Origin: an uncultured bacterium
Lineage (GTDB): Bacteria > Bacillota > Clostridia > Lachnospirales > Lachnospiraceae
Reading direction: 5' to 3'
DNA length: 64,000 nt
Assembly: GCA_947383005.1 (NCBI GenBank)
Contig: CANDBT010000002.1
Span: 62,001-126,000 of the forward strand
Part shown: piece after piece, positions 1 through 64,000 of the stretch
Numbering within the stretch: position 1 is the first letter of the stretch
How the letters are laid out: each line of letters starts with the position of its first letter
Notes under the pieces: generated by a model
Told to the model about the DNA's origin: nothing
What the model saw: the letters and a program-made list of their open reading frames with translations, nothing else
The model's database searches: none
Program-made: the position numbers and the translations under genes

Positions 1-1434
1 CTGGCTGACTGCCTCATCCTGTCCGAAAATCTGTTGTTTGAGGTTTCCTTCCAGCAAAGCCAGCTTCTCTGTCTCATCTTTTTCCACCACTCCCATGGGA
101 ATATTGCAGGTTTTTGACAACATCTGATCAATCAGACCTTTACCCACCGTCTGACTTTTTTGGCTGAGCGGATGAAGCTTACGATATGCTCCCGCCTCAT
201 CCAGCAGATCAATCGCTTTATCCGGGAAAAAACGCTCGTTAATATAGCGCCCGCTTACTTCCACGGTATGTTCCAACACCCCGGCGCCGTATTTCACCCC
301 ATGGAATTTCTCATATCCCGGTTTCAATCCTTTTAAAATAGCCACTGTTTCTTCCCGGGAAGGTTCCTTAACATCCACATTGCCAAACCGCCGTACCAGG
401 CTTTTGCTGTTGGAAATATGCTTTTTATACTCTTCATAAGTAGTAGCGCCCATAACGCGGATATGGCCCGCGGCCAAATATGGTTTCAGCAGATTGGCAA
501 CATCAAGGCTCCCTCCGTTTACTGCCCCTGCCCCTACAATATTGTGAATTTCATCCAGATAGAGAATCGGCTGTTCCTCCCGGGACAAACCATCCATAAT
601 TTCCTTGAACCGTTTCTCAAAATCTCCCCGGTACTGTGTTCCGGCCAGCATTCCCCCTAAATCGAGAGCATAAATCCTGGCATTTTTGAGCTGATCCGGC
701 ACCTGGCCCTTCTCAATCCTCTGCGCCAGGCCATATGCCAAAGCAGTCTTTCCCACCCCCGGCTCCCCGATATGAAGTACATTATTTTTATCTTTGCGGC
801 AAAGGATCTGAATCGTCCTCTCCAATTCCTCTTCCCGGCCGATAAGGGGATTCTGCTTTTTACCTGTTTCATTCATATCTTCCACAAAGCTTTTCCATTT
901 CCCCTGTTTGTACAGTTTTTCTTCCTCCCCGCCGCTTTGATCCCAGCTTTCTTCCCATTCCCCCTCCTGTTCCTTATCGGGAAACTGGGGGGGATTATTC
1001 CGTTCTGCCGCCAGGCTTTCCCTTGACAAATCGCCCAACAGTTCAAGTAAATCCACATCCTGAAGCGCCAGATAATAAACTCCATAACAGTCTTCCAACT
1101 GCAGAACTGCCGCCAGCAGATGGCTCACATCTACTGCCGGCCTGCTGCTGGACACGGCTTGCCGTTCCGCCAGATACAAAACCCTTTCTGTGTCTGCCGT
1201 CAGCCTTACCTGTCCTTCGTCAGATGACACACCTGCCTGTTTTTGGATAAATTCTTCAATATCTTTTCTGAGCTTCTCTATGCTGCCCCCTCCTGCTTCA
1301 TATTCCTGACAGAAATCCTCATCAAAAGTCAGCCCATAGATTAAATGTTCCGGCATAAAGTAGCGATGTCCTTTTTCCCGCGCCAGCTCTACGGCACGCT
1401 CCATCACTCTCTGCATATTTCCCGTAAATTCCAT
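1..1434 (-). CDS. clpA: ATP-dependent Clp protease ATP-binding subunit ClpA (3' end beyond window)
   Basis: N-terminal 478 residues of a Clp/Hsp100 AAA+ unfoldase that feeds substrates to ClpP in the cytoplasm. The frame is open to the left window edge, so the C-terminal part, including the second AAA domain, is missing here. Residues 1-145 look like the Clp N-domain, where ClpS docks. The first AAA module has Walker A GEPGVGKT near residue 222 and Walker B ILYLDEIH near 288. The chosen start is the ATG at 1434, with MEFTGNMQRVMERAV typical of ClpA N-termini. clpS lies immediately upstream on the same strand, 22 bp away, the usual adaptor-unfoldase operon. That neighbour and the N-domain favour ClpA over ClpC. 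The identification is firm; the truncation comes from the window, not the gene. Confidence 0.93.
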   Translation of the reverse strand, partial: MEFTGNMQRVMERAVELAREKGHRYFMPEHLIYGLTFDEDFCQEYEAGGGSIEKLRKDIEEFIQKQAGVSSDEGQVRLTADTERVLYLAERQAVSSSRPAVDVSHLLAAVLQLEDCYGVYYLALQDVDLLELLGDLSRESLAAERNNPPQFPDKEQEGEWEESWDQSGGEEEKLYKQGKWKSFVEDMNETGKKQNPLIGREEELERTIQILCRKDKNNVLHIGEPGVGKTALAYGLAQRIEKGQVPDQLKNARIYALDLGGMLAGTQYRGDFEKRFKEIMDGLSREEQPILYLDEIHNIVGAGAVNGGSLDVANLLKPYLAAGHIRVMGATTYEEYKKHISNSKSLVRRFGNVDVKEPSREETVAILKGLKPGYEKFHGVKYGAGVLEHTVEVSGRYINERFFPDKAIDLLDEAGAYRKLHPLSQKSQTVGKGLIDQMLSKTCNIPMGVVEKDETEKLALLEGNLKQQIFGQDEAVSQ

Positions 1435-1456
1435 CTTGCTATCTCCTGAAACTTTC

Positions 1457-1759
1457 TCACGGCTGGCAGACAGCCTCCACTTTCAGCGGATATCCTTCTT
1501 CCCTGGCCATGGATACTGCTTCCGCCGCTTTTGTGCAGGCAATATCTTTAGGGTAAACACCGGCAACGGCATAATTTCCCTTATGGATATCCAGCATCAG
1601 TGATACTGCCGCTGCCTTTTCCTTATCAAAAATACGAACCAAGACCTCAACCACAAAATCCATGGGGGTAAAATCATCATTATAAATCCAGACCTGATAC
1701 TGCCTGGGAATCTTTATCCGGTTTTGCGTCTGCTCCCGCTGCTTTTCCTTTACCGCCAT
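1457..1759 (-). CDS. clpS: ATP-dependent Clp protease adaptor ClpS
   Basis: A 100-residue protein, the normal length for ClpS, which binds the ClpA N-domain and delivers N-degron substrates. The family hallmark is visible: a basic N-terminal tail, then YQVWIYNDDFTPMDFVVEVL (the NDD/T-P-M-x-F-V core around residues 27-36), and a GVYPKDIACTKA segment in place of the more common GVFTRDVAETK. The start ATG at 1759 is preceded by AGGAGG with good spacing. It is the first gene before clpA in the same direction, so the two are probably co-transcribed and translated in similar amounts. Confidence 0.93.
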   Translation of the reverse strand: MAVKEKQREQTQNRIKIPRQYQVWIYNDDFTPMDFVVEVLVRIFDKEKAAAVSLMLDIHKGNYAVAGVYPKDIACTKAAEAVSMAREEGYPLKVEAVCQP

Positions 1760-1771
1760 GATATCCTCCTG

Positions 1772-2791
1772 CTAGTTAAACCCATAAAACTTTTGTGTAA
1801 TTTTGTAAGCGCCGATAGATACTTTCCTCCCGCCTTTTCCCGGAAGATTGGTCCCCTGCCCCAAAAATCCCCAGCGCAGCCGCAAAAACAGCGGAAAATT
1901 CTTCTTGCGCAGATAATGCCACAATTCTTTTTTCTTAGCCATATTCTCCTCCGTTCCGGAGCGAATCGCCAATATGGAGGCAATAATCATCATAATTTCC
2001 AAATACCGCACCATATAGTGCCGCAGCTTGCGGCTTTTCACCTTCGATAAATCACAGCAGTCCAACATCAATTTAGTCACCAAAACCTGCTGGTCAATCC
2101 GTCCGATCATCACATCTTCATTGACCGACTGATCGGCTCTTCCGATAAAATAGCGATAAAAATTCACATCCAGATAATACAAAGTTTTCACATAAGGAAG
2201 GGGGTGATATACAAAAATATTATCTACATAAAATGTGTGTTTAGGCAGATTAAGCCCGCTTTCCCGCAGCATTTCCGTCCGGTAAACCACCGAATGCATT
2301 AAAATGTATTGGCCCAGGATAAACACCTTCACCTCGTCCCAGGTGATTAATTTGCCTTTGGGAAGGGCCGTTCTGTATTGAATGACCCTTTTATGCTTTG
2401 CCCCCTGCTTCTCATACACAAAGTTTGTCACCAGCATATCCAGGGTTTGATCCCCTTCGGCAAAACTTCTCAGCACCTTAAGCACTTCCTGATATGCTTC
2501 GGCATTGACCCAGTCATCACTGTCCACTACCTTAAAGAAATAACCTGTAGCCTCCCGAAGCCCTGCATTGACAGCTTCTCCATGACCACCGTTCTCCTGA
2601 TGGATTGCCCGGCAGATTCCCGGATATTTTTTTTCATACTCATCGGCAATCTCTCCGGTCCGATCCTTAAACGAACCGTCGTCCACAATCAGTATTTCCA
2701 CCTGATCTCCGCCAGGAAGCAGGGAATCAATGCATTTCCTCATATAAGCTTCCGAATTATAGCATGGTATCGCTATGGTTAATAATTTCAC
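1772..2791 (-). CDS. Glycosyltransferase family 2
   Basis: A 339-residue GT-A fold glycosyltransferase that probably transfers a sugar from a nucleotide donor onto a cell-envelope acceptor. The N-terminus reads LTIAIPCYNSEAYMRKCIDS, followed by the donor-binding DDGS at residues 37-40 and the metal-binding D-x-D region VVDSDDW around 90-93. No membrane segment is evident, so it is expected to be cytoplasmic or peripheral. The start is a GTG at 2791 with AAGGAAAAG upstream. It ends 12 bp before clpS begins, so it may be transcribed with clpS-clpA, although its role is unrelated. The exact sugar and acceptor cannot be told from sequence. Confidence 0.87.
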   Translation of the reverse strand: MKLLTIAIPCYNSEAYMRKCIDSLLPGGDQVEILIVDDGSFKDRTGEIADEYEKKYPGICRAIHQENGGHGEAVNAGLREATGYFFKVVDSDDWVNAEAYQEVLKVLRSFAEGDQTLDMLVTNFVYEKQGAKHKRVIQYRTALPKGKLITWDEVKVFILGQYILMHSVVYRTEMLRESGLNLPKHTFYVDNIFVYHPLPYVKTLYYLDVNFYRYFIGRADQSVNEDVMIGRIDQQVLVTKLMLDCCDLSKVKSRKLRHYMVRYLEIMMIIASILAIRSGTEENMAKKKELWHYLRKKNFPLFLRLRWGFLGQGTNLPGKGGRKVSIGAYKITQKFYGFN

Positions 2792-2814
2792 GTCTTTTCC
2801 TTCCCTTCTTATCT

Positions 2815-3095
2815 TATGATATTGTGGTCAAAAAATATTTTGACCCCCTTTTGACACCTATGATACCACGGATTGCTCCGCATTTCATGCTCCCGTATCT
2901 CCGCTTCGCTACGGTCGGCGCTGGACAACCGTCCGCCGAACGTTTAGCGCCCTAAAACACCTCAAATTCGCTCATTTTTTCTGCGAAAAATGGCTACTTT
3001 TCGGTGTTTTTGCGGGTCACAAGTTCAAAAATCCTCTTGCAAGCAAGCTTGCATCGGATTTTTTGACCTTTTGACCCTGGTATCATCATCATCTT
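2815..3095. repeat. Inverted palindromic element overlapping the CPBP protease 3' end
   Basis: The left part reads ATGATATTGTGGTCAAAA and the right end, in inverse orientation, GATGATACCAGGGTCAAAAG, so the element is bounded by related inverted sequences. Inside are TTTTTGCGGG-type hairpins and a GCAAGCAAGCTTGC palindrome also found in the family D repeats at 23.3 and 25.8 kb. The last 30 or so codons and the stop of the CPBP protease lie within it. It fills most of the gap between the protease and the glycosyltransferase. Confidence 0.55.
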
Positions 3096-3818
3096 ACTGC
3101 ATGCAGTGAAAAACAGGGCGCCGCCCACGAACGCCGCAACTGCCAGCCGGGCCGGCTGCATTTTTCCGTATTGCAGAGAAAAATGGCTGGTCATCACCAC
3201 AGCCGTCACATTAGCGGTAGCGTGAAATAACCAACAAGCCAAAATGCTGTCGGTTATTTCAAAAAGCACAGCCAAAAATATACCCATTAAAAACGCATAA
3301 AGCCCTTGAAGCAGATTGCCATGGTACAAACCAAAACACAGCGCCGATAAAAAAACAGCCGCTCCGGCTGGCAGCTCTTGCCGCACCTGGTAATATCCCA
3401 ATCCCCGGAACACCAGTTCTTCTGCCGCCGGTATCACTATACCCATGCCAATAAGCTGAATGGCAAGCGGCGGATGATACAAAATCCGGCTTACCTCGCC
3501 ATATTCTTCCCATGACAGCGGAAGAAAACTTAACAAAGCATTAAAAAACAGACAGGTGCCCACTCCGGACACCACAATCCAGAATATCGGGCAAAACATG
3601 GTTTTCCCTCCGCCTCCACGGCGTCTTCTGGCAAAATAATATTCCCCCCCCAACAGCAACGAAGCTAATCCGGCCGACAAGGCAGTAAGCGGCAGCATCT
3701 GTTCTTCTGCTGCCTGGCCGCACAAAACTCCCCAACCGGCAAATACCAATTCACTTATCGCGGCATAAATGCATAGAGGGAAAATCATATACCACAGTAT
3801 TAATATTATCTTTTTCAT
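2994..3818 (-). CDS. CPBP family intramembrane glutamic endopeptidase
   Basis: A 274-residue polytopic membrane protein of the CAAX protease/bacteriocin-processing (Abi) family. The three family motifs are visible: AAEELVFRG at residues 131-139 (catalytic Glu pair at 133-134 and Arg138), CFGLYHGN with His166, and CWLFHATAN with His199. Several hydrophobic segments precede and surround them. The start ATG at 3818 follows GAGG. The C-terminal tail from about residue 247 (GSKGQKIRCKLACKRIF...) is hydrophilic and is encoded by a palindromic repeat element, so the original gene probably ended earlier and the element now supplies the stop. Substrate unknown; members process prenylated proteins or peptides, or confer bacteriocin immunity. 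Confidence 0.88.
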   Translation of the reverse strand: MKKIILILWYMIFPLCIYAAISELVFAGWGVLCGQAAEEQMLPLTALSAGLASLLLGGEYYFARRRRGGGGKTMFCPIFWIVVSGVGTCLFFNALLSFLPLSWEEYGEVSRILYHPPLAIQLIGMGIVIPAAEELVFRGLGYYQVRQELPAGAAVFLSALCFGLYHGNLLQGLYAFLMGIFLAVLFEITDSILACWLFHATANVTAVVMTSHFSLQYGKMQPARLAVAAFVGGALFFTACSKMMMIPGSKGQKIRCKLACKRIFELVTRKNTEK

Positions 3819-3847
3819 GTGCCCTCACCAAGTATAGCACAAATCAG

Positions 3848-3876
3848 TTGCATTTTTCCAGTAGAAACACTATAAT
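3848..3876 (+). promoter_or_regulatory. Sigma-A-type promoter of carbamate kinase
   Basis: TTGCAT (3848-3853), a 17-bp spacer and a perfect TATAAT (3871-3876). It lies about 135 bp upstream of the arcC start and points towards it. The leader it would produce contains the inverted repeat at 3895-3993. Confidence 0.7.
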
Positions 3877-3894
3877 ATACGATAATAATACTAA

Positions 3895-3993
3895 CAGTTC
3901 AGACGGCGGGAAATTTAACATCGAATGGACATTCCAGCTTTTGTCCGGCGTAGACGGGCGAGAAGATACCCGTCTGAACTGTTTCTACCCATA
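3895..3993. repeat. Palindromic element in the arcC leader (family D related)
   Basis: The ends ACAGTTCAGACGG and CCGTCTGAACTGT are complementary, and the inside carries GTCCGGCGTAGACGGGCGAGAAGATACCC, which resembles the family D unit at 25.87 kb. It sits between the arcC promoter and its ribosome binding site, so it would form a large hairpin in the 5' UTR. Confidence 0.55.
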
Positions 3994-4011
3994 TGAGAAA
4001 GAGGTAAATTT

Positions 4012-4944
4012 ATGGCTAAGAAACGAATTGTCATGGCTTTAGGCCATAAGGCTCTTGGAACCAATCTTCCCGAACAGAAGGCTGCTGTCACAGAGATGGC
4101 TAAAGTAACTGCCGATTTTATCCAAAACGGATGGCAGGTATCCATAACCCACAGCAACGCTCCCCAGGTCGGTATGATTCATACCGCCATGAACGAATTT
4201 TCCCGGCAACACGAAGGCTTTACCGCTGCACCTATGTCCGTCTGCTCAGCCATGAGCCAGGGATACATCGGATACGACCTGCAAAACGGCATCCGCTCGG
4301 AACTTATCCGCCGCGGTATCTATAAACCGGTATCCACAATTTTAACTCAGGTGACAGTCAATCCTTATGATGACTCTTTCTATACCCCGGTTAAAAGAAT
4401 CGGACGTTTTATGAACCGTGAAGAAGCCGGACAAGAAGAAGCCAAGGGGAATTATGTAACCCATATTCCTGGCAAAGGATGGCAGCGAATCGTGGCTGCT
4501 CCCCGCCCCGTAGCCATCGTGGAGATTGATGCCATTCGGGCGCTGCTGGACGCAGACCAGATTGTCATTTGTTGCGGGGGAGGCGGTATTCCTGTCCTGG
4601 AACAGGGAAGCCGTCTGAAGGGCGCCAGCGCAGTCATTGAAAAAGACTTGGCCGCAGGTCTGCTCGCCAAAGAAGTCGATGCCGACGTGCTGATGATTCT
4701 TACCAGTGTCGCCAATGTAACCCTTGATTATGGCACGGCTCAGGAAAAGCCGATCAGCCATATGACTGCTCAGGAAGCCGAGGAATTTATCCGTCAAGGC
4801 CATTTTGAATTTGCCTCCATGCTGCCTAAAGTCGATGCCGCCATATCTTTTATCAAATCCGGAAAAGGGCGCAGCGCCATTATCACTTCCCTGGACAAAG
4901 CCTGGGACGCCATCGACGGTAAGTCCGGAACGGTCATCGAGTAA
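4012..4944 (+). CDS. arcC: Carbamate kinase
   Basis: A 310-residue amino-acid-kinase-fold enzyme that makes ATP from carbamoyl phosphate and ADP in fermentative arginine, agmatine or purine breakdown. The N-terminus VMALGHKALGTNLPEQ matches the clostridial form of the nucleotide-binding glycine loop. IVICCGGGGIPV near residues 184-195 and the VTLDYGTAQEKPI segment near 236-250 are family hallmarks. The length is normal. The start ATG follows GAAAGAGG. No arginine deiminase or ornithine carbamoyltransferase gene is next to it, so it is an isolated copy with its own promoter. The neighbour downstream (hflC) is convergent. Confidence 0.93.
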   Translation: MAKKRIVMALGHKALGTNLPEQKAAVTEMAKVTADFIQNGWQVSITHSNAPQVGMIHTAMNEFSRQHEGFTAAPMSVCSAMSQGYIGYDLQNGIRSELIRRGIYKPVSTILTQVTVNPYDDSFYTPVKRIGRFMNREEAGQEEAKGNYVTHIPGKGWQRIVAAPRPVAIVEIDAIRALLDADQIVICCGGGGIPVLEQGSRLKGASAVIEKDLAAGLLAKEVDADVLMILTSVANVTLDYGTAQEKPISHMTAQEAEEFIRQGHFEFASMLPKVDAAISFIKSGKGRSAIITSLDKAWDAIDGKSGTVIE

Positions 4945-4994
4945 TCTCTGTATTTATCTTTTCTCTGCATTTGCCCGTAAAATATGAATCCTGC

Positions 4995-5035
4995 ATAACC
5001 GTTCATCCGGTTCTTCTTGCCGTCTGAACGGTTAT
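4995..5035. terminator. Hairpin between convergent arcC and hflC
   Basis: Perfect 11-bp inverted repeat ATAACCGTTCA/TGAACGGTTAT with a 19-nt loop, placed between the stops of two convergent genes. The U-run is poor, so bidirectional termination is likely but not certain. Confidence 0.5.
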
Positions 5036-5042
5036 TCAATCA

Positions 5043-5912
5043 TCAATATCCGTAAAATACCTGGGCCATAGGTGAATCCTTATCCAAAATCAGTGTATTA
5101 TTCCCGTTTTTCAGAGCTGTCTTTGCCGCATCCAATGAGCGGACAAAATTATAAAAATCCGCTTTGCTGGCGTCATTGTAAGCATTGGATAAAATCTGCA
5201 TATATTGGGCTTCACCTTCCGCTTTAATCTTTTCTGCCTCGGCCAGAGCCTGGGATTTCATCACCGACACTTCTTTTGTGGTGTCATTTTTAATTTTCTG
5301 GGCAGAAGAATTGCCCTGAGCCGTATATGAAGCAGCAATATTGTTTCGTTCGGAAATCATTCTCTCATATACGGCCTGTTTATTATCATCCGGCATATCC
5401 AGGGATTTCGTTTCCACAGCTAATATTTCAATCCCGTATTCACCCAGGGAATTGCCGATATTGCTGCGGATATCCAGCGCCAGTTTACCATCCCTGTTTT
5501 CAATAATCTCTGTTTGATCCATATTGGAAATCACCGATTTCATGGATGAAAAGACCGAGGCGGATATGCGCGCCTGCGCTTGTGCCACCTGCCCGTTTAA
5601 ATGGCGGGTAAAAAGCACCGGATCAGAAATCTTCCACAATACAAAGGCATCGGCAATCATACTCTTTTTATCCTTGGTAATCACATCCGATTTAGGGATA
5701 TCATAAAGCTGCAGATTTTTGGGTACTGCCGTGCTGGACTGGATAAAAGGAATGCGAAAAGACACCCCCGGCACATCCGTTACCCGAACGATTTCCCCAA
5801 ATTGGCGCACCAGCTTGTATTCATTGGGATATGTGATGACAAGGGAGTTAAAAAATGCCACCAGCAAAACGAAACCAATCAAACCTGTTGTTATTTTTTT
5901 CATTATTTTCAT
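5043..5912 (-). CDS. hflC: Band-7/SPFH protein HflC
   Basis: A 289-residue SPFH-domain membrane protein, the partner of HflK. The complex encloses and modulates the FtsH protease in bacteria that have been studied. It has one N-terminal membrane anchor (TTGLIGFVLLVAFFNSLVI, about residues 7-25), then the SPFH domain starting VRQFGEIVRVTDVPGVSFRIPF, then an alanine- and glutamate-rich helical region (KAEGEAQYMQILSNAYNDAS) typical of HflC. Its ATG overlaps the hflK stop by 4 bp, giving tight translational coupling. The C-terminus MAQVFYGY resembles other HflC tails. The function in this organism is inferred from the family. Confidence 0.9.
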   Translation of the reverse strand: MKIMKKITTGLIGFVLLVAFFNSLVITYPNEYKLVRQFGEIVRVTDVPGVSFRIPFIQSSTAVPKNLQLYDIPKSDVITKDKKSMIADAFVLWKISDPVLFTRHLNGQVAQAQARISASVFSSMKSVISNMDQTEIIENRDGKLALDIRSNIGNSLGEYGIEILAVETKSLDMPDDNKQAVYERMISERNNIAASYTAQGNSSAQKIKNDTTKEVSVMKSQALAEAEKIKAEGEAQYMQILSNAYNDASKADFYNFVRSLDAAKTALKNGNNTLILDKDSPMAQVFYGY

Positions 5913-7054
5913 TCTGCACCCTCCTGTCCGGAAGTCCCCTGGCTTTGCGTTTCCTGAACTGGTGTCTGCAAAGCCTCCGCAGCCTCCGCGCCCTGAGCCG
6001 GCACGGAAGAAAAGAAACTGTCCAACGGCAGCATTTTCTGCGTACCGCCTTCATCTACGATATAGATTTTCATTCCCGGCAAAAGTTCTTCCATGCTTTC
6101 ATAAAACATTCGCTGTCTGGTAATCAACGGATATTTACTATATTCTGCATACATCTGCTCAAAACGGGACACCTGGCCAGTAGCTTCATTAATCCTTGCC
6201 TCCTTCTCGGCTTCGGCATTTTTGATAATCTGGTCGCACTCCGCTTCGGCCTGGGGAATCTTTTCATTTCGATCCTTATTGGCATTATTAATCGCCGTTT
6301 CTTTTCCCTGCTTTGCATTTTCCACGTTTTTAAAAGCATCCATAACTGCCTTCGTGGGCGGAAACGCATCTTGTATGGTAATGTTCACCACCGACAGGCC
6401 GATATCCTCCGCAATCATCCGGTTAGTCAGCTTTTCCTTTATCTCCGATTGGATAGCCGCCTTTCCTGTAGTAATCACGTCGTCTACATCATGAATGCCT
6501 ACCGTATCTCGGATATACGATTGAGCCAGCATTTTCAGCGTTTCCTCCGGGCTTGTGGAAGCATACAGATATTTTACCGGGTCGTTGACCATATATTCCA
6601 GATAAAAATCCGTATCTACAAAATTGAAATCTCTGGTAATCATAATGGATTCTTCATCAATCCCCTCGCCGCTGTCGGCACTGTAGCCGATAGATATGCT
6701 TTTAATCCCTTTGGAGACAAAACGGACATACTGAATGAACGGGATTTTGGCATGCAGCCCGGCCGCTGTCACCGTCTCCGCTTTGCCCAGGGTCACTACC
6801 ACCGCATAGTTTTCTTCATCCAGCATATAAAAGGAATTAAGCCCCACCAAAGCCAGCAGCAATACTGCCAGAAACACCCCTGCCCCTTTAAACTTCATTT
6901 TCCTGCGTACCGGATTGCCGTCCGAATCAAATCGTTCCGGCCCTGGATTATTTCCCTGATTATTGTTCCTGAACCTTTGCCAAAACGAAGACTTTCGTTT
7001 TGGCGGATGATTTTGATGCAAATTGTCAAACGGATTTTGATTCATATTTTGCAT
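5909..7054 (-). CDS. hflK: Band-7/SPFH protein HflK
   Basis: A 381-residue HflK homologue. A basic cytoplasmic N-terminal segment (residues 1-50, with KRKSSFWQRFRNNNQ) precedes one membrane helix (AGVFLAVLLLALVGLNSFYML) and the SPFH domain beginning NYAVVVTLGKAETVTAAGLHAKIPF. A long helical stretch rich in Glu, Ala and Lys covers residues 225-300. The C-terminal tail is Ser/Gln/Glu-rich and probably disordered. It is followed directly by hflC. Alternative starts at 7054 and 7045 are 9 bp apart and cannot be told apart. About 140 bp containing a degraded repeat separates it from the AICAR formyltransferase gene, so it may have its own promoter. Confidence 0.9.
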   Translation of the reverse strand: MQNMNQNPFDNLHQNHPPKRKSSFWQRFRNNNQGNNPGPERFDSDGNPVRRKMKFKGAGVFLAVLLLALVGLNSFYMLDEENYAVVVTLGKAETVTAAGLHAKIPFIQYVRFVSKGIKSISIGYSADSGEGIDEESIMITRDFNFVDTDFYLEYMVNDPVKYLYASTSPEETLKMLAQSYIRDTVGIHDVDDVITTGKAAIQSEIKEKLTNRMIAEDIGLSVVNITIQDAFPPTKAVMDAFKNVENAKQGKETAINNANKDRNEKIPQAEAECDQIIKNAEAEKEARINEATGQVSRFEQMYAEYSKYPLITRQRMFYESMEELLPGMKIYIVDEGGTQKMLPLDSFFSSVPAQGAEAAEALQTPVQETQSQGTSGQEGAE

Positions 7055-7195
7055 TCTTCTTTCTTTCTTGTTTTTTCCTGCTCACCGCGCGGCCCATGCG
7101 CCGCTTCTGCGGCAACCTTCCTCTGCATGGATTTCTCTATTGTACCTTTAAGCGGCGGTTTATACAAGGTAAACCGTCCATTTTCTGCTTGATTT

Positions 7196-8374
7196 TTAAT
7201 GGTGGAACAGCCGGATTTTGGTAAACGCCATTACCATATGATATTTATTGCAAGTTTCAATCACTTGATCGTCACGCACCGAACCACCTGGCTGGGCAAT
7301 ATATTTTACCCCACTTTTATAAGCACGTTCGATATTATCGCCAAAGGGGAAGAACGCATCCGAACCAAGGGCCACGCCGCTCATCTGATCGAGCCAGGCC
7401 CGTTTTTCCTCTTCGGTAAACACCGGCGGTTTCTCCCGAAAAACCTTTTCCCATGCGCCGTCTTTCAATACATCCATATACTCGTTTCCGATATAGACAT
7501 CGATAGCATTGTCACGGTCCGCGCGCCGAATACCATCAACAAAAGGCAGGTTCAGTACCTGGGGCGCCTGACGCAAAAACCAGTTGTCCGCTTTCTGGCC
7601 TGCCAGCCTGGTACAATGCACCCGTGACTGCTGTCCCGCACCAATGCCAATCGCCTGCCCGCCTTTTGCATAACAAACCGAATTGGACTGCGTATACTTC
7701 AACGTAATCAAAGCAATAATCAAATCAATCTTCGCCTCATCGGGAAGATCCTTATTTTCCGTCACCAAATCAGCCAGCAAATCATTATTGATATCCAGGT
7801 CATTGCGGCCCTGCTCAAACACCACGCCAAACACTTGCTTGCGTTCTATCGGCTCCGGCTCATAGCTTTCATCCATCTCAATCACACAATAATTGCCATT
7901 CTTTTTTGACTGAAGAATCTGCAATGCTTCCGGCTCATATCCGGGAGCAATCACGCCATCCGATACTTCCCGTTTAATCAGCCTGGCCGTATCAACATCA
8001 CAGACATCCGATAAGGAAATGAAATCGCCAAAAGAGGACATCCGGTCTGCGCCTCTGGCACGGGCATAAGCGCTGGCTAAGGGAGACAGCTCCCCCATAT
8101 CATCCACCCAGTAAATTTTAGCCAGGGTTTGTGTGAGAGGCAAGCCTACAGCCGCGCCTGCGGGGGACACATGCTTAAAGGAAGCCGCCGCCGGAAGATT
8201 TGTCGCTTTTTTCAGTTCCCGCACCAACTGCCAGCCATTAAGGGCATCAAGAAGATTGATATACCCCGGCCTTCCGCTCAGCACACGGATTGGCAGTTTC
8301 TTTCCTTCATTCATAAATATTCTTGCCGGTTTTTGGTTCGGGTTGCAGCCATATTTTAATTCCATCTCGTTCAT
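7196..8374 (-). CDS. Stand-alone phosphoribosylaminoimidazolecarboxamide (AICAR) formyltransferase
   Basis: A 392-residue enzyme matching only the AICAR transformylase half of bifunctional PurH; there is no N-terminal IMP cyclohydrolase (MGS-like) domain. It starts directly with ELKYGCNPNQKPARIF, the sequence that normally opens the transformylase domain, and contains the AASFKHVSPAGAA segment with the catalytic Lys-His pair near residues 67-68. It transfers a formyl group from 10-formyl-THF to AICAR (ZMP) in purine synthesis. The missing activity is supplied by the IMP cyclohydrolase encoded at 10255-10968. A ZTP riboswitch at 11046-11160 heads the same strand, which fits because ZMP is this enzyme's substrate. 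The RBS is CGAGGAG. Confidence 0.92.
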   Translation of the reverse strand: MNEMELKYGCNPNQKPARIFMNEGKKLPIRVLSGRPGYINLLDALNGWQLVRELKKATNLPAAASFKHVSPAGAAVGLPLTQTLAKIYWVDDMGELSPLASAYARARGADRMSSFGDFISLSDVCDVDTARLIKREVSDGVIAPGYEPEALQILQSKKNGNYCVIEMDESYEPEPIERKQVFGVVFEQGRNDLDINNDLLADLVTENKDLPDEAKIDLIIALITLKYTQSNSVCYAKGGQAIGIGAGQQSRVHCTRLAGQKADNWFLRQAPQVLNLPFVDGIRRADRDNAIDVYIGNEYMDVLKDGAWEKVFREKPPVFTEEEKRAWLDQMSGVALGSDAFFPFGDNIERAYKSGVKYIAQPGGSVRDDQVIETCNKYHMVMAFTKIRLFHH

Positions 8375-8508
8375 TGTTTTATTCTCCTCGTTTTCTTTTA
8401 TTCTGTGCCCATTTCACCGTATTGTATGCCCGGTTTTTATCAGGCACACATGGATAAGGGCATCGTCCTCTGCCCGTTGCCTTCTGTCCAGCCATTCAAT
8501 TTGGCCTG

Positions 8509-10176
8509 TCATTCCTGCAATCGGTTGTCCTTCCAGGTTCCCATGCGGGAAGTGCCGTCGTTAAAATAAAGCACTCCCTGTCCGTCCGCATTGTCGCCTT
8601 CTTTCCATTCCCCTACATATTTGGAACGTCCTTTCTCATCGTCTTCCGGATAATAGTATGTACCTGTCCCATCCTGCAGATTATCCTTCCATTCGCCCTC
8701 ATATCTGCTTCCGTCCGTCCAATAAATCGTGCCTGTTCCCTGTCGTTTATCATCTACCCAGTCGCCGTCATACCAGTCGCCGTCTTCCCAGAAAAATTTG
8801 CCGTTCCCATTGCGGACGTCATCTTTCCACTCGCCTTCATATCGGTTTCCCGTACTCCAGGTCATCGTACCTGTGCCGTTTTTTTCATCATCCAGCCACT
8901 CGCCATCATACATAATCCGGTCAATCTCATCATCGTCCGGATAGTGAAGAGTCCCCTCGCCTTCTCTTATGCCCTTATCGAATTCTCCTTCATACCAGCT
9001 TCCGTCTTCGTAAGTCGCCTTTCCTTTGCCGTCTATCTTTCCGCCTGCCTGATGCCCCTCATAGGTAATACCGTCCTCCGTCCAGGTCTTCGTGGTATCC
9101 CGCAGCAGCCAAATCCCTACGAGTATAGCAACAATCATAAAAATGCCGACACCCGCACAACTGAAAAGAGCCACTTTGGCAAAAGTATTCACCACCATTG
9201 ACGACTTACCGGTGCTCGCCTCCCGCAAGCGGCCGAACAGCTCAGCAATGCTCTGAATCCTCGCTTTCGCTTTAAGCGCCAGCCCTGCCTGCAGCACGTC
9301 AATAACTTTTTTTGTCAATCCATATTGAGGATTCGGCTTCATCACCAAAGTGTCCCGATTCACTCTCTCCAAAGACTCCGGAACCCGTTTTCCCGTCACC
9401 GCATAATAAATCGTCGCCGTCATGGCATATACATCCGTCCATGGGCCGATATTCCCGCCTTCCACATACTGTTCCACCGGGCTGAAGCCTTTTTTGGCCA
9501 CAAGCTGGGACCTCTCGTTCCCTCCCAGAGTAAAATCCTTCGCCGCTCCGAAATCAAGCAGCTTCACCTTCCCGTTCGGCAATATCATGATATTGTCGGG
9601 ACTGATGTCCCGATGGATCATCCCTTTCCGGTGTACCTGGTCCAAAGCCCTGGCCAAAGGTTCCAGCAAATCCAGACAATCCTTCATTTTCATCGGTCCG
9701 CGCTGCATAATCGCATCCTTCATCGTGACCCCTTTGACATAATCCATCACGATATAAGCGGTATTATTTTCCGTAAACGTGTCACGCACCCGCACAATTT
9801 CCGGTATTTCATCTATTTTTGCCATCCGCCTGGCTTCTCTCAGAAAATTTTCACATCCGTTTTTCCACTGTTCCCGGCTGGCCATGGAAGCATCCCACTG
9901 GAGCTTATTGGAATAGCTGAAATTGCGGGTCACATGGCCCAACGGGAAATATTCCTTCACTGCCACTTTGGTGTTCAGAGGCAAATCAAACCCGATATAA
10001 GTAATGCCAAACCCGCCCTGTCCCAACATTTTTCCAACCAGATACCTTCCATGCAGGATAGTATTCCACTCCAAAACATTTGGCACAGCCTTTTCCCGGG
10101 AAGGATCAAACCCACAATGAGGACAAACGCCTCCCGTTGTTTCTTCCATGCAGTTTACACACAGATTTAACTCCAT
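8509..10176 (-). CDS. Membrane Ser/Thr protein kinase with zinc ribbon and MORN repeats
   Basis: A 555-residue protein of three parts. A short N-terminal zinc ribbon (CVNC and CPHC, residues 6-21) precedes a Hanks-type kinase domain (about 45-310) with glycine loop LGQGGFGITY, Lys74 in VAVKEYFP, the catalytic IHRDISPDN (Asp190, Asn195) and LLDFGAAK (Asp208). A single membrane helix lies at about 335-358. The C-terminal part from about 370 consists of roughly seven to eight MORN-type repeats with a YEGEWKDD/G-x-GT pattern and faces outside if the kinase is cytoplasmic. All catalytic residues are present, so it should be active. It lies between two purine-synthesis genes, apparently in the same unit. 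Its substrates are unknown. Confidence 0.9.
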   Translation of the reverse strand: MELNLCVNCMEETTGGVCPHCGFDPSREKAVPNVLEWNTILHGRYLVGKMLGQGGFGITYIGFDLPLNTKVAVKEYFPLGHVTRNFSYSNKLQWDASMASREQWKNGCENFLREARRMAKIDEIPEIVRVRDTFTENNTAYIVMDYVKGVTMKDAIMQRGPMKMKDCLDLLEPLARALDQVHRKGMIHRDISPDNIMILPNGKVKLLDFGAAKDFTLGGNERSQLVAKKGFSPVEQYVEGGNIGPWTDVYAMTATIYYAVTGKRVPESLERVNRDTLVMKPNPQYGLTKKVIDVLQAGLALKAKARIQSIAELFGRLREASTGKSSMVVNTFAKVALFSCAGVGIFMIVAILVGIWLLRDTTKTWTEDGITYEGHQAGGKIDGKGKATYEDGSWYEGEFDKGIREGEGTLHYPDDDEIDRIMYDGEWLDDEKNGTGTMTWSTGNRYEGEWKDDVRNGNGKFFWEDGDWYDGDWVDDKRQGTGTIYWTDGSRYEGEWKDNLQDGTGTYYYPEDDEKGRSKYVGEWKEGDNADGQGVLYFNDGTSRMGTWKDNRLQE

Positions 10177-10254
10177 ATTCCTTGCTCCTTTACGCTTCCT
10201 GTTGTTCGTTACTTGTCGCCGCAGTTTAATCCTGCTGCTTATAATTCTTTTTTC

Positions 10255-10968
10255 TCAATGGTTTTTATTGACAATCCTGCTTTCATATTCCCCTGTGGCC
10301 AGATCAATATAGCGGACAAAAAGAGATACTTTATTCTCCTCATTCAGGTTGTTCCAAATCATCTCGGTAAATTCATCCATATCTTCCGGAATCCCTACCC
10401 GCTTCGGTTCCCCCGCAAAACTGGGCAGAGGATTCCCGTCGTGCATATAAGTATGGATAAAATGCCCTTCGCCGGCCAAAGGATTCTCATAAGCAAAAGT
10501 AAAACGGCTGCAGGAGGCCGGGTTTCCATCGCTGCTCTTCAATATCGACATGGCATAATTGCATCTTCCCTGCTCAATATGGATAATCCCCGAAATCCGT
10601 GGTGTATAATTGGGGCCGTCCGGCTCAAACTCCCGGCTGCGGAGAGACTGTTCAAACGTCATCTGCTTATCCATCCCCTCATAAATGGTATCCGTCTGGT
10701 CCCCGTTTGTCACGATAGTCTTGTTGCCCAGAACCCGGACCGGCGCATAAATAATCAGGCTGGGATCTTGAAGTTTAGCCGGATCAAAAGCCTGTGTGCG
10801 GATACCTTCCCCATCCTCCACAAATATCCGGTTGCGGCTGTTCTCACTTCTCCCCATAATAAAATAGGCAGCCGCTGCCCTTGTCCCTTTCGGTGTCTTC
10901 CCGATCACAATCCCCCGTCCCGGATACTCATTGCTTCTTAATTCCTGCTCCAAAGATCTCTTATCCAT
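10255..10968 (-). CDS. purO: IMP cyclohydrolase (PurO-type, stand-alone)
   Basis: A 237-residue protein resembling the stand-alone IMP cyclohydrolase family (PurO-like), which closes FAICAR to IMP in the last step of purine synthesis. The N-terminus contains YPGRGIVIGKTPKGTRAAAAYFIMGRSENSRNRIF, the segment most typical of the family. The start ATG at 10968 follows AAAAGGAGG. It is the first gene after the ZTP riboswitch and complements the transformylase-only gene at 7196-8374, so the two make up the PurH activity. The family assignment is firm; the symbol follows the archaeal name. Confidence 0.85.
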   Translation of the reverse strand: MDKRSLEQELRSNEYPGRGIVIGKTPKGTRAAAAYFIMGRSENSRNRIFVEDGEGIRTQAFDPAKLQDPSLIIYAPVRVLGNKTIVTNGDQTDTIYEGMDKQMTFEQSLRSREFEPDGPNYTPRISGIIHIEQGRCNYAMSILKSSDGNPASCSRFTFAYENPLAGEGHFIHTYMHDGNPLPSFAGEPKRVGIPEDMDEFTEMIWNNLNEENKVSLFVRYIDLATGEYESRIVNKNH

Positions 10969-11045
10969 GATTTGGCCTCCTTTTGTCTCCTAAACATTCA
11001 TGCAGCTTTTGATGCCGTACCAGCCGCCGTAACATAACGATACAG

Positions 11046-11160
11046 AAAAAAGCCGCCTAAGTACCTTCAACTAGCACCCAGGCGGCCAACCTCTTCTACG
11101 TGCTCCCCTGTGGTCATCCCACTGATTCCGCCAGCAGCACGTCTCTTTACACCATAATAA
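11046..11160 (-). ncRNA. ZTP riboswitch (pfl motif) with terminator expression platform
   Basis: On the minus strand the leader reads ACGTGCTGCTGGCGG, then GTGGGATGACCAC (a small hairpin), then GGGGAGCACGT, and finally GGCCGCCTGGGTGC. These are the conserved blocks of the pfl RNA, with ACGTGCT and AGCACGT complementary and the 3' CCGCCUGGG block. That last block is also the 5' arm of a terminator, GCCGCCT.../AGGCGGC (11052-11058 with 11080-11086), followed by six U. Ligand binding should sequester it and allow transcription into the IMP cyclohydrolase gene, 78 bp downstream. The family senses ZMP/ZTP, which accumulates when formyl-THF is short. The match was made by eye. Confidence 0.92.
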
Positions 11161-11166
11161 TCGATT

Positions 11167-11196
11167 TTTATAGGGAATGCAAGTACTTTTTGTCAA
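11167..11196 (-). promoter_or_regulatory. Promoter of the purine operon
   Basis: On the minus strand TTGACA (11191-11196), an 18-bp spacer and TATAAA (11167-11172). Transcription would begin near 11160, just before the ZTP riboswitch aptamer. Confidence 0.65.
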
Positions 11197-11215
11197 TCCT
11201 TCGCCTGATAACACG

Positions 11216-12055
11216 CTAAAAGTAATGTTTGAGCGCCTCCAAAAGCCCTTCATGGTCATTATCCAAAGCAACATATGCCGCGCTTTCCTTCACCCGATCC
11301 GAAGCATTCCCCATAGCAAAGCTGCAGGGAACTGCAGACAACATCCCCATATCATTTTCCCCATCGCCAAAGGCAATCGCTTCACTCAAATCCACATGAT
11401 AATACTCACACAAAAACCGGACTGCCTGGGCCTTTTGAATACCTTTTTCCATAATCTCCAGATAATGTGTGCTGGAACGGGCAACAAACAGCCCCAAATC
11501 CATCTGTCCGATCCGCTTTTCTGCCTCCAGAATCCGATCTGCCTCTCCCATCAAAAGGATTTTATGTATTCCCTCTTTCTCTCCGAATATCTCCCAGGGG
11601 TCTGCCTTTTTTGCCTTCAGTGCGGTAATCTGCTCTTCCTGACGCACCCAAGGATTGCTGTCGTCATCCACAATCCAATGACTGCCGCCATATATATTGC
11701 AGCAGACATCCGCAAATTCCCGGTCAAGCAGCGCTTTTATCTGTCTGGCGTGAGAAAGGTTAAGCGGATGGCTGGCCAAAACCCGCCTTTCACCGTCCAA
11801 AATCAATGCTCCGCTATAACAGATCATCGGCCCCGATATGCCAGCCTGGGCTTGTATGCTCCACATTCCCTCCGGCATGCGGGCAGAAGCCAGGACAAAA
11901 AATACACCCTCTTTTTCCAGCCGGCGCAGCATAGAAGATGTGGCCGGCGTCACCTGCTGATCACTGGTCAACAGCGTACCGTCAATATCACTGAATATCA
12001 TTTTAACTTTTTTCCCATATAGTTTATCCATCAGACGAATATCCTCTCCCTGCAT
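11216..12055 (-). CDS. Cof-type HAD-IIB family phosphatase
   Basis: A 279-residue haloacid-dehalogenase-superfamily hydrolase of the Cof/YidA type, which usually dephosphorylates sugar phosphates, phosphorylated cofactors or nucleotides. Motif I is FSDIDGTLLTSDQ near residues 21-33, motif II is the FVLASARMP segment, and motif IV is AIAFGDGENDMGML near 230. The family cap lies between motifs II and III. The start is uncertain: the ATG at 12055 has no clear SD but sits 3 bp after the upstream permease stop, while the ATG at 12031 follows GGGAGAGG at wide spacing. It is the last gene of the ABC exporter operon, and the connection may be only positional. Confidence 0.85.
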   Translation of the reverse strand: MQGEDIRLMDKLYGKKVKMIFSDIDGTLLTSDQQVTPATSSMLRRLEKEGVFFVLASARMPEGMWSIQAQAGISGPMICYSGALILDGERRVLASHPLNLSHARQIKALLDREFADVCCNIYGGSHWIVDDDSNPWVRQEEQITALKAKKADPWEIFGEKEGIHKILLMGEADRILEAEKRIGQMDLGLFVARSSTHYLEIMEKGIQKAQAVRFLCEYYHVDLSEAIAFGDGENDMGMLSAVPCSFAMGNASDRVKESAAYVALDNDHEGLLEALKHYF

Positions 12056-12058
12056 TTG

Positions 12059-13396
12059 TCACTCATTTCTGATCGCCGCCAGGGGACTCAGCCGCATGGC
12101 GCGCATAGCCGGGAAAAAACCGGCTATCATTCCCACAAAGACGGCAAAGATTACCGCCGCCGCCGACAGCCACACCGGTATGCGGGAGATATCCCCCTCC
12201 TGCCCGACCATCATCTGCCCGATAGCTTGGAACTGGTTCATCCCAAAAGATATGGCATAGCTGAGCACAAGGCCGGCAATCCCGCCCATAAATCCGATAC
12301 AGCCCGACTCAATCAGGAACATATTGCGGATAGCGCCCATATCGCAGCCCAAAACCTTAATCACACCGATTTCCTTGGTCCGCTCATAAATCGACATCAT
12401 CATGGTATTGGCAATGCCGATAGCGGCTACGAACAAGGAAATGGCGCCGATTCCTCCCAATACCGCCTGAATCATCATCGACTGCTGCTGGGTCTGCTCC
12501 ATCCATTCCGTGCTGCTGTATGTCTGAAAGCCCATATCCGTCAGTTGCTCCTGAACTTCCCTTACATGCTCCATCTTATCTACATTTACCTGACAGGTAC
12601 TGTAAATAAAATAAGGATAAGCTTTCCCTTTCTTGTTTGTAGGCTGGCCGGGAATAGGGTTTTTCCGAAATATCCGCTTTAGCTGGGCTTTCAGCACTTC
12701 CAGTTCTCCGTATGCGTTGTAAGCATAATTTCCCCCGCCGTTCACATCTCCTTCCACTACTCCGGCCGTCTCAATCAAATATTTCTTCGGCGCCTTCTGT
12801 GTGCTGTCTCCCTGCGACTGATAGTATTTATCCATATCAAAAATCACAAACATGGGACGCCCCATATAATCTACATCGGGAACTTTCATGGTCTCCCAAT
12901 AATTGCTGCCCCTCCGGCCATCGCTGAACCAGGTAATCAGCGCATTGCCGTAAATCAGCTTCAGCTCTTTCTCACCTGCCTTTGGCATCTGTCCCTGCCC
13001 CAAATTAATCTGTTCCAGATATTCCCTGGGCGCACCGATCAAAGTGGCATTTGTGGAATACTTCCCCTGCTGCAAGATAACGTCCGTTTCCAACAGCGGA
13101 TAAATTTCTTCTACATATTTGATCCGTCCCATCTCCCTGATCACTTCATCGGTCAAATAATGGGCATTTTCCTCCCCGCTGCTTGACCAGTAACTGTCCC
13201 CCCTGACCTCGATAGCGGTCAGGCTGCCATAAGATTCGATCAGTTCCCGATTCAGTTCTTTGAGGCCAATCCCCAAAGACATCATCACCACTATTGACGC
13301 CGTGCCAATAATAACGCCAAGGACCGTCAGCGCGGTCCTCAGCTTTCGCCGTCTCAGGTTATTTATGCTCATGGCCAGCAAATCAAAAAATCTCAT
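12059..13396 (-). CDS. ABC transporter permease, MacB/FtsX type
   Basis: A 445-residue permease with the FtsX/MacB arrangement: one membrane helix after LRRRKLRTALTVLGVIIGTASIVVMMSL, a large extracellular MacB-like domain (about residues 45-300), and three C-terminal helices (VLGGIGAISLFVAAIGIANTM, then GFMGGIAGLVLSYAISF, then a final one ending SPLAAIRNE). Such permeases move lipids, peptides or drugs, or act mechanically, driven by a LolD-like ATPase. The ATG overlaps the stop of the upstream extracellular partner by 4 bp. With 15258-16001 and 13393-15234 it forms a three-gene exporter. The substrate is not evident. Confidence 0.9.
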   Translation of the reverse strand: MRFFDLLAMSINNLRRRKLRTALTVLGVIIGTASIVVMMSLGIGLKELNRELIESYGSLTAIEVRGDSYWSSSGEENAHYLTDEVIREMGRIKYVEEIYPLLETDVILQQGKYSTNATLIGAPREYLEQINLGQGQMPKAGEKELKLIYGNALITWFSDGRRGSNYWETMKVPDVDYMGRPMFVIFDMDKYYQSQGDSTQKAPKKYLIETAGVVEGDVNGGGNYAYNAYGELEVLKAQLKRIFRKNPIPGQPTNKKGKAYPYFIYSTCQVNVDKMEHVREVQEQLTDMGFQTYSSTEWMEQTQQQSMMIQAVLGGIGAISLFVAAIGIANTMMMSIYERTKEIGVIKVLGCDMGAIRNMFLIESGCIGFMGGIAGLVLSYAISFGMNQFQAIGQMMVGQEGDISRIPVWLSAAAVIFAVFVGMIAGFFPAMRAMRLSPLAAIRNE

Positions 13397-15234
13397 TCTT
13401 CTTCATCCCCATCCTCATCCAATTCCATTTCCGCTTTCTTCTTTTTGCGCTTTTTGAGCAAAAGGACGACAAAGATAATGATAACAACCAGCAGGACGGC
13501 AACGCAGGCAGCCACAAGCAGCAGCCTGCGGTTTCCCTGTACAAAAGACAGAAATCCCTGCTTCTCCCCGGGCAGTTCATCTTCAATAAACCCCACATCA
13601 ATATCTTCCATATTTGACAGGTCTTCTTCCACAAATAAAGTTATTTCCCTCTCCTCACTGAAAATCTCCCCGTTTTCATCCTCGTAGGAAATGAGTACTT
13701 TCACCTTGCCTTCATCTGTAGTAGGCGCCACACCGGCCACCATGCAATCGACGTTTCCCGTCTCGCCAGGCTTAATATTCCCCACATAGCTTTCTGTCTT
13801 CTGGATAGAATCCGCTTCGAAAGAAGCCGTCACGTTATAAAGCATCACCTTGCCCGTATTGTTGATCCCGAACATCACATTGGATTCGCTTCCCACCGTT
13901 ATGGACTCCGGCATCACTTCAAAAGTCCCTGTGGTAAATCTGGCGTTTTGATTTACCATAATATCCATTTTCAGCTCTTCCTCGGCATTTTTATATTCCG
14001 GACTGTCAAATTTGGCCTTAACCGTCAGTCCGTAAGCCCGCTGATCCACTCCCGGACGCGATGTCAGCAGATACTTAAGTTCTGTTGACGCTCCCGGTGA
14101 AAGAGCGTTAAGCGCCACAGAAGAAGAACCGGATTCCGTAGAAAATACCGCACTCTCCGACGCCTTTTCCGACTCCAGGGAAAAGAGCAGATTGGTAGCG
14201 CTGATGTCGCTCGACGCGTTTTTAATCCTTACCACCAGTTCAAACGCTTCCCCCGCCACAATACGTTCCGGGTTTGTCGTAAAACCGTCTACAATTATCC
14301 TTGCCCGGGTCCGGTCATGTTCGTTAAAATCCCCATACTCATCTTCTTTATCCTTGTTGTGGACTCTGACATAAAAAGACGTCTCAAATGTTTTCAGTTC
14401 TTCCCCGTTGGAACTGTCCGAATAATAAATTTTCATCGGAACCGAGTAATAACCGCTGTAAGCGTCGCTTCGGATGGCAAAGCTGTAATTCAAAGCCACG
14501 GTCTCATCCACGGCAATCCGCGGAAACATGTGGTCATAATTGACATCATTGATTTCCAAAGGGAATTTTTCCGTATCCGCGTCGGGAATGATGCTCACCT
14601 TGACATTATACACGGTGCCCGGGCTGTTGTTGCGCAAATTCAGGGAAAAATTCATCACATTGGGATACACCCCGTCCGGAGTGCTTTGATTTTCCCCCAA
14701 CACAAAATCATATGTTTTCGTACCATCTTCGTCATCGTCATCCGTACTGGTGGATTTGCTGATCCAAACCTGCAAATCCGCCCATCCCACCTGGCTCCCG
14801 TCTTTTTGCAGGATCACTACGGGCACTTTATAATATCCTTCCGCCAAATCCCTCCGCACTTTTCCGCTAAGGGAAACATTCTTGGACTTACCGCTCATTT
14901 TCCCGATGGATTTGGGGTTGTCCCTGGTCGGCAGGGATGTGGTCACTTCAAAGGGGAACGCATAACCATACTGGCGATCCTCCTCTTCTTCATCCCATAT
15001 CTCCCCGCCGCTGACATCAAAACCGGCATACAGCTCCTCATCAAAGCTATCCGAGTTCTTCTCTATTTTAAAGGATACCGTAAGGCTTTTCCCTGTCTTC
15101 CCATGAGGGATTTTCTCCGAATACACCTGCAAATCAGCGGCCCAAGCCGTAAGCTCCCCTGCCAGAGGCAGGACAGCGGATAATAACAGCAGCAAAAAAG
15201 CCATTCCTATCAGCGCCAGTTTATTTTTTTTCAT
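13393..15234 (-). CDS. Extracytoplasmic CARDB-like partner protein of the ABC exporter
   Basis: About 613 residues, starting MKKNKLALIGMAFLLLLLSAVLP with a signal peptide ending near AWAADL. The exterior part is a string of immunoglobulin-like beta domains resembling archaeal S-layer/CARDB repeats (for example MPESITVGSESNVMFGINNTGKVMLYNVTASF). One C-terminal membrane helix (LLLVAACVAVLLVVIIIFVVLLL) is followed by a very basic and then acidic tail (KKRKKKKAEMELDEDGDEEE). The ATG at 15234 has GGGGAG five bases upstream. An alternative GTG at 15261 overlaps the ATPase stop but lacks a good SD. It lies between the ATPase and permease genes, so it probably works with them as a membrane-fusion-like or adhesive component. 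Confidence 0.82.
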   Translation of the reverse strand: MKKNKLALIGMAFLLLLLSAVLPLAGELTAWAADLQVYSEKIPHGKTGKSLTVSFKIEKNSDSFDEELYAGFDVSGGEIWDEEEEDRQYGYAFPFEVTTSLPTRDNPKSIGKMSGKSKNVSLSGKVRRDLAEGYYKVPVVILQKDGSQVGWADLQVWISKSTSTDDDDEDGTKTYDFVLGENQSTPDGVYPNVMNFSLNLRNNSPGTVYNVKVSIIPDADTEKFPLEINDVNYDHMFPRIAVDETVALNYSFAIRSDAYSGYYSVPMKIYYSDSSNGEELKTFETSFYVRVHNKDKEDEYGDFNEHDRTRARIIVDGFTTNPERIVAGEAFELVVRIKNASSDISATNLLFSLESEKASESAVFSTESGSSSVALNALSPGASTELKYLLTSRPGVDQRAYGLTVKAKFDSPEYKNAEEELKMDIMVNQNARFTTGTFEVMPESITVGSESNVMFGINNTGKVMLYNVTASFEADSIQKTESYVGNIKPGETGNVDCMVAGVAPTTDEGKVKVLISYEDENGEIFSEEREITLFVEEDLSNMEDIDVGFIEDELPGEKQGFLSFVQGNRRLLLVAACVAVLLVVIIIFVVLLLKKRKKKKAEMELDEDGDEEE

Positions 15235-15257
15235 GTCTGCTCCCCGTCCCGTTTTAT

Positions 15258-16001
15258 TCACTCTTCTGCCAAAACCAAAGGTTCTTCCTTTCCGTCCTCA
15301 TGGTGCTGTTCCTCAATCTTAACGATTTTCCCGTCCACAATATGAAACTGCCTGTCCGCATAAGTAGCCAAATGATTATCATGCGTAACCATAACCAACG
15401 TCTGGTTCTGCTCCCGCACAATCTTTCTCATCAGCGCCAGCACTTCCATCGTCGTCTTGCTGTCCAGGTTCCCCGTAGGTTCATCAGCAAAAATAATCTT
15501 CGGGTGAACCACCAGCGCCCGGGCAATACCCACCCGCTGCTGCTGGCCGCCGGACATCTCGTTGGCCATATGATTCATCTGCTTTTTCAAACCCACCAAC
15601 TGCAGATATTTTTTTGCCTTTTCATTGCGGATGCGCCGGGGAACTCCTCTGAATGACAACGGCAAAGCTACGTTTTCCACTGCATTCAGCGTCTTCAGCA
15701 GATTATAAGACTGGAAAATAAATCCTACGTTTTCCCGCCTGAAAGCCACCAGTTGATTTTCATTAAGCTTCTCCATATGTTTTCCGGCTATGACAATCTC
15801 ACCTCTGGTAGGTTTTTCCAATCCGGCCAACATATTCAGCAATGTAGATTTTCCGGAGCCTGATGGCCCTACAATGGCACAGAACTCTCCTTTATACATG
15901 GTAAAGTCCACACCATTGAGCGCATAAACTTTATTGGAGCCGATTTTATATATTTTGTATAAATTTTTCACACGGATTATCGGCGCTTTTTCTTTTTCCA
16001 T
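15258..16001 (-). CDS. ABC transporter ATP-binding protein (LolD/MacB type)
   Basis: A 247-residue ATPase. Walker A GPSGSGKST is at residues 45-53, the signature MSGGQQQRVGIARAL is near 143, Walker B IIFADEPTGNLDSK is near 162 and the switch His is in VMVTHD. The DEPTGNLDS form is typical of the MacB/LolD subfamily. The highly charged C-terminal tail (residues 225-247) lies beyond the domain. It starts the operon with the extracellular partner and the FtsX-type permease. An AGGAGG is present but about 13 bases from the ATG. Confidence 0.92.
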   Translation of the reverse strand: MEKEKAPIIRVKNLYKIYKIGSNKVYALNGVDFTMYKGEFCAIVGPSGSGKSTLLNMLAGLEKPTRGEIVIAGKHMEKLNENQLVAFRRENVGFIFQSYNLLKTLNAVENVALPLSFRGVPRRIRNEKAKKYLQLVGLKKQMNHMANEMSGGQQQRVGIARALVVHPKIIFADEPTGNLDSKTTMEVLALMRKIVREQNQTLVMVTHDNHLATYADRQFHIVDGKIVKIEEQHHEDGKEEPLVLAEE

Positions 16002-16200
16002 AAAGTCCCATAAGCCTCCTCATTTTTCTTCCACGCACATTATACATCATAACCCCTTCCCTGCGAATACTATTTTTCTTAAAGTTTCTTAAAGTTTCAT
16101 TACCAGTTACTATTCACAGGTGAATAGTAGCCTGAGCCGTAAACAGTACCATTACCATCAAATTGTCAAAATGGGGCAATAACTGCGGGAATACACATAA

Positions 16201-16300
16201 GGAGCTGTTGCAAAATAACAGACGTATACAATATATGGCATAGTAGTCACGCGTACTCTTGCCATATATTGTAGAAATACTGAATTTTGCAACAGCCCCT
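16201..16300. mobile_element. MITE-like 100-bp palindromic element
   Basis: Terminal inverted repeats of 16 bp match at 15 positions (GGAGCTGTTGCAAAAT at 16201-16216 and ATTTTGCAACAGCCCC at 16284-16299). A perfect inner inverted repeat of 14 bp, TACAATATATGGCA with TGCCATATATTGTA, lies at 16227-16240 and 16260-16273. There is no coding capacity. The ends look like insertion-sequence termini, so it may be a non-autonomous derivative of an IS. No clear target-site duplication is seen. It lies in the 336-bp gap between the desulfidase and ABC ATPase genes and could also terminate transcription. Confidence 0.6.
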
Positions 16301-16337
16301 TCTGGTATCGATATTCGGTTGTTCGCATCCCGCCGGT

Positions 16338-17624
16338 TCAACAGGAACCGGCGCCTACCATAATCTGAATAATTTCCTCATTTGTTTGCTGCATCCCGTC
16401 CTTTCCCAGACGGCCCACATTTTTGATAGTGCCTTCCACGCCTTTGGTTACAATCCCGTCTCCTCCGTAAAATTGCTGGCCGCGCTGATACATATGATAT
16501 CCTAACAGACCTGCATCTACGGCCGCGGCAATCTTGGCCGCACACGAAGCTTTTGCGCCGTCGCAGACAATCCCCGAGACAACGGCCAATGCATTAACCA
16601 CGGTATGAGCCACCTCTTGAAAACCGCCCCCGCAAAGGTAAGCAATACCGGCTCCTGCCCCGGCCCCGGCATTTACCGCACCGCAGTAGGCAGAAAGCCT
16701 TCCAATCAATGACTTTTGATGAATCGCACAGAGATTTGACAATGCCAGCGCCCGCAAGGTCTGTTCCCTGGTGCTCTTCTTCTCTTCAGCATAGACCAGA
16801 ACAGGAACGGATACGGTAATTCCCTGATTGCCGCTGCCGGAGTTAATAATCACCGGCAGCTCACAGCCGTTCATCCTTGCATCCGAACCCGCCGCCGCCA
16901 ATGCTTTTGCCCGGATACGGACACTCTCCCCACAGGAATCCAGCAGCACTTTCCCAATATTGGCTCCGTAATCGTTTTTCATTCCTTCCCGGGCGATGGC
17001 CATATTATAAGCAGCCTGCCTGTCCAATATTTCCTCGATATCGGAAATCTCCACCGAATTAATAAAATCCCATATGCCTTCCATATCCAAAATCGTCCGG
17101 TCCGTAAGCCCTTCTTCATTTTCCTCGGCAACCGGAAGCGACAGAAGTGTCCGGCCGTTTTTTTCCTGATACACAATATTGGTATGATAATTGGCAATAC
17201 GCACCTTGCTGCTGTCGTTGCCGCAAAAGAGGGATACCATAATATCAAAAGTAATCTGGTTATCAATATGTTCCACCTCTATGGGCGTCTGCTGCAAAAA
17301 CTCCCTGATGGCTGTCTCTTGCTCCGGGCTGACTTGAGAGATAACCTCCAGCTGCTTTTCCGCTTTTCCCGCTATAATGCCGGCGGCAGCGGCGGCGGCA
17401 ATCCCCTTAAGATGTCCCGTATTCGGCACAATAACCGATTTCACATTTTTGATAATGCTGCCGCTTGCCTCCACTTTCACCCGCTCCGGCATACAGCCAA
17501 GAAGTTCCCTGGCCGAAGCCGCGGCATAAGCCAGGGCAATCGGCTCCGTGCATCCCATCGCCGGAATCAGTTCTTCTTTTAATATATCAATATAAGCTTG
17601 ATAGCGAATATCTGTTTTATCCAT
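16338..17624 (-). CDS. L-cysteine desulfidase / L-serine dehydratase alpha-like family protein (CyuA/UPF0597 type)
   Basis: A 428-residue cytoplasmic protein of the iron-sulfur L-cysteine desulfidase family (YhaM/CyuA). The N-terminus has IPAMGCTEPIALAYAAASARE, and the conserved cysteine-containing glycine/alanine-rich segments SAYCGAVNAGAGAGAGIAYLCGGG and IVCDGAKASCAAKIAAAVDAG provide the cluster ligands. Members break L-cysteine to pyruvate, ammonia and sulfide, or perform related beta-eliminations. It follows a sugar ABC transporter gene by 13 bp, so it is probably the last gene of that operon, which raises doubt that free cysteine is the true substrate. The family assignment is strong; the substrate is open. 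Confidence 0.88.
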   Translation of the reverse strand: MDKTDIRYQAYIDILKEELIPAMGCTEPIALAYAAASARELLGCMPERVKVEASGSIIKNVKSVIVPNTGHLKGIAAAAAAGIIAGKAEKQLEVISQVSPEQETAIREFLQQTPIEVEHIDNQITFDIMVSLFCGNDSSKVRIANYHTNIVYQEKNGRTLLSLPVAEENEEGLTDRTILDMEGIWDFINSVEISDIEEILDRQAAYNMAIAREGMKNDYGANIGKVLLDSCGESVRIRAKALAAAGSDARMNGCELPVIINSGSGNQGITVSVPVLVYAEEKKSTREQTLRALALSNLCAIHQKSLIGRLSAYCGAVNAGAGAGAGIAYLCGGGFQEVAHTVVNALAVVSGIVCDGAKASCAAKIAAAVDAGLLGYHMYQRGQQFYGGDGIVTKGVEGTIKNVGRLGKDGMQQTNEEIIQIMVGAGSC

Positions 17625-17637
17625 AATCTATCCTTTC

Positions 17638-18471
17638 TCAGCCTTTTACAGCGCCTTCCATAATCCCTGATTTCTGGAATTTTTCCAAAATCAGATACAA
17701 AATGATAATCGGGATGATAACCAGCGTCGTACCAGACAAAATTACCGGCCATGGGGTGGAAAGGCCCTCGCTCACCGGGAGAAGGGAAATCGTAACCATC
17801 AATGTATATTTGGCCTGCTTTCTCAAATACAGCAACGGCCAGAAGAAGTCATTCCACCGGGCAATCAGGGTAATCGCTCCCCAGGAAGCCATAGCCGGTT
17901 TAATCACAGGAAGGATTACCTTCATAAAAATACCGAAATCGCTGCATCCGTCTATCCGTGCTGCCTCTACCAGTTCATCCGGCACGTCTGTAATATATTG
18001 GTTCATATAAAAAATCCCCACCGCCGTGGCGATTCTGGGAATCACCAAAGACCACAAACTATTAATCAAACCTACCTTCTTCATAATGATAAACAGTGGC
18101 ACGGAACCCACTTCCGGCGGCACCAGCATGGTCGCAATCACAAAATAGAACAAAAACGTCCTGCCCGGAAAACGATATTTGGAAAAAGCAAAACCTGCCA
18201 ACGCGCAGAAAAACAACGAAGTCACAGTTCCCATAATTGTTGTAAATACACTGTTAAAAGTGTTTTGCCACACGGGAATCATCGTAAATAACCGGCGGAA
18301 ATTATCAAGAGTCGGCTGCTCCACCATAACCGAATGAAAACCGGTAATGCTCTCAGATGTACTTTTAATCGATATCAGGCACATCCAGACAATGGGGAAA
18401 AGACAAAGCAGAGTAATAAAGGCCAGTATGCCATAAACAATGATGGAAGATAACATTTTATTTCTGTTCAT
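17638..18471 (-). CDS. Carbohydrate ABC transporter permease (MalG type)
   Basis: A 277-residue inner permease of the binding-protein-dependent sugar importer family. Six hydrophobic segments are visible. The EAA loop reads ELVEAARIDGCSDFGIFMKVILPVIKPA near residues 185-212 and contacts the ATPase. It forms a pair with the permease at 18486-19364, separated by 14 bp. No ATPase gene lies in this operon; in Firmicutes a shared MsmX-type ATPase usually serves such systems. The RBS is GAAAGGAG. Confidence 0.92.
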   Translation of the reverse strand: MNRNKMLSSIIVYGILAFITLLCLFPIVWMCLISIKSTSESITGFHSVMVEQPTLDNFRRLFTMIPVWQNTFNSVFTTIMGTVTSLFFCALAGFAFSKYRFPGRTFLFYFVIATMLVPPEVGSVPLFIIMKKVGLINSLWSLVIPRIATAVGIFYMNQYITDVPDELVEAARIDGCSDFGIFMKVILPVIKPAMASWGAITLIARWNDFFWPLLYLRKQAKYTLMVTISLLPVSEGLSTPWPVILSGTTLVIIPIIILYLILEKFQKSGIMEGAVKG

Positions 18472-18485
18472 AAGCTTCTCCTTTC

Positions 18486-19364
18486 CTACAGCTCACCTTG
18501 CCTGCGGCGTGCCACAAACTGAATCAGGGAAATAACAATTAATATCAAAATCAGCACGACACCGATAGCCGACGCATATCCCATATTGAATACATTAAAT
18601 CCCGATTCATACATATATTGGAACAGGGAAGAATTCGATGTCCCCGGCCCCGGCAGAATATAGGATTCATTAAACAGCTTCCACATATCAACCGTCAGCG
18701 TCACCGAACAGAAAAACAAAATATTTTTTAACGACGGAAGAGTGATAAACCAAAACTGCTGAATAGAATTGGCCCCGTCTACCGTAGCCGCCTCATAATA
18801 ATCCTTTGATATATTGAGAAGCCCGGATAATAAAATCATAGTAAACCACGGGGTATATCGCCATACATTCAAGATTATGACCGGTATTTTGGAAAAAGTA
18901 GTGCTGGTCAGCCAGGGAATTTTGGAAATTCCCACCAAGGCAATAATCTCATTAATCAACCCTACATTTTCGTCAAACAACATCCGGAAAATCAGGCCCA
19001 TAGCAATTGCGGCACAGACATTCGGCAAAAACGTCGCCGTCTTAAAAAACGCGCGAGCCGTATTATTGGCCAAAAAACGGCTGTTAAGCAGACAGGCAAT
19101 CAGCAGGGCGCAGCATAATATCAATATCAAACCGCTAATCCAATAAATCACCGTATTGCCCAGGGACTCCCAAAACATATTGTCAACAGCTATTTTTTTA
19201 TAGTTATCCATTCCGCAAAAATCCGGTGTCCCAATACCTTTCCAGTTGGTTAAGCTGATATACAATGTCCAGACGGTCGGAATCAACTGAAATACAAGAA
19301 ACAATAAAAAAAATGGTAAAATAAACAGATAGGGGGCTTTGTATTTTTTTATGGCTTTTAACAT
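18486..19364 (-). CDS. Carbohydrate ABC transporter permease (MalF type)
   Basis: A 292-residue permease, with an N-terminal YLFILPFFLLFLVFQLIPTVWTLYISLTNWKG segment typical of the MalF/UgpA group and an EAA loop DYYEAATVDGANSIQQFWFITLPSL near residues 202-226. Six membrane helices are expected. The ATG at 19364 is preceded by GAGGAGGG. It follows the binding-protein gene after a 224-bp gap with strong hairpins, a usual way to reduce permease expression relative to the binding protein. Confidence 0.92.
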   Translation of the reverse strand: MLKAIKKYKAPYLFILPFFLLFLVFQLIPTVWTLYISLTNWKGIGTPDFCGMDNYKKIAVDNMFWESLGNTVIYWISGLILILCCALLIACLLNSRFLANNTARAFFKTATFLPNVCAAIAMGLIFRMLFDENVGLINEIIALVGISKIPWLTSTTFSKIPVIILNVWRYTPWFTMILLSGLLNISKDYYEAATVDGANSIQQFWFITLPSLKNILFFCSVTLTVDMWKLFNESYILPGPGTSNSSLFQYMYESGFNVFNMGYASAIGVVLILILIVISLIQFVARRRQGEL

Positions 19365-19410
19365 CGTATCCCTCCTCGCTCATGTTAAAAGGCAACCGTT
19401 CAGACAAGGT

Positions 19411-19500
19411 AATTCCTGCCCGCCCACGCCAGGCAGGATCGGTATAGGCGGAAAACAAACCTATTGCCGCACTCTCCTGCCCGCCCACACCAGGCAGGAT
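19411..19500. repeat. Two direct copies of a short hairpin repeat
   Basis: TCCTGCCCGCCCACRCCAGGCAGGAT occurs at 19414-19439 and 19475-19500, differing at one base. Each copy folds as CCTGCC/GGCAGG. They lie between the binding-protein and permease genes. Confidence 0.6.
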
Positions 19501-19543
19501 ATTCCTCTGCGGCGGAAAAAAATTGCATTGCCAACGCCGCCCG

Positions 19544-19586
19544 CTGCAAGCGGGGAATCCTGCTTTGCAGGATTCCCCGCTTGCAG
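19544..19586 (-). promoter_or_regulatory. Perfect 20-bp hairpin just after the binding-protein stop
   Basis: The arms 19544-19563 and 19567-19586 are perfectly complementary with a TTT loop. The hairpin starts two bases after the stop codon of the solute-binding protein. It lacks a long U-run on the minus strand, so it more likely acts as a 3' stabiliser or partial attenuator than as a full terminator. Confidence 0.75.
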
Positions 19587-19588
19587 AA

Positions 19589-21022
19589 TTACTGAACGAC
19601 CTCTGCCTTTCCGATTTTGCTCTTCAAATTCTTATCCATATTGGCAATAGCCTCTTCCATAGACTGATTTCCCGCCACATATTTTTCTAACTCCGCGGAG
19701 ATAATCTCATCTGCTTCCGCATCCTGTGGAGTCACAGCCAGATTCTCCGCACCGTTTTCCAGGCATTTGCCTTCCATCTCACGGAAGGACATCCCGCCAT
19801 AAAACTCAGACGGTTCTTTCCAGAAGGGATCTTCCAGCATTTCTTTGGATACCGGATTGGAATAAGGGGCATTCTGCTCTTCCATGGAATTGACCCAAAC
19901 TTCTTTAGCTTCAATATCAAAGGTAAAATCGTACCACATCATACGGAACAATTCAGAATAAGGATTGTCCCCTTTTTCAATAATACCCATAAACTGAGAA
20001 ACCGGTGCGCCGGCCTTGCCTACCCCTTCAAACTCCGGCGCGGACATAACTCTCCATTGCCCTTTAACCGCTTCACAGTTCTGTCTCATAAACTCATCCC
20101 AAAATGCGCCCATGCAAAAAGTGGCAACTTTTTGATTGTTAATCGCATCGTATAATGCCGGTTCCATAATTGTCGTTTTCATCAAAAGCCCTTCGCTGTT
20201 CATGGTATCCAAAGCGCCCAAAGCCTTTTTCGTCCCTTCATCGCTGCCGATAATCACCTCGCCGTTTTCATCCCATATTTTTGCACCTGCAGAAGGCATC
20301 AGCCCACGGCGCCCCCAATATCTCCATGTCTTGCTGGTCGGATCAATATAGGAAAGATATACCTCGCCATTGCTCTTTTCTTTCAATTGCCGGCCGGCTT
20401 CAATATAACCATCCATGGTAGACATGGTTTCCGGATCGATCTCATACCGGTCAAAAATTTCTTTATTATAAAAGAGAACCTGAGGGCGCACAGAATCCGG
20501 TAAAGCGTAAATTTTCCCGTCAATGGTTGCGTCTGTAGTTGCGCCGTCAACCATTTTGTCCAAAAGCGGGGCAAGATACTCCGTTTCATCTTTTAATAAA
20601 CCGGCTTTTGCCAAATCCATGATCGTCACCGGGTCCAGCATGGCCGCATCCGGCAAATCCTCCGTCGCCCCGGAAAGGGCAGTCATGGTAATCTTTTCAC
20701 GGATATCCGCGGTCCCTTCCGTCTGGACAAACTCAATTTTCACCTCTGGTGCAATATCCCGATGGTTTTCCAGCCAGGTTTCAAAATACTGCTGGCGATA
20801 TTGAGGATTTCCCATAGCATATACCGTAAGTGTACCCGCGGGATATACCGTATCGGATGACGGCGCGCCATCTCCCCCCTCCGTGCCTTTGCCCCCCTGT
20901 TCTGCCGCTTTTGCTGTCGTCGTTTCTGATGAGCTGCTTTCCTGCCCGCCACATGCTGCCAGGCTTCCTGCTGCCAGTACCGCCGCCAACGCCAATGCCA
21001 ATGCCACTCTTTTCCTCATCAT
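19589..21022 (-). CDS. Extracellular sugar-binding lipoprotein (ABC transporter)
   Basis: About 477 residues, a family 1 solute-binding protein. The N-terminus is MMRKRVALALALAAVLAAGSLAACGG, a lipoprotein signal with LAAC lipobox, followed by a Ser/Thr/Glu/Gly-rich linker, then the binding domain (GTLTVYAMGNPQYRQQYFETWLENH). The ATG at 21022 has GGAGG eight bases away. Upstream in-frame ATG at 21028 is too near the SD, and 21019 is also possible. It is first of the three transporter genes. The ligand is unknown; the neighbouring URO-D-like protein and desulfidase-like enzyme do not point to a standard sugar. Confidence 0.9.
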   Translation of the reverse strand: MMRKRVALALALAAVLAAGSLAACGGQESSSSETTTAKAAEQGGKGTEGGDGAPSSDTVYPAGTLTVYAMGNPQYRQQYFETWLENHRDIAPEVKIEFVQTEGTADIREKITMTALSGATEDLPDAAMLDPVTIMDLAKAGLLKDETEYLAPLLDKMVDGATTDATIDGKIYALPDSVRPQVLFYNKEIFDRYEIDPETMSTMDGYIEAGRQLKEKSNGEVYLSYIDPTSKTWRYWGRRGLMPSAGAKIWDENGEVIIGSDEGTKKALGALDTMNSEGLLMKTTIMEPALYDAINNQKVATFCMGAFWDEFMRQNCEAVKGQWRVMSAPEFEGVGKAGAPVSQFMGIIEKGDNPYSELFRMMWYDFTFDIEAKEVWVNSMEEQNAPYSNPVSKEMLEDPFWKEPSEFYGGMSFREMEGKCLENGAENLAVTPQDAEADEIISAELEKYVAGNQSMEEAIANMDKNLKSKIGKAEVVQ

Positions 21023-21063
21023 AATCATTTCCTCCTTTATATAAAAACGCCATTAATAAGTTC

Positions 21064-22029
21064 TTATTCCCGCGCAGCCTGTACTGCCGCTTTCAACAAT
21101 TTCCTGTCCTGCTCCGTTGCTAATGTACAATCGGCGCCCAAAATAAATCCTTTCCGGCCAAATTGTTTTATCACTTTATGGACTTCTTCACGCACCGCAT
21201 CCTCCGGCCCGTCTACCAGCACGCCATGTCGGTTTGGCAGTCCGCCCATAATCGCAGTCCCGGGGAATAGTTTCCTGCCCTCTTCCAACGAAAACGGCGC
21301 CTCGTAAACCCCCCAGTTCACCACATCCGCAAATTGCCCATACCCCTGATAGCGCTGCATATTCAACGCATCTTTGCAAATATGTAAAAAGCAATAACCG
21401 CCAGCGTCCTTAATGCTTTTCATTATCTGAAAATCAAACGGTTTAATAACCTGCTCAAACTCCTCATCCGTGAAGAACCGCGTCTCTCCGCCCAAAGCAG
21501 CATAATAAACGCCATCCACACCCAAGCGGACATATTCTCCTGCCAGCTCGCACATCACATCGGCAATCCGCTTCATCCCGGCAAGTACCGCATCTTTATC
21601 CTCATGAAGCAGCCGGCAAAGTTTCTCCCTCACAGAATCATAGGAATAGCCAGGCTCCATTTTTTCCAAAGGATGAATAGCCGAAGCAGTAATCCCATGA
21701 AGAGTTCCCAAAGTAAACGCATTCTTATCACACCGCTCAAGAATTTTCTTCACCAAGATAATCTGATCCTGCATAAAATCATCACTCAACGACATCTCCC
21801 GCACCATCCGATAATCAGAACCATGGCGGATCTCCCCCATATAGGGAACCAGGTTTTCGTTCATAATCTTTAAAATATCCGTATCCGAATCTTCAAAAAA
21901 TTGAAGATGAGTATCCACCGCCGCCTCTCCGAAAGCTGCTTCCGCTGGGAAATGCAAAGAAAAACCACTGGGAATACAATCTGGTTCTTTGCCTTCGATA
22001 GCAGCAATCACTCTTTCTTTCTTTGTCAT
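21064..22029 (-). CDS. Uroporphyrinogen decarboxylase (URO-D)-family methyltransferase-like protein
   Basis: A 321-residue TIM-barrel protein of the URO-D superfamily, which contains true HemE enzymes and corrinoid methyltransferases (MtaA/CmuA type). Visible family features are the N-terminus KKERVIAAIEGKEPDCIPSGFSLHF, the YAALGGETRFFTDEEFEQVIKPFDFQI region, HICKD (possible metal-binding His/Cys near residue 217) and a C-terminal GFILGADCTLA, where the cysteine corresponds to the zinc ligand of the methyltransferase branch. No haem gene is near and the operon is a sugar transporter, so haem synthesis is unlikely. The ATG has TAAGGAGG upstream. The reaction is unknown; demethylation of a transported compound is a hypothesis. 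Confidence 0.8.
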   Translation of the reverse strand: MTKKERVIAAIEGKEPDCIPSGFSLHFPAEAAFGEAAVDTHLQFFEDSDTDILKIMNENLVPYMGEIRHGSDYRMVREMSLSDDFMQDQIILVKKILERCDKNAFTLGTLHGITASAIHPLEKMEPGYSYDSVREKLCRLLHEDKDAVLAGMKRIADVMCELAGEYVRLGVDGVYYAALGGETRFFTDEEFEQVIKPFDFQIMKSIKDAGGYCFLHICKDALNMQRYQGYGQFADVVNWGVYEAPFSLEEGRKLFPGTAIMGGLPNRHGVLVDGPEDAVREEVHKVIKQFGRKGFILGADCTLATEQDRKLLKAAVQAARE

Positions 22030-22055
22030 GATAAATGCCTCCTTAATCTTGTTTT

Positions 22056-22078
22056 TAATATTATTTGTAGTAATATTA
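22056..22078. promoter_or_regulatory. Paired TAATATTA octamers downstream of the URO-D/ABC promoter
   Basis: Two palindromic TAATATTA boxes at 22056-22063 and 22071-22078, 15 bp apart, lie in the leader between promoter and RBS. They could be an operator for the GntR-family protein encoded upstream; this is an inference from position and symmetry. Confidence 0.4.
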
Positions 22079-22095
22079 GTAATCTTATTAACTAG

Positions 22096-22124
22096 ATTAT
22101 ACCGAATGAATTCTATTTTGTCAA
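22096..22124 (-). promoter_or_regulatory. Consensus promoter of the URO-D/ABC/desulfidase operon
   Basis: On the minus strand TTGACA (22119-22124), exactly 17 bp, and TATAAT (22096-22101): a perfect sigma-A promoter about 67 bp upstream of the URO-D-like start. Such strength suggests control by a repressor. Confidence 0.85.
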
Positions 22125-22198
22125 CAGTTTTTTGTATATATTTGTTATATTTTCTCTATCTCAAAATAGTATTTTGTTAAATATCGCACTGTTCTTTT

Positions 22199-22214
22199 AA
22201 AAAAGCGCTTTTTT
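22199..22214. promoter_or_regulatory. Possible catabolite-response-like palindrome
   Basis: AAAAAAGCGCTTTTTT is a perfect 16-bp palindrome with the AAAGCGCTTT core seen in CcpA sites, but it lacks the flanking TG/CA. It lies about 75 bp upstream of the operon promoter, so its role is uncertain. Confidence 0.3.
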
Positions 22215-22306
22215 CTTTGTGCTATATCCCATGACAATGAAGTAAGGTTCCCGTTTGCTGTACGGCTCGTTTGCTGTACGGCTCGCTTGCTGTGTCAGTA
22301 TCAAAC

Positions 22307-22445
22307 TTTCCTATGATAGAAAAAAGTGTGCGTCTTGACGCACACTCGCGCCGGAGCGCGGTTGCGACAGCAACCATCTTCCTTTGCGCGAAGTGCGCAT
22401 CCACGCGGAGCGTTTTGTATCATAGGACGCACTTTCCTATGATAG
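22307..22445. repeat. Family C palindromic repeat, full copy
   Basis: A mosaic of hairpins: TTTCCTATGATAG, GTGTGCGTCTTGACGCACAC, GCGCCGGAGCGC, GTTGCGACAGCAAC, TGCGCGAAGTGCGCA and TATCATAGGACGCACTTTCCTATGATA. Copies with the same order are at 29258-29346 and 45914-46035. Confidence 0.75.
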
Positions 22446-22448
22446 AGC

Positions 22449-22490
22449 AAAAAGAGATATAACGGATGATCCGCTATACCTCTTTTTTGT
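22449..22490 (-). terminator. Terminator of the GntR gene
   Basis: AGAGGTATAGCGGA pairs with TCCGTTATATCTCT (two wobble pairs) and is followed by T5 on the minus strand. It lies 24 bp after the GntR stop. T6 on the other side makes it bidirectional. Confidence 0.8.
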
Positions 22491-22513
22491 TATTCCTATA
22501 TATGATTCGTCTT

Positions 22514-23164
22514 TCACTTAAAAAAATAATTCTCCTGAATCTGTTCTTTTACATTAAGGATATCTTTTTGAAGCATCAAAAGCGCCCTATCCACATCTCT
22601 CTCTTCGAGCGCTTCGATAACAGCCCGATGAAAATATCCGTTGGATTCAGCATTTTTGTTCCACGCACTGTGAAAATACTGGGCGATATATTGACGAGAT
22701 TTCTGTAAAGCCCGCTCAATTATATCACACAAGTAAGCATTTCCCCCCAGCTCACACAAACGGATATGAAAATCGCTATTCCGATCCCAGTTGACCGCCA
22801 CTTCCCGGGTATCGCTGTTATCCGCTATCGATTCCAGCTTTTTCAGCATTTCAATATCTTCATTGGTAATCTTCAGGATCAATCGTTTCAAATTAGCCGT
22901 CTCCAAATCGATTCGCACTTCCAGCAAATCGAGAATTTCCTTTATTGAAATCTGCACTACCTGATAACCTACACGGGGAATGCTTTTCAATACTCCATCC
23001 TTACACAATTCAATCAGAGCCTCCCGCACCGGAGATTTACTCATGGCATAACGTTCCACGATTTCACCTTCTGTAATGATGGTATTTGGTTTGTAAAATC
23101 CCTCTTCAATATCATGGTAAATCCCTTCAACAGCCGTTTCCTTTAATGTTTTCCTTGTCTTCAT
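22514..23164 (-). CDS. GntR-family transcriptional regulator with FCD domain
   Basis: A 216-residue regulator of the FadR subgroup. The N-terminal winged helix (residues 10-75) includes ITEGEIVERYAMSKSPVREALIELCKDGVLKSIPRVGYQV. The all-helical FCD ligand domain follows, with metal-ligand-like residues D-x-x-F-H-x-x-L in NSDFHIRLCELGG and H in YFHRAVIEAL. It lies upstream of the URO-D/ABC operon on the same strand but ends in its own terminator, so it is probably a separately transcribed local regulator. The RBS is GAGG. Confidence 0.88.
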   Translation of the reverse strand: MKTRKTLKETAVEGIYHDIEEGFYKPNTIITEGEIVERYAMSKSPVREALIELCKDGVLKSIPRVGYQVVQISIKEILDLLEVRIDLETANLKRLILKITNEDIEMLKKLESIADNSDTREVAVNWDRNSDFHIRLCELGGNAYLCDIIERALQKSRQYIAQYFHSAWNKNAESNGYFHRAVIEALEERDVDRALLMLQKDILNVKEQIQENYFFK

Positions 23165-23282
23165 CCCTGTACCTCACCATCCCCAAAATAATCCTCTGTC
23201 ATCATGTAAAGTACTGCTCACACTTATTTTAAGTAATTTGCCTAAAATTGTAAAGGACATTATAAAAATTTCCCTCATTACA

Positions 23283-23462
23283 GTCTTACAAGCAAGCTTG
23301 ACGCCTGCTTTCCCCTTTCCCTCCCGTTCACGGGGATATCTTCTTGTCCGGCTTTGCCGTACAAGAAGCTTCGGGCGTCCGCCCGATGGCGAAAACCGGG
23401 AGAAATCAGTCTTACAAGCAAGCTTGACGCCTGCTTTCCCCCGGTTTTCGCCGCCCCGTGAA
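23283..23462. repeat. Family D palindromic repeat, two partial units
   Basis: The block CAGTCTTACAAGCAAGCTTGACGCCTGC occurs twice (about 23280 and 23407), with a TTCACGGGG/CCCCGTGAA pair at the ends, a TCTTCTTGTCCGGCTTTGCCGTACAAGAAG hairpin and a GGGCGTCCGCCC hairpin. The same words recur at 25.78-26.0 kb. It occupies most of the 425-bp gap before the hybrid kinase gene. Confidence 0.75.
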
Positions 23463-23478
23463 CTATAATAAATTTTCA

Positions 23479-23507
23479 TAGACATTCCTGGAAAAATGGC
23501 CTATAAT
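23479..23507 (+). promoter_or_regulatory. Promoter of the hybrid sensor kinase
   Basis: TAGACA (23479-23484), 17 bp and TATAAT (23502-23507), 82 bp upstream of the start and pointing to it. Confidence 0.6.
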
Positions 23508-23589
23508 TGGTTTGGAATATAGTAATTACCTGACATACCTGATTAAACTCTTTGCCAGGGAAATAAAGATTTAACACGAGGTACTTGCT

Positions 23590-25773
23590 ATGAAAAAGAA
23601 ACATAAACTCTTGTTTGTACTTTTACTTGTTTTTACTCTGATGTTTGTTTGCTTTATTACCGTCTTTTATATCCGGCAACTGAACAGAACCATTTCTGAT
23701 AACACTATCCGCTCAATCAGCGAAATCGCCGAGCATGATAAAGCTGCTATTCAGTCTTACATTAACATCTGTTGGGATGATCTACAGGAAATTCAGGAGC
23801 GTTTTGCCAGCGATCAATGCAAAACGGTTGAAGATATCGAAACCCGGCTGAATCGGGAATCTGCCACCAGCGGATTCACCCACATCTATCTGCTTGCAGA
23901 AGACGGCACCGTCTATACGGATGAATTTACCACCTACATTCCCGGTGTCTCCCCTTTAAATAAAAACCTGGATTTTCTTCCTTGTTTTAACAATAACAAA
24001 GAACAAATTATCATACGATTTGATGACGAAAACCTGAACGGCCAGGTGATAAATGAAAATGTCCTATATGGTATCCGGCTGAAAGATTTTCAAATTGAAG
24101 GAGCCAGCATGCTCGCTTTAATTGGAATCAGCGACATTTCTTCCATTCAGAGCAGTATGGTCATTGACAGCTTTATTAAAAACGGCCAAAGCCGCGGACA
24201 CAGCGCGCTCATTGATATGGAAGGGAACTACATTATCAATATTAATAAGGAAATCTACTTAAATAAGCGAAACAATCTCTTTGAACATTTATCGGAGTCG
24301 GCATCTTCCGAATTAACCAATGTTGAGGTAAAACAAAAGTTTGACAATCTGGAAACCTTTGGCTTTTACCATTCCCATGCAGGAGAGAAAAACCGGGAAC
24401 TGTTTTATTTAATCCCCTTAAAGAATGAAATGAATCTGTATTTTATTATGTCTGTCAATGAAGCTGTCTTTATGGAACAGAGCCGGCCACTGATTACCTT
24501 GAGTATGGTGATGCTGATTACCAGTATGCTGGCTGTGGTCAGTATGCTGCTGGTGGTAATGAATTATCAGACAAAAACCATCCGGGCATCGGAGAAAGCA
24601 AAAGCCCAAAAGGATTTTCTCTCCAATATGAGCCATGAAATCCGTACTCCGCTTAACGGCTTGATTGGCATAAACCATCTGATCATGGTCCATATTAATG
24701 ATGACAGCCAAAAACCCCAGATCAAGGAATGGCTTAAGAAATCTCAAAGTACAGCCAACTATCTCCTGTCCCTGGTAAATGATATTCTGGATATGTCAAA
24801 ACTCCAGGCCGGAAAAGTCGATTTGATTCATGCGCCGCTCCTGGTATCTGCCCTGGTCGATGAAATTTCCGCCATGCAGACAGACAATATCACCAGCCGA
24901 GGGATTAATTTCATTGTGGAAAAGGACATCGTTGAACCTTGCATCGAGGGGGATGCTACCCGTATCAAACAGATTCTCATGAATATTTTAGGAAATGCCG
25001 CTAAATTCACCCCTCAAGGCAAAGATATTTGTTTTTCTGTCCGTCAGGAAAAAAGCGATAGCAATCATATTGTCACCATTTTCCAATGTAAAGATACAGG
25101 AATCGGCATGTCCAAAGAATATCTCGACAAGATATTTGATTCCTTCAGCCAGGAACATACAAAAAATACCGTTGGGATCAAGGGAACCGGACTTGGCATG
25201 GCAATCAGCAAATTGCTTGCCAACGCTATGGGTGGCGATATTACGGTAGAAAGTGAACTCGATGCAGGAAGCACCTTCACAATAACAATCCCTTCCCTGA
25301 TTGTAAAGGAAATACCCGATTACTTAAAAGAAGAAACTATGCCTCCCGCCGCTGTCAATGAAGCTTTCGCCCCCGCCGAAAGCCATACTCCTCTGAAAAT
25401 CCTGATTGTAGAAGATGTCGAGCTGAATGCAGAGATACTTTCAGAAATCCTCTGCTTGGAAGGTTTTGATACGGCTCATGCCTGCAATGGTAAAGAAGCT
25501 GTAGAGATATTCGAAAAATCGGCAGTTCACGAATTTGATATCATTCTCATGGATATGCAGATGCCGGTTATGGACGGCTGTACCGCATCTCTTAAAATCC
25601 GCAACCTGAACCGGGCAGACGCACGCACTGTTACCATCTACGCCTGTACCGCCAACTCTTTTCAGGAAGACAGGGATATGGCCATAAAAAGCGGAATGAA
25701 TGATTTTTTGACCAAACCCATCGATATCAATATCCTCCTAAAAAAAATCAACCAGATTCACATAAAGGGATAA
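23590..25773 (+). CDS. Hybrid sensor histidine kinase/response regulator with extracellular sensor domain
   Basis: A 727-residue membrane kinase. A helix at residues 7-27 and another at about 298-322 enclose an extracellular domain of about 270 residues with Cache-like features. No HAMP domain is obvious; the second helix runs straight into HisKA, with the phospho-accepting His349 in SNMSHEIRTPLNG. The HATPase domain has N-box ILMNILGNAAKF, then DTGIGM and GTGLGMAIS. A receiver domain fills the C-terminus (KILIVEDVELNAE, phospho-acceptor Asp655 in LMDMQMPVMDG, and LTKPID). There is no Hpt or output domain and no neighbour partner, so the final effector is elsewhere or the receiver is self-regulatory. 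The ligand is unknown. Confidence 0.9.
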   Translation: MKKKHKLLFVLLLVFTLMFVCFITVFYIRQLNRTISDNTIRSISEIAEHDKAAIQSYINICWDDLQEIQERFASDQCKTVEDIETRLNRESATSGFTHIYLLAEDGTVYTDEFTTYIPGVSPLNKNLDFLPCFNNNKEQIIIRFDDENLNGQVINENVLYGIRLKDFQIEGASMLALIGISDISSIQSSMVIDSFIKNGQSRGHSALIDMEGNYIININKEIYLNKRNNLFEHLSESASSELTNVEVKQKFDNLETFGFYHSHAGEKNRELFYLIPLKNEMNLYFIMSVNEAVFMEQSRPLITLSMVMLITSMLAVVSMLLVVMNYQTKTIRASEKAKAQKDFLSNMSHEIRTPLNGLIGINHLIMVHINDDSQKPQIKEWLKKSQSTANYLLSLVNDILDMSKLQAGKVDLIHAPLLVSALVDEISAMQTDNITSRGINFIVEKDIVEPCIEGDATRIKQILMNILGNAAKFTPQGKDICFSVRQEKSDSNHIVTIFQCKDTGIGMSKEYLDKIFDSFSQEHTKNTVGIKGTGLGMAISKLLANAMGGDITVESELDAGSTFTITIPSLIVKEIPDYLKEETMPPAAVNEAFAPAESHTPLKILIVEDVELNAEILSEILCLEGFDTAHACNGKEAVEIFEKSAVHEFDIILMDMQMPVMDGCTASLKIRNLNRADARTVTIYACTANSFQEDRDMAIKSGMNDFLTKPIDINILLKKINQIHIKG

Positions 25774-25775
25774 CC

Positions 25776-25999
25776 GTTCACAGGGCGGAAAACCCTGGAC
25801 GAAAATGGACGTCAAGCTTGCTTGTAAGACCATTTTTGTCCAGGGTTTTCCATTGGGCGGACGCCCGAAGCTTCTTGTCCGCTATAGGCGGGCAAGAAGA
25901 TACCCCTGTGAACAATTGCCAGCCATTCACATAGCGGAAAAAACCGGACGAAAATGGATGTCAAGCTTGCTTGTAAGGCCATTTTTGTCCGGGGTTTTC
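25776..25999. repeat. Family D palindromic repeat, tandem pair
   Basis: Two direct copies of a large hairpin, GGAAAACCCTGGACGAAAATGG with its complement CCATTTTTGTCCAGGGTTTTCC around GTCAAGCTTGCTTGTAAG, separated by GGGCGGACGCCCGAAGCTTCTTGTCC and CCCCTGTGAAC. It lies between the hybrid kinase and sortase genes, which converge. Confidence 0.75.
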
Positions 26000-26052
26000 C
26001 ATCGGGAGACACACAAAAAATGCCAAGAACAGGCATTTTGGCATGGATACGG

Positions 26053-26922
26053 TCAGCGCAGCGAATGCACGAACCTGCCTTGAGGATTCGACACTTCCTC
26101 AACACACACATACGCTTCACGCACGGCTTGTACGACCCATCGTGTGGAATATCCGCTGCCGGTACATGTGGACAACGTAATCACGCGGTCATCTTCCGTC
26201 GGCACTACCCCGGTATCAATAACCGAATGTTCCACCCCATATCGAAAAAAATCCTTCTTCGTATTTTGATCAGCAATATTTATACTGTAAGTGTTTTTAT
26301 CCAAAGCCGCCTCGTAAGCGGAATAGATGCGATAACGGTAGACCCCGTTTTCAACTGCCAGATATATGTAAGGGTGTTTCTCCCAATATTGAATATCCGC
26401 ATAAAACTTCAACGTGCCAAACATCGAAAGATTGCGCATACGGTGTCCGTAGATAATCGTGTTGAAGTCATCCAATCCGGAATCCACCTGACAGTCCAGG
26501 TAGATGGCGCCTACCGGATTATGTTCCTTTTTCCATGTATGGTTCAAATAATATTGATTATCCTTTCCCTTCAGGAGAGGATAAGACAAATCGCTGTCCG
26601 GTATGGCAATCCAACCGATTACCTCATCATTGACTTTTTTCAGGGCGGACAAATCGATTTTTGCCAATCCCGCCCCATAGGGATCTGCAGAAAATCCTTC
26701 CGCAAAATTTTCCGCCAATCCCCCTTGTCCTTCCCCAATGTCCTCTCCCAGGCCAAAAGCGGCCTCACCATCCTGTCCAAATACCCCCGCCAATTGTCTC
26801 GCATGATCATAATCTGCCTGCCCCTTCCGGTAATCCATCTCCCGTTTTCCCACGACAAATATACCCGTCGCAAGACCACAAGCCAGCAGAATGCCCAATG
26901 CCCGATAAATCATCTTTTTCAT
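26053..26922 (-). CDS. srtB: Class B sortase
   Basis: A 289-residue membrane transpeptidase that attaches surface proteins to peptidoglycan. It has an N-terminal signal-anchor (LGILLACGLATGIFVVG), and the catalytic triad typical of sortase: His160 in IIYGHRM, Cys253 in ITLSTCTGSG and Arg261 in STRWVVQ. The TLSTC form and the extra helical segment before the cysteine mark class B. A Gly/Glu-rich linker of about 35 residues follows the anchor. A likely substrate, the thioester adhesin at 29440-33258, is on the same strand about 2.5 kb upstream, with a lipoprotein gene between. The RBS is GGGAGAG at longish spacing. Confidence 0.92.
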   Translation of the reverse strand: MKKMIYRALGILLACGLATGIFVVGKREMDYRKGQADYDHARQLAGVFGQDGEAAFGLGEDIGEGQGGLAENFAEGFSADPYGAGLAKIDLSALKKVNDEVIGWIAIPDSDLSYPLLKGKDNQYYLNHTWKKEHNPVGAIYLDCQVDSGLDDFNTIIYGHRMRNLSMFGTLKFYADIQYWEKHPYIYLAVENGVYRYRIYSAYEAALDKNTYSINIADQNTKKDFFRYGVEHSVIDTGVVPTEDDRVITLSTCTGSGYSTRWVVQAVREAYVCVEEVSNPQGRFVHSLR

Positions 26923-27034
26923 GATCTGTTTTCTCTCCCGTTACTGTTCATCAATGCCCTGCAAACATAACCTCATCTATCCATATCTATCCATTTTGAA
27001 TTGCCTGCGGCAATGGGACAGCTTTATCTCTGTT

Positions 27035-28876
27035 CTATTTCTGATATTCCAGCAAACCATATTTGACCAGCTTATCATAATTTTGGGCATATAAGCAATA
27101 CCCAAGGATGTTATGCTGAACATCGTCTATACGTACCCGATACCCCTCCTGCCTCACCATAAACGTATTCTGTATCTGCTGCGGATTTTTCATATACATC
27201 GCATATTCCGGATAAAAATATCCGCTGCGCATTCGCTCTGCACGGGCATAAATCGTTTTGAGGAAACTTTCCTCATCAAATCCCTCCACGGCAGAATTCT
27301 CCACCATGCGGTCATAAAGTTCAAACGTGGCCATCAGCAATTCCAGATGCGTATGGTAAGTCGTATCCCGCTGATAAATAGACGCCATGTTTTTCTGCGC
27401 ATTGAGCAGGGCAAAAATGTAAAATTCCGGGTTATCCGTTTCATACTTGGTGATTTCATTCATGGTATATGCTACCCACTGGTCACAATATTGGGTATAA
27501 TCAGCCTCAATAAAATGTCCCACCGCACTCTTGGCTGCTTCCAGCCATTTCCCATCGCCGGTCAATCCATACAAACGACACAACGCAAAAGTAGCCTCCC
27601 CGTCATAATATTCTGTGCGGAACTCCTCCTTTTGCGAAAAATCGTGGTTAAGGACATGGACATATTCGCCTGTCTCCTGATCCAGCAGAGAAAGGATACC
27701 ATCCCCCAAAGCATGGCAAACATCCATATACTGCCCATCTTGAAAAACATCCACATATTCACTCAGCGCTACAACTGCCAGCCCGCAACCACCCAGCTTA
27801 ATTTCCTCTTCGGACGCATCATACAAAAATGCCCGCCCCTCATCGTCATAAACAATCTGCTCCGTCATATAGCCAATACTTTTGCGGATAGCCCCGGCAA
27901 GTTCCTCGTTGGGAGACATGCGGTAACGGCAAAGCAAAGCCCAGGCCGAGCCGGCATGACGAACCATATTATAGCCTTCTATTTTCTCATCAAACTGCGG
28001 ATATACGCCATAATCAAATGTCCCGTCTTCATTTACATGACTGGCCAGATAAGCCGATGCGTGAGAAAGCATATCTTCCACACACGCTTTGTCCACTACA
28101 TCCACCTTCCGCCTGCCATAGTCCAACTGATTGCTGTCTAAAAAATAAATCTGGCCATCATCATCACAAATCCATCCCAAACACTGAAAAATAAGATAAT
28201 CCTCCGGCAAAGCATTCAACATATTTCTCCCGGATTCTTCCAGATAACGATTGAGAGCTTCTAAATCAACGCTTCCCTCTTCATATTCATAAACCTGGAC
28301 CCCGTTAAGCTCTGCTTCCAGCAAAGCCGTCTGATAAGAAGAATCGAATGCCATCCCATAACGGAAAAATCCCGGACGGGAACTTTTAAGCTCCGAGTGC
28401 AGCTCCTCCCCGGTAATCTCTTCGGATATATACACAATATCCGCCTTGACCCATACCGGCGCGCATCCGTTTTCCCCGATAGCTTCCTCCGCCTTACCCG
28501 CCGCCGTCTCCCAGGCTTCCTCCAAGGACACGCCAGTACCGGAATACACATGAGCCCGCTTAAGCGTATCGCAAACCGAAAAAAACACGGCATTTCCCGC
28601 CTCGCCTGCCGGGGAAACACCCAACTCCCAATTTATCTCCTCCGTTACTGCCAAATCCCGGAGTTTGTCTGCCTTTTCCCGAAAACGGCCTGCCTGCTCC
28701 GAATAAGGAACCGCCTGTTTGGGCGCCTGCTCTGTCCCCTCCCCATCTCTGCCATCCCCGCCTTCCTTTTTACCGCAGGCGGCAAAAAAAGCAAGCATCA
28801 GAATCAGCAGTAACGCAATTTTCTCTTTTTTTCCCCGGCAAATGCCGGCCTCTTTCCCCTTAGCCACAATATACAC
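27035..28876 (-). CDS. Lipoprotein with alpha/alpha-barrel-like domain, function unknown
   Basis: A 613-residue predicted lipoprotein: IALLLILMLAFFAACGKKEGG gives a signal with FAAC lipobox and a charged linker. The rest has the look of six-hairpin/(alpha-alpha)-barrel enzymes acting on polysaccharides, with repeated helical pairs (MVRHAGSAWALLCRYRMSPNEELAGAIRKS, GGCGLAVVALSEYVDVFQDGQY, YDGEATFALCRLYGLTGDGKWLEAAK). I could not place it in a named family. The start is probably the GTG at 28876 with GGGGAGG upstream. It sits between sortase and adhesin genes on the same strand, so a role in the surface or cell wall is plausible but not shown. Confidence 0.7.
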   Translation of the reverse strand: MYIVAKGKEAGICRGKKEKIALLLILMLAFFAACGKKEGGDGRDGEGTEQAPKQAVPYSEQAGRFREKADKLRDLAVTEEINWELGVSPAGEAGNAVFFSVCDTLKRAHVYSGTGVSLEEAWETAAGKAEEAIGENGCAPVWVKADIVYISEEITGEELHSELKSSRPGFFRYGMAFDSSYQTALLEAELNGVQVYEYEEGSVDLEALNRYLEESGRNMLNALPEDYLIFQCLGWICDDDGQIYFLDSNQLDYGRRKVDVVDKACVEDMLSHASAYLASHVNEDGTFDYGVYPQFDEKIEGYNMVRHAGSAWALLCRYRMSPNEELAGAIRKSIGYMTEQIVYDDEGRAFLYDASEEEIKLGGCGLAVVALSEYVDVFQDGQYMDVCHALGDGILSLLDQETGEYVHVLNHDFSQKEEFRTEYYDGEATFALCRLYGLTGDGKWLEAAKSAVGHFIEADYTQYCDQWVAYTMNEITKYETDNPEFYIFALLNAQKNMASIYQRDTTYHTHLELLMATFELYDRMVENSAVEGFDEESFLKTIYARAERMRSGYFYPEYAMYMKNPQQIQNTFMVRQEGYRVRIDDVQHNILGYCLYAQNYDKLVKYGLLEYQK

Positions 28877-28904
28877 GCTCCTCCCCTGTCCTTCTGTTAT
28901 AGTT

Positions 28905-29064
28905 AATGTACTCTCAAAATCTCTCCCGCACCTGCCTTTGTGGCTGATTTTCCGTCATATGCACATAAATTTAACCAACGTGCGCCTCATAAATTTATGC
29001 ACATCTGGCAAAAAATCATCTCACAAAATCAGGCACAGAGAGACTCCGAGAGCACTTGCTACCT
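28905..29064. mobile_element. MITE-like inverted-repeat element
   Basis: Two arms of about 65-70 bp are imperfect inverted copies: GTACTCTCAAAATCTCTC...ATGCACATAAATTT on the left and, reversed, GTGCTCTCGGAGTCTCTC...ATGTGCATAAATTT on the right. The innermost 14 bp (28959-28972 and 28991-29004) match perfectly. A single arm recurs at about 47555-47590. There is no coding capacity. Confidence 0.6.
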
Positions 29065-29235
29065 CCATAAAAACATCCATCCAAACCCTGTTTTTGATTG
29101 GGGTAAAAAGCGTGCTTTTTGCGCCGCAACTCCAATTATAGGAAGCTGATTTTGTTTCCTGTACAAGAAAATAGCCGAAATCATAAAAACCGCCAATGCC
29201 AGAAACAAGACAATCTTACCTCTGTTATGCTTCAT
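29059..29235 (-). CDS. Small single-span membrane protein, 58 residues (candidate)
   Basis: An ORF starting MKHNRGKIVLFLALAVFMIS with a single membrane helix and ending in a basic, tryptophan-containing tail. The ATG at 29235 has AGGGGAAAG at suitable spacing, better than expected for noise. Residues 29-44 (NQLPIIGVAAQKARFL) are encoded by a degraded copy of the 95-bp family A repeat, and the stop lies in the MITE-like element, so the C-terminal half may be secondary. No homologue is recognised. It is on the strand of the adhesin and lipoprotein genes. Confidence 0.4.
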   Translation of the reverse strand: MKHNRGKIVLFLALAVFMISAIFLYRKQNQLPIIGVAAQKARFLPQSKTGFGWMFLWR

Positions 29236-29257
29236 GGCTGCTTTCCCCTTTCATAAA

Positions 29258-29346
29258 AGTATGCTTCTTGACACACACCAGCGCCGGAGCGCGGTTGCGG
29301 CAGCAACCATCTTCCTTGTGCGCATAGGGCGCGCTTTCCTATGATA
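29258..29346. repeat. Family C palindromic repeat, shorter copy
   Basis: Contains GCGCCGGAGCGC, GTTGCGGCAGCAAC and TTTCCTATGATA in the same order as the copy at 22307-22445. Confidence 0.65.
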
Positions 29347-29347
29347 T

Positions 29348-29377
29348 AAAAAACCGGGGTTCCCGCTTACCGGGCCT
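29348..29377 (-). terminator. Possible terminator of the adhesin gene
   Basis: On the minus strand a short CCCGGT...ACCCCGG hairpin is followed by six T, about 65 bp after the adhesin stop. The stem is short. Confidence 0.45.
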
Positions 29378-29439
29378 TGGCTTTTCATTTTCTCTATGCG
29401 GGGAAGTCTTCCGTGATGCTGTTCCTCGCATCCTTAAAT

Positions 29440-32400
29440 TCAACTGTTTTGCGATTTCTTCCGTTTTCTTCCGCTGATCCCCAGGCCCAGCAAACCGCCT
29501 GCACAAAGCAGAATCAGCGCATACCACAATGCCGAAATATCTCCCGTGGCCGGAATAGCCGCTAATGGAACCTCTTCTTCCGGAATGCTTGCCAACGGAA
29601 CCTCATCGTCTGCAATGGACGTTACCGGATCTCCCTCATTGGGGAAATTCGCCAACGGAACGATACCGTCATTAATGGTCGTCGATGTTGTCGGACGAGA
29701 ACCGCCTCCGCCCGACGGCCTGCCGCCTGACGGTCTGCCTGGCGTGGTAGGTGTCTCGGGAGTAGTCGGATTTTCTGGTTTCTCCGGCTCTTCCGGCTTC
29801 TCCGGTTCTTCCGGTTTTTCATCATTGTAGGTGTACTCATGCTTCCAGCTATCCTGCCAATCCCGCTCGGACTTCACCGTTGCCGTCGCCGTGACAACAA
29901 TCTCTTTGTCCGCTTTCTCTCTGGTAACTGTCTGGTATACAATATCATCATGCGTATCTTCCCGGGTTGCTTCGCCCTTGGCTTCAGTCTTTACCAATTC
30001 AGCAGAAGGTTCCCTGACATTGAAGGTCAAATCTACGCTGAGGTCTACCTGACGTGTTGTTATGTCCGCACTGATAAAGGTCTGGGACAATGTGTGATCT
30101 TTACCGTTTGCACCTTCGGCAGTAATCAGATATGCGCTTTTATCTACCGTTTGAATACCGCTCAGATTTAAAGTAATCCTCACACCCTCATCTAATTCCA
30201 GGTTTTCAATCGTATAAACTCCATTATTGCCCACAATTTTCCCATGGTTGGTCTTGCTGTCGTCACCGGCCAGCCGCCTGGTTGCAATTACTTCACCTGT
30301 GGAGGCATTCAGTACCCGTACAACCAAATCGTCATTGATTTGGCTGGGTTCCACGCTAAGGACAAAAGATACATCCGTGTTATACTTGTAGGCCGTATTT
30401 TTATCTTGGGAAACATTGCCTGTAACCACCGGTTTCCCGTCTGTTCCTGTCGCCAGGGATTTGACGGTTATGCTGGTTTCGGTAATCGCCCCGGCATTGA
30501 TTTCGGGCGCTGGTTCTTCATTATTGCTTTCAAGACCGCGCAAATAATCATAGAGAGCTTTGGCTACCTTTTCTTCGTCCGCAGTAAAATATCCATTGGT
30601 ATCTTGATTAAGGTTACTGCCATTCAGATTGTATTTACCAAAAGGATCCTTCACATTAATCTTTTCACCGCTGGTCGCATAACTCCATATAGCTGCCTGG
30701 GTTGCCGTCAAAGCCATACCGTCTGTCAGGTTATCCACATCCGTTTTGCTGATATTTTTAATCTTTCCCGACTCGATCGCTTTTTTCAGCAATTCCTTAA
30801 CCGAATTCAGGCTGCCGGCGCCGGTTTCCGTGCCCCAATAGCCATTTAAGGCAATCGTTTCAATATGCTTCGCTATTTCTTTATTTTTTGCGCTATCGCC
30901 GGTAACCCAATAATCGGCATCTTCCATTACATCAAGCTTCCCGTAAGTGGCTCCGCCCTTGGGGCTGACCTCAAAATCAGCGCAATATACATAATAAGCT
31001 TTGCCTTCCGAATCATAAACCTTAAACTGATGCGGCTTCCAAGTGCCGCCCGACGATGGGCTATTTTCACCGTTTACCCGAATCGCGCTTTCTAGACCGT
31101 ATTCGCCAAGATACAGGAATTGTCCGTCATTCGCTTTATGCTCAACATCTGTTTTTCCAGCGTATTTCGAATTTAAACTAACCCATTGGTCTTTTCCGTC
31201 TTGGTCAGTTCCAATCTTCCCCCATAATGTACTACCAACCATCTTTGTCTCAGAAACATAAATAATATCACCGTTTTTCAGCGAACCTGTCTGATTATGA
31301 TTAATACCAGCACCGTCGCGAATATTAAGAGAACTTATTGTTACTGCATAAATCACAGCATCAGCACGGTGATACAAATCCGATCCCGTATCTGTCTTTC
31401 CCACCGCAGGCTCTTTCTCAAGATCAGGAGTAAAATTATTCTCTGTCTCCTTGCCGTGGCTGTCTCCTGGCTTTACCTCCCCCATTGATCCCCATACCGC
31501 ACAATGGGCGCCGTCCGTCACGTCAGTAATTTCGATATACTGCCCGTTCACCGTCGCAGCCTTCGTCACCAATATGGTACTGGTGGTCGTCACGGTCTGA
31601 TTCTCCGTAGTTGTCGTGATAAGCGGAGTAACAACCGTAGTTTTGGTACCCCATACGGATTCCTTGCTGCTGGAAACCTGGACGCCGCTGCTATCCGTCA
31701 CAACCGTTGTCGTCAAATAACCGACAACAACAGGATTGCCTTCCTCATCCACAACAACATTCCCCTGGCCGTCTACGTCATAAAGGTCTTCCACCGTAAC
31801 GGTAGTTTTGTTGCCTGTGGTTTCATCCACATGTTCGCTTGCTTCCGGTTTGGCGGGAAGATTGATTTCCACACTGGTTTTTACCTGTTCTTCATCCCTC
31901 ACCGCTTCCGGATTTTCCGGAGTGCTTCCTGTCACCTCTGTCTGAGGATCTCCTACGTTAGTTGTCTGCTTTGTCGTCTCGATAACTTTCGTTTTATATC
32001 CGATGACATTGCCGGCCGTATCCTTGATTTCGATGACAATCGTTTTGGTCTCTTTACCGCTTTCTTCGTCTATAACCGTCGTCTGATAACCGGTTTCTCC
32101 GTTTTCCGCGTAATCTTGTGCATCCTCCGGCCTTTCCGGCACGGTAAGCCCGTTCTCGCCTAACAATTTCGACGTATCCACGGTAATCGCAACCCAATCC
32201 TGCCCGCCTGGCTTCATCGTGACAGTCACGCCGTCTTCTCCGCTGCCGGTAACGATCGGATTGCCATTTTCGTCGGTTACGACTTTTCCGTCCTCTGTCT
32301 TGACTGTCTGCCAATCATCGACATCCAGCGGTATGTCTTCACGTCCTGTTTCATGTTCATCGACTTTTTTCTCCGGATCATCGGTAAATTCGCCATTATT

Positions 32401-33258
32401 TCCCTCTGTGTCTTTTGTATCGGTTCCCGTTTGAACCGGATCCCCCACCTGATGCTCCTCGCCTTCTTCAATGGTGGTATCCGTCGTGGTTGTGGTCGTG
32501 GTCGTCGTCTCCTCGCCGGTAATGGCGCCGGATTCTTCCACAACCCTGTCCTTGTCATCGGTTACGGTAGTCTCGGTTTTGGTTTCGCTGCCGCTGACTT
32601 CAACTTTTCCTCCGTCCTCGGTAGTACCAGATCCCTCCCAGGTCGTGTTGTTTTCCTTGCTGACAGAGCCATCCCCATTATTGTTTTCTGTTTCCGTTGT
32701 GGTCTGCGAACCGGAAACTGCTGTGCCGTCTTCCGTTGTACCACTCCACTCGCTTGTGGTAGTATTGGCATTGTCCTTGCCGGCATCATCGCCGCCTTCC
32801 GCGTCATCGCCGCTGCCGTCACTATCGGTACTGCCGGTACTATCGGTACTGCCGGTACTATCGCTGTCATTGTTCCCCGTGTCTTTGTTTTCACTTCCTG
32901 TGCCGCCGTTTTCGCTTCCGCTCCCTGCGTCACCGTTTTCACTTCCGCTTCCTGCGTCGCCGTTTTCGCTTCCGCTCCCTGCGCCACCGTTTTCACTTCC
33001 GCTTCCTGCGTCGCCGCTCTCGCTTCCGCTTCCTGCGCCACCACTCTCGCTTTTGTTCCCTGTGTCGCCGCTCTCGCTTCCGCTTCCCGCGTCACCGCTC
33101 TCGCTTTTGCTTCCTGCATCGCTGCTTCCGACTTCCTTGTCCTCAGCCGCATAAGCCGCGCTTGTAAATGCAGCATTCTGCAGCATACTCAAGCACATTA
33201 CCAAAACGAGAAACAAAGCAAAACCTCGCCTACCACGTTTTTTCCCATATTTCTTCAT
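29440..33258 (-). CDS. Cys-Gln thioester-forming surface adhesin with sortase signal
   Basis: A 1272-residue cell-wall protein. A signal peptide (about 1-38, ending AAYAAE) precedes a low-complexity Gly/Ser/Glu repeat region (about 40-165) and a Thr/Glu-rich stalk of beta-type repeats to about 620. A bacterial SH3-like domain lies near 630-700 (VYAVTISSLNIRDGAG). A thioester domain follows, with Cys759 in YYVYCADFE and Gln854 in ALTATQAAIWS, the C...TQxA pair that forms an internal thioester in pilus and surface adhesins. The C-terminus has a PEKPEEPEK stalk, the sorting signal IPATGD (near 1234), a hydrophobic segment and KRKKSQ. The start at 33258 has AAGGAAGG. The frame stays open upstream through a riboswitch, which is not coding. 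Expression should follow c-di-GMP. Confidence 0.9.
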   Translation of the reverse strand: MKKYGKKRGRRGFALFLVLVMCLSMLQNAAFTSAAYAAEDKEVGSSDAGSKSESGDAGSGSESGDTGNKSESGGAGSGSESGDAGSGSENGGAGSGSENGDAGSGSENGDAGSGSENGGTGSENKDTGNNDSDSTGSTDSTGSTDSDGSGDDAEGGDDAGKDNANTTTSEWSGTTEDGTAVSGSQTTTETENNNGDGSVSKENNTTWEGSGTTEDGGKVEVSGSETKTETTVTDDKDRVVEESGAITGEETTTTTTTTTDTTIEEGEEHQVGDPVQTGTDTKDTEGNNGEFTDDPEKKVDEHETGREDIPLDVDDWQTVKTEDGKVVTDENGNPIVTGSGEDGVTVTMKPGGQDWVAITVDTSKLLGENGLTVPERPEDAQDYAENGETGYQTTVIDEESGKETKTIVIEIKDTAGNVIGYKTKVIETTKQTTNVGDPQTEVTGSTPENPEAVRDEEQVKTSVEINLPAKPEASEHVDETTGNKTTVTVEDLYDVDGQGNVVVDEEGNPVVVGYLTTTVVTDSSGVQVSSSKESVWGTKTTVVTPLITTTTENQTVTTTSTILVTKAATVNGQYIEITDVTDGAHCAVWGSMGEVKPGDSHGKETENNFTPDLEKEPAVGKTDTGSDLYHRADAVIYAVTISSLNIRDGAGINHNQTGSLKNGDIIYVSETKMVGSTLWGKIGTDQDGKDQWVSLNSKYAGKTDVEHKANDGQFLYLGEYGLESAIRVNGENSPSSGGTWKPHQFKVYDSEGKAYYVYCADFEVSPKGGATYGKLDVMEDADYWVTGDSAKNKEIAKHIETIALNGYWGTETGAGSLNSVKELLKKAIESGKIKNISKTDVDNLTDGMALTATQAAIWSYATSGEKINVKDPFGKYNLNGSNLNQDTNGYFTADEEKVAKALYDYLRGLESNNEEPAPEINAGAITETSITVKSLATGTDGKPVVTGNVSQDKNTAYKYNTDVSFVLSVEPSQINDDLVVRVLNASTGEVIATRRLAGDDSKTNHGKIVGNNGVYTIENLELDEGVRITLNLSGIQTVDKSAYLITAEGANGKDHTLSQTFISADITTRQVDLSVDLTFNVREPSAELVKTEAKGEATREDTHDDIVYQTVTREKADKEIVVTATATVKSERDWQDSWKHEYTYNDEKPEEPEKPEEPEKPENPTTPETPTTPGRPSGGRPSGGGGSRPTTSTTINDGIVPLANFPNEGDPVTSIADDEVPLASIPEEEVPLAAIPATGDISALWYALILLCAGGLLGLGISGRKRKKSQNS
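32886..33115 (-). repeat. Tandem 24-bp coding repeats in the adhesin N-terminus
   Basis: About nine copies of a 24-bp unit encode eight residues of the DAGSGSEN type (variants GAGSGSES, DTGNKSES). They form the flexible N-terminal region. Such repeats vary in number by slippage. Confidence 0.85.
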
Positions 33259-33275
33259 GTTTTTTCCTTCCTTTG
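33256..33275 (-). promoter_or_regulatory. Ribosome binding site fixing the adhesin start
   Basis: AAAGGAAGG lies upstream of the ATG at 33258 and is followed by a good signal peptide. The longer reading frame runs back through the riboswitch and is not the start. Confidence 0.75.
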
Positions 33276-33296
33276 CCAAAGAATCGGATGCAAAGT

Positions 33297-33378
33297 ATCC
33301 GGCGGCTGGGCTGGCATAGCGCCGAAGCACCTTAGCCCCCATAGCTTTGCGTCCCGCCGTTTTCGACGGTTTGCCAAA
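33297..33378 (-). ncRNA. Cyclic di-GMP-I riboswitch (GEMM-I)
   Basis: The minus strand carries the conserved order GGCAAACC, a stem capped by a GAAA tetraloop (CCGTCGAAAACGG), GGGACGCAAAGC, the tetraloop-receptor-like CTATGG...GCTAAGG, a second hairpin GTGCTTCGGCGC and the closing TATGCCAGCC...GCCG. It ends about 38 nt before the adhesin ATG, with no separate gene between, so it controls the adhesin. Whether ligand switches it on or off needs the expression platform; no strong terminator lies between aptamer and start, so translation control is likely. Confidence 0.93.
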
Positions 33379-33388
33379 AAGATCCAAT

Positions 33389-33468
33389 CGAGTAGGGAAG
33401 AACCATCTTCCCCTACTCGCCGCGCGGCCCGCGCGCCGCTTTAGCGGCATATTCCTCTGTGCGGGCCT
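33389..33468. repeat. Family B palindromic repeat
   Basis: CGAGTAGGGAAGAACCATCTTCCCCTACTCG hairpin, followed by CGCGCGGCCCGCGCG, GCCGCTTTAGCGGC and a CTCTGTGCGGGCCTG end. Copies: 45823-45903 and 46038-46116, with parts at 43437-43475 and 7081-7130. Confidence 0.75.
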
Positions 33469-33519
33469 GAATATAAAAATATAAGGAGCCGTAAAACGGC
33501 TCCTTATATTTTTATATTC
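33469..33519 (-). terminator. Terminator between the 189-aa gene and the adhesin unit
   Basis: A perfect 23-bp inverted repeat (33469-33491 with 33497-33519), loop of five, with core GGAGCCG/CGGCTCC and a T-rich 3' side (TTATATTTTTATATT) on the minus strand. It separates the upstream gene from the riboswitch-controlled adhesin. Confidence 0.85.
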
Positions 33520-33545
33520 AACACAACAGCAGTCACTTTTCAGCA

Positions 33546-34115
33546 TTAGGTAAATGATGTATGGCGGCGTCGGTAAGCATCATTATCTTTTTGACGCAGC
33601 TCACTCTCCACCTGCAGCAGCTCTTTTTCCAGGCTTTTGATTTTCTTATCGTCAGTTTCCGCATTGAGCTGCTGTTTCAGTTCCTTTTGCCTTTTTTTCA
33701 GTTTTTCAATCTCGCGGTCTACGCGATCCGTGTTAGCGGTACACCTCTCTGACTTTTCAGACTTCTCCGATTTTTCCTGCTTTTCAGGTTTTCCGTCAGC
33801 CGTCTTCTTTTCCGATCTGTCTATTCCTCCGTCCTCTTTTGCGCTGTCCGGCTGTTCGGACGCTTTCACGGGGCTTTCCTCCGCCTGGTCCGGTTCGTCA
33901 AAATAAATTCGGGGGCTTCCCTCCTCATCCTTACCCAGCCGGTAAAGGCCGGACGATTCCTTTTTTTCCTCCGGGATATATTCATCCATTACCGGTTTTT
34001 TCAGACGCTTCTCATCCTTATCTTCGGGCTGCTGGATTTTAGCCTCTTCCTTCGCTCTGGCAACAGATAATGGCGGGCGAACCGCAACAGAAGACATACC
34101 AGAAATCGCTTCCAT
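33546..34115 (-). CDS. Charged coiled-coil protein, unknown function
   Basis: A 189-residue hydrophilic protein starting MEAISGMSSVAVRPPLSVARAKEEAK, with AGGAGG seven bases before the ATG at 34115. The middle is very rich in Glu, Lys, Ser and Asp and probably disordered. The C-terminal 60 residues (REIEKLKKRQKELKQQLNAE...) form a heptad coiled coil. It has no signal peptide or membrane segment. The protein at 59204-59677 has a similar character, opens in the same way (SG...S...SVA.A) and also lies downstream of a GHKL kinase gene. No family is recognised. Confidence 0.75.
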   Translation of the reverse strand: MEAISGMSSVAVRPPLSVARAKEEAKIQQPEDKDEKRLKKPVMDEYIPEEKKESSGLYRLGKDEEGSPRIYFDEPDQAEESPVKASEQPDSAKEDGGIDRSEKKTADGKPEKQEKSEKSEKSERCTANTDRVDREIEKLKKRQKELKQQLNAETDDKKIKSLEKELLQVESELRQKDNDAYRRRHTSFT

Positions 34116-34246
34116 GTCTGTTCCTCCTCTCATAGCAGTTTTTCTTTTCACGATGCCGTTAAAAACATCGCGTCTTGTCTGCTTACTTTCATTTTACTTC
34201 CATTCCACCGTATTTCAAGGCTTTCGCATTGAGATGTCATCTGAAC

Positions 34247-34318
34247 GTAATGAATGGTTATCGTTTGCCCGATGCTTTTTGTCCGTTGAAAACGGGCAAG
34301 AAGATGCCCCTCCCGTGA
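34247..34318. repeat. Family D-related palindrome
   Basis: TTTTTGTCCGTTGAAAACGGGCAAGAAGATGCCCCTCCCGTGAA repeats words of the family D elements. It directly precedes the family A tandem array. Confidence 0.5.
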
Positions 34319-34331
34319 AAAGTAATATAAC

Positions 34332-34616
34332 TTATCGGAAATTGCGAAGTAATTTCCGATAAAAGGCGCGTTCTTAGCGCCGTAAATCCGATTATAGGAA
34401 GCTGATTTTGCTTCCTATAATATAACTTATCAGAATTTGCGAAGCAAATTTTGATAAAAGGCGCATCTTTTGCGCCGTAAATCCGATTATAGGAAGCTGA
34501 TTTTGCTTCCTATAATATAACTTATCAGAATTTGCGAAGCAAATTTTGATAAAAGGCGCATCTTTTGCGCCGTAAATCCGATTATAGGAAGCTGATTTTG
34601 CTTCCTATAATATAAA
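34332..34616. repeat. Family A: three tandem 95-bp units of three palindromes
   Basis: Units start at 34332, 34427 and 34522, an exact 95-bp period. Each has hairpin P1 (TTATC-n-GATAA), P2 (GGCGC...GCGCC) and P3 (TTATAGGAAGC...GCTTCCTATAA), joined by GTAAATCCGA. Units 2 and 3 are identical by eye; unit 1 differs by paired changes in P1. It fills the gap between a GHKL kinase stop and the coiled-coil gene. Confidence 0.92.
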
Positions 34617-34660
34617 AGGTTACAATCTGCCCTGTGGGCGGTAATAAGGAATAATATTGG

Positions 34661-35956
34661 TCAGGAATGTCCGGAGGTACTGCCGGAGACATCAAGCAGC
34701 ACATGTAAGAAAAAACATTCGTCCGTTTTTTCCGTCAACATTGCACCATGGTATTTTTCCGCCACGGATTTGATATTGGAAAGACCGGTTCCCATCGGGG
34801 GCAGAGGCATAGAAGAACAAGTATTTTCAAATGAAAACATATAAAAATCGCCTTGCTGTTCCCCGCTGACACGGATAAACCTCTCCCCTTCAGCCGACTG
34901 GCAGGCATAAACGGCATTGTCGAGGGCATTGGCAAATATCACACACAAATCAAAATCATCGGCGCCACAGGTTTCTGGCAAAACAAGGGATACTTCTGTC
35001 AGGATATCTTTCGCCTTCGCCAGCCTCAATTTTTCGCCCAGCAAGATATCCACTATGGGATTACCTGTCTGATCGGGAAACGATAACGAATCCGAAACGG
35101 TTTCCAGCTTTCCCAGCCAAACCTTGCTTTCCTCCCATTTTTCCTGCTTCAGCAAACCGGCCAGTACGGACAAGTGATTTTTGATATCATGACGGAAAGC
35201 TTTAGTCTGTTCATAGCGCATTTGCGCTTCGGAAATATATATTTTTTGCGCCTGGGCTGCCTGAGTCAGTGAAGCCAGCGCCGCCTGAGTCCGGAATCCT
35301 TGGCAAACGCGCCGCCAGGCGTATAAAGTACAAAACAGCGTCCCCATCCCCAAAACCTGCAAAAACAGTAATGCCATGTGTTTTCCCATTGCAGCCAATG
35401 AAAACTGCATTGGCAGAATATGATAAGAGGTACGCAAAATATAAATCTCCGCAGCAAAGAAAAATACTCCCGGCAGCAGCAAAAAACCAGGATATGGCGT
35501 CAAACTATCCTCTGTCAGAGACAATATTTTCAGCACAAGCGCACAGCAGACGGCACATATGGCAAAAATAGCCAGAGTTGCCAGAACTACCATCAGGTAC
35601 AAAAACGTTTTTCCTACCCAATGCGGAAATATTATCGCCTCCACCGAATTGACCATGCCAAAAGAAAGCTGCACAATATAGACAGCGAGAATCGTGGCCA
35701 CCCAAGATACTAACGGCTGATTCTTCATCAGAAGACGGTTTATCGCATATAAAGCAAGCAATTGCGCACTAATCGCAAAAATATCGCCAAAAACCACGCC
35801 GTCAAAAAACCATTCCATTATATACAGCAGGGAAAGATAGAGCACAAAATATATGATTTTCTGCTTTTTCCCTGTCAGGCGCCCAATAAAAACCAGATGT
35901 ATAATGCCTTGCCCCGCAAGACAAAAGCTGTTCAGGCATAAGCTGAAATAATCCAT
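34661..35956 (-). CDS. GHKL-domain sensor histidine kinase (AgrC-like)
   Basis: A 431-residue membrane kinase. The first 215 residues hold about six to seven helices with no large extracellular domain, as in peptide-sensing AgrC/ComD kinases. A short coiled coil leads to the phospho-accepting His256 in FRHDIKNHLSVL, then the GHKL ATPase with ANALDNAVYAC and GTGLSNIKSVAEKYHG. The start ATG lies one base after the stop of a destroyed LytTR response-regulator gene (35958-36066). The intact regulator at 46267-46983 is a candidate partner. No AgrD/AgrB-like peptide genes are seen in this window. Confidence 0.9.
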   Translation of the reverse strand: MDYFSLCLNSFCLAGQGIIHLVFIGRLTGKKQKIIYFVLYLSLLYIMEWFFDGVVFGDIFAISAQLLALYAINRLLMKNQPLVSWVATILAVYIVQLSFGMVNSVEAIIFPHWVGKTFLYLMVVLATLAIFAICAVCCALVLKILSLTEDSLTPYPGFLLLPGVFFFAAEIYILRTSYHILPMQFSLAAMGKHMALLFLQVLGMGTLFCTLYAWRRVCQGFRTQAALASLTQAAQAQKIYISEAQMRYEQTKAFRHDIKNHLSVLAGLLKQEKWEESKVWLGKLETVSDSLSFPDQTGNPIVDILLGEKLRLAKAKDILTEVSLVLPETCGADDFDLCVIFANALDNAVYACQSAEGERFIRVSGEQQGDFYMFSFENTCSSMPLPPMGTGLSNIKSVAEKYHGAMLTEKTDECFFLHVLLDVSGSTSGHS

Positions 35957-35957
35957 A

Positions 35958-36066
35958 TCAGCAGCAACTCCTTCCTCTCCGGTAACGCAAAAGAGCCTCG
36001 ATCAAATCCCGCTCGCACAATCGCTATTCCTTCATTCCGTCCGGCTGCTATGTTTTTCTCTTTCAT
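35958..36066 (-). pseudogene. Remnant of a LytTR response regulator gene
   Basis: The last 20 or so codons before the kinase read, in the right frame, CERDLIEALLRYRRGRSCC-stop, almost the same as the end of the regulator at 46267-46983 (REQDLIEALLRYRRGRGCC). Some 25 nt further upstream is MKEKN(I)A, matching residues 25-31 of that same regulator, but in a different frame. About 190 codons between are missing. The gene was therefore deleted internally and cannot make a regulator. Confidence 0.75.
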
Positions 36067-36173
36067 CTATCATATCAAATATTGAATGAAAGAACAATCC
36101 TCATGTCGCCGAATGCATTCAATTGTAACAGATCAGACGGCGAGGGCATGTTTTCATCAAAATTTATATGTTA

Positions 36174-36195
36174 TATGTTGTAATAATACAACATA
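36174..36195. promoter_or_regulatory. Candidate GntR/UTRA operator upstream of frlC
   Basis: TATGTTGTA-ATAA-TACAACATA, a perfect palindrome with 9-bp arms and a 4-bp centre. It overlaps the -35 region of the frlC promoter. A second copy with the same geometry is at 40043-40064. Confidence 0.65.
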
Positions 36196-36208
36196 ATGTG
36201 TTATAATA
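36179..36208 (+). promoter_or_regulatory. Promoter of the frlC-HAD unit
   Basis: TTGTAA (36179-36184), 18 bp and TATAAT (36203-36208). The palindromic operator covers the -35. The leader of over 200 nt contains a family C/A hybrid repeat. Confidence 0.5.
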
Positions 36209-36279
36209 AGATTTAATAACCCCAAATTTCCCGGCAGCAGGCCGAAGGCCCAGCCAAACACAGACCTCGACCCTTTGAC

Positions 36280-36384
36280 CGGAAAAAGTGTGCGTTTTGT
36301 ATCATAGGACGCAATTTCCGATAAAAGGCGCATCCTTAGCGCCGTAAATCCGATTACAGGATTCGCGAAGCGGTTCCTGTAATA
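36280..36384. repeat. Family C/A hybrid repeat, single copy
   Basis: GTGTGCGTTTTGTATCATAGGACGCAATTTC is the end of family C; it runs into CGATAAAAGGCGC...GCGCC and TTACAGGATTCGCGAAGCGGTTCCTGTAA, the P2 and P3 of family A. The same fusion occurs at 43518-43621. Confidence 0.75.
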
Positions 36385-36416
36385 GAACAAAAACAGAAAG
36401 AAAGAGGTGGTATACC

Positions 36417-37253
36417 ATGAAATTGATTGAACAGAATCAACTAGCCGGCATGAACATCCATTACCGTTATTTTTCCCTGGAATATTTCCTGGAATCTCAG
36501 GCTCGGGCCGGTTTTTCAAACATCGAGCTGTGGGCCGGATCTCCTCATTTTTTCCTGAGTGATATGGATTATGATGACTGCACCCGGCTAAAACGCAAAA
36601 TCCAAAAATACGGATTAACCGTGAAGGTCATTACTCCGGAAAACTGCAATGTCCCTTATCAGTTCGCCGCATCTGACCCGGATCTATATCGCAGAAGCTT
36701 TTCTTATTTTAAAAAAGGGCTGGACGCCGGGGAAGAACTGGGCTGCACAATCATGGCTGTCCATTCTGGCCGGGGTAACCTGAATGAAGATCGGGAAGAA
36801 GCCTGGAAACGGGGACGGGACATGCTGGCCAGGCTTGCCGACTATGCACAAACCAAGAAAATCACCTTGGCCATGGAATCTCTCCGCCCCCAGGAGACGA
36901 ACCTGGCTGTCACCTTAAAAGATGTAAAGCGCATGCTGGACGAAATCCATCATCCCAATTTCAAAGCCATGATCGACACCTGCGCAATGGGCGTTTCCGG
37001 TGAGGACCCTGAACAGTGGTTCCAGGCATTAGGCGATGAAAACATTATCCATATGCATTTTGTAGACGGCAATCCTTATGGACATCTGATCTGGGGAGAC
37101 GGACGGCATAATCTGGAAGCCTGGCTGAAAATCCTGCAGAAACACCACTATCATGGATTGTTAAGCCAGGAAATCACAGCCCTTGACTACTGTTATGAGC
37201 CGGCAAAAGCAGATGTGCGCAACTATCAGATGTTTGTCCCCTTCATGGAGTAG
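36417..37253 (+). CDS. frlC: Sugar phosphate isomerase/epimerase, FrlC-like
   Basis: A 278-residue AP-endonuclease-2-like TIM barrel. FSNIELWAGSPHFFLSD near residues 34-50 is close to the FrlC (fructoselysine 3-epimerase) sequence as I remember it, and metal-ligand segments LAMESL (Glu), MIDTCAM (Asp), HMHFVDGNPYGH (His) and LLSQEI (Glu) are in the usual order. FrlC interconverts psicoselysine and fructoselysine. The kinase and deglycase of the same pathway are encoded within 8 kb, which supports the assignment. RBS AAAGAGG. The HAD gene follows after 10 bp. Confidence 0.78.
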   Translation: MKLIEQNQLAGMNIHYRYFSLEYFLESQARAGFSNIELWAGSPHFFLSDMDYDDCTRLKRKIQKYGLTVKVITPENCNVPYQFAASDPDLYRRSFSYFKKGLDAGEELGCTIMAVHSGRGNLNEDREEAWKRGRDMLARLADYAQTKKITLAMESLRPQETNLAVTLKDVKRMLDEIHHPNFKAMIDTCAMGVSGEDPEQWFQALGDENIIHMHFVDGNPYGHLIWGDGRHNLEAWLKILQKHHYHGLLSQEITALDYCYEPAKADVRNYQMFVPFME

Positions 37254-37263
37254 AGGAGGCTTT

Positions 37264-37926
37264 ATGATCAGCACAGTGATTTTTGATATGGATGGCCTGA
37301 TGTTTGATACGGAGCGCCTCACCAGTGAAGCCTGGATTCAGGTGGGACTCCGCCACAATCTCCCCATTACCCGGGAAATGCTTGGCCGCATGCGGGGACT
37401 TCCCATTAACGGATGTATTCCTGTCTTTAAGGAAGTTCTGGGCGAAGACTTCGATTATTGGGCTTTAAGGCGCGAGCGGGTTGAATATGTAGACCAATGG
37501 ATTGAAAAAAACGGCATGCCGGTAAAGCCGGGCCTGAAAGAATTATTAAATTGGCTGCAAAATCACGGATATCAAATTGTACTGGCCACCTCCACCTACC
37601 AGGCCCTGGCCGACCGCTTTCTGGAAATTGCTGGTGTCAGCTCTTTCTTTTCCCATCGGGTCTGCGGCAATATGGTGGAACACGGCAAGCCGGCTCCGGA
37701 TATCTTTCTTTATGCAGCACAGACAGCCCATACCTCTCCCCGGCAATGCCTGGTACTGGAGGATTCTTATGCCGGAGTGGAAGCCGGCTGGCTGGCCGGC
37801 ATGTCCGTCATCATGGTGCCAGACATGCTTCCGCCCAGAGAACAAGATTTTGAACGGATTGTTCTGTGCGCCAAAACCCTGAAGGAAGTTATTCCCTATC
37901 TGGAAAAAAATAAAGTTCACACCTGA
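37264..37926 (+). CDS. HAD-superfamily phosphatase (beta-phosphoglucomutase-like subgroup)
   Basis: A 220-residue HAD-IA hydrolase. Motif I is IFDMDGLMFDTE (Asp8 and Asp10), motif II is VLATSTYQ, motif III includes HGKPAPDIFLYAA (Lys) and motif IV is CLVLEDSYAGVEAG (Asp). The four-helix cap lies between motif I and II. The start ATG at 37264 has GAGGAGG. It is in one unit with frlC, 10 bp apart. It may dephosphorylate a sugar phosphate of the pathway or hydrolyse off-pathway intermediates; FrlB releases glucose 6-phosphate in the known route. Confidence 0.88.
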   Translation: MISTVIFDMDGLMFDTERLTSEAWIQVGLRHNLPITREMLGRMRGLPINGCIPVFKEVLGEDFDYWALRRERVEYVDQWIEKNGMPVKPGLKELLNWLQNHGYQIVLATSTYQALADRFLEIAGVSSFFSHRVCGNMVEHGKPAPDIFLYAAQTAHTSPRQCLVLEDSYAGVEAGWLAGMSVIMVPDMLPPREQDFERIVLCAKTLKEVIPYLEKNKVHT

Positions 37927-37983
37927 TGCGGCTACATAAAATTATTGTTCACTGTAACTGCATAAAAACCGTAAAAGTCTATA

Positions 37984-38013
37984 TTGACAAGACATCGTAT
38001 GATGTTATATATT
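37984..38013 (+). promoter_or_regulatory. Promoter of frlD
   Basis: TTGACA (37984-37989), 18 bp and TATATT (38008-38013), 29 bp upstream of the start. TATATTGTA inside resembles one half of the frl operators. Confidence 0.6.
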
Positions 38014-38041
38014 GTATTTATAAAATTCGGGAGGTTACGCC

Positions 38042-38908
38042 ATGAAAGAAGCCAAAATTATTGCAATTGGAGATAATGTTGTAGACAAATACCTGTCCAG
38101 AGGAAAAATGTATCCTGGAGGCCAGTGCCTGAATACTTGTGTCTATTCTCAAATGAATGGCGGCACCCCCGCCTATCTGGGCAAATTCGGAGATGACGCG
38201 GTAGCAAAATACAACTGTATGATCCTGGACAAGCTGGGAATTGATTACAGCCATTCCCGTCATTTCCATGGAGAAAACGGCGCCGCCCAGGTAACTCTCC
38301 GGGATGGCGACCGGGTATTTTTAGGCTCAAACCGCGGAGGAGTAGCCAGAGAAAACCGCTACAGCTTCACGGAAGCCGATATGGACTACATCCGTAATTT
38401 TGATATTATCTATTCAAATACAAATAGTTACATCCTGAACGATCTGCCTCTTTTACATACCACAGGCGTGCCCATTGCTTTTGACCTTTCTGTGGATTGG
38501 GATACGGAGCTTTTAAATCAGGTATGCCCTTATATTCAAATTGCCCTCCTTTCCTGCGCTCATCTTCGGGATGTGGACCGGCAGCATGAAATGCGGCGGG
38601 TAGCCGATTATGGGGTTCCTCTGGTCATCGGCACTGTGGGAGAAGCAGGCTCCTATGCTCTGTATCAGGGCGAATTCATCTTTATGGAAGCCTGTCATAC
38701 CGATCACATTATGGACACCATGGGAGCCGGGGATTCCTATTTTTCCACCTTGCTTACTACCCTGCTTCAGGACGGCGCACCGCTGTTTGAGGTAAATCAG
38801 GCAAAAATGCGGATGCGTTTGCTGCGGGCTATGAAGCGCGGAGCTGAATTCGCCGCCGAAGTATGCACCATGGAAGGAGCCTTCGGGTACGGAACAGCAA
38901 TTGTCTAA
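38042..38908 (+). CDS. frlD: Fructoselysine 6-kinase-like PfkB-family kinase
   Basis: A 288-residue ribokinase-fold sugar kinase. The N-terminus IIAIGDNVVDKYLSRGKMYPGGQCLNTCVYSQMNGG aligns with the FrlD form (IGDN-VD-Y...GG...N-VY), which differs from most PfkB proteins. The second signature, DTMGAGDSYFSTLL near residues 222-235, supplies the catalytic Asp in the GAGD loop. FrlD phosphorylates the fructosyl moiety of Amadori products before FrlB splits them. The RBS is GGGAGG. The GntR gene downstream has its own promoter. Confidence 0.85.
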   Translation: MKEAKIIAIGDNVVDKYLSRGKMYPGGQCLNTCVYSQMNGGTPAYLGKFGDDAVAKYNCMILDKLGIDYSHSRHFHGENGAAQVTLRDGDRVFLGSNRGGVARENRYSFTEADMDYIRNFDIIYSNTNSYILNDLPLLHTTGVPIAFDLSVDWDTELLNQVCPYIQIALLSCAHLRDVDRQHEMRRVADYGVPLVIGTVGEAGSYALYQGEFIFMEACHTDHIMDTMGAGDSYFSTLLTTLLQDGAPLFEVNQAKMRMRLLRAMKRGAEFAAEVCTMEGAFGYGTAIV

Positions 38909-38974
38909 TTGTTATAGATGTCCACGAAGAAAATGGGCGGTTTTCACAATTTATCTCAATTTGTTATAGACTTC

Positions 38975-39003
38975 TTGCATATTTCCGTTTTTAGTGGTAC
39001 TAT
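38975..39003 (+). promoter_or_regulatory. Promoter of the frl GntR regulator
   Basis: TTGCAT (38975-38980), 17 bp and TACTAT (38998-39003), 95 bp upstream of the start. An ATTACATTATAATACT segment just after could be an operator for autoregulation. Confidence 0.5.
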
Positions 39004-39097
39004 TACATTATAATACTATTAAAAACAAATATGACATGACTTTGGCGTCCGCAAAACGTCCCCCCACTATCATGACATTTAGATTGAGAGGTAATTC

Positions 39098-39814
39098 ATG
39101 CTTAAAAATTCGATTATCCCTTTGTATCAACAGCTTTCAGATGAAATCAAAACTCAGATCCATGAAGGAAAGCTGAAATCCGGAGACCGTCTGATGACAG
39201 AGGCCGAACTAAGCCAACAGTATGGAATAAGCCGGATCACTGTACGTAAGGCCATCGAATTGCTGGTGGATGAGGGATATGTAATGCGTAAACAGGGCAT
39301 AGGCACTTTCATCGCGGAAAAAAAACTGCGCCGCGTAGTAGATTCAGAAAACCGGGTCCGCAGCTTTTCTGAAACAAGCCGGATGAGCGGCCAGGAGCCA
39401 TCCTCGGATCTTCTTTCTGTAGAATGGGTTTTTCCCAAAGACTCTGTTCAGCACCATCTCCATGTAGGAGAAAACGACAAGGTGTTAAAAATCGTCCGTC
39501 TGCGTAAAGTAGACGGAATCCCGGTGATGGTGGAAACCAACTATTACCCTCAAAGATTGGATTTTCTCCTTCAGGCAAACCTCACCGGCTCCACCTACGA
39601 GGTATTCCGCCAGCATGATTTGATTCCTTCCCATGCAGTCCGAACTATCCAGATTTGCTATGCCACGCCGGAAGAAGCCCGGCTTTTAAATGTAAATGAA
39701 AACCAGCCCCTGCTTTTACAAGTGGAAGAAACTACAGACCAGAACCATCAGGTTCTTCATTACAGTAAAGTTGTGGTAAATTCCCAGCATTATCGGCTGA
39801 CCGTTATCACCTGA
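39098..39814 (+). CDS. GntR-family regulator with UTRA domain (FrlR-like)
   Basis: A 238-residue HutC-subgroup regulator. The winged helix covers residues 1-72 (PLYQQLSDEIKTQIHEGKLKSGDRLMTEAELSQQYGISRITVRKAIELL). The UTRA domain from about 90 binds a sugar phosphate or amine effector, with RLRKVDGIPVMVETNYY and LLLQVEETT typical. It lies inside the frl island between kinase and transporter genes, so it probably responds to phosphorylated Amadori product. A strong terminator follows at 39835. Confidence 0.9.
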   Translation: MLKNSIIPLYQQLSDEIKTQIHEGKLKSGDRLMTEAELSQQYGISRITVRKAIELLVDEGYVMRKQGIGTFIAEKKLRRVVDSENRVRSFSETSRMSGQEPSSDLLSVEWVFPKDSVQHHLHVGENDKVLKIVRLRKVDGIPVMVETNYYPQRLDFLLQANLTGSTYEVFRQHDLIPSHAVRTIQICYATPEEARLLNVNENQPLLLQVEETTDQNHQVLHYSKVVVNSQHYRLTVIT

Positions 39815-39834
39815 CCAATTTCATCATCATTCCT

Positions 39835-39893
39835 ATGAGCCGGTATCCGGACATTTCCCAAAAAGGCAATGTCCGGATACCGGCTCATTTTTA
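39835..39893 (+). terminator. Strong rho-independent terminator after the GntR gene
   Basis: A perfect 21-bp stem (39835-39855 with 39868-39888), core GAGCCGGTATCCGGAC, and T5 on the plus strand. It separates the regulator from the ABC transporter unit. Confidence 0.92.
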
Positions 39894-39997
39894 TCGCGTA
39901 CATCAATATCAAATCTATCGTAAACGCCAAAAACAAAAATTTTTGTCATTCACTATAACTACATGAGCAAAAATTACAAAAAAGAGCAAAAAAACAG

Positions 39998-40026
39998 TTG
40001 CAATATATATGACATTATGATACAAT
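39998..40026 (+). promoter_or_regulatory. Promoter of the frl ABC transporter
   Basis: TTGCAA (39998-40003), 17 bp and TACAAT (40021-40026). The candidate operator at 40043-40064 lies just downstream, around +10 to +30, a good place for a blocking repressor. Confidence 0.65.
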
Positions 40027-40042
40027 ATGATACATGATATTA

Positions 40043-40064
40043 TATGTTGTGTCAATACAACCAA
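40043..40064. promoter_or_regulatory. Candidate GntR/UTRA operator upstream of the frl transporter
   Basis: TATGTTGTG-TCAA-TACAACCAA, with the same 9-4-9 layout as the palindrome at 36174-36195 and identical TATGTTGT and TACAAC cores. Confidence 0.6.
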
Positions 40065-40103
40065 AGCAACAAAATGATCAAGAACTGAAAGGAGAGGTAA
40101 TTT

Positions 40104-41453
40104 ATGAAAAAGAACCTGAAAAAGACTCTGAGTATAGGCTTAGCTGCCATGATGGCATTGAGCCTGGCCGGCTGCGGCGGCTCTGACACATCGGCAACTC
40201 CTGCAGCAGGGGATACAGCGGCAGGAGGCGAGGCGTCCCAGGCTGCTCCTGCCAGCGGGGATGTGAAAACCATTAAGCTGTTCCACCGTTTTCCTGATGA
40301 TCCCTGCAACGCTTTTATCGAAAAAAAGATTGCCGAATATGAAGCCGCCCATCCGGATATCAAATTTGAAGTAACCAGTGCACAGAATCAGCCTTATAAG
40401 GAGAAAATTAAAGTAGTTGTCGGCTCCGACGAATGCCCGGACATTTTCTTCAGCTTCTGCGGCGAATTCTCTGAGCGTTTCATCCGGGAAGGCCTGCTGA
40501 TGGATCTGACTCCCTATCTGGAGGCTGACCCAGAGTGGAAGGAGAGCCTGATGGAAACCCAGATGGATGAATATACCACGGCTGACGGTATGGTATATGG
40601 AATCCCCTTCCGTCTGGATGCCAAAGAGTTCTTCTACAATGTAGATATGTTTAACGACCTCGGTCTGGAAGTTCCCGAAACCTGGGACGACTTTATCAAA
40701 GTTTTGGATGCCATCCAGGCTTCCGGCGTAGTTCCCATCGCAGAAGGCAACCAGGATAAATGGCCAGGCGCACACTATCTGGGCGCCCTGAACGAACAGT
40801 GTGTCCCAGATGAGGTAAGAGCCAAGGACTATGATCCCAAAACCGGCGAATTTACCGACCCCGGCTATGTGGAGGCATTTAAGTATTATCAGCAGCTTGT
40901 TCCCTACATGAACATGGGTGTCAACGGCATGACCCATGATATGGCTCGTCTGGGCTTCACTAACGGACAGAATGCAATCCTGTTTGCCGAACTGGTGGAA
41001 ATCACCAACATCAAGCAGGAAAATCCGGATATGAACTGGGGTATGTTCAAGTTCCCGGTAATCGAAGGCGCCAAGGGCAATCCAGACCTGGTATCCGGCG
41101 CTCCGGAAGGCTTTGCCATTTCCTCCAAGACTGCTTATCCGGATGAGTGTATCGAATTCCTGAAATGGTTCCTGGGACCGGAAACCGGCGCCCAGCAGGC
41201 AGCAGAAGTTGGCTGGTTCAACGCTTCCCTGGGTGTGGATGAAGGTTTGACCGATCCTTCTCTGGTCAGCGCCTACGAAGTAATTGCCAATGCAAAAAAG
41301 ATGGATATCTGGTTTGACAATGCCCTTTATTCCACGGTTTGCGACGAATATCTGACCCAGATTTCTGACATTACCAACGGCGATGTAACTCCTGAAGACG
41401 CCATGGCAAAGATTCAGAAGGTAGCCGCAGAGGCTCAGAACCTGGCCCAGTAA
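40104..41453 (+). CDS. Extracellular sugar-binding lipoprotein of the frl ABC transporter
   Basis: A 449-residue solute-binding protein. Signal peptide SIGLAAMMALSLAGCGG with lipobox LAGC (Cys near 24) precedes an Ala/Gly/Thr-rich linker and a family 1 binding fold (KTIKLFHRFPDDPCNAFIEKKIAEYEAAHPDIKFEV). The position in the frl cluster suggests it takes up an Amadori compound or related glycated amine. Two hairpins lie between it and the first permease gene, which may give it a higher level. RBS GGAGAGG. Confidence 0.92.
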   Translation: MKKNLKKTLSIGLAAMMALSLAGCGGSDTSATPAAGDTAAGGEASQAAPASGDVKTIKLFHRFPDDPCNAFIEKKIAEYEAAHPDIKFEVTSAQNQPYKEKIKVVVGSDECPDIFFSFCGEFSERFIREGLLMDLTPYLEADPEWKESLMETQMDEYTTADGMVYGIPFRLDAKEFFYNVDMFNDLGLEVPETWDDFIKVLDAIQASGVVPIAEGNQDKWPGAHYLGALNEQCVPDEVRAKDYDPKTGEFTDPGYVEAFKYYQQLVPYMNMGVNGMTHDMARLGFTNGQNAILFAELVEITNIKQENPDMNWGMFKFPVIEGAKGNPDLVSGAPEGFAISSKTAYPDECIEFLKWFLGPETGAQQAAEVGWFNASLGVDEGLTDPSLVSAYEVIANAKKMDIWFDNALYSTVCDEYLTQISDITNGDVTPEDAMAKIQKVAAEAQNLAQ

Positions 41454-41464
41454 ATTTAACAAGG

Positions 41465-41532
41465 TACTAGTACTGCATTGCGGAAATAGCGAGTGCCGAA
41501 TTCACTGAAATTTCCGCAAGGTAGTACTAGCT
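41465..41532 (+). promoter_or_regulatory. Large hairpin after the frl binding-protein gene
   Basis: ACTAGTACTGCATTGCGGAAAT (41466-41487) is complementary, with small mismatches, to ATTTCCGCAAGGTAGTACTAG (41510-41530). It has no U-run. It starts about 12 nt after the stop and resembles in place the hairpin at 19544-19586 of the other sugar transporter. Confidence 0.65.
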
Positions 41533-41547
41533 TAACAGGGAAACCCT

Positions 41548-41590
41548 GACAGGGAGCAGAAAACAAATACTGCTCCCTGTCTTTAAAAAA
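41548..41590 (+). terminator. Attenuator-like hairpin before the first frl permease
   Basis: A perfect 12-bp stem GACAGGGAGCAG/CTGCTCCCTGTC (41548-41559 with 41570-41581), then TTTAAAAAA. The U-run is only three, so it probably gives partial termination. Confidence 0.65.
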
Positions 41591-41645
41591 CCGCAGGAAC
41601 CAGTTCCGGTTCCGAACGGTCCACATCAAAAAGGTGGATATCAAT

Positions 41646-42530
41646 ATGAAGAAAAAGAAAACAAATCTTACCCCGTATCTTTATATTATTCCAGGTCTTC
41701 TGATGGTACTTGGACTGGTTTATATCCCAGTCATTGTAAACCTGGTATACAGCCTTTTCCATCTCTCCTCCTATTCCTCCTCCATGAGGTTTGTAGGGCT
41801 GGATAACTACCGCAGATTATTCACCAACGATACTTTCCCGATTATGATGCGGAACAATATTTATTACTGCGTGATTTCCTTGATTGTACAGGTAGGCTTT
41901 GGTACCTTCCTGGCTCTTCTTCTGGAAAGCAAGCTGGCGGGTGAACGTTTTAAAACCATCTGCCGGAACATTTACTTCATTCCGTCCCTGGTGTCTTTGA
42001 CAGCAGTGGGCCTGATGTTTAATTTTATCTACAATCCTCAACTGGGTATGCTGAATGCCCTGCTGAAAAATATCGGCATGGCCAATCTGCAGCAAACCTG
42101 GCTCGGCGACAAAAATCTGGCAATTTTCTGTATTATTGCCATGAGCCAGTGGCAATTTACCGGTTACATCACCCTGTTGATGGTAGTAGCCTTTCAGAAT
42201 GTGCCTAACGATTATGTGGAAGCGGCAATCATCGACGGGGCCGGCCCTGTGCGGCGTGCACTCAGCATTATTCTCCCCCTTGCCAAAGAGCAGCTTCTGG
42301 TCTGTACTATCATCACCGTAATCGGCGCTTTCAAATTGTTTACGGAGGTCTATTCCACCACGGTGGGCGGGCCGGGAAATTCCTCCCAGGTTTTAGGCTT
42401 GTTCTTGTATCAAAATGCGTTCCTGCATGATGATATGGGTATGGCAGCGGCAACTGGTGTTCTGATCTTTATCATTACGGTGACGGCCTCCATCTTCCAG
42501 TTGAAGATCAGCCGTTCCGGCGAAGTGTAA
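41646..42530 (+). CDS. Sugar ABC transporter permease (MalF type), frl locus
   Basis: A 294-residue permease with N-terminal YLYIIPGLLMVLGLVYIPVIVNLVYSLF and EAA loop DYVEAAIIDGAGPVRRALSIILPLAKEQ near residues 190-217. Six helices are expected. The ATG at 41646 has AAGGTGG upstream; a GTG at 41634 lies inside that SD and is unlikely. It is followed by the second permease after 12 bp. No ATPase gene is present, as in the other transporter of this window. Confidence 0.9.
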   Translation: MKKKKTNLTPYLYIIPGLLMVLGLVYIPVIVNLVYSLFHLSSYSSSMRFVGLDNYRRLFTNDTFPIMMRNNIYYCVISLIVQVGFGTFLALLLESKLAGERFKTICRNIYFIPSLVSLTAVGLMFNFIYNPQLGMLNALLKNIGMANLQQTWLGDKNLAIFCIIAMSQWQFTGYITLLMVVAFQNVPNDYVEAAIIDGAGPVRRALSIILPLAKEQLLVCTIITVIGAFKLFTEVYSTTVGGPGNSSQVLGLFLYQNAFLHDDMGMAAATGVLIFIITVTASIFQLKISRSGEV

Positions 42531-42542
42531 GGAGGGCTGGCT

Positions 42543-43385
42543 ATGAGTACTGATAAATACGTTTTGAAAACCCGGATTTTCAAGATTCTGCTTTACCTTT
42601 TCCTGATACTCCTGGTAGGGATCATCCTTTTTCCCGTATGCTGGCTGGTACTGAACTCCTTGAAAACAAACCAGGAGATGTTCTTAGACTCCCTGGCATT
42701 GCCGAAAAAATGGATGTTTGAAAACTATATTACCGCCTGGAATAAAGGACTGGTATCCTATTTTGTCAACTCCATTATTGTAGGAGCCCTTTCCATTGGC
42801 ATTATCCTGGCATTAAGCTCCATGTTGGCCTACGGCCTGACCCGCTTCAACCTGCCTGGCAGCGGATTTATCTTTATCCTCGTACTGGGAGGCATGGCTC
42901 TGTCCGAGCAGGTAGCCCTGGTTCCCCTGTACAAAATCCTGCAGGCCTTAAAGCTGTACAATACCCGTGCAGCGCTGGTACTGCCCTATGTCGCTTTCCG
43001 TATTCCCTTTACCATGTTCCTGATGCGGTCCTACTTCATTTCGATTCCCAAGGAACTGGAAGAAGCCGCCATTGTAGATGGCTGCAAGAGCTGGCAGCGT
43101 TTTACCAAGATTATCCTGCCTATCAGCAAGCCTGTGCTGGCTTCCTGTGCCATTGTAAACCTGAACCATGTATGGAATGAATTCCTGTTTGCCAATGTAT
43201 TCCTGGAGGATAAAAAACTTATGACTATTCCTTTAGGACTGATGACCTTCCAGGGCGACTTAAAATCTGATTACGTGGTAATGCTGGCCGGTATCCTGAT
43301 CTGCTCCCTGCCTATGGTCCTTTTATTCCTTTGTATGTCCAGGCAGTTTGTACGAGGACTTACTTCTGGAGCCGTAAAAGGCTAA
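42543..43385 (+). CDS. Carbohydrate ABC transporter permease (MalG type), frl locus
   Basis: A 280-residue permease starting KTRIFKILLYLFLILLVGIILFPVCWLVLNSLK, with EAA loop ELEEAAIVDGCKSWQRFTKIILPISKPV near residues 176-203 and the usual C-terminus FVRGLTSGAVKG. It forms the pair with the preceding gene. RBS AAGGAGGG. The tail of the unit contains a long stretch of palindromic repeats, then a terminator at 43808. Confidence 0.92.
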   Translation: MSTDKYVLKTRIFKILLYLFLILLVGIILFPVCWLVLNSLKTNQEMFLDSLALPKKWMFENYITAWNKGLVSYFVNSIIVGALSIGIILALSSMLAYGLTRFNLPGSGFIFILVLGGMALSEQVALVPLYKILQALKLYNTRAALVLPYVAFRIPFTMFLMRSYFISIPKELEEAAIVDGCKSWQRFTKIILPISKPVLASCAIVNLNHVWNEFLFANVFLEDKKLMTIPLGLMTFQGDLKSDYVVMLAGILICSLPMVLLFLCMSRQFVRGLTSGAVKG

Positions 43386-43436
43386 ATAAACACAAACGGA
43401 GATGTCAGCAAAAGCTGACGGCGCCCGGCGCAGCGA

Positions 43437-43502
43437 GTGGGGGAAGCCTTCCCCTACTCGCTGCGCGTTTCCACTCCAGTCGTTGCTAAACGAGTGCCAC
43501 TG
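43437..43502. repeat. Family B-like fragment and mixed hairpins
   Basis: GCGAGTGGGGGAAGCCTTCCCCTACTCGCTGCGC is a shortened family B hairpin, followed by GAGTGCCACTGGCACTC. It opens the repeat mosaic downstream of the permease. Confidence 0.5.
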
Positions 43503-43517
43503 GCACTCAGCAACCTA

Positions 43518-43807
43518 AGCGGAGCGTTTTTGTTTCATAGGACGCAATTTCTGATAAAAGGCGCATCTTTTGCGCCATAAATCCGATTACAGGGTTCGCG
43601 TAGCGGTTCCTGTAATATAACTTATCAGAATTTGCAAAGCAAATTATGATAAAAGGCGCATCTTTTGCGCCGTAAATCCGATTACAGGGTTCGCGTAGCG
43701 GTTCCTGTAATATAACTTATCAGAATTTGCAAAGCAAATTATGATAAAAGGCGCATCTTTTGCGCCGTAAATCCGATTACAGGGTTCGCGTAGCGGTTCC
43801 TGTAATA
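43518..43807. repeat. Family A tandem array (two full units and a C/A hybrid)
   Basis: Units begin at 43622 and 43717 (95 bp apart); a first, incomplete unit (43543-43621) is fused to a family C end. P3 here is TTACAGGGTTCGCGTAGCGGTTCCTGTAA, a different sequence from the 34.3-kb array but with the same stem. Confidence 0.9.
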
Positions 43808-43858
43808 TAAAGAAGTGGGCCATGCTGCAACTGCCGCACGGCCCACTTCTTTAATTTT
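43808..43858. terminator. Strong bidirectional terminator between converging frl units
   Basis: A perfect 14-bp stem TAAAGAAGTGGGCC/GGCCCACTTCTTTA (43808-43821 with 43840-43853), with AATTTTTG on the plus side. It stops the permease transcript and lies 7 bp from the frlB stop. Confidence 0.9.
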
Positions 43859-43864
43859 TGTTTA

Positions 43865-44833
43865 TTAATACTCCAGCTTCCACATATACCGTCTCATGGT
43901 CAAAGGATGCTCACGCTTAATGGCAATCTCCTCTCCCAGCAATCTGGTCAGTCCGCCAATCATCAGCGGGTTGAAGTATTCTACAACTGTACTCTTAATC
44001 TGAGAACCGAGACCAAAATCCTTGGCATCAATCAATGTATATTTGGCATTCATGCGCTGCAGGAATGTCAATGCTCTGGCATCCAGCGGACGGGTAGGAC
44101 CATCATTCATCATCAGGACATAATGGGCATTCTCATCTGCCATCTCGAAGGGACCATGGAAGAACTCGCCAGTATGGAAAGTGCTGGACTCAAGCCACTG
44201 CATCTCCATCATCAGGAACATGGAAAAGCCGTAAGCCGTATACTGAGTAGCGCCGGAACTCATTACATAAAGAATCGGTGCATTGTAATTCTCCTCTGCA
44301 AATTTTCTGGCAGTTGAACGGAACAGCGGAGCAGAGGTATTAATCAGGTCAAAAATCTTGTTCAAGCCATCATGCAGGTCATCATAATGCTCGTAGCCCT
44401 CGTACTCATTCAGAATTTCACAAGCCAGCTCCAAAGCCCTGGCAGGCTTCTCCATCTTGGCTCCATAGCTCTCATAAAAGCCATGGATAATCTGGTACTG
44501 GGAATTCTTAGCCAGGCCAGACTCCGGATTAATTGTAATGGAAACCACATGGGCGCCTTTTTCTACCGCTAACTTTGTAGCTGCCACAGTTTCCGGGGTA
44601 TTGCCGCTTAAAGAGCAGGTAATCACGATCGAGCTGTTGTCTACAGCAGCAGGCGTGGAATAATTGAAGTTGTTAGCCGTATAGATGCTGGTACGCAGTT
44701 TCCTTGCGTTGTTCTCCAGGAAATATTTCGCCGGGAACAGATCCGACATAGAAGCGCCGCAGCCTACAAAATATACGGTTTTAATCTCCGGCTGCTTTGC
44801 CTTGATGGTTGCAACGATTTCTTTGATAGTCAT
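43865..44833 (-). CDS. frlB: SIS-domain deglycase, FrlB-like
   Basis: A 322-residue protein with two SIS domains. The first has VYFVGCGASMSDLFPAKYFLENN and TCSLSGNTPETVAATKLAVEKGA; the second begins ILYVMSSGATQYTAYGFSMFLMMEMQW and SSTFHTGEFFHGPFEMAD, where the Glu/His serve in catalysis. The C-terminus RRYMWKLEY resembles the end of FrlB as I recall it. FrlB splits fructoselysine 6-phosphate to lysine and glucose 6-phosphate. The frlD and frlC genes nearby support it, but other phosphorylated Amadori or glucoselysine substrates are possible. RBS AGGAGGAC. Confidence 0.82.
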   Translation of the reverse strand: MTIKEIVATIKAKQPEIKTVYFVGCGASMSDLFPAKYFLENNARKLRTSIYTANNFNYSTPAAVDNSSIVITCSLSGNTPETVAATKLAVEKGAHVVSITINPESGLAKNSQYQIIHGFYESYGAKMEKPARALELACEILNEYEGYEHYDDLHDGLNKIFDLINTSAPLFRSTARKFAEENYNAPILYVMSSGATQYTAYGFSMFLMMEMQWLESSTFHTGEFFHGPFEMADENAHYVLMMNDGPTRPLDARALTFLQRMNAKYTLIDAKDFGLGSQIKSTVVEYFNPLMIGGLTRLLGEEIAIKREHPLTMRRYMWKLEY

Positions 44834-44872
44834 AACTTACGTCCTCCTGACTTGTTTTAAATGTTTGATTAC

Positions 44873-44901
44873 ATTATATAACATCTTATAATATCTGTCA
44901 A
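44873..44901 (-). promoter_or_regulatory. Consensus promoter of the frlB-like gene
   Basis: On the minus strand TTGACA (44896-44901), 17 bp and TATAAT (44873-44878), 40 bp before the start. The spacer GATATTATAAGATGTTA contains AT-rich half sites similar to the other frl operators. Confidence 0.85.
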
Positions 44902-44927
44902 CAAGATATTAAAAATTTTATCTATTC

Positions 44928-45665
44928 TCACTCCTCTGACAACACATTGTTCACCAATATTTTATATTGATAACGTTCTGCATTAATCACGTCCCGGCGG
45001 CAATAGACCGGTTTCCCTGACATATCATAAGCTACATCCCTGGACAAAATCAAAGCATCTTGTTCCATAATCTGCAAATATTCTGCCTCCTCCCGGGTCG
45101 CATGGCATATGCTGATAATCTTACTCCCTTTTTTCACAATAACTCCATATTCCCGCAAAATCTCATGAAGAGAACGGTTCAGATCTTCCGCCAGCAGATA
45201 CGCGTATCTTTTACAAAAATGGGTTTCCTCCAACACTACAGGAACGTCATTGCAATAGCGGATACGCCGAATCCGAATCACCTTATCATCTTTCGCCAGC
45301 TCCAGGCTCTCAACATCAAAAGGCTTGGCCTTTACCAGCTCTGCAGACAAAAACCGGGTTCCCGGTTTGCTCCCTTCCAGTTCGCAGCTTTCTGTAAATC
45401 CCATACAATTGTTGAACTTTCCGGATACTTTTTTATCCGACACAAAAGTTCCAACACGCTGACGGCGAATCAGTATCCCCTCCTCCACCAACATCTCCAA
45501 TGCCTTCCGTATGGTAATCCTGCTGACCCCATAATCACTGCTTAATTCCATTTCTGTGGGAATTTTGGAATTAGCCGGCAACTCTCCATACTCAATTTTA
45601 GACTTAATCTCCCCAGCAATTTGAATGTAAAGAGGCACTACCGTATCCCGTGATATTTCTGACAT
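44928..45665 (-). CDS. GntR-family regulator with UTRA domain (second in frl island)
   Basis: A 245-residue HutC-subgroup regulator, paralogous to 39098-39814. Winged helix: PLYIQIAGEIKSKIEYGELPANSKIPTEMELSSDYGVSRITIRKALEML. The UTRA domain carries RIRRIRYCNDVPVVLEETHF and LILSRDVAYD. It lies upstream of the frlB-like gene with its own promoter and an ACAATAT-5-ATATTGT palindrome in the promoter spacer, so it probably regulates itself and frlB. Two regulators in one island may respond to different effectors. Confidence 0.9.
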   Translation of the reverse strand: MSEISRDTVVPLYIQIAGEIKSKIEYGELPANSKIPTEMELSSDYGVSRITIRKALEMLVEEGILIRRQRVGTFVSDKKVSGKFNNCMGFTESCELEGSKPGTRFLSAELVKAKPFDVESLELAKDDKVIRIRRIRYCNDVPVVLEETHFCKRYAYLLAEDLNRSLHEILREYGVIVKKGSKIISICHATREEAEYLQIMEQDALILSRDVAYDMSGKPVYCRRDVINAERYQYKILVNNVLSEE

Positions 45666-45754
45666 GACAAGTCTTCCTTTCCTGAACAGGCTAAATGCCT
45701 GTTATTCCTTAACGGTTATGATAAACCCGTTGCGTCTTCATATCTTATTAATAT

Positions 45755-45784
45755 ATTATAATACAATATATATCATATTGTAAA
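45755..45784 (-). promoter_or_regulatory. Promoter and operator of the second GntR regulator
   Basis: On the minus strand TTTACA (45779-45784), 18 bp and TATAAT (45755-45760). The spacer contains ACAATAT-GATAT-ATATTGT (45763-45781), a perfect palindrome that fits autorepression. Confidence 0.65.
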
Positions 45785-45822
45785 GATGCAAAAGAAAAAA
45801 CCACACAGATATCATGGGCAAT

Positions 45823-45903
45823 CGAGTAGGGAAGAGTCATCTTCCCCTACTCGCCGCGCGGCCTGCACGCCGCTTTAGCGGCATATTCCTCTGTGTGGGC
45901 CTG
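45823..45903. repeat. Family B palindromic repeat
   Basis: Full copy of the family B unit, with GCCTGCACGC instead of GCCCGCGCGC and GTGTGGGC at the end, both on pairing positions. Confidence 0.75.
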
Positions 45904-45913
45904 TGCAAGAGCA

Positions 45914-46035
45914 AAGAGTCCGGCAGGCCGGACTCTCGCGCCGGAGCGCGGTTGCGACAGCAACTATCTTCCTTGTGCGCGTAGTGCGCATTCCCGCGGA
46001 GCGTTTTGTATCATAGGACGCAATTTCCTATGATA
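45914..46035. repeat. Family C palindromic repeat, full copy
   Basis: Same order as 22307-22445, but the first hairpin is AGAGTCCGGCAGGCCGGACTCT instead of GTGTGCGTCTTGACGCACAC: a whole hairpin exchanged while its neighbours stay the same. Confidence 0.75.
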
Positions 46036-46037
46036 AT

Positions 46038-46116
46038 CGAGTAGGGAAGAGCCATCTTCCCTACTCCCCGCGCGGCCCGCGTGCTGCGTCAGCAGCAAAC
46101 TTCCATACGCGGGCCT
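46038..46116. repeat. Family B palindromic repeat
   Basis: Another family B copy directly after family C, with GCTGCGTCAGCAGC in place of GCCGCTTTAGCGGC. The three repeats B-C-B fill about 300 bp of the gap between the GntR and LytTR genes. Confidence 0.75.
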
Positions 46117-46237
46117 GTGCATACAAAAAAAGGCCGCCTCTGTAGCAGCCCCTTCCTCACATCATATTTCTCTTTCCATCATCGCAGCTTTATCCGTCTA
46201 TAAACGGCAAAAATCGCAGCCACACCGGATACCAGGG

Positions 46238-46266
46238 GCTGACAGGTATAAGCTGAAACAATCCTA
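46238..46266 (-). pseudogene. 5' remnant of a GHKL kinase gene
   Basis: Just after the LytTR regulator stop, AGGATTGTTTCAGCTTATACCTG matches the first codons of the kinase at 34661-35956 (ATGGATTATTTCAGCTTATGCCTG) but with one base lost, which destroys the ATG. Similarity ends after about 30 bp. The cognate kinase has been deleted. Confidence 0.6.
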
Positions 46267-46983
46267 TCAGCAGCACCCCCTCCCTCTCCGGTAACGCAAC
46301 AGGGCTTCGATTAGATCCTGCTCTCGCAACCGGGAAACGGGAATCCTGCCACCCTGCGGCAGCATCACCTGACCGTTGTTACACCCGCGGACATAATCAA
46401 GATTGACCAGATAGCTCCTGTGACATTTGAAAAACCTCGCATCAACACGCTGTTCAAAAGCCTGCATCTTATCGTAATAATCCGTAACCCTTCCATCCTT
46501 TTGATGAATATAAATTTTCCGTCCTTGTACCTCACAATATACAATCCGGGACAGCAGGATCACTTCACAGGATGTTCCTTTGCGGACAACAATACTTTTT
46601 GCCGTTCGCTGTTCCAAGGAGCGGACTGCCCGATCCATAGTTCGCCGGAAACGGATATTATCCAACGGTTTCAGCAAATAGTCGCAAGCCTCTACCTCAA
46701 AAACATCAAATACATATTCTTTTAAAACAGTCACAAAAACCAGCAGGCTGTGACTTCCCCGTTTCCGCAGTATTCTGGCGGTTTCCACCCCGTCCGGCTG
46801 TTCCATCCTGACATCAAGGAAAATCAAATCAAAATCATCGTTGCTGGCCAACAGAGCACGGCTGTCGGAAAAACTGCTGACCGAATACGAGGCCATGTTT
46901 TTCTCTTTCATATATTGGGAGAGATGATCGGAAATTTCCTTTATCATGGACGGTTCATCATCGCAAATCGCAAATGTTATCAT
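46267..46983 (-). CDS. LytTR-family response regulator
   Basis: A 238-residue AgrA/LytR-like regulator. Receiver domain: TFAICDDEPSM with acidic pair, phospho-acceptor Asp57 in LIFLDVRM, and LLKPLD. LytTR DNA-binding domain from about 135: IVVRKGTSCEVILLSRIVYCEV and FFKCHRSYLVNLDYVRG, RIPVSRLREQDLIEALL. The ATG at 46983 is better than the upstream GTG codons, which lie in a weak SD (GGTGGTG). A family A repeat sits 22 bp upstream, so its original promoter may be altered. Its own kinase is missing; see 34661-35956. Confidence 0.9.
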   Translation of the reverse strand: MITFAICDDEPSMIKEISDHLSQYMKEKNMASYSVSSFSDSRALLASNDDFDLIFLDVRMEQPDGVETARILRKRGSHSLLVFVTVLKEYVFDVFEVEACDYLLKPLDNIRFRRTMDRAVRSLEQRTAKSIVVRKGTSCEVILLSRIVYCEVQGRKIYIHQKDGRVTDYYDKMQAFEQRVDARFFKCHRSYLVNLDYVRGCNNGQVMLPQGGRIPVSRLREQDLIEALLRYRRGRGCC

Positions 46984-47006
46984 TTTCACCACCACTATAA
47001 TATAAC

Positions 47007-47057
47007 TTATCAGAATTTGCGAAGCAAATTATGATAAAAGGCGCGTCTTTTGCGCCG
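47007..47057. repeat. Family A fragment (P1 and P2 only)
   Basis: TTATCAGAATTTGCGAAGCAAATTATGATAA then GGCGCGTCTTTTGCGCC. P3 is missing. It lies in the short gap between the LytTR regulator and the gene upstream. Confidence 0.8.
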
Positions 47058-47064
47058 CATCTTT

Positions 47065-47541
47065 TCAATGAGTACTGCTCCTTCTCTTCCCGGTCATCTC
47101 TGTCACAGTCATTTTCAAAACCGCAGTAACTCCTATTATATCCGTATTAAATGGGAAGTCCTCCGCATGATATTGCCGCATCAAAATTTTCAGCGCCTTA
47201 TATTTATCTTCATCCTTTACCATTTCTATGGTTCCATGGCCAATCACGCTTTCATAGGCCATAGTACAACTCATCCGTTCCTCATTAAGGATTAAATTGT
47301 GGCCGCAATCCATCTCAAAAGTTACACGGTTATCCTTTGCTATCAAATCCAGCTTCTTGCCTTCCCTGGCCGCGTGAAAGTATAAGAAAACCTGCTCTCC
47401 CTGCACATCCAATCCGAAATTAAGAGGAACAATATAGGGAAAATTTTCATCATTTAAAGCGATTCTGCACACATCGCATTTTCTGATAATTTCAACCATT
47501 TCCTTAAAATCTGTAATTTCTCTGTCTTTTCTTCTCATCAT
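47065..47541 (-). CDS. Pyridoxamine 5'-phosphate oxidase-fold (NimA-like) flavin protein
   Basis: A 158-residue split-barrel protein: MRRKDREITDFKEMVEIIRKCDVCRIALNDENFPYIVPLNFGLD is the typical start of the NimA-like/PNPOx-related group. GEQVFLYFHAAREGKKLDLIAKDNRVTFEMD and the YESVIGHGTIEMVKDEDKYKALKILMRQYH segments follow. Members bind FMN or haem; some reduce nitroimidazoles. Length is normal. RBS AAGGAG. The gene is between the LytTR and LysR genes on the same strand. Confidence 0.88.
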   Translation of the reverse strand: MMRRKDREITDFKEMVEIIRKCDVCRIALNDENFPYIVPLNFGLDVQGEQVFLYFHAAREGKKLDLIAKDNRVTFEMDCGHNLILNEERMSCTMAYESVIGHGTIEMVKDEDKYKALKILMRQYHAEDFPFNTDIIGVTAVLKMTVTEMTGKRRSSTH

Positions 47542-47590
47542 TTCTCCTTTTTACGTTTAATGTACCCTCGAATTCTCTCTGTGCCTGAAT

Positions 47591-48556
47591 TTACCCTCCG
47601 TCCCTTCTGCCGGAACCCACAGTTCCTGGTAATAAGATTTCATCACCTCCATTCTCCATAATCGCCTTTTTCCCCCTTTTCAAATATTTATATAATGTCT
47701 CTGCCGCAAGGCTCTTTCCACGCCCCTTATCCGAAACAATCTGGATAGACCGTTTGGGAATACAGCAATTTATATGCATTTGTATTAATTTTTTGCTTTC
47801 CAGCAAAGGCCGGGCAAGGGCTTCGGAAACAAAACCAATTCCAAAATTGTTTTCAATCAGCGGCAACATAAGGTCCGATGTTGCAACTTCCATATCCGGC
47901 TCATAATCCGCACCATGTTCGATAAAAAATTCTCTATAGAAATGATATGTGGCGCTTTCTCTTCCCAATCCGATTAAAGAATAATTTTTGATGTCTTTCA
48001 GTTCTAAGATCCTTTCACTCAGGGCTCTATATTGCGTTCCGCCTGCAAGTATTTCGTCATAGTCCATTATTTTGCTGCACGAAACGCTTTCGGGCAGTTC
48101 AGAAGGGATAGTAACAACAGCAAAATCCAGTTTCCCGCTTACAAGGTGCCGTATCGTTTCCGGTGCTGTATGGTTATGGATTTTTATTTTTATTTCAGGA
48201 AATTCCAATCTAAAATTATGCAGGGCACTTAATAAAAAAAGATGCAAAGCTGTTTCTGTTGCCCCAATTTCCACTGTACCGCCATTCAAAGAACTCTGTA
48301 TACCTATTTCCTCCTGCGCACCTAATAATTGCCTGTATGCAATTTCTACATGAGAATACAGCAATTTTCCTTCTTCTGTCAAGCTGATTCCTCTTGCCCC
48401 GCGAGCAAACAGGCAGCAGCCAAGCTGCGATTCCAGCAGCTTCATAATACGTGTCACATTTGGCTGATTACTGCCCAGAGCAGCCGCTGCTTTCGTTATG
48501 TTCTCATACTTTGCCACATAGTAAAAGATCTTATAGTATTCAAAATTTATATCCAT
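47591..48556 (-). CDS. LysR-family transcriptional regulator
   Basis: About 321 residues. N-terminal winged helix-turn-helix DINFEYYKIFYYVAKYENITKAAAALGSNQPNVTRIMKLLESQLGCCLF, then the effector domain with GTVEIGATETALHLFLLSALHNFRLEFPEIKI. The start at 48556 (MDINFEYY) fits the family; an ATG at 48598 adds 14 unlikely residues. It is divergent from the MATE pump gene, 122 bp apart, and is a good candidate regulator of the pump or of the flavin protein downstream. Confidence 0.88.
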   Translation of the reverse strand: MDINFEYYKIFYYVAKYENITKAAAALGSNQPNVTRIMKLLESQLGCCLFARGARGISLTEEGKLLYSHVEIAYRQLLGAQEEIGIQSSLNGGTVEIGATETALHLFLLSALHNFRLEFPEIKIKIHNHTAPETIRHLVSGKLDFAVVTIPSELPESVSCSKIMDYDEILAGGTQYRALSERILELKDIKNYSLIGLGRESATYHFYREFFIEHGADYEPDMEVATSDLMLPLIENNFGIGFVSEALARPLLESKKLIQMHINCCIPKRSIQIVSDKGRGKSLAAETLYKYLKRGKKAIMENGGDEILLPGTVGSGRRDGG

Positions 48557-48678
48557 ATATTTTTCATATGCCTCTGATATAATATATATATTTTTCATAT
48601 TTAGTTAAATGAATTATAATACATTATCACATTGGAGTCAAAAGGTATGTAGATAAAATTGAGAAAGGATATGGTTTT

Positions 48679-50019
48679 ATGAATAAAGATTTAACTGTCG
48701 GAAAACCTGAAACGGTATTATGGAGATTCTGCCTTCCACTTTTTGGCAGCATTATTTTCCAGCAGCTCTATAATATAGCGGACAGCCTTGTGGCAGGGAA
48801 ATTTATCGGCGAAAACGCGCTGGCAGCCGTGGGAAACAGTTATGAAATTACATTGATTTTTATTGCGTTTGCGTTTGGCTGCAATATAGGCTGTTCTGTT
48901 GTTGTTTCACAATTATTTGGCGCCAAAGAATTGTGCCGGCTGAAAACCGCCGTGACAACAGCCTGTATTTTCAGCGGAGCCGTCTGCATTGTATTGATGC
49001 TTGCGGGTATTTTGGGCTGCAATCCGCTGCTGCGCTTGATGCGAACGCCAAAAGAAGTATTCGCAGACTCGAAACTGTACCTTGATATTTACATATGGGG
49101 ACTTCCGTTTGTCTTTTTTTATAATATTTCGACTGGGATTTTTTCTGCTTTGGGCGATTCCAAAACCCCATTTTATTTTCTTGCCGTATCCTCGGTATCA
49201 AATATAGCCGTAGACATTTTATTTGTCAAAACATTTCACATGGGTGTTGCAGGCGTTGCGTGGGCAACCTTTTTATGCCAGGGAGTCAGTTGCATCCTGG
49301 CTGTATTTACCGTATGGATACGGCTCAGAAAAATTCCATGCCAAGGGAAACCGGCGTTATTTGACTGGGGGCTGCTAAAAAGAATTTTTATGATTGCCGT
49401 ACCAAGTATTTTACAGCAAAGTTTCATATCTGTAGGGAATATTTTAATCCAAAGCGTCATTAATGGATTTGGCGCTTCTATTATGGCAGGATATTCCGCC
49501 GCAGTAAAGTTGAATAATCTGGTAATTACATCCTTTACCACAATCGGAAACGGAATTTCAAACTATTCGGCACAAAATCTTGGCGCAGGGAAATATGAAA
49601 GGATAAAAGAAGGCTTCCATGCAGGCATTAAAATGGTATGGTTCCTCTGCATCCCATTTTGTACCTTTTATCTTTTCTTTGGAAAATATCTGCTGTTTCT
49701 GTTTATGGAAAAAGATTCCGGGGCCGCGCTGATGACAGGCAGGCAATTTTTATGGATACTCTCACCATTTTACTTTATCGTATCTGCTAAATTGGTTGCC
49801 GACGGCATTCTCCGCGGGATCAGTGCAATGAGCCAGTTCATGGCTGCTACATTTACCGATTTAATCCTGCGCGTGCTTTTGGCTTTTCTGTTATCCGATT
49901 TGACGAATAGCGCCCTTGGTATATGGTGCGCGTGGCCGGTTGGCTGGATTATTGCAATGGCAATTTCCGTTTCCTTTTATCGCAAAAAATCAAAAAAATG
50001 GCCCGTTTCACAGGCTTAA
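48679..50019 (+). CDS. MATE-family multidrug efflux transporter
   Basis: A 446-residue, 12-helix antiporter of the DinF/NorM type. It begins GKPETVLWRFCLPLFGSIIFQQLYNIADSLVAGKFIGENALAAVGNSYEI, which is typical, and has the second-half repeat FMIAVPSILQQSFISVGNILIQSVINGFG. It exports cationic compounds using a Na+ or H+ gradient. It is divergent from the LysR gene. The weak SD is AAAGG. Confidence 0.92.
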   Translation: MNKDLTVGKPETVLWRFCLPLFGSIIFQQLYNIADSLVAGKFIGENALAAVGNSYEITLIFIAFAFGCNIGCSVVVSQLFGAKELCRLKTAVTTACIFSGAVCIVLMLAGILGCNPLLRLMRTPKEVFADSKLYLDIYIWGLPFVFFYNISTGIFSALGDSKTPFYFLAVSSVSNIAVDILFVKTFHMGVAGVAWATFLCQGVSCILAVFTVWIRLRKIPCQGKPALFDWGLLKRIFMIAVPSILQQSFISVGNILIQSVINGFGASIMAGYSAAVKLNNLVITSFTTIGNGISNYSAQNLGAGKYERIKEGFHAGIKMVWFLCIPFCTFYLFFGKYLLFLFMEKDSGAALMTGRQFLWILSPFYFIVSAKLVADGILRGISAMSQFMAATFTDLILRVLLAFLLSDLTNSALGIWCAWPVGWIIAMAISVSFYRKKSKKWPVSQA

Positions 50020-50168
50020 GATTTGTTTGGAACAAAAAACTGCCGCAAATCAGCACAATTCCACAAGGTAAGGCATCCATCTTTTTTGGTATCAGCCTTG
50101 TATTTCGGAATTGCCGATTTTGCAGCAGTTCTTTAACCTATATATTTTCAATTTTCTCGCATATCTGC

Positions 50169-50441
50169 CTATAGATCAGCCTTCGCAAACATTGTCTCGG
50201 TAACTTTCTTCAGCCTTTCTGCTTCCTCCTGCTCCTTTTCTCCTTCCACCAAGATTTCCAGCCGATCACCGGCTTTTGCAGAGAGAGAAAGTACATGAAA
50301 AATCAGCTTGGCATCACCGCTTTTTTCGCCCTTCCTTATCCGCACGCTACCGGCACATTGAATTGCCTCTTTTACTAACTTTCCGGCAGCTTCCGGTAAA
50401 AGGCCAGCTGGATCTTTTACCAAAAATTCAAATTTTACCAT
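50169..50441 (-). CDS. HPr-like protein lacking both phosphorylation sites
   Basis: A 90-residue protein with the size and pattern of HPr (PtsH), the general phosphocarrier of the PTS. Aligned without gaps, the active-site loop GLHARPA is GLLPEAA: His15 is Leu15, Arg17 is Glu17. The regulatory Ser46 (AKSIM) is Leu46 in AKLIF. The rest (V-x-DPAG at the start, VLSLSAKAGDRLEILVEGEKEQEEAERL) keeps the fold. So it cannot act as a phosphocarrier or HPrK target. It is the last gene of the mannose-family PTS operon. A regulatory role, for instance competing with HPr, is an inference. RBS AGGGG. Confidence 0.8.
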   Translation of the reverse strand: MVKFEFLVKDPAGLLPEAAGKLVKEAIQCAGSVRIRKGEKSGDAKLIFHVLSLSAKAGDRLEILVEGEKEQEEAERLKKVTETMFAKADL

Positions 50442-50457
50442 ATATCTTTTTCCCCTT

Positions 50458-51270
50458 TTACTTCTCAGCCAAGTAGCGGTTCAACGCAAAAGCAATTCCT
50501 GCATCATTATTGCTCTTTGTGACAAAATCCGCCAATTTCTTTAACTCCCCAATAGCATTTTCCATGGCGATGGCCGTGCCTGCTTTTTTAAGCATAGGAA
50601 TGTCCAGTTCCTGATCGCCAAAAGCCATCGTTTCTTCCGGACGGATACCCAGTTTTTTGCAAATTGCCTCCAGTGCCTCACCCTTATTAGCACCTTCAGG
50701 AAATATCTCAAGATAAATTTCTGATGAACGGGCCATATCCACTCCTGAAAGTCCCTTATCTTTCATTCTGTCCTGAATTTGGCAGACAATCTCTGACTCG
50801 GCGCCAACCAAAAGTTTATTCGGGCCGGTTCCCTTTTCTTTCCATGTCCTCATCAGATCTCTCATATCTGCCAGTTCCGGCTTATGGCCGATAATCCGGC
50901 TCTCCCGCTCCACATAATAATCCACGCCTGTCACGTACCACTTTCTTCCCTGAAATATCCAAAGCGGAAGGTGATTGACAGCCAGAAGATCCTCATAGAT
51001 TTTCCAGGCCGCCTCCGGAGGCAGGCATCTGTCGTGGATACATTCCTTTCCCTGAAGAATATAGGTTCCTGCGTTGCATGCCTTGATACAGGGAATAGAA
51101 AGCTCATCCTCCACCAACTCGGTAGCTGCTGGCATTCTTCCCGTGATAAGCGCAATTTGTATCCCTATATTATGCGCTTTCCTAAGACTCTCTCTCACTG
51201 CCTGCGGAACCCTTTTTTCATCATTCAAAAGGGTTCCGTCCACATCCAAACAAATCAGCTTATATGACAT
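50458..51270 (-). CDS. Cof-type HAD-IIB family phosphatase
   Basis: A 270-residue HAD hydrolase: motif I ICLDVDGTLLNDEK near residues 5-18, motif II ALITGRMP, motif IV ETMAFGDQELDIPMLKKAG near 215. It overlaps the upstream small-membrane-protein gene by 16 bp and lies in the PTS operon, so it could dephosphorylate the sugar phosphate formed by this PTS or one made from it. RBS GGATGG. The substrate is not defined by sequence. Confidence 0.9.
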   Translation of the reverse strand: MSYKLICLDVDGTLLNDEKRVPQAVRESLRKAHNIGIQIALITGRMPAATELVEDELSIPCIKACNAGTYILQGKECIHDRCLPPEAAWKIYEDLLAVNHLPLWIFQGRKWYVTGVDYYVERESRIIGHKPELADMRDLMRTWKEKGTGPNKLLVGAESEIVCQIQDRMKDKGLSGVDMARSSEIYLEIFPEGANKGEALEAICKKLGIRPEETMAFGDQELDIPMLKKAGTAIAMENAIGELKKLADFVTKSNNDAGIAFALNRYLAEK

Positions 51271-51554
51271 GAATCATCCATCCCCAACAGATCTAATATC
51301 TTTTCCACATTACGTTTTCCGTTTCGGATACCCAGATTAAATACCGATGCACTCCCCAAACCTGTAAGACTCAAAACAATGCCCGAAATGCCTAAGAAAA
51401 GGTTTTCGCTCTGTCCCGCAAATCCTGCATAGATAAATGCCACTCCGGTGGCAGACAAAGCAAGTGCAATTTTTTTCCATCTGTCAATCTGCCCAAGAGC
51501 CCTCGTCTGAAGCGCCGCCTCCCGGGATAATCGTTTTCTTTCTGCCACATTCAT
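51255..51554 (-). CDS. Small membrane protein of the PTS operon, unknown function
   Basis: A 99-residue protein with a basic N-terminus (NVAERKRLSREAALQTRALGQIDRWKK), two hydrophobic helices (IALALSATGVAFIYAGFAG and LFLGISGIVLSLTGLGSASVFNLGI) and a hydrophilic tail NGKRNVEKILDLLGM. The start ATG has AGAGG upstream. It is encoded between IID and the HAD phosphatase. I do not recognise a family with known function. Confidence 0.8.
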   Translation of the reverse strand: MNVAERKRLSREAALQTRALGQIDRWKKIALALSATGVAFIYAGFAGQSENLFLGISGIVLSLTGLGSASVFNLGIRNGKRNVEKILDLLGMDDSCHIS

Positions 51555-51569
51555 AATATTTACCTCTGC

Positions 51570-52403
51570 TTAATAGACCAATCCCGGATTGAAGAATCCC
51601 ACAAGCACGCCGATAAAAGCAACCACAACCAGAAGCAGCATGACTTTGATCGGCGACATCCGTTTCTTTGCCATCAAAAACCAGCAGGCAATAACGAAAA
51701 TCGCTGTCAAAAGACCAGGAAATACTTCGTTTAATTTATCCTGCAATACCAGATACGGTTCTCCCGCTTCATTGAGAAGCTGCATCGATGTGGTGACGCT
51801 TACCCAGGTCGCAGACACGGCTCCGATTACCATTCCGCCAAGAATGGAAACCGAGTCCCTGATGGCATCGCCTTGAGCGCCAATCAGGAATTCCACGGCC
51901 TTGGTGCCGAGACTGTATCCTTTAAAATACAGGAACCGCATTCCCAGATAAGCGAATAAATTCCAAACAATAATGTAAAAAATCGCACCCAGCGGAGAAC
52001 CGCCTGTGGACATGCCCATAGCAATGCCCAGGAGAATAGGAATCACCGTCCCCACTACCAGAGAGTCTCCGATTCCTGCAATGGGACCCATCAGACCGGC
52101 ACGAAGGCCGTTGATGGTCTCATCATCCACATCTTCAGCTCCGCCTGCTCTCGCCTCCTCCAGGCCCGCGGTAATACCCACAATCAATGTGCCAAGCTGA
52201 GGCTCTGTATTGAAGAACGCCGTGTAAGTGTTCATAGCCTTTGCCTTGTCATCTTCGTTATCGTATAAATCCTCCACCAAAGGAAGCATGGAACACAGAT
52301 ATCCGAAAGTCTGCATATGTTCCTGGGAAAAACAAGTCAGGTGTCCATAAAACCAGTTATGGAACGATTTTGTCAGAGCTTTTTTTGACAGCTTCTTTTC
52401 CAT
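51570..52403 (-). CDS. PTS system mannose/fructose/sorbose family IID component
   Basis: A 277-residue membrane subunit that with IIC forms the translocation channel. The N-terminus KKLSKKALTKSFHNWFYGHLTCFSQEHMQTFGYLCSMLP is typical, followed by the GLEEARA and GLMGPIAGIGDSLVVGTVIPILL segments. C-terminal helices are clear. The ATG at 52403 has AGGAGG nine bases away and lies just after the IIC stop; the frame extends upstream but without an SD. The specificity of the system cannot be told from this subunit. Confidence 0.93.
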   Translation of the reverse strand: MEKKLSKKALTKSFHNWFYGHLTCFSQEHMQTFGYLCSMLPLVEDLYDNEDDKAKAMNTYTAFFNTEPQLGTLIVGITAGLEEARAGGAEDVDDETINGLRAGLMGPIAGIGDSLVVGTVIPILLGIAMGMSTGGSPLGAIFYIIVWNLFAYLGMRFLYFKGYSLGTKAVEFLIGAQGDAIRDSVSILGGMVIGAVSATWVSVTTSMQLLNEAGEPYLVLQDKLNEVFPGLLTAIFVIACWFLMAKKRMSPIKVMLLLVVVAFIGVLVGFFNPGLVY

Positions 52404-52404
52404 C

Positions 52405-53244
52405 TCAGATATCCTCCTCGTCATCATCATATCCGCCGGCAACTGCTGCTTTGCTCACGGACAGCATTTTAATCTTATAGTTAATAACAGCAAACATTCC
52501 GGCAATCACGGTTGCTGATACCAGGTTGATCCCCATAGATGCCGCCAGGGTAAATCCAAACAGATAGGGAATAAAATCCGTTACCTGCTTTACAATCTGT
52601 TTTAACAAAATCGCAATACCAACACAGGGAAGGAGAGAGCCAACCGTAAACAAGGTTTTCATGGCAATTCCGTCCATGGGAAGGGTGGTCTTAATCAACT
52701 CCACCACACTGGTTCCCATTTTACACATAATCAATGTGGGAATGAAGGAGCAGATAAAGTGAGAAATCCATGGCAGAACCATGTCAACTACATATAATTT
52801 ATGATAATCCCTTTTTTCCACGGCCTGCCAGCCAATATGCTGCCACGCCAAATTAATCGTGGCGGTTCCGTAAAACAGCACAGTTCCCAAAGTACCCACC
52901 ATAGCGCCGAAGGAAGTTGCCAGCGCAGCGCCTTCTGTGGATGTTGCCTCCAATCCATAACTTTTCAATGCAACCATAGCCAAGGGAATCCCTATATAGC
53001 TTACCGCGCGGACATCGGCCGATACAGTCCCGCCCGGAGTGACCAAAGCAATATAAACAACCTGCATGGCACATCCTACCAGGATTCCGGTTTTCATATC
53101 CCCGAGAATCAGACCGCAGATAAATCCACCGATTAAAGGCCTTCCAAATGTATAGTTACCAACCGATGAGCCGCCCATACCAGGCATACTCGACAGACAC
53201 GCAAACAGGCCCAGCAGAGCCGCCTGTAACCAACTGATTGTCAT
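52405..53244 (-). CDS. PTS system mannose/fructose/sorbose family IIC component
   Basis: A 279-residue polytopic permease. It starts TISWLQAALLGLFACLSSMPGMGGSSVGNYTFGRPLIGGFICGLILGDMKTGILVG, characteristic of IIC-Man proteins, and has several membrane segments. The C-terminus ends SKAAVAGGYDDDEEDI. RBS TAAGGAGGGG. It is 12 bp from IIB and adjacent to IID. Confidence 0.93.
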   Translation of the reverse strand: MTISWLQAALLGLFACLSSMPGMGGSSVGNYTFGRPLIGGFICGLILGDMKTGILVGCAMQVVYIALVTPGGTVSADVRAVSYIGIPLAMVALKSYGLEATSTEGAALATSFGAMVGTLGTVLFYGTATINLAWQHIGWQAVEKRDYHKLYVVDMVLPWISHFICSFIPTLIMCKMGTSVVELIKTTLPMDGIAMKTLFTVGSLLPCVGIAILLKQIVKQVTDFIPYLFGFTLAASMGINLVSATVIAGMFAVINYKIKMLSVSKAAVAGGYDDDEEDI

Positions 53245-53256
53245 GATATCCCCTCC

Positions 53257-53751
53257 TTAGTGAAATCCAAACTGGCCTCTGAATTTTTTCCAGTTACCAA
53301 TCGCCTCATCCTTCAACAGAGCAAATTCCACCTCATATCCTGCATTCATAATATTCTCCAGGGCCTGCGCCTCTTCCTGGGTAATTGACTGGTTATTACC
53401 TAACTTTGTTGTCCCTGGGCGGTCATTGCATGGCCCGATAATCACGGTGCTGATACCTGGCTTCAATCCTTGCTTCACCAAAATAGTTTCCATATCCAGA
53501 GGATTTTTGGTGATAAGGAAATAATTATCCTTACTCTTTAGGACCTTCTCGCTCTTTTCCATAAATTCCTCCAGCGACCAGACGAAGGTCTTTTTTCCGC
53601 TTGCGCTCTTGTAAGCAGATTTTAAAACCGGATTCTTTGCCGCCGCATTATTGACCGCAATCAACCCGTCACAAGGATATTCCAATGCCCATCTCGTACA
53701 AGTCTGTCCATGAATCATTCTGTCATCAACGCGGATAAATGATATTGCCAT
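53257..53751 (-). CDS. PTS system mannose/fructose/sorbose family IIB component
   Basis: A 164-residue soluble subunit; the phospho-accepting His14 lies in IRVDDRMIHGQTCTRWA. It takes phosphate from IIA and gives it to the incoming sugar. The usual order of secondary structure follows (LIAVNNAAAKNPVLKSAYK, NYFLITKNPLDMETILVKQG, VIIGPCNDRPGTTKLGNNQSIT). RBS TAGGAGGG. Confidence 0.94.
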   Translation of the reverse strand: MAISFIRVDDRMIHGQTCTRWALEYPCDGLIAVNNAAAKNPVLKSAYKSASGKKTFVWSLEEFMEKSEKVLKSKDNYFLITKNPLDMETILVKQGLKPGISTVIIGPCNDRPGTTKLGNNQSITQEEAQALENIMNAGYEVEFALLKDEAIGNWKKFRGQFGFH

Positions 53752-53859
53752 GATTATTCCCTCCTACTGATTATTATTTTTAGATTAATTTTTATTTTTC
53801 CGCCAGCATCCTGTTTTTCCTACGATGCCATCTTCCCTTTGCCTGTTCTTTGGACCTTT

Positions 53860-54288
53860 TCAGATTTCGTCTTCCTCTTCACTGACTGTTACCGTAAACT
53901 CGTGAAGCGCCTCCCTTGCTTCCGGAACCAGCATATCGACAATCTGTGCCCTGTCCACGCTGTCCTTTGAAACCACAGCGCTAACCACCAGCGGCAAATT
54001 CATCCCACCTATCATGGTCGTTCGATTCAAAAGCCCTTGTTCTGCCAGCACTTTAGCTGTAGTCGTCAAGGGAGATCCTCCAATCATATCAGCAAACACA
54101 AGAAGCTCATCTTCCTCCTTGACCACAGAAACACATTTACGCACGTTCTCGGCAAGCTCATCGGCGCCCATCCCATTTTTCAGGCTTGTGGAAAGGATAT
54201 CCTTCCTTCCCTCCCCCGCAAGCATATCCAGTACACTATGCACTCCCTGTGCCATAGTCCCGTGGCTCACCAGCAATATGTACTTCAT
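53860..54288 (-). CDS. PTS system mannose-type IIA component
   Basis: A 142-residue IIA-Man domain protein; the active His9 is in YILLVSHGTMAQGV. Other family segments are DELLVFADMIGGSPLTTTAKVL and MIGGMNLPLVVSAVV. It accepts phosphate from real HPr. The ATG at 54288 has GGAGGG seven bases away; the upstream ATG is in the SD region. It begins the PTS operon, with a palindrome (54302-54319) just upstream of the SD. A Glu/Asp-rich tail ends the protein. Confidence 0.92.
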   Translation of the reverse strand: MKYILLVSHGTMAQGVHSVLDMLAGEGRKDILSTSLKNGMGADELAENVRKCVSVVKEEDELLVFADMIGGSPLTTTAKVLAEQGLLNRTTMIGGMNLPLVVSAVVSKDSVDRAQIVDMLVPEAREALHEFTVTVSEEEDEI

Positions 54289-54301
54289 ATTCGCTCCCTC
54301 C

Positions 54302-54319
54302 ATACAAAAATTTTTGTAT
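54302..54319. promoter_or_regulatory. Palindrome at the PTS operon leader
   Basis: ATACAAAAATTTTTGTAT is a perfect 18-bp palindrome directly upstream of the IIA Shine-Dalgarno. It could be an operator or an mRNA hairpin that affects translation. Confidence 0.45.
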
Positions 54320-54375
54320 AACGGTTCCGCTTCTTTTGACCGTTATGCTTTTGTTTTATCGTGCTTTCAGTATAT

Positions 54376-54415
54376 AAAAAAAGCGGCACATGTTCACCTA
54401 ACATGTGTCACTCTT
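54376..54415 (-). terminator. Terminator between sensory operon and PTS operon
   Basis: On the minus strand GTGACACATGTT-AGGTG-AACATGTGCCGC followed by T7. The inner arms CACATGTT/AACATGTG are perfect. It lies 80 bp after the membrane-anchored sugar-binding gene, so the PTS operon needs its own promoter. Confidence 0.75.
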
Positions 54416-54494
54416 TTTATCTGCCATGCGTCATATCTTTTCATGACATTTGTCATATTTGCTTTTGTTCCTTCGCCGTATTTCTCATTACTAT

Positions 54495-55874
54495 TCAATA
54501 AATGCTCTTTTTAGTTTTCAAATACTGATTGATATTCCGATTCTGAATAATAGTTTCCATATTGATGTTGGAATTTCCCTCCAAAATCGTCCTTACTGCC
54601 CGATCCACTTCCGCAACCGCATTATCATAATCATGAAACCGGGGAATCACAACCGCCTGTTCCACCGAATCGCTTAACATGGAAAGCTTCCCCAAATTTC
54701 CCGAGTCAAAATTTCCCGCAAAAAATTTCTGGTTTTCTTCGGATTCCACAACCTCTTTCAGCACGGGGACTCCCTCGGAATAGCTGAAAATTTCCGACTG
54801 AAGTTCTTCATCCCCAGTTAAAAATTTCATCAGCTCCCATGCCTCCTGTGAGTGAACCGTAGATTTACTCATAGCAAGCGTAAGCGTATCCAACCGGGAA
54901 ATATTCCCCCCTTCCGGGCCGGCAGGCATGGTTACACAGTCCCACTCAAATCCAGAGTATTTCTTTATACTTAAAGGATAAGATTTGTATGCCCGGTATT
55001 CGGAAAACAGCATAGGCTGAAAAGCTACATTCCCCAAGGCAAACTCTTTGCTGGAAACGCTGTAACCCCGGTTCAGCTCCTCCATTCTGCCCATAAAGGA
55101 AATAGCCGTTTTTGCCTTCTCATCCGTCAGATAGCACTCCGTCCCTCTTTCATCAAATAACGTGACCCCATTGGAATCAAAAGCGTCTTCCCAGGTATAA
55201 CCCACGGTTCCAAACTGGTCAATGACGCCATTTCCATCCGTGTCCTTTGTCACTTCCCGGCAGATATGGTAAAAGTCGTCCCATGTCCACTGATTTCCCG
55301 GCATGGCAAGCCCTTCCCGTTCCAAGACGCTTTTATTTACAAACATCAGCTTGGGGGCACATTCATAAGGCAGGGCGTACTGCACACCTCCATAACTCCC
55401 ATATTCATAGGCAGAGGTATAATAGCGCTCTGAAGAAAATTCCTTATCCTCCTCTATAAAGGAAGTGAGTTCCCGCAGTACCCCTGCTTCCGCGAAATCG
55501 TTAAAATGCTCTCCCGGTACAAAAAAAAGATCCGGCGCCTTTCCTCTCATCATCTGCCCGGACAGCCACTCCGGATAATCCTCCTTAACGATACCGCTTA
55601 CATATTCCACCTGGATATCCGGATGCTGTTCTTCAAACCGTACAATAGCCTCCTCCAACAGCTTGTAAGAATAACCGTTCTGCACACCCCAGTAACTGTC
55701 ACTGAACACGCCTATGCGTATCACATTTTCATAAAACCCCGGAAGCATTTTATACATGTCGCTGGCTGTCATCCAAATAGACACCAGAAGAAAAACACAG
55801 AGCCCTGCCCGGATGCCATACTTCCTGTCTGTCTTATTTTTATCCGTTTTGCCCTTACCTGCTCTTCGTCCCAT
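54495..55874 (-). CDS. Membrane-anchored extracellular sugar-binding protein (sensory)
   Basis: About 459 residues. A cytoplasmic basic start (MGRRAGKGKTDKNKTDRKYG) precedes one membrane helix (IRAGLCVFLLVSIWMTASDMY) without a lipobox, then a family 1 solute-binding domain (VIRIGVFSDSYWGVQNGYSYKLLEEAIVRFEEQHPDIQVEYV). The ATG at 55874 overlaps the regulator stop by one base (TGATG), with GGAG about ten bases upstream. As the last gene of a kinase/regulator operon with no permease, it may sense rather than transport, although it could serve permeases elsewhere. Confidence 0.82.
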   Translation of the reverse strand: MGRRAGKGKTDKNKTDRKYGIRAGLCVFLLVSIWMTASDMYKMLPGFYENVIRIGVFSDSYWGVQNGYSYKLLEEAIVRFEEQHPDIQVEYVSGIVKEDYPEWLSGQMMRGKAPDLFFVPGEHFNDFAEAGVLRELTSFIEEDKEFSSERYYTSAYEYGSYGGVQYALPYECAPKLMFVNKSVLEREGLAMPGNQWTWDDFYHICREVTKDTDGNGVIDQFGTVGYTWEDAFDSNGVTLFDERGTECYLTDEKAKTAISFMGRMEELNRGYSVSSKEFALGNVAFQPMLFSEYRAYKSYPLSIKKYSGFEWDCVTMPAGPEGGNISRLDTLTLAMSKSTVHSQEAWELMKFLTGDEELQSEIFSYSEGVPVLKEVVESEENQKFFAGNFDSGNLGKLSMLSDSVEQAVVIPRFHDYDNAVAEVDRAVRTILEGNSNINMETIIQNRNINQYLKTKKSIY

Positions 55875-56551
55875 CAATTTCCGTCTCCAAAAACTTTGTG
55901 AATCGCGCCGGTCTGTACTGCCCATATGGCTAACTGTGTACGATCCCTCAGATTCAGCTTGCTCAAAACCGTGCTGATACAATTTCTGACGGTCCCGTCA
56001 GACAAATTCAGCTTTGCCGCGATCTCTTTATTGGACAGGCCGCTTCCCACCTGGACAATAACCTGCCATTCGCTGTCCTTTAAGCTTGCCGACTGCCGCT
56101 CATCCACCTGAATCGCTATATTGGATTGTGCCATACGCGAAAACAGCCGTACCACCTTAGAGGCAATATCCTCATTAATCATTGCTGTCCCATGATAAAC
56201 CTTATGAACAGCCTCTGTCAGTTCTTTCATGGAAATCCCTTTAAGAAGATAACCGCTGGCACCGTATTTCAGTGCATTAAACACATACTCATCATCATCA
56301 AATGTCGTCAAAATAATGATTTTGATATCCGGGTAATTCTCTTTTATAATCCGGGTACAAACCACTCCGTCCATCTCCGGCATCCGGATATCCATCAGAA
56401 TCACATCCGGCCGTTCTCTCCGCACAGAGCGTATCACTTCCACTCCGTTGGCTACCGCATCGGTCACTTCAAAGCTGTCCTCGCTGTTTAAAATGATCAG
56501 CAAGCTTTGGCGAATCAACTCCTGGTCATCCGCAATCAACACTTTAATCAT
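55874..56551 (-). CDS. NarL/FixJ-family response regulator
   Basis: A 225-residue regulator. The receiver domain has IADDQELIR, phospho-acceptor Asp54 in VILMDIRMPEMDG, and a KGIS lysine. The LuxR-type helix-turn-helix is at about 175-205 (GLSNKEIAAKLNLSDGTVRNCISTVLSKL). The ATG at 56551 has GGAGG and overlaps the end of the kinase gene by 8 bp. It is the partner of the kinase at 56544-57869. Likely targets are the adjacent PTS operon or other sugar genes. Confidence 0.92.
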   Translation of the reverse strand: MIKVLIADDQELIRQSLLIILNSEDSFEVTDAVANGVEVIRSVRRERPDVILMDIRMPEMDGVVCTRIIKENYPDIKIIILTTFDDDEYVFNALKYGASGYLLKGISMKELTEAVHKVYHGTAMINEDIASKVVRLFSRMAQSNIAIQVDERQSASLKDSEWQVIVQVGSGLSNKEIAAKLNLSDGTVRNCISTVLSKLNLRDRTQLAIWAVQTGAIHKVFGDGN

Positions 56552-57869
56552 TTTCTTCCTCCGTCCCCCATCTGATTGGAATACTTGCATCTATCACAAA
56601 TCCATGGTCTCCATGATAGGATAAAGAACCCTTTAGCATATCCAGCCTCTCCTCCATATGATGGAGGCCAAATCCCTTTTGTATATTGCCGCACCCCACT
56701 CCATTATCTTCTATATGGATTTTCAGCATATTGAAATTCCGGCTGATCTGAACCTGCACATGGTTTGCCTTTCCATGGCGGATGGCATTGGTAATGGACT
56801 CCTGCACAATCCGATAGATCACATCCTCCTCATCCTTATTAAACCCTTTCAAAGCCGATTCGATCTGATAAACAATCTCCACTCCCGTAGAATGCTGTGT
56901 CTCCTCCATCATTTGTATAAGCGCCGACTTCAAATCCAGACTTTCCAGTGCATCCGGGCGGAGAGCCTTTACTGACCTGCGGACATCCTTAATCCCCTGT
57001 CTCGCCACACCAGCAATCGCCCGCAACTGCTCTTTTGTAGCTTCCGGAGCTATATCCACCAGCATTACACAAGCGTCAATCCCCGTAATAATCCCTGTCA
57101 GGGAATGGCCCAAGGTGTCATGAATCTCCCTGGCAAGACGGTTCCGTTCCTTCGTCTCTGCCGCCCTTTCCGATTCTCTGGCATATTCCTCCAGCTTTTC
57201 ATTTGCCATCTTCAATTCCTGATTGGCCGCATTCAGCTTCTCGTTCAATCCCCAAATCCGTTCTTTTTCCCTGACCTCCGTCAAAATCATCACAATCGCA
57301 TAGCTGATAAAAACAATCGTATTTAAAGAATTCAAAATATTGCGGACTCCCAACAGCAGGGACTGCACCTCCCTGCTGTAATATGCCCAGCAGTCTTCTG
57401 TAGAAACAATATGATACCCTGCCGACAACAAATCATAATCCAGCAAAATATAAACCACACAGATAGAAGTCACCAAAAGCATCCTCTGCTTCATATCCGA
57501 AAAATAACTCATGGTATCGGCAATAATCAGAAGCACCATGCCTGCATAGCCGAAATTCAGCACGTAACTGATAGCAAATACGATTCCCAACTCCAGAATT
57601 GTTTTCAACAGGAAATGTGATTTGTTTTTACAACGGATGGACAACAAAAGCAGCAGGCACAAGTACAGCCCAATAGATAAAACGGGAAGCTTCCACGGTT
57701 CCATAGGCAGCCGTTTTACCCTTATCAAAAATTCCATCGCAGAATTTTCATAAATATATCCAGATAAACTATACACGGTCACCATCGTCATATACAGAAT
57801 GATAACCATATTCAGATTTTTCATCGTGCTCAGCACCAAATCCGGAAAACGCTCCCTTTCCCTTTCCAT
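56544..57869 (-). CDS. DesK/NarX-type sensor histidine kinase
   Basis: A 441-residue kinase of the HisKA_3 class. About six membrane helices occupy residues 18-200, with only short outside loops, followed by a coiled coil (KLNAANQELKMANEKLEEYARESERA) and the phospho-accepting His250 in REIHDTLGHSLTG. The ATPase has IVQESITNAIRHGKA and EDNGVGCGNIQKGFGLHHMEERL. The start ATG at 57869 follows GAGGGG; a longer frame starts with a TTG and is unlikely. With no sensor domain of its own, it probably gets its signal from the RbsB-like protein encoded just upstream. Confidence 0.9.
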   Translation of the reverse strand: MERERERFPDLVLSTMKNLNMVIILYMTMVTVYSLSGYIYENSAMEFLIRVKRLPMEPWKLPVLSIGLYLCLLLLLSIRCKNKSHFLLKTILELGIVFAISYVLNFGYAGMVLLIIADTMSYFSDMKQRMLLVTSICVVYILLDYDLLSAGYHIVSTEDCWAYYSREVQSLLLGVRNILNSLNTIVFISYAIVMILTEVREKERIWGLNEKLNAANQELKMANEKLEEYARESERAAETKERNRLAREIHDTLGHSLTGIITGIDACVMLVDIAPEATKEQLRAIAGVARQGIKDVRRSVKALRPDALESLDLKSALIQMMEETQHSTGVEIVYQIESALKGFNKDEEDVIYRIVQESITNAIRHGKANHVQVQISRNFNMLKIHIEDNGVGCGNIQKGFGLHHMEERLDMLKGSLSYHGDHGFVIDASIPIRWGTEEEND

Positions 57870-57901
57870 TCCCAACCCCTCTTTTTTCTCATACTCCGTT
57901 T

Positions 57902-58873
57902 TTACTGCCAACGATCAATGCTGTACTGCTCCACATTTTCTTTTGTCACCAGCTCTACTGGTACCCGAATCTTTTTTTCCACGGTTTTCCCGTCTAAAAG
58001 GCAATAAATCGTATCTGCAGCTATCTGACCGATTCGGGACGGAAACTGCGCCGCGGAAGCGGACATCATCCCTTCTTTAATCAATGCCTTGGCATCCGGG
58101 GAGGCATCAATGCCATACACCTTCACTTGTTCTGACATCCCGTGCTCATCCAAGGCGGCTGCCACTCCCACGGCTGCCAAATCATTGAGGCAAAACACAC
58201 TGTCAAAAGAAATCCCCTCCTGAATCGCTTCCTGCATTTTCGGCATGGCGATTTCCAACTGGCCATCACAGTTAATGCGTTTCACAACATGGATCCCGTC
58301 ATTTTCCTCTACCGCATCCAAAAAACCCTGCACTCTGTCCTGACCGGATTTTGCCACATCATGCGTCATAACAATCAGATTTGACTTTTTATTCTGTTCT
58401 GCAAAATACTGGCCAACCAACTGGCCGGCGCCGTAGTTATCTGAGGTAATCGTGCAATCTGCCACACTGTCCTCTTCCAAATCCGTATCCACCACAACAA
58501 TAAAAACTCCCTGTGTTTTTGCCTTTTGTAAGATATCAGACAGGCTTTTCCAATCCACCGGCGTCACCACCAAAACATCAATCCCCATCCGCAGCATTTC
58601 CTCAATCTGTTCAATCTGCCTGTCCACATTGAGGGCAGGGTCCCGCAGCACCATCCGATCTCCCTCAATCTCCACCTGATTGCTGATCTCCTCATTGAGG
58701 ATTTTATAAAACTCATTATTCATTGTCATGTAACTTACACCGATGAGACGGCTGTTCTCCTTCTGTTCCAGAGAATAGTCCCTGCCGCTGAAACGGGCTC
58801 CCGCCAGTAAAAATACGGGCAGATATAAAAGGAAATTAAATATCATAAATATTTTTCGGAAATTTGTGCTCAT
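57902..58873 (-). CDS. RbsB-like sugar-binding protein of a sensory operon
   Basis: A 323-residue periplasmic-binding-protein fold (family 4 type). An N-terminal hydrophobic helix (IFMIFNFLLYLPVFLLAGARF) without lipobox probably anchors it, then RLIGVSYMTMNNEFYKILNEEISNQVEI, VLVVTPVDWKSL, CTITSDNYGAGQLVGQYF, VFCLNDLAAVGVAAAL and VYGIDASPDAKALIKEGMMSASAAQFP. It is the first gene of an operon with a kinase and a regulator, like the XylFII-LytS-YesN sensors of clostridia. A role as co-sensor is therefore likely. RBS AAGGTG. Confidence 0.88.
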   Translation of the reverse strand: MSTNFRKIFMIFNFLLYLPVFLLAGARFSGRDYSLEQKENSRLIGVSYMTMNNEFYKILNEEISNQVEIEGDRMVLRDPALNVDRQIEQIEEMLRMGIDVLVVTPVDWKSLSDILQKAKTQGVFIVVVDTDLEEDSVADCTITSDNYGAGQLVGQYFAEQNKKSNLIVMTHDVAKSGQDRVQGFLDAVEENDGIHVVKRINCDGQLEIAMPKMQEAIQEGISFDSVFCLNDLAAVGVAAALDEHGMSEQVKVYGIDASPDAKALIKEGMMSASAAQFPSRIGQIAADTIYCLLDGKTVEKKIRVPVELVTKENVEQYSIDRWQ

Positions 58874-59050
58874 TTTATCACCTTAACGCTTTTATGCTCC
58901 CAATATTCTTTATCCACACTGAATCTATCCCCAAAAACCCCGCATCCCATTATGTAAAGAAAAAATGAGCCAAAGCCGCCGTCCCTGTATTTTGTCAATC
59001 AATACTTCACGGATAAACCTTGGTCATCCTGTCCGCCAACCTACATCTTT

Positions 59051-59081
59051 ATTATAAACCATCCTGTACCCGTATAGTCAA
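59051..59081 (-). promoter_or_regulatory. Promoter of the sensory operon
   Basis: On the minus strand TTGACT (59076-59081) and TATAAT (59051-59056) with a 19-bp spacer, or TTATAA with 18. It lies 180 bp upstream of the RbsB-like gene and just after a terminator. The leader of about 170 nt shows no riboswitch that I recognise. Confidence 0.45.
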
Positions 59082-59104
59082 GAGAAAAATCACCGCCGGT
59101 ACAG

Positions 59105-59137
59105 AAAAATGCAGCCGCCCTTTTTCAGGCAGCTGCA
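59105..59137 (-). terminator. Terminator of the 157-residue gene
   Basis: On the minus strand TGCAGCTGCC pairs with GGCGGCTGCA (one wobble) and is followed by TTTTT. It lies 66 bp after the stop. Confidence 0.88.
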
Positions 59138-59203
59138 CTTTATCAGCTTTCTGTAACCCCACCCTGTTCCATTTTCTTCAAAAGCTGGCAAGCGACTCCC
59201 ACT

Positions 59204-59677
59204 TTACACGCTTACATCCACATTGACGCCTGTTTCCACGGCCGCCTCCACAGCTCCGCCTGTCTCATCATATGCCATATTTTGCACACCATCCACCGGA
59301 ACCGAGACCGCGGAGCCATCCATCTGAGTCCTTCCTTCCTCGCTGATTTGGACCGTATCCGGATCTGCATTTTCCTTTTTCGCCGTCTCAGCCTTCTTTT
59401 CCTGTTCCTCGCGCTCTTTGCTCCTCGCCTCGATAAGCTCCTCCTGACGCAGCTTCTCCTTTTCCTTTGCCTCCTTTGCATCAAGCTTCATTCCCTCGCT
59501 GGCTTTTTCACCATAATCTGCCGCCTGTTCCGTCAGCCCTGCCGCGTAACCCAGCGCCCGCTGCATCTTTTCCGTGTCTCCCTTGCGCTCTGCCTCATCT
59601 GCCACACTCATGGGAATAGAAAGCATACGGATATTGGCGTTAGCTCCTGACAGACCTTCCATGGTTTTTGCATTCAT
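59204..59677 (-). CDS. Charged helical protein, unknown function
   Basis: A 157-residue hydrophilic protein. It starts MNAKTMEGLSGANANIRMLSIPMSVADEAERKG, then a long Lys/Glu helix (DAKEAKEKEKLRQEELIEARSKEREEQEKKAETAKKE) that probably forms a coiled coil, and an acidic C-terminus rich in Val, Gly and Asp. No signal peptide. RBS GGAGG seven bases before the ATG, which supports real expression. It is similar in character to 33546-34115 and also follows a GHKL kinase gene. No family is recognised. Confidence 0.78.
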   Translation of the reverse strand: MNAKTMEGLSGANANIRMLSIPMSVADEAERKGDTEKMQRALGYAAGLTEQAADYGEKASEGMKLDAKEAKEKEKLRQEELIEARSKEREEQEKKAETAKKENADPDTVQISEEGRTQMDGSAVSVPVDGVQNMAYDETGGAVEAAVETGVNVDVSV

Positions 59678-59868
59678 ATGATAACCTCCTTCGTCTGAAT
59701 CGCTCTCCTGAATATTTACGTGGGACTGTAAATCTGCCGCCCTGTTTCTTGTTTCGGCGTAAGTAAAAGAATGCTAAGATCCCTGTAACATAAGGGTACT
59801 TTGACGTCATATGTGGCCAGATATACAAATGCTCATGAAAAACAGCCCTTTTCAAACACGCATTGACA

Positions 59869-61296
59869 TTACAACGTATTTTGGGCCTGCTGGTACAGCG
59901 GCAGCAGAATCGATATAGTAAAAACCCCGTTTTCCGCTTCCGTATGTACTGCCCCGTTATATTTTTCTGCCGCCGCCTGAATATTCCTCAATCCCAGGCC
60001 ATGCACTCCGGGATTTTCCTTCCTGCTCCTTAAAATCTCCTGGCTGTCCGCCAGATCCGTGCTGTTTTGCACTTCCAAAAAAAGACATTTCTTCACGGTT
60101 CCCATATAAATCCGGATAAACGGCTCATCCCCGGCTTCCACCCTTTTCCCCGCTATTCCTCCAGTCTCAGACATGGCATTCTCCTGTAGCCGGAAACAGG
60201 CTTCCAGGGCATTGTCCAAAATATTTCCCACAATAATACACAAATCCGTCTCCTTCACCGGGCAATCTGCCGACAGCCTCGCGTCACACTGCCATCGGAT
60301 TTTTTTCTCTGCAGCCTGTCTCCTTTTATGATAGAGAAGGGCATCAATCACCAGACTTCCGGTGACTTCATCCTCTGCTTCCACGCCTCCTGTCTCTGCC
60401 ATCTCCCGCAGATAGCTGCCGGCCTTCTCCCATTGCCGGTTCTGCACCAGGCTTTGCAGGGCAATCACGTGATTTTTTATGTCATGTCTCAGACGCTCCG
60501 TCTGCCTGTACTGCTCCTCCATCATTTGATAACACATTACCTGAGAGCGATATTCCTCCCCTGCCCTTTCCTCCCGGGCCATCCGCTCCATACCAAATAC
60601 AAGAGCCCCTGCGGCCGCCATGGCCAAGCCGGTAAACATGCACATGGCGCTATGGCTGATAAGCTGGTTCCCATATAGCCCATATCTTCCCCAATCCTGG
60701 ACCAGGATTCCGTTGCTGGCAGCCCAGTTAGCTAAATCCGTCACCAGGACAGTACAAAAAAGTGACATGGACAAAGACAGATACCAACTCTTCCTCTTTT
60801 CCTCAAAAACTGCCTCCAAGGGTTTTGACAACAGCATGATGGCAGACGTGCCTGCCCCGTAAGTCATCAGCATGATGATTCGGTCGGTCCACACTCCTGT
60901 CGTGGCAATCTGTCCGCCGCCTGCCGTCATATGAGTCAAAATCAATCCCAGGCAACACAGGAAAGACTCACTGAAATTTAAAATCAAACTGCCCATCACC
61001 AGCAAGATAACTGCAGCCAGGAGTTTTTTCTCCCTCTCATCCCGAAACACCGCCATAACCAGCCCCACGAACACCCCATGGCTGCACATGGCATAGAGAA
61101 TATAAGGAATGTCCGTATATTTTAAATATAAGGCCATAAGCCCCCCCATAACAGCTAAAAGAAGCCCGGCAAAAACTCCCTCTTCCCGCCACGTCCCCTT
61201 TAAATGCTTTCTGAAAAAATGAGAAACACGCCAGACATATAAAAGGTAAGCAATCAATGGCAAAAAGACATCCCATCCCCCTGCTGCCTGCCTCAT
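59869..61296 (-). CDS. GHKL-domain sensor histidine kinase
   Basis: A 475-residue membrane kinase of the AgrC-like type. About seven helices lie in residues 8-235, then a coiled coil and His271 in ERLRHDIKNHVIALQSL. GHKL motifs: CIIVGNILDNALEAC and GVHGLGLRNIQAAAEKYNGAV. The ATG at 61296 overlaps the regulator stop (ATGA) and follows GGGGGA; the upstream in-frame extension is not needed. It forms an intact pair with 61293-62009. No peptide precursor gene is found beside it. Confidence 0.9.
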   Translation of the reverse strand: MRQAAGGWDVFLPLIAYLLYVWRVSHFFRKHLKGTWREEGVFAGLLLAVMGGLMALYLKYTDIPYILYAMCSHGVFVGLVMAVFRDEREKKLLAAVILLVMGSLILNFSESFLCCLGLILTHMTAGGGQIATTGVWTDRIIMLMTYGAGTSAIMLLSKPLEAVFEEKRKSWYLSLSMSLFCTVLVTDLANWAASNGILVQDWGRYGLYGNQLISHSAMCMFTGLAMAAAGALVFGMERMAREERAGEEYRSQVMCYQMMEEQYRQTERLRHDIKNHVIALQSLVQNRQWEKAGSYLREMAETGGVEAEDEVTGSLVIDALLYHKRRQAAEKKIRWQCDARLSADCPVKETDLCIIVGNILDNALEACFRLQENAMSETGGIAGKRVEAGDEPFIRIYMGTVKKCLFLEVQNSTDLADSQEILRSRKENPGVHGLGLRNIQAAAEKYNGAVHTEAENGVFTISILLPLYQQAQNTL

Positions 61297-62009
61297 AGGA
61301 TTCCCCCATTCTCTCTCATACAAGCCAGAACCGCCTGGCAAAATGCTTCGTATCTGCGCCGGGCAATGGCAATCTTCTCTCCGTTTTCAAGTATTGCCTC
61401 CCGGCGGTTATAAACCTCCACATGCTTCAAATTGATCAGATAGCTTTTGTGGCATCGGAAAAAAGACCTTCCCTCAAGCTGTTTTTCCAAAATCCCGATC
61501 TGTTCATAATAGGTAAAGATCTCTCTGTCCTGATGAACATCAATCTGCCTGCCTCGGATTTCAAAATACCAGACAGAATCCAAAAAAATTTTTCTTCTCT
61601 GACGCTCCCTGCTCACCACGATATAATCCCGACAGGCACGCCGCTCTTTATCCACCGCACGCCGCAAGACAGACTTCAATTTCCCGTCGTCTACCGGCTT
61701 GATCAGATAGTGGAATGCCTCCACATCATAAGCATCCCACACATAACTGCGGCTGGAAGTAAGAAAAATCAAGGTTTTTTCAAAAGCCATCTCCCGGCAT
61801 CGTCTGGCTGTCTCCATACCATCCATACCGGTCATGAGAATATCCAAAAAAATCAAGTCAAACCGTTCCAGTACTTTAAGCAGCTCCTGTCCGCTGCCAA
61901 ACTGCTCCACAACGCAAGATATCCCCATCTCTCCCATCAGCTTCCGAATCCTTGCCGATATCTCCAAACATTCCAAAAGCTGGTCATCACAAACCGCGAT
62001 TGATACCAT
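61293..62009 (-). CDS. LytTR-family response regulator
   Basis: A 238-residue regulator of the AgrA/LytR type. Receiver: VSIAVCDDQLLE, Asp56 in LIFLDILM, LIKPVD. LytTR: DYIVVSRERQRRKIFLDSVWYFEIRGRQIDV and FFRCHKSYLINLKHVEVYNRREAIL. The start ATG at 62009 has AGAAGG. It is translationally coupled with its kinase. It is a paralogue of the regulator at 46267-46983. A family A array lies upstream. Confidence 0.92.
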   Translation of the reverse strand: MVSIAVCDDQLLECLEISARIRKLMGEMGISCVVEQFGSGQELLKVLERFDLIFLDILMTGMDGMETARRCREMAFEKTLIFLTSSRSYVWDAYDVEAFHYLIKPVDDGKLKSVLRRAVDKERRACRDYIVVSRERQRRKIFLDSVWYFEIRGRQIDVHQDREIFTYYEQIGILEKQLEGRSFFRCHKSYLINLKHVEVYNRREAILENGEKIAIARRRYEAFCQAVLACMRENGGIL

Positions 62010-62079
62010 AATTCTACCTTCTCTCTTTATGGGAAAACGATTATCCCTACACTCCGGCCTCCAAAGCCGCTTCAATCCC

Positions 62080-62310
62080 TGTTACAGAAATCGCTTTGCA
62101 ATTTCCGATAAGTTATATTACAGGAACCGCTACGCGAACCCTGTAATCGGATTTACGGCGCAAAGAACGCGCCTTTTATCGGAAATCGCTTTGCAATTTC
62201 CGATAAGTTATATTACAGGAACCGCTACGCGAACCCTGTAATCGGATTTACGGCGCAAAGAACGCGCCTTTTATCGGAAATCGCTTTGCAATTTCCGATA
62301 AGTTATATTA
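62080..62310. repeat. Family A tandem array, inverse orientation
   Basis: P1 ends recur at 62106, 62201 and 62296, exactly 95 bp apart. The order is reversed relative to the other arrays, so transcription of the LytTR operon reads the opposite strand. P1 is TATCGGAAATCGCTTTGCAATTTCCGATA and P3 is TTACAGGAACCGCTACGCGAACCCTGTAA. P3 and P2 are repeated without differences by eye. The first unit is incomplete. Confidence 0.9.
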
Positions 62311-62463
62311 TTATATCGGCAAAAATCTTTTAAAAATAGTTTACCTGTAATGAACGGGAGAAAATTTGTTATAACTGGTATATCCTTTCCCCAAAGCCAT
62401 TCTAAAATGTCATTTCCATTTTTTGCGTTTTCCATTACACGGAAAACCCCTCTTGACAAACGT

Positions 62464-62471
62464 GATATAAT
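62464..62471 (+). promoter_or_regulatory. Extended -10 promoter of the L25 gene
   Basis: TGATATAAT (TGnTATAAT form, with TATAAT at 62466-62471), about 95 bp upstream of the start. No good -35 at 17 bp is present. Confidence 0.5.
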
Positions 62472-62564
62472 AGAATCGTAACAAAAAACACAACTTAACA
62501 AACCTGCTTGTGGAACATAGCTGTAGGCTGCTAAGCGTGATTCAGTATTTGGAGGAAAAGATAA

Positions 62565-63140
62565 ATGAATACTTTAAAAGCTGAAAAGAGGGACTTGTCC
62601 ATCAAAGCGAAAAAACTCAGACGCGAAGGATTTGTAACAGGTAATCTGTATGGCCATGCACTGAAGGAATCTATTCCCTTACAAATGGAGAAAAGCGCCA
62701 TCGACCGTCTTCTGAAGGTAGAGAGAAAAGGCGGAAGGGTTATGCTGGATGTGGACGGACAGACTTATAACACTTTGATTAAAGAAGTGGATTATAACGC
62801 CCTGCGGGGTTATGTCAATGAAATTGATTTTCAGGCCCTGGTAAGCGACGAAAAGGTGCATTCTACTGCCGAAGTGCATCTGGTCAATTTGGAAAAGCTG
62901 GCTACAGGCGTACCGCAGCAGATGCTGCACGAAATTGCATTCAAAGCGCTTCCCGCCGCACTGGTAGAGAAGGTCGAAGTGGATGTGAGTACCTTGAAAG
63001 TCGGGGATACCGTCCGGGTGAAGGATCTGCCTATCGCCCAGAGCAAGGACGTGGATGTGACGATGGATCCGGAGACGACAGTCGTAACCATTACGGAGGT
63101 TCATGCATCTGCTGCCGCTGATACGGAAGCTGCCGAATAA
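62565..63140 (+). CDS. rplY: Ribosomal protein L25/TL5 (general stress protein Ctc)
   Basis: A 191-residue protein of the long L25 form with two domains. The N-terminal 5S-rRNA-binding domain (about 1-90) starts TLKAEKRDLSIKAKKLRREGFVTGNLYGH and the C-terminal beta domain contains VEKVEVDVSTLKVGDTVRVKDLPI. The tail ASAAADTEAAE is low-complexity, as often seen. It binds 5S rRNA in the 50S subunit's central protuberance. RBS GGAGG. It is a single-gene unit on the plus strand between a LytTR operon and a glycosidase gene. Confidence 0.93.
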   Translation: MNTLKAEKRDLSIKAKKLRREGFVTGNLYGHALKESIPLQMEKSAIDRLLKVERKGGRVMLDVDGQTYNTLIKEVDYNALRGYVNEIDFQALVSDEKVHSTAEVHLVNLEKLATGVPQQMLHEIAFKALPAALVEKVEVDVSTLKVGDTVRVKDLPIAQSKDVDVTMDPETTVVTITEVHASAAADTEAAE

Positions 63141-63238
63141 TCCAAATAGAAATAACCGAACTATCCTGCCTGGAAATTTCTTTCCAGGCAGAGAATTTTT
63201 TCCTGGCCGCAGCCCAATCACTGTACTTCTGTACGATA

Positions 63239-64000
63239 TTACCCATTGCCAAATGTCAACCCAAAATCCAATTCATAGTAGTTTCCCACCGCGTCCCGAT
63301 AAGCATATGCTTTTCCGTTTTCATCCTTCAGGTTTTCTGACATATACCGGTCTTTATCATATCCCGGCACATCATTGGGACTGGCACAGATTCCCTGCTT
63401 ATCTACAGCAAGCACTTCGTCATTTCTCGGCAAGGTAATCGGGAGCTTTCCAACGGGAGCAAACCTGCCGAATATCACATCCAAAACAGCGGACTGCTCC
63501 GTATCAAATCCCACAGTCAAAGCATCCAGATATGGCTCCGCATTGCCGACTTCCCAGGCTAGCGTGATATTCAGATTTCCCACCACTTTCCCACCGTTTT
63601 TATGAACAGCGTCAGCGATCTCTTTTATGCGGCCTGCTCCGCTTAAGGTAGTCTCTTTGTGGGTTGTTTCGGCCGGACGGCCTTCCATATCCACATCAGG
63701 AATCTCTTTTCCGTCACAAAGATCCAGCTCCAAATAACCTTTTGTCGGGTTAAAATACTCTCCTGAAGAAGGATACAGCATCAATATGGCATAATCTGCT
63801 TTCTCATAGCTTTCAGTCAGCACAAATGTTTTATCTTTCAATTCCTCTCTCAGCTTTGCCGTTACTTTTCCAGCCGTTTGTGCATCTTTATAAAAACATT
63901 CTACATAAACCTTTTTCAGTTTCAGCTTTTCTTCATAAAGAGGCAGCGTCCCGTCATTTTTAAGCAAAACCACGCTTTTTCGATGCGCATCCAAAGCGGA
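63239..64000 (-). CDS. Glycoside hydrolase family 3 protein, C-terminal part (5' end beyond window)
   Basis: The last 253 codons of a protein open to the right edge. SALDAHRKSVVLLKNDGTLPL is the linker and start of the GH3 C-terminal domain. GTAEITVAWEVGN-like NLNITLAWEVGNAEPYLDALTVGFDTEQSAVLDVIFGRFAPVGKLPITLPRND is the typical second half. The catalytic nucleophile domain would be outside. GH3 enzymes are beta-glucosidases, xylosidases or N-acetylglucosaminidases; which one cannot be said. There is no fibronectin-III tail, as the protein ends FGLTFGNG. Confidence 0.88.
   Translation of the reverse strand, partial: SALDAHRKSVVLLKNDGTLPLYEEKLKLKKVYVECFYKDAQTAGKVTAKLREELKDKTFVLTESYEKADYAILMLYPSSGEYFNPTKGYLELDLCDGKEIPDVDMEGRPAETTHKETTLSGAGRIKEIADAVHKNGGKVVGNLNITLAWEVGNAEPYLDALTVGFDTEQSAVLDVIFGRFAPVGKLPITLPRNDEVLAVDKQGICASPNDVPGYDKDRYMSENLKDENGKAYAYRDAVGNYYELDFGLTFGNG

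Follow-up and report, generated by a model that had tools for sequence, protein, structure and literature searches.

Lachnospiraceae are common gut bacteria, and a 64,000-nucleotide stretch of one of their genomes (the window, in what follows) holds, at 34.3 kb, three abutting copies of a 95-bp unit, each composed of three consecutive hairpins. The locus raises the question of what such a unit is, and of whether its hairpins serve the neighbouring genes or the spread of the unit itself.

Anatomy of the repeat unit

The initial annotation had placed exact-tandem 95-bp units, built from the palindromes P1, P2 and P3, at 34.3, 43.6 and 62.1 kb and part copies at 29.1, 36.3 and 47.0 kb, and both the arrays and the part copies were confirmed. 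Tandem Repeats Finder returned a period of 95 in the window at 34323-34615 (3.1 copies), 43544-43810 (2.8) and 62087-62310 (2.4). The copies are as follows.

34324-34613, plus strand: the 34.3 kb array, three units
34324-34423, plus strand: unit 1 of the 34.3 kb array, from the 5' pentamer AATAT through the 3' AATAT
34332-34362, plus strand: hairpin P1 of unit 1, TTATCGGAAATT / AATTTCCGATAA
34365-34381, plus strand: hairpin P2 of unit 1, GGCGC / GCGCC
34391-34421, plus strand: hairpin P3 of unit 1, ATTATAGGAAGC / GCTTCCTATAAT
34419-34518, plus strand: unit 2 of the 34.3 kb array, identical to unit 3
34514-34613, plus strand: unit 3 of the 34.3 kb array
43542-43808, plus strand: the 43.6 kb array, two full units and most of a third
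43542-43618, plus strand: 5'-truncated unit (model positions 24-101), starting in a chimeric hairpin
43614-43713, plus strand: full unit with P3 of the GGGTTCGC type
43709-43808, plus strand: second full unit, resembling that at 43614-43713
62077-62309, minus strand: the 62.1 kb array, two full units and part of a third
62210-62309, minus strand: full unit
62115-62214, minus strand: second full unit, resembling that at 62210-62309
62077-62120, minus strand: 3'-truncated unit (model positions 1-44)
29098-29163, plus strand: degraded, 5'-truncated part copy (positions 31-97, P2 and P3)
36308-36384, plus strand: 5'-truncated part copy (positions 23-100), starting in a chimeric hairpin
46999-47059, plus strand: 3'-truncated part copy (positions 1-62, P1 and P2)

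The unit is laid out as AAC-P1-AA-P2-GTAAATCCG-P3 with the 3' end TAATAT, and adjoining units have the pentamer AATAT in common. An alignment of 61 distinct units from several species of the genus gave the consensus AATAT AACTTATC(P1)GATAA AA GGCGC(P2)GCGCC GTAAATC(C)GA TTAYAGG(P3)CCTRTAATAT. The part copies at 29.1 and 36.3 kb are without the 5' part and extend near the 3' end, and the copy at 47.0 kb is the 5' part only. The pattern of P2 plus linker matched eight times in the window against none in 100 shuffles. The unit at 34324 folds into three hairpins with a z of -7.9 on the plus strand; when four units were folded on both strands, every one formed three hairpins (z between about -5 and -10), the plus strand being the more stable in all four.

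A CRISPR array had been set aside on the grounds of fixed length and missing spacers, and that exclusion stands: there are no unique spacers, and the units abut and overlap by 5 bp. The fixed length itself holds inside the window arrays, where the step is exactly 95, and fails genome-wide, where 19 of 45 array steps in the sampled genome are 95 and the others are 94 (4), 96 (3), 97 and further values, partly due to truncated units. The unit is mostly 96-100 bp in other species.

The chimeric hairpin of the copies at 36.3 and ~43.5-43.6 kb joins a P1 half to a half from another palindrome family. This partner, GTATCATAGGACGCAATTTCCTATGATA, lies in the window at ~29270-29340 as well as in its fusions with P1 at 36.3 and 43.5 kb; other modular palindromes occur at 43430-43470 (CGAGTAGGGAAGAG...) and 45800-46090 (CGCCGGAGCGCGGTTGCG...). 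Separately, Rfam places a c-di-GMP-I riboswitch at 33298-33385 (minus strand), within the 5' portion of a long, repetitive ORF (29440-33546, minus strand) that resembles a cell-wall surface protein and whose translation probably begins downstream of the riboswitch. The window also has Rfam matches to Clostridiales-1 RNA (2861-3085, minus strand) and, only just at threshold, to a ZMP/ZTP riboswitch (11069-11148, minus strand).

A dispersed family in Lachnospiraceae and neighbouring Clostridia

The covariance-model search of the genome and its relatives that the initial annotation had proposed revealed a dispersed family, and not a repeat confined to these few sites. The model, built from the 61-unit set, gave at least 123 matches at E ≤ 0.001 in the source genome (4.99 Mb), at least one of them being the minus-strand shadow of a palindrome. 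Unit matches occur in at least 8 of 24 genomes of the genus (at least 123, 40, 6, 2, 1, 1, 1 and 1), with one of the single matches weak (E 2.9e-4). At most 150 candidates were scored per genome in this search, so the genus counts are lower bounds and absences carry the same limit. BLAST of one unit against 61 genomes matched nine, the two outside the genus through chance-like matches of 25 and 37 bases.

In 84,980 species genomes, a pattern search returned 63 stretches in 28 assemblies, at least three of which (BH.7_2, U_126911 and C.6_2) look like genus members already counted. A sequence profile confirmed units in 27 of the 28 (BH.7_2 via the genus genome G019); Ruminiclostridium cellobioparum has no unit by the profile and none by whole-genome model search. 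Twelve of the 28 assemblies were searched whole with the model and 11 matched (45, 17, 7, 24, 14, 17, 1, 15, 17, 60 and 17); two of these are complete chromosomes, from Anaerocolumna sedimenticola (45 unit matches, including a six-unit array) and Anaerocolumna sp. MB42-C2 (17). Fourteen of the 28 assemblies carry Lachnospiraceae in their title, and Anaerocolumna, with two assemblies, belongs to the same family.

No unit match was found in viral contigs (exact pattern), phage records or plasmid records. Rfam has nothing over the arrays at the gathering score, and a permissive limit gives only sub-threshold matches in 34200-34700. The initial annotation could not name the element; likewise, no Rfam family fits it, and the papers searched, mostly outside subscription journals, contain no description.

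Arrangement, module exchange and genomic setting

Arrangement was assessed in 513,680 bases, comprising the window and 60 stretches surrounding matches, where 135 units form 90 arrays (55 single, 27 double, 7 triple and 1 of five). These are strictly head to tail, with mixed orientation in 0 of 90. Fifteen of the 272 contig ends of the source genome lie in a unit or within ~60 bp of one; the unit thus breaks genome assemblies, and long arrays have probably been shortened by assembly. Full units that are neighbours have a mean identity of 88.6% against 78.9% between arrays, and identity of at least 98% is seen in 9 of 24 neighbour pairs against 14 of 3974 other pairs, some of which may be one array split over two contigs. 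One unit does recur unchanged between differing flanks at two loci, internal to contigs C38 and C78.

The modular character of this palindromic element was borne out, and its modules are exchanged. With two alleles each for P1, P2 and P3, all eight combinations are seen among 90 full units (70 classifiable), which argues for exchange of the hairpins with less than full freedom: P1 and P2 are independent (p 1.0), and association is weak for P1-P3 (p 0.035) and P2-P3 (p 0.032).

As first described, the units lie in both directions (plus at 34.3 and 43.6 kb, minus at 62.1 kb) and between genes, only one of 90 arrays overlapping an ORF from our home-made caller by more than 40 bp. Among the 63 arrays with both neighbours called, 31 are antisense to codirectional genes, 18 sense, 7 convergent and 7 divergent. 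Arrays fall on the G-rich strand, a proxy for replication, in 44 of 87 cases and on the local majority gene strand in 42 of 90, near-even counts which indicate that direction is set clearly by neither replication nor transcription. At four loci of G019 (L056, L065, L067 and L068), another repeat (AAGTGCCGACGTGAAAAATGTCCTCTGCGGATAT...) directly adjoins several units. Where the unit measures 96 bp in A. sedimenticola (L282, 1304-1729, minus strand), its minus strand reads as an open repeated frame of ~32 residues, probably arising by chance from the period and composition.

Copies are of sufficient age to be shared between species; they are decaying, and in one case have been altered on both sides of a stem. 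Next to one gene end (rubrerythrin-like by reading), the unit is intact in G006 and truncated at the P1 tip in its G019 orthologue; another is intact in G021 and truncated within P2 in its G022 orthologue. Two Anaerocolumna species retain a two-unit array with a paired change in P3 (GGAAC/GTTCC against GGAAT/ATTCC), and this retention could reflect a local function. Across all species, 19 of 27 5'-truncated arrays start at model positions 23-35, in the P1 tip or 3' arm, and the breakpoints of the 33 3'-truncated arrays are more widely spread.

These observations bear on the possibility that the unit is a regulatory RNA or terminator module, in which P2 followed by TTTT terminates transcription on the minus strand or the stems protect mRNA ends, the spread being old and incidental. 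On the minus strand, P2 and its TTTT do score as an intrinsic terminator in all three units of the 34.3 kb array (34365-34571), and this region has four terminator-like sites (one of them P1) against a shuffle mean of 0.6. The intergenic position and the array retained in Anaerocolumna agree with such a role, and the antisense lean of the raw counts, 31 to 18, is in the direction expected. However, the lean is small (31, 18, 7 and 7 of 63) and is gone when arrays are scored on the local majority strand, the tail is four T only, one partner is truncated in two of three orthologous pairs, and the excess of G-U pairs described below falls on the opposite strand. We regard a primary role of this kind as unlikely.

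Covariation and strand asymmetry

The initial annotation had noted that P1 and P3 differ between sites while pairing is retained, and had concluded that structure matters. The covariation is strong. In the 61 units, 97.7% of 1706 cells pair and 12 of 28 pairs show changes on both sides; the covariation score is 0.260 against 0.123 when shuffled, none of 500 shuffles is as high, and sliding the partners destroys the signal, with the number of further pair types unexceptional (46 of 500 shuffles as high). A wider set (97 matches drawn from 88 loci, 78 of the matches distinct, with four loci common to the first set and most other genus loci omitted) gave 95.2% pairing in a structure-fitted alignment, changes on both sides in 23 of 28 pairs, and a score of 0.338 against 0.134, again with none of 500 shuffles as high.

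Covariation alone is insufficient to demonstrate selection on structure, because template switching that perfects palindromes, a known mutational process, also yields paired changes. The better argument comes from the counts of G-U against A-C. Cells with G-U outnumber those with A-C by 55 to 9 in the 61 units and 81 to 17 in the wider set (uncorrected for shared descent), and by 33 to 8 and 59 to 17 once the richest column is removed; pairs in which G-U exceeds A-C outnumber the reverse by 14 to 3 and 18 to 4 (sign p 0.013 and 0.004). In the common P3 allele GGTTC...GGTTCC, whose inner columns lie outside this count, the plus strand opposes GUU with GUU (two G-U pairs round U-U), and on the other strand these bases are left open. 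A cruciform, or mutation acting equally on both strands, predicts equal G-U and A-C, so the excess suggests that the single plus strand is what has been selected. The conclusion that structure matters is therefore likely, on grounds other than those first given.

The same counts weigh against reading the paired changes as DNA template switching with the structure under no selection. The process is familiar, and the hairpins are deletion endpoints, as the clustered starts of the 5'-truncated arrays attest (19 of 27 at positions 23-35). But template switching predicts strand symmetry, when G-U exceeds A-C by about five or six to one, and the common P3 allele stays unperfected. We hold this account to be quite unlikely.

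Probable insertion site

Arrays sit 3' of an AATAT-like pentamer, which is single in element-free sites. End counts used 199 distinct arrays over all loci after duplicate removal, 27 at sequence ends being omitted. Of the 95 arrays complete at both ends, 68 have the same pentamer on the left and on the right and 27 have different ones; the target approximates RT-AATAT-RR in 62 arrays that carry no leftover of an adjoining unit. P1 and P3 have similar 5' arms (TTATnGGAA), which makes the element ends weakly inverted.

Element-free sites were found by matching joined flanks to copies of a ~200-bp host repeat. This second dispersed repeat is MITE-like, with the ends GTTACTGTTCAC / GTGAACAGTAAC, and hosts insertions of the 95-bp unit; its copies in the source genome include L148 2557-2700, L169 6845-7038, L186 3435-3627 and others. 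The filled copy at locus A reads caattt-AATAT-element-AATAT-gggc, and four element-free paralogues have AAAAT, AACAT, CAAAT or CTAAT at the pentamer. Element-free copies of locus B have GATAT once, with a poorer left-side alignment. Insertion 3' of a short target without duplication is consistent with locus A and less clean at locus B, and locus C is ambiguous.

The right pentamer is part of P3: the 5' arm of P3 pairs with the first three bases of the pentamer, and one such pair has changed on both sides (U-A to C-G). Because it pairs inside P3 and because the pentamers differ in 27 of 95 arrays, a plain target duplication fits less well. We read these sequences as probable insertion on the 3' side of an AATAT-like pentamer; the 68 of 95 equal pentamers would also be compatible with a duplicated AATAT target.

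Search for a mobilising enzyme

The possible involvement of a REP-associated (RAYT) transposase, raised in the initial annotation, found no support, Y1_Tnp being patchy among carriers. A REP/REPIN-like element moved by a Y1 transposase (RAYT or IS200/IS605) of the same genome would explain hairpins close to both ends, insertion 3' of a short target with no clear duplication, and an element 3' end that resembles the target, and the source genome has three Y1_Tnp matches. These, however, comprise two fragments and a single full frame of 146 residues, and the contigs that carry them, C60 and C133, have no unit match. Y1_Tnp has no match in 7 of the 12 other carriers searched, including the two complete Anaerocolumna chromosomes, and is present in 6 of the 11 genus genomes without a unit match; the GTAG tag, inverted pairs and strand bias are also absent. 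RAYT/Y1 was rejected as a general mobiliser, and we consider this origin very unlikely.

A SINE-like retro-element, its plus strand transcribed and then copied into DNA by a reverse transcriptase acting in trans, would suit the one-strand G-U excess, the absent orientation bias and the RVT_1 matches in 10 of the 12 carriers searched, but is highly improbable given that neither A. sedimenticola (complete, with its six-unit array) nor G072 has an RVT_1 match, so that the enzyme was rejected as a shared mobiliser, and that the sole promoter-like site around the 34.3 kb array lies outside it.

A Y2/IS91 transposase was likewise rejected as a shared mobiliser, Y2_Tnp being absent from 5 of the 12 carriers; of the three Y2 matches in A. 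sedimenticola, one lies ~3 kb away from an array and the other two are not near listed unit matches. G072, a metagenome assembly, has none of Y1_Tnp, RVT_1 and Y2_Tnp. Either the mobiliser is another enzyme, or the carriers without these three no longer move copies.

An autonomous parent was sought among 336 loci as 5' ends without P2 or 3' ends without P1, and none was found. Among the matches listed for orphan 5' ends in two genomes, the 13 places inspected held remnants or chance matches only, with no downstream unit 3' end. No telling gene emerged from the 25 largest clusters of proteins encoded within 1.5 kb of arrays, and three short inter-array gaps hold genes of ordinary appearance.

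The unit junction CTTCCTATAATATAACTTAT resembles the Bacillus subtilis dif site, but a Xer/dif lead was unsupported: the dif pattern with three mismatches gave 30 matches in eight genomes against 28 for a backward control. In the source genome the counts were 6 and 1, and unit junctions made up four of the 6. When 400 kb of A. sedimenticola was scored for dif, the top site reached 20 of 28 and the reversed control 22, with scores of 18-20 at four unit junctions; GC skew is positive in nearly all pieces of the stretch, which may therefore miss the terminus and make the test weak.

A proposed non-autonomous repeat recognised as a folded single strand

Taken over the whole family, we think it fairly probable that these units are short, non-coding, non-autonomous mobile repeats of Lachnospiraceae that are recognised as a folded single strand. 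A trans-acting enzyme would recognise the folded strand, the plus strand judging by the G-U excess, and would join the element 3' of an AATAT-like target. Since the element itself ends in TAATAT, every copy would offer a fresh target, and head-to-tail arrays would result, their length shifting later through slippage or unequal exchange. Copies would then decay via deletion at the hairpins, which would be kept mainly for spreading and not as a service to the neighbouring gene. It should be noted that single-strand transposons of the IS200/IS605 type usually show a replication-strand bias, and the presence of only 44 of 87 arrays on the G-rich strand counts against this single-strand model.

A more far-reaching version, which we rate as unlikely, is that the family represents a new class of minimal mobile DNA, in which the enzyme is neither a Y1/Y2 HUH transposase nor a reverse transcriptase, and perhaps a universal host recombinase, and in which the target-recreating 3' end builds the head-to-tail arrays.

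Comparison with known repeat systems

The unit works like REP/REPIN and BOX elements, with many copies, hairpins, intergenic positions and species-specific bursts, and it departs from the definition of REP in tag, inverted pairs and RAYT link and from that of BOX in modular order. The BOX elements of Streptococcus pneumoniae are interspersed repeats of a Firmicute, built from folding modules, occurring in clusters with other repeats and inserted in them, and in some cases transcribed; they consist of boxA-boxB-boxC, with boxB absent or multiple, and have terminal inverted repeats and target duplications (PMC3049150). The unit is like these elements, so described, in being a Firmicute dispersed repeat of folding modules found among or in other repeats (PMC3049150). 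It differs from this account of boxB in that the order P1-P2-P3 holds in aligned units and the entire three-hairpin unit repeats, and from that of the BOX termini in its AATAT-like ends with no clear duplication, bearing in mind the weakly inverted ends and the 68 of 95 equal pentamers (PMC3049150).

REPs are palindromes of 20-40 bp tagged GTAG or CGTC that form head-head or tail-tail dimers, head-tail dimers being absent or rare in most genomes; GTAG REPs are often near RAYT genes, and REPs are reported from other phyla, the main text nowhere using the word Firmicutes (PMC3733652). The unit resembles REP, BIME and REPIN elements in its many hairpin copies, mostly extragenic position and species-specific expansion. 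It departs from REP/REPIN in the foot of P1, which is AACTTAT in the 61-unit alignment with no GTAG/CGTC tag, in having three hairpins arranged exclusively head to tail (inverted pairs in 0 of 90 arrays), and in having no RAYT gene beside it, Y1_Tnp matches being only on unit-free contigs.

MITEs derived from IS200/IS605 have end hairpins and insert 3' of a short target. The unit shares the end hairpins and probably the short target on the 5' side, but no autonomous parent was found by the searches above, Y1 is missing in 7 of 12 carriers, and the GC-rich central P2 is conserved. In tandem intergenic repeats such as MIRU/VNTR the copy number of the unit depends on the locus, as it does here, but the present unit has three covarying stems and is dispersed to AATAT-like sites.

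The unit family occurs in at least 27 assemblies of Lachnospiraceae or neighbouring Clostridia besides the source genome. As a dispersed, head-to-tail repeat with covariation, it makes the movement of small palindromic repeats testable outside the REP/RAYT system.
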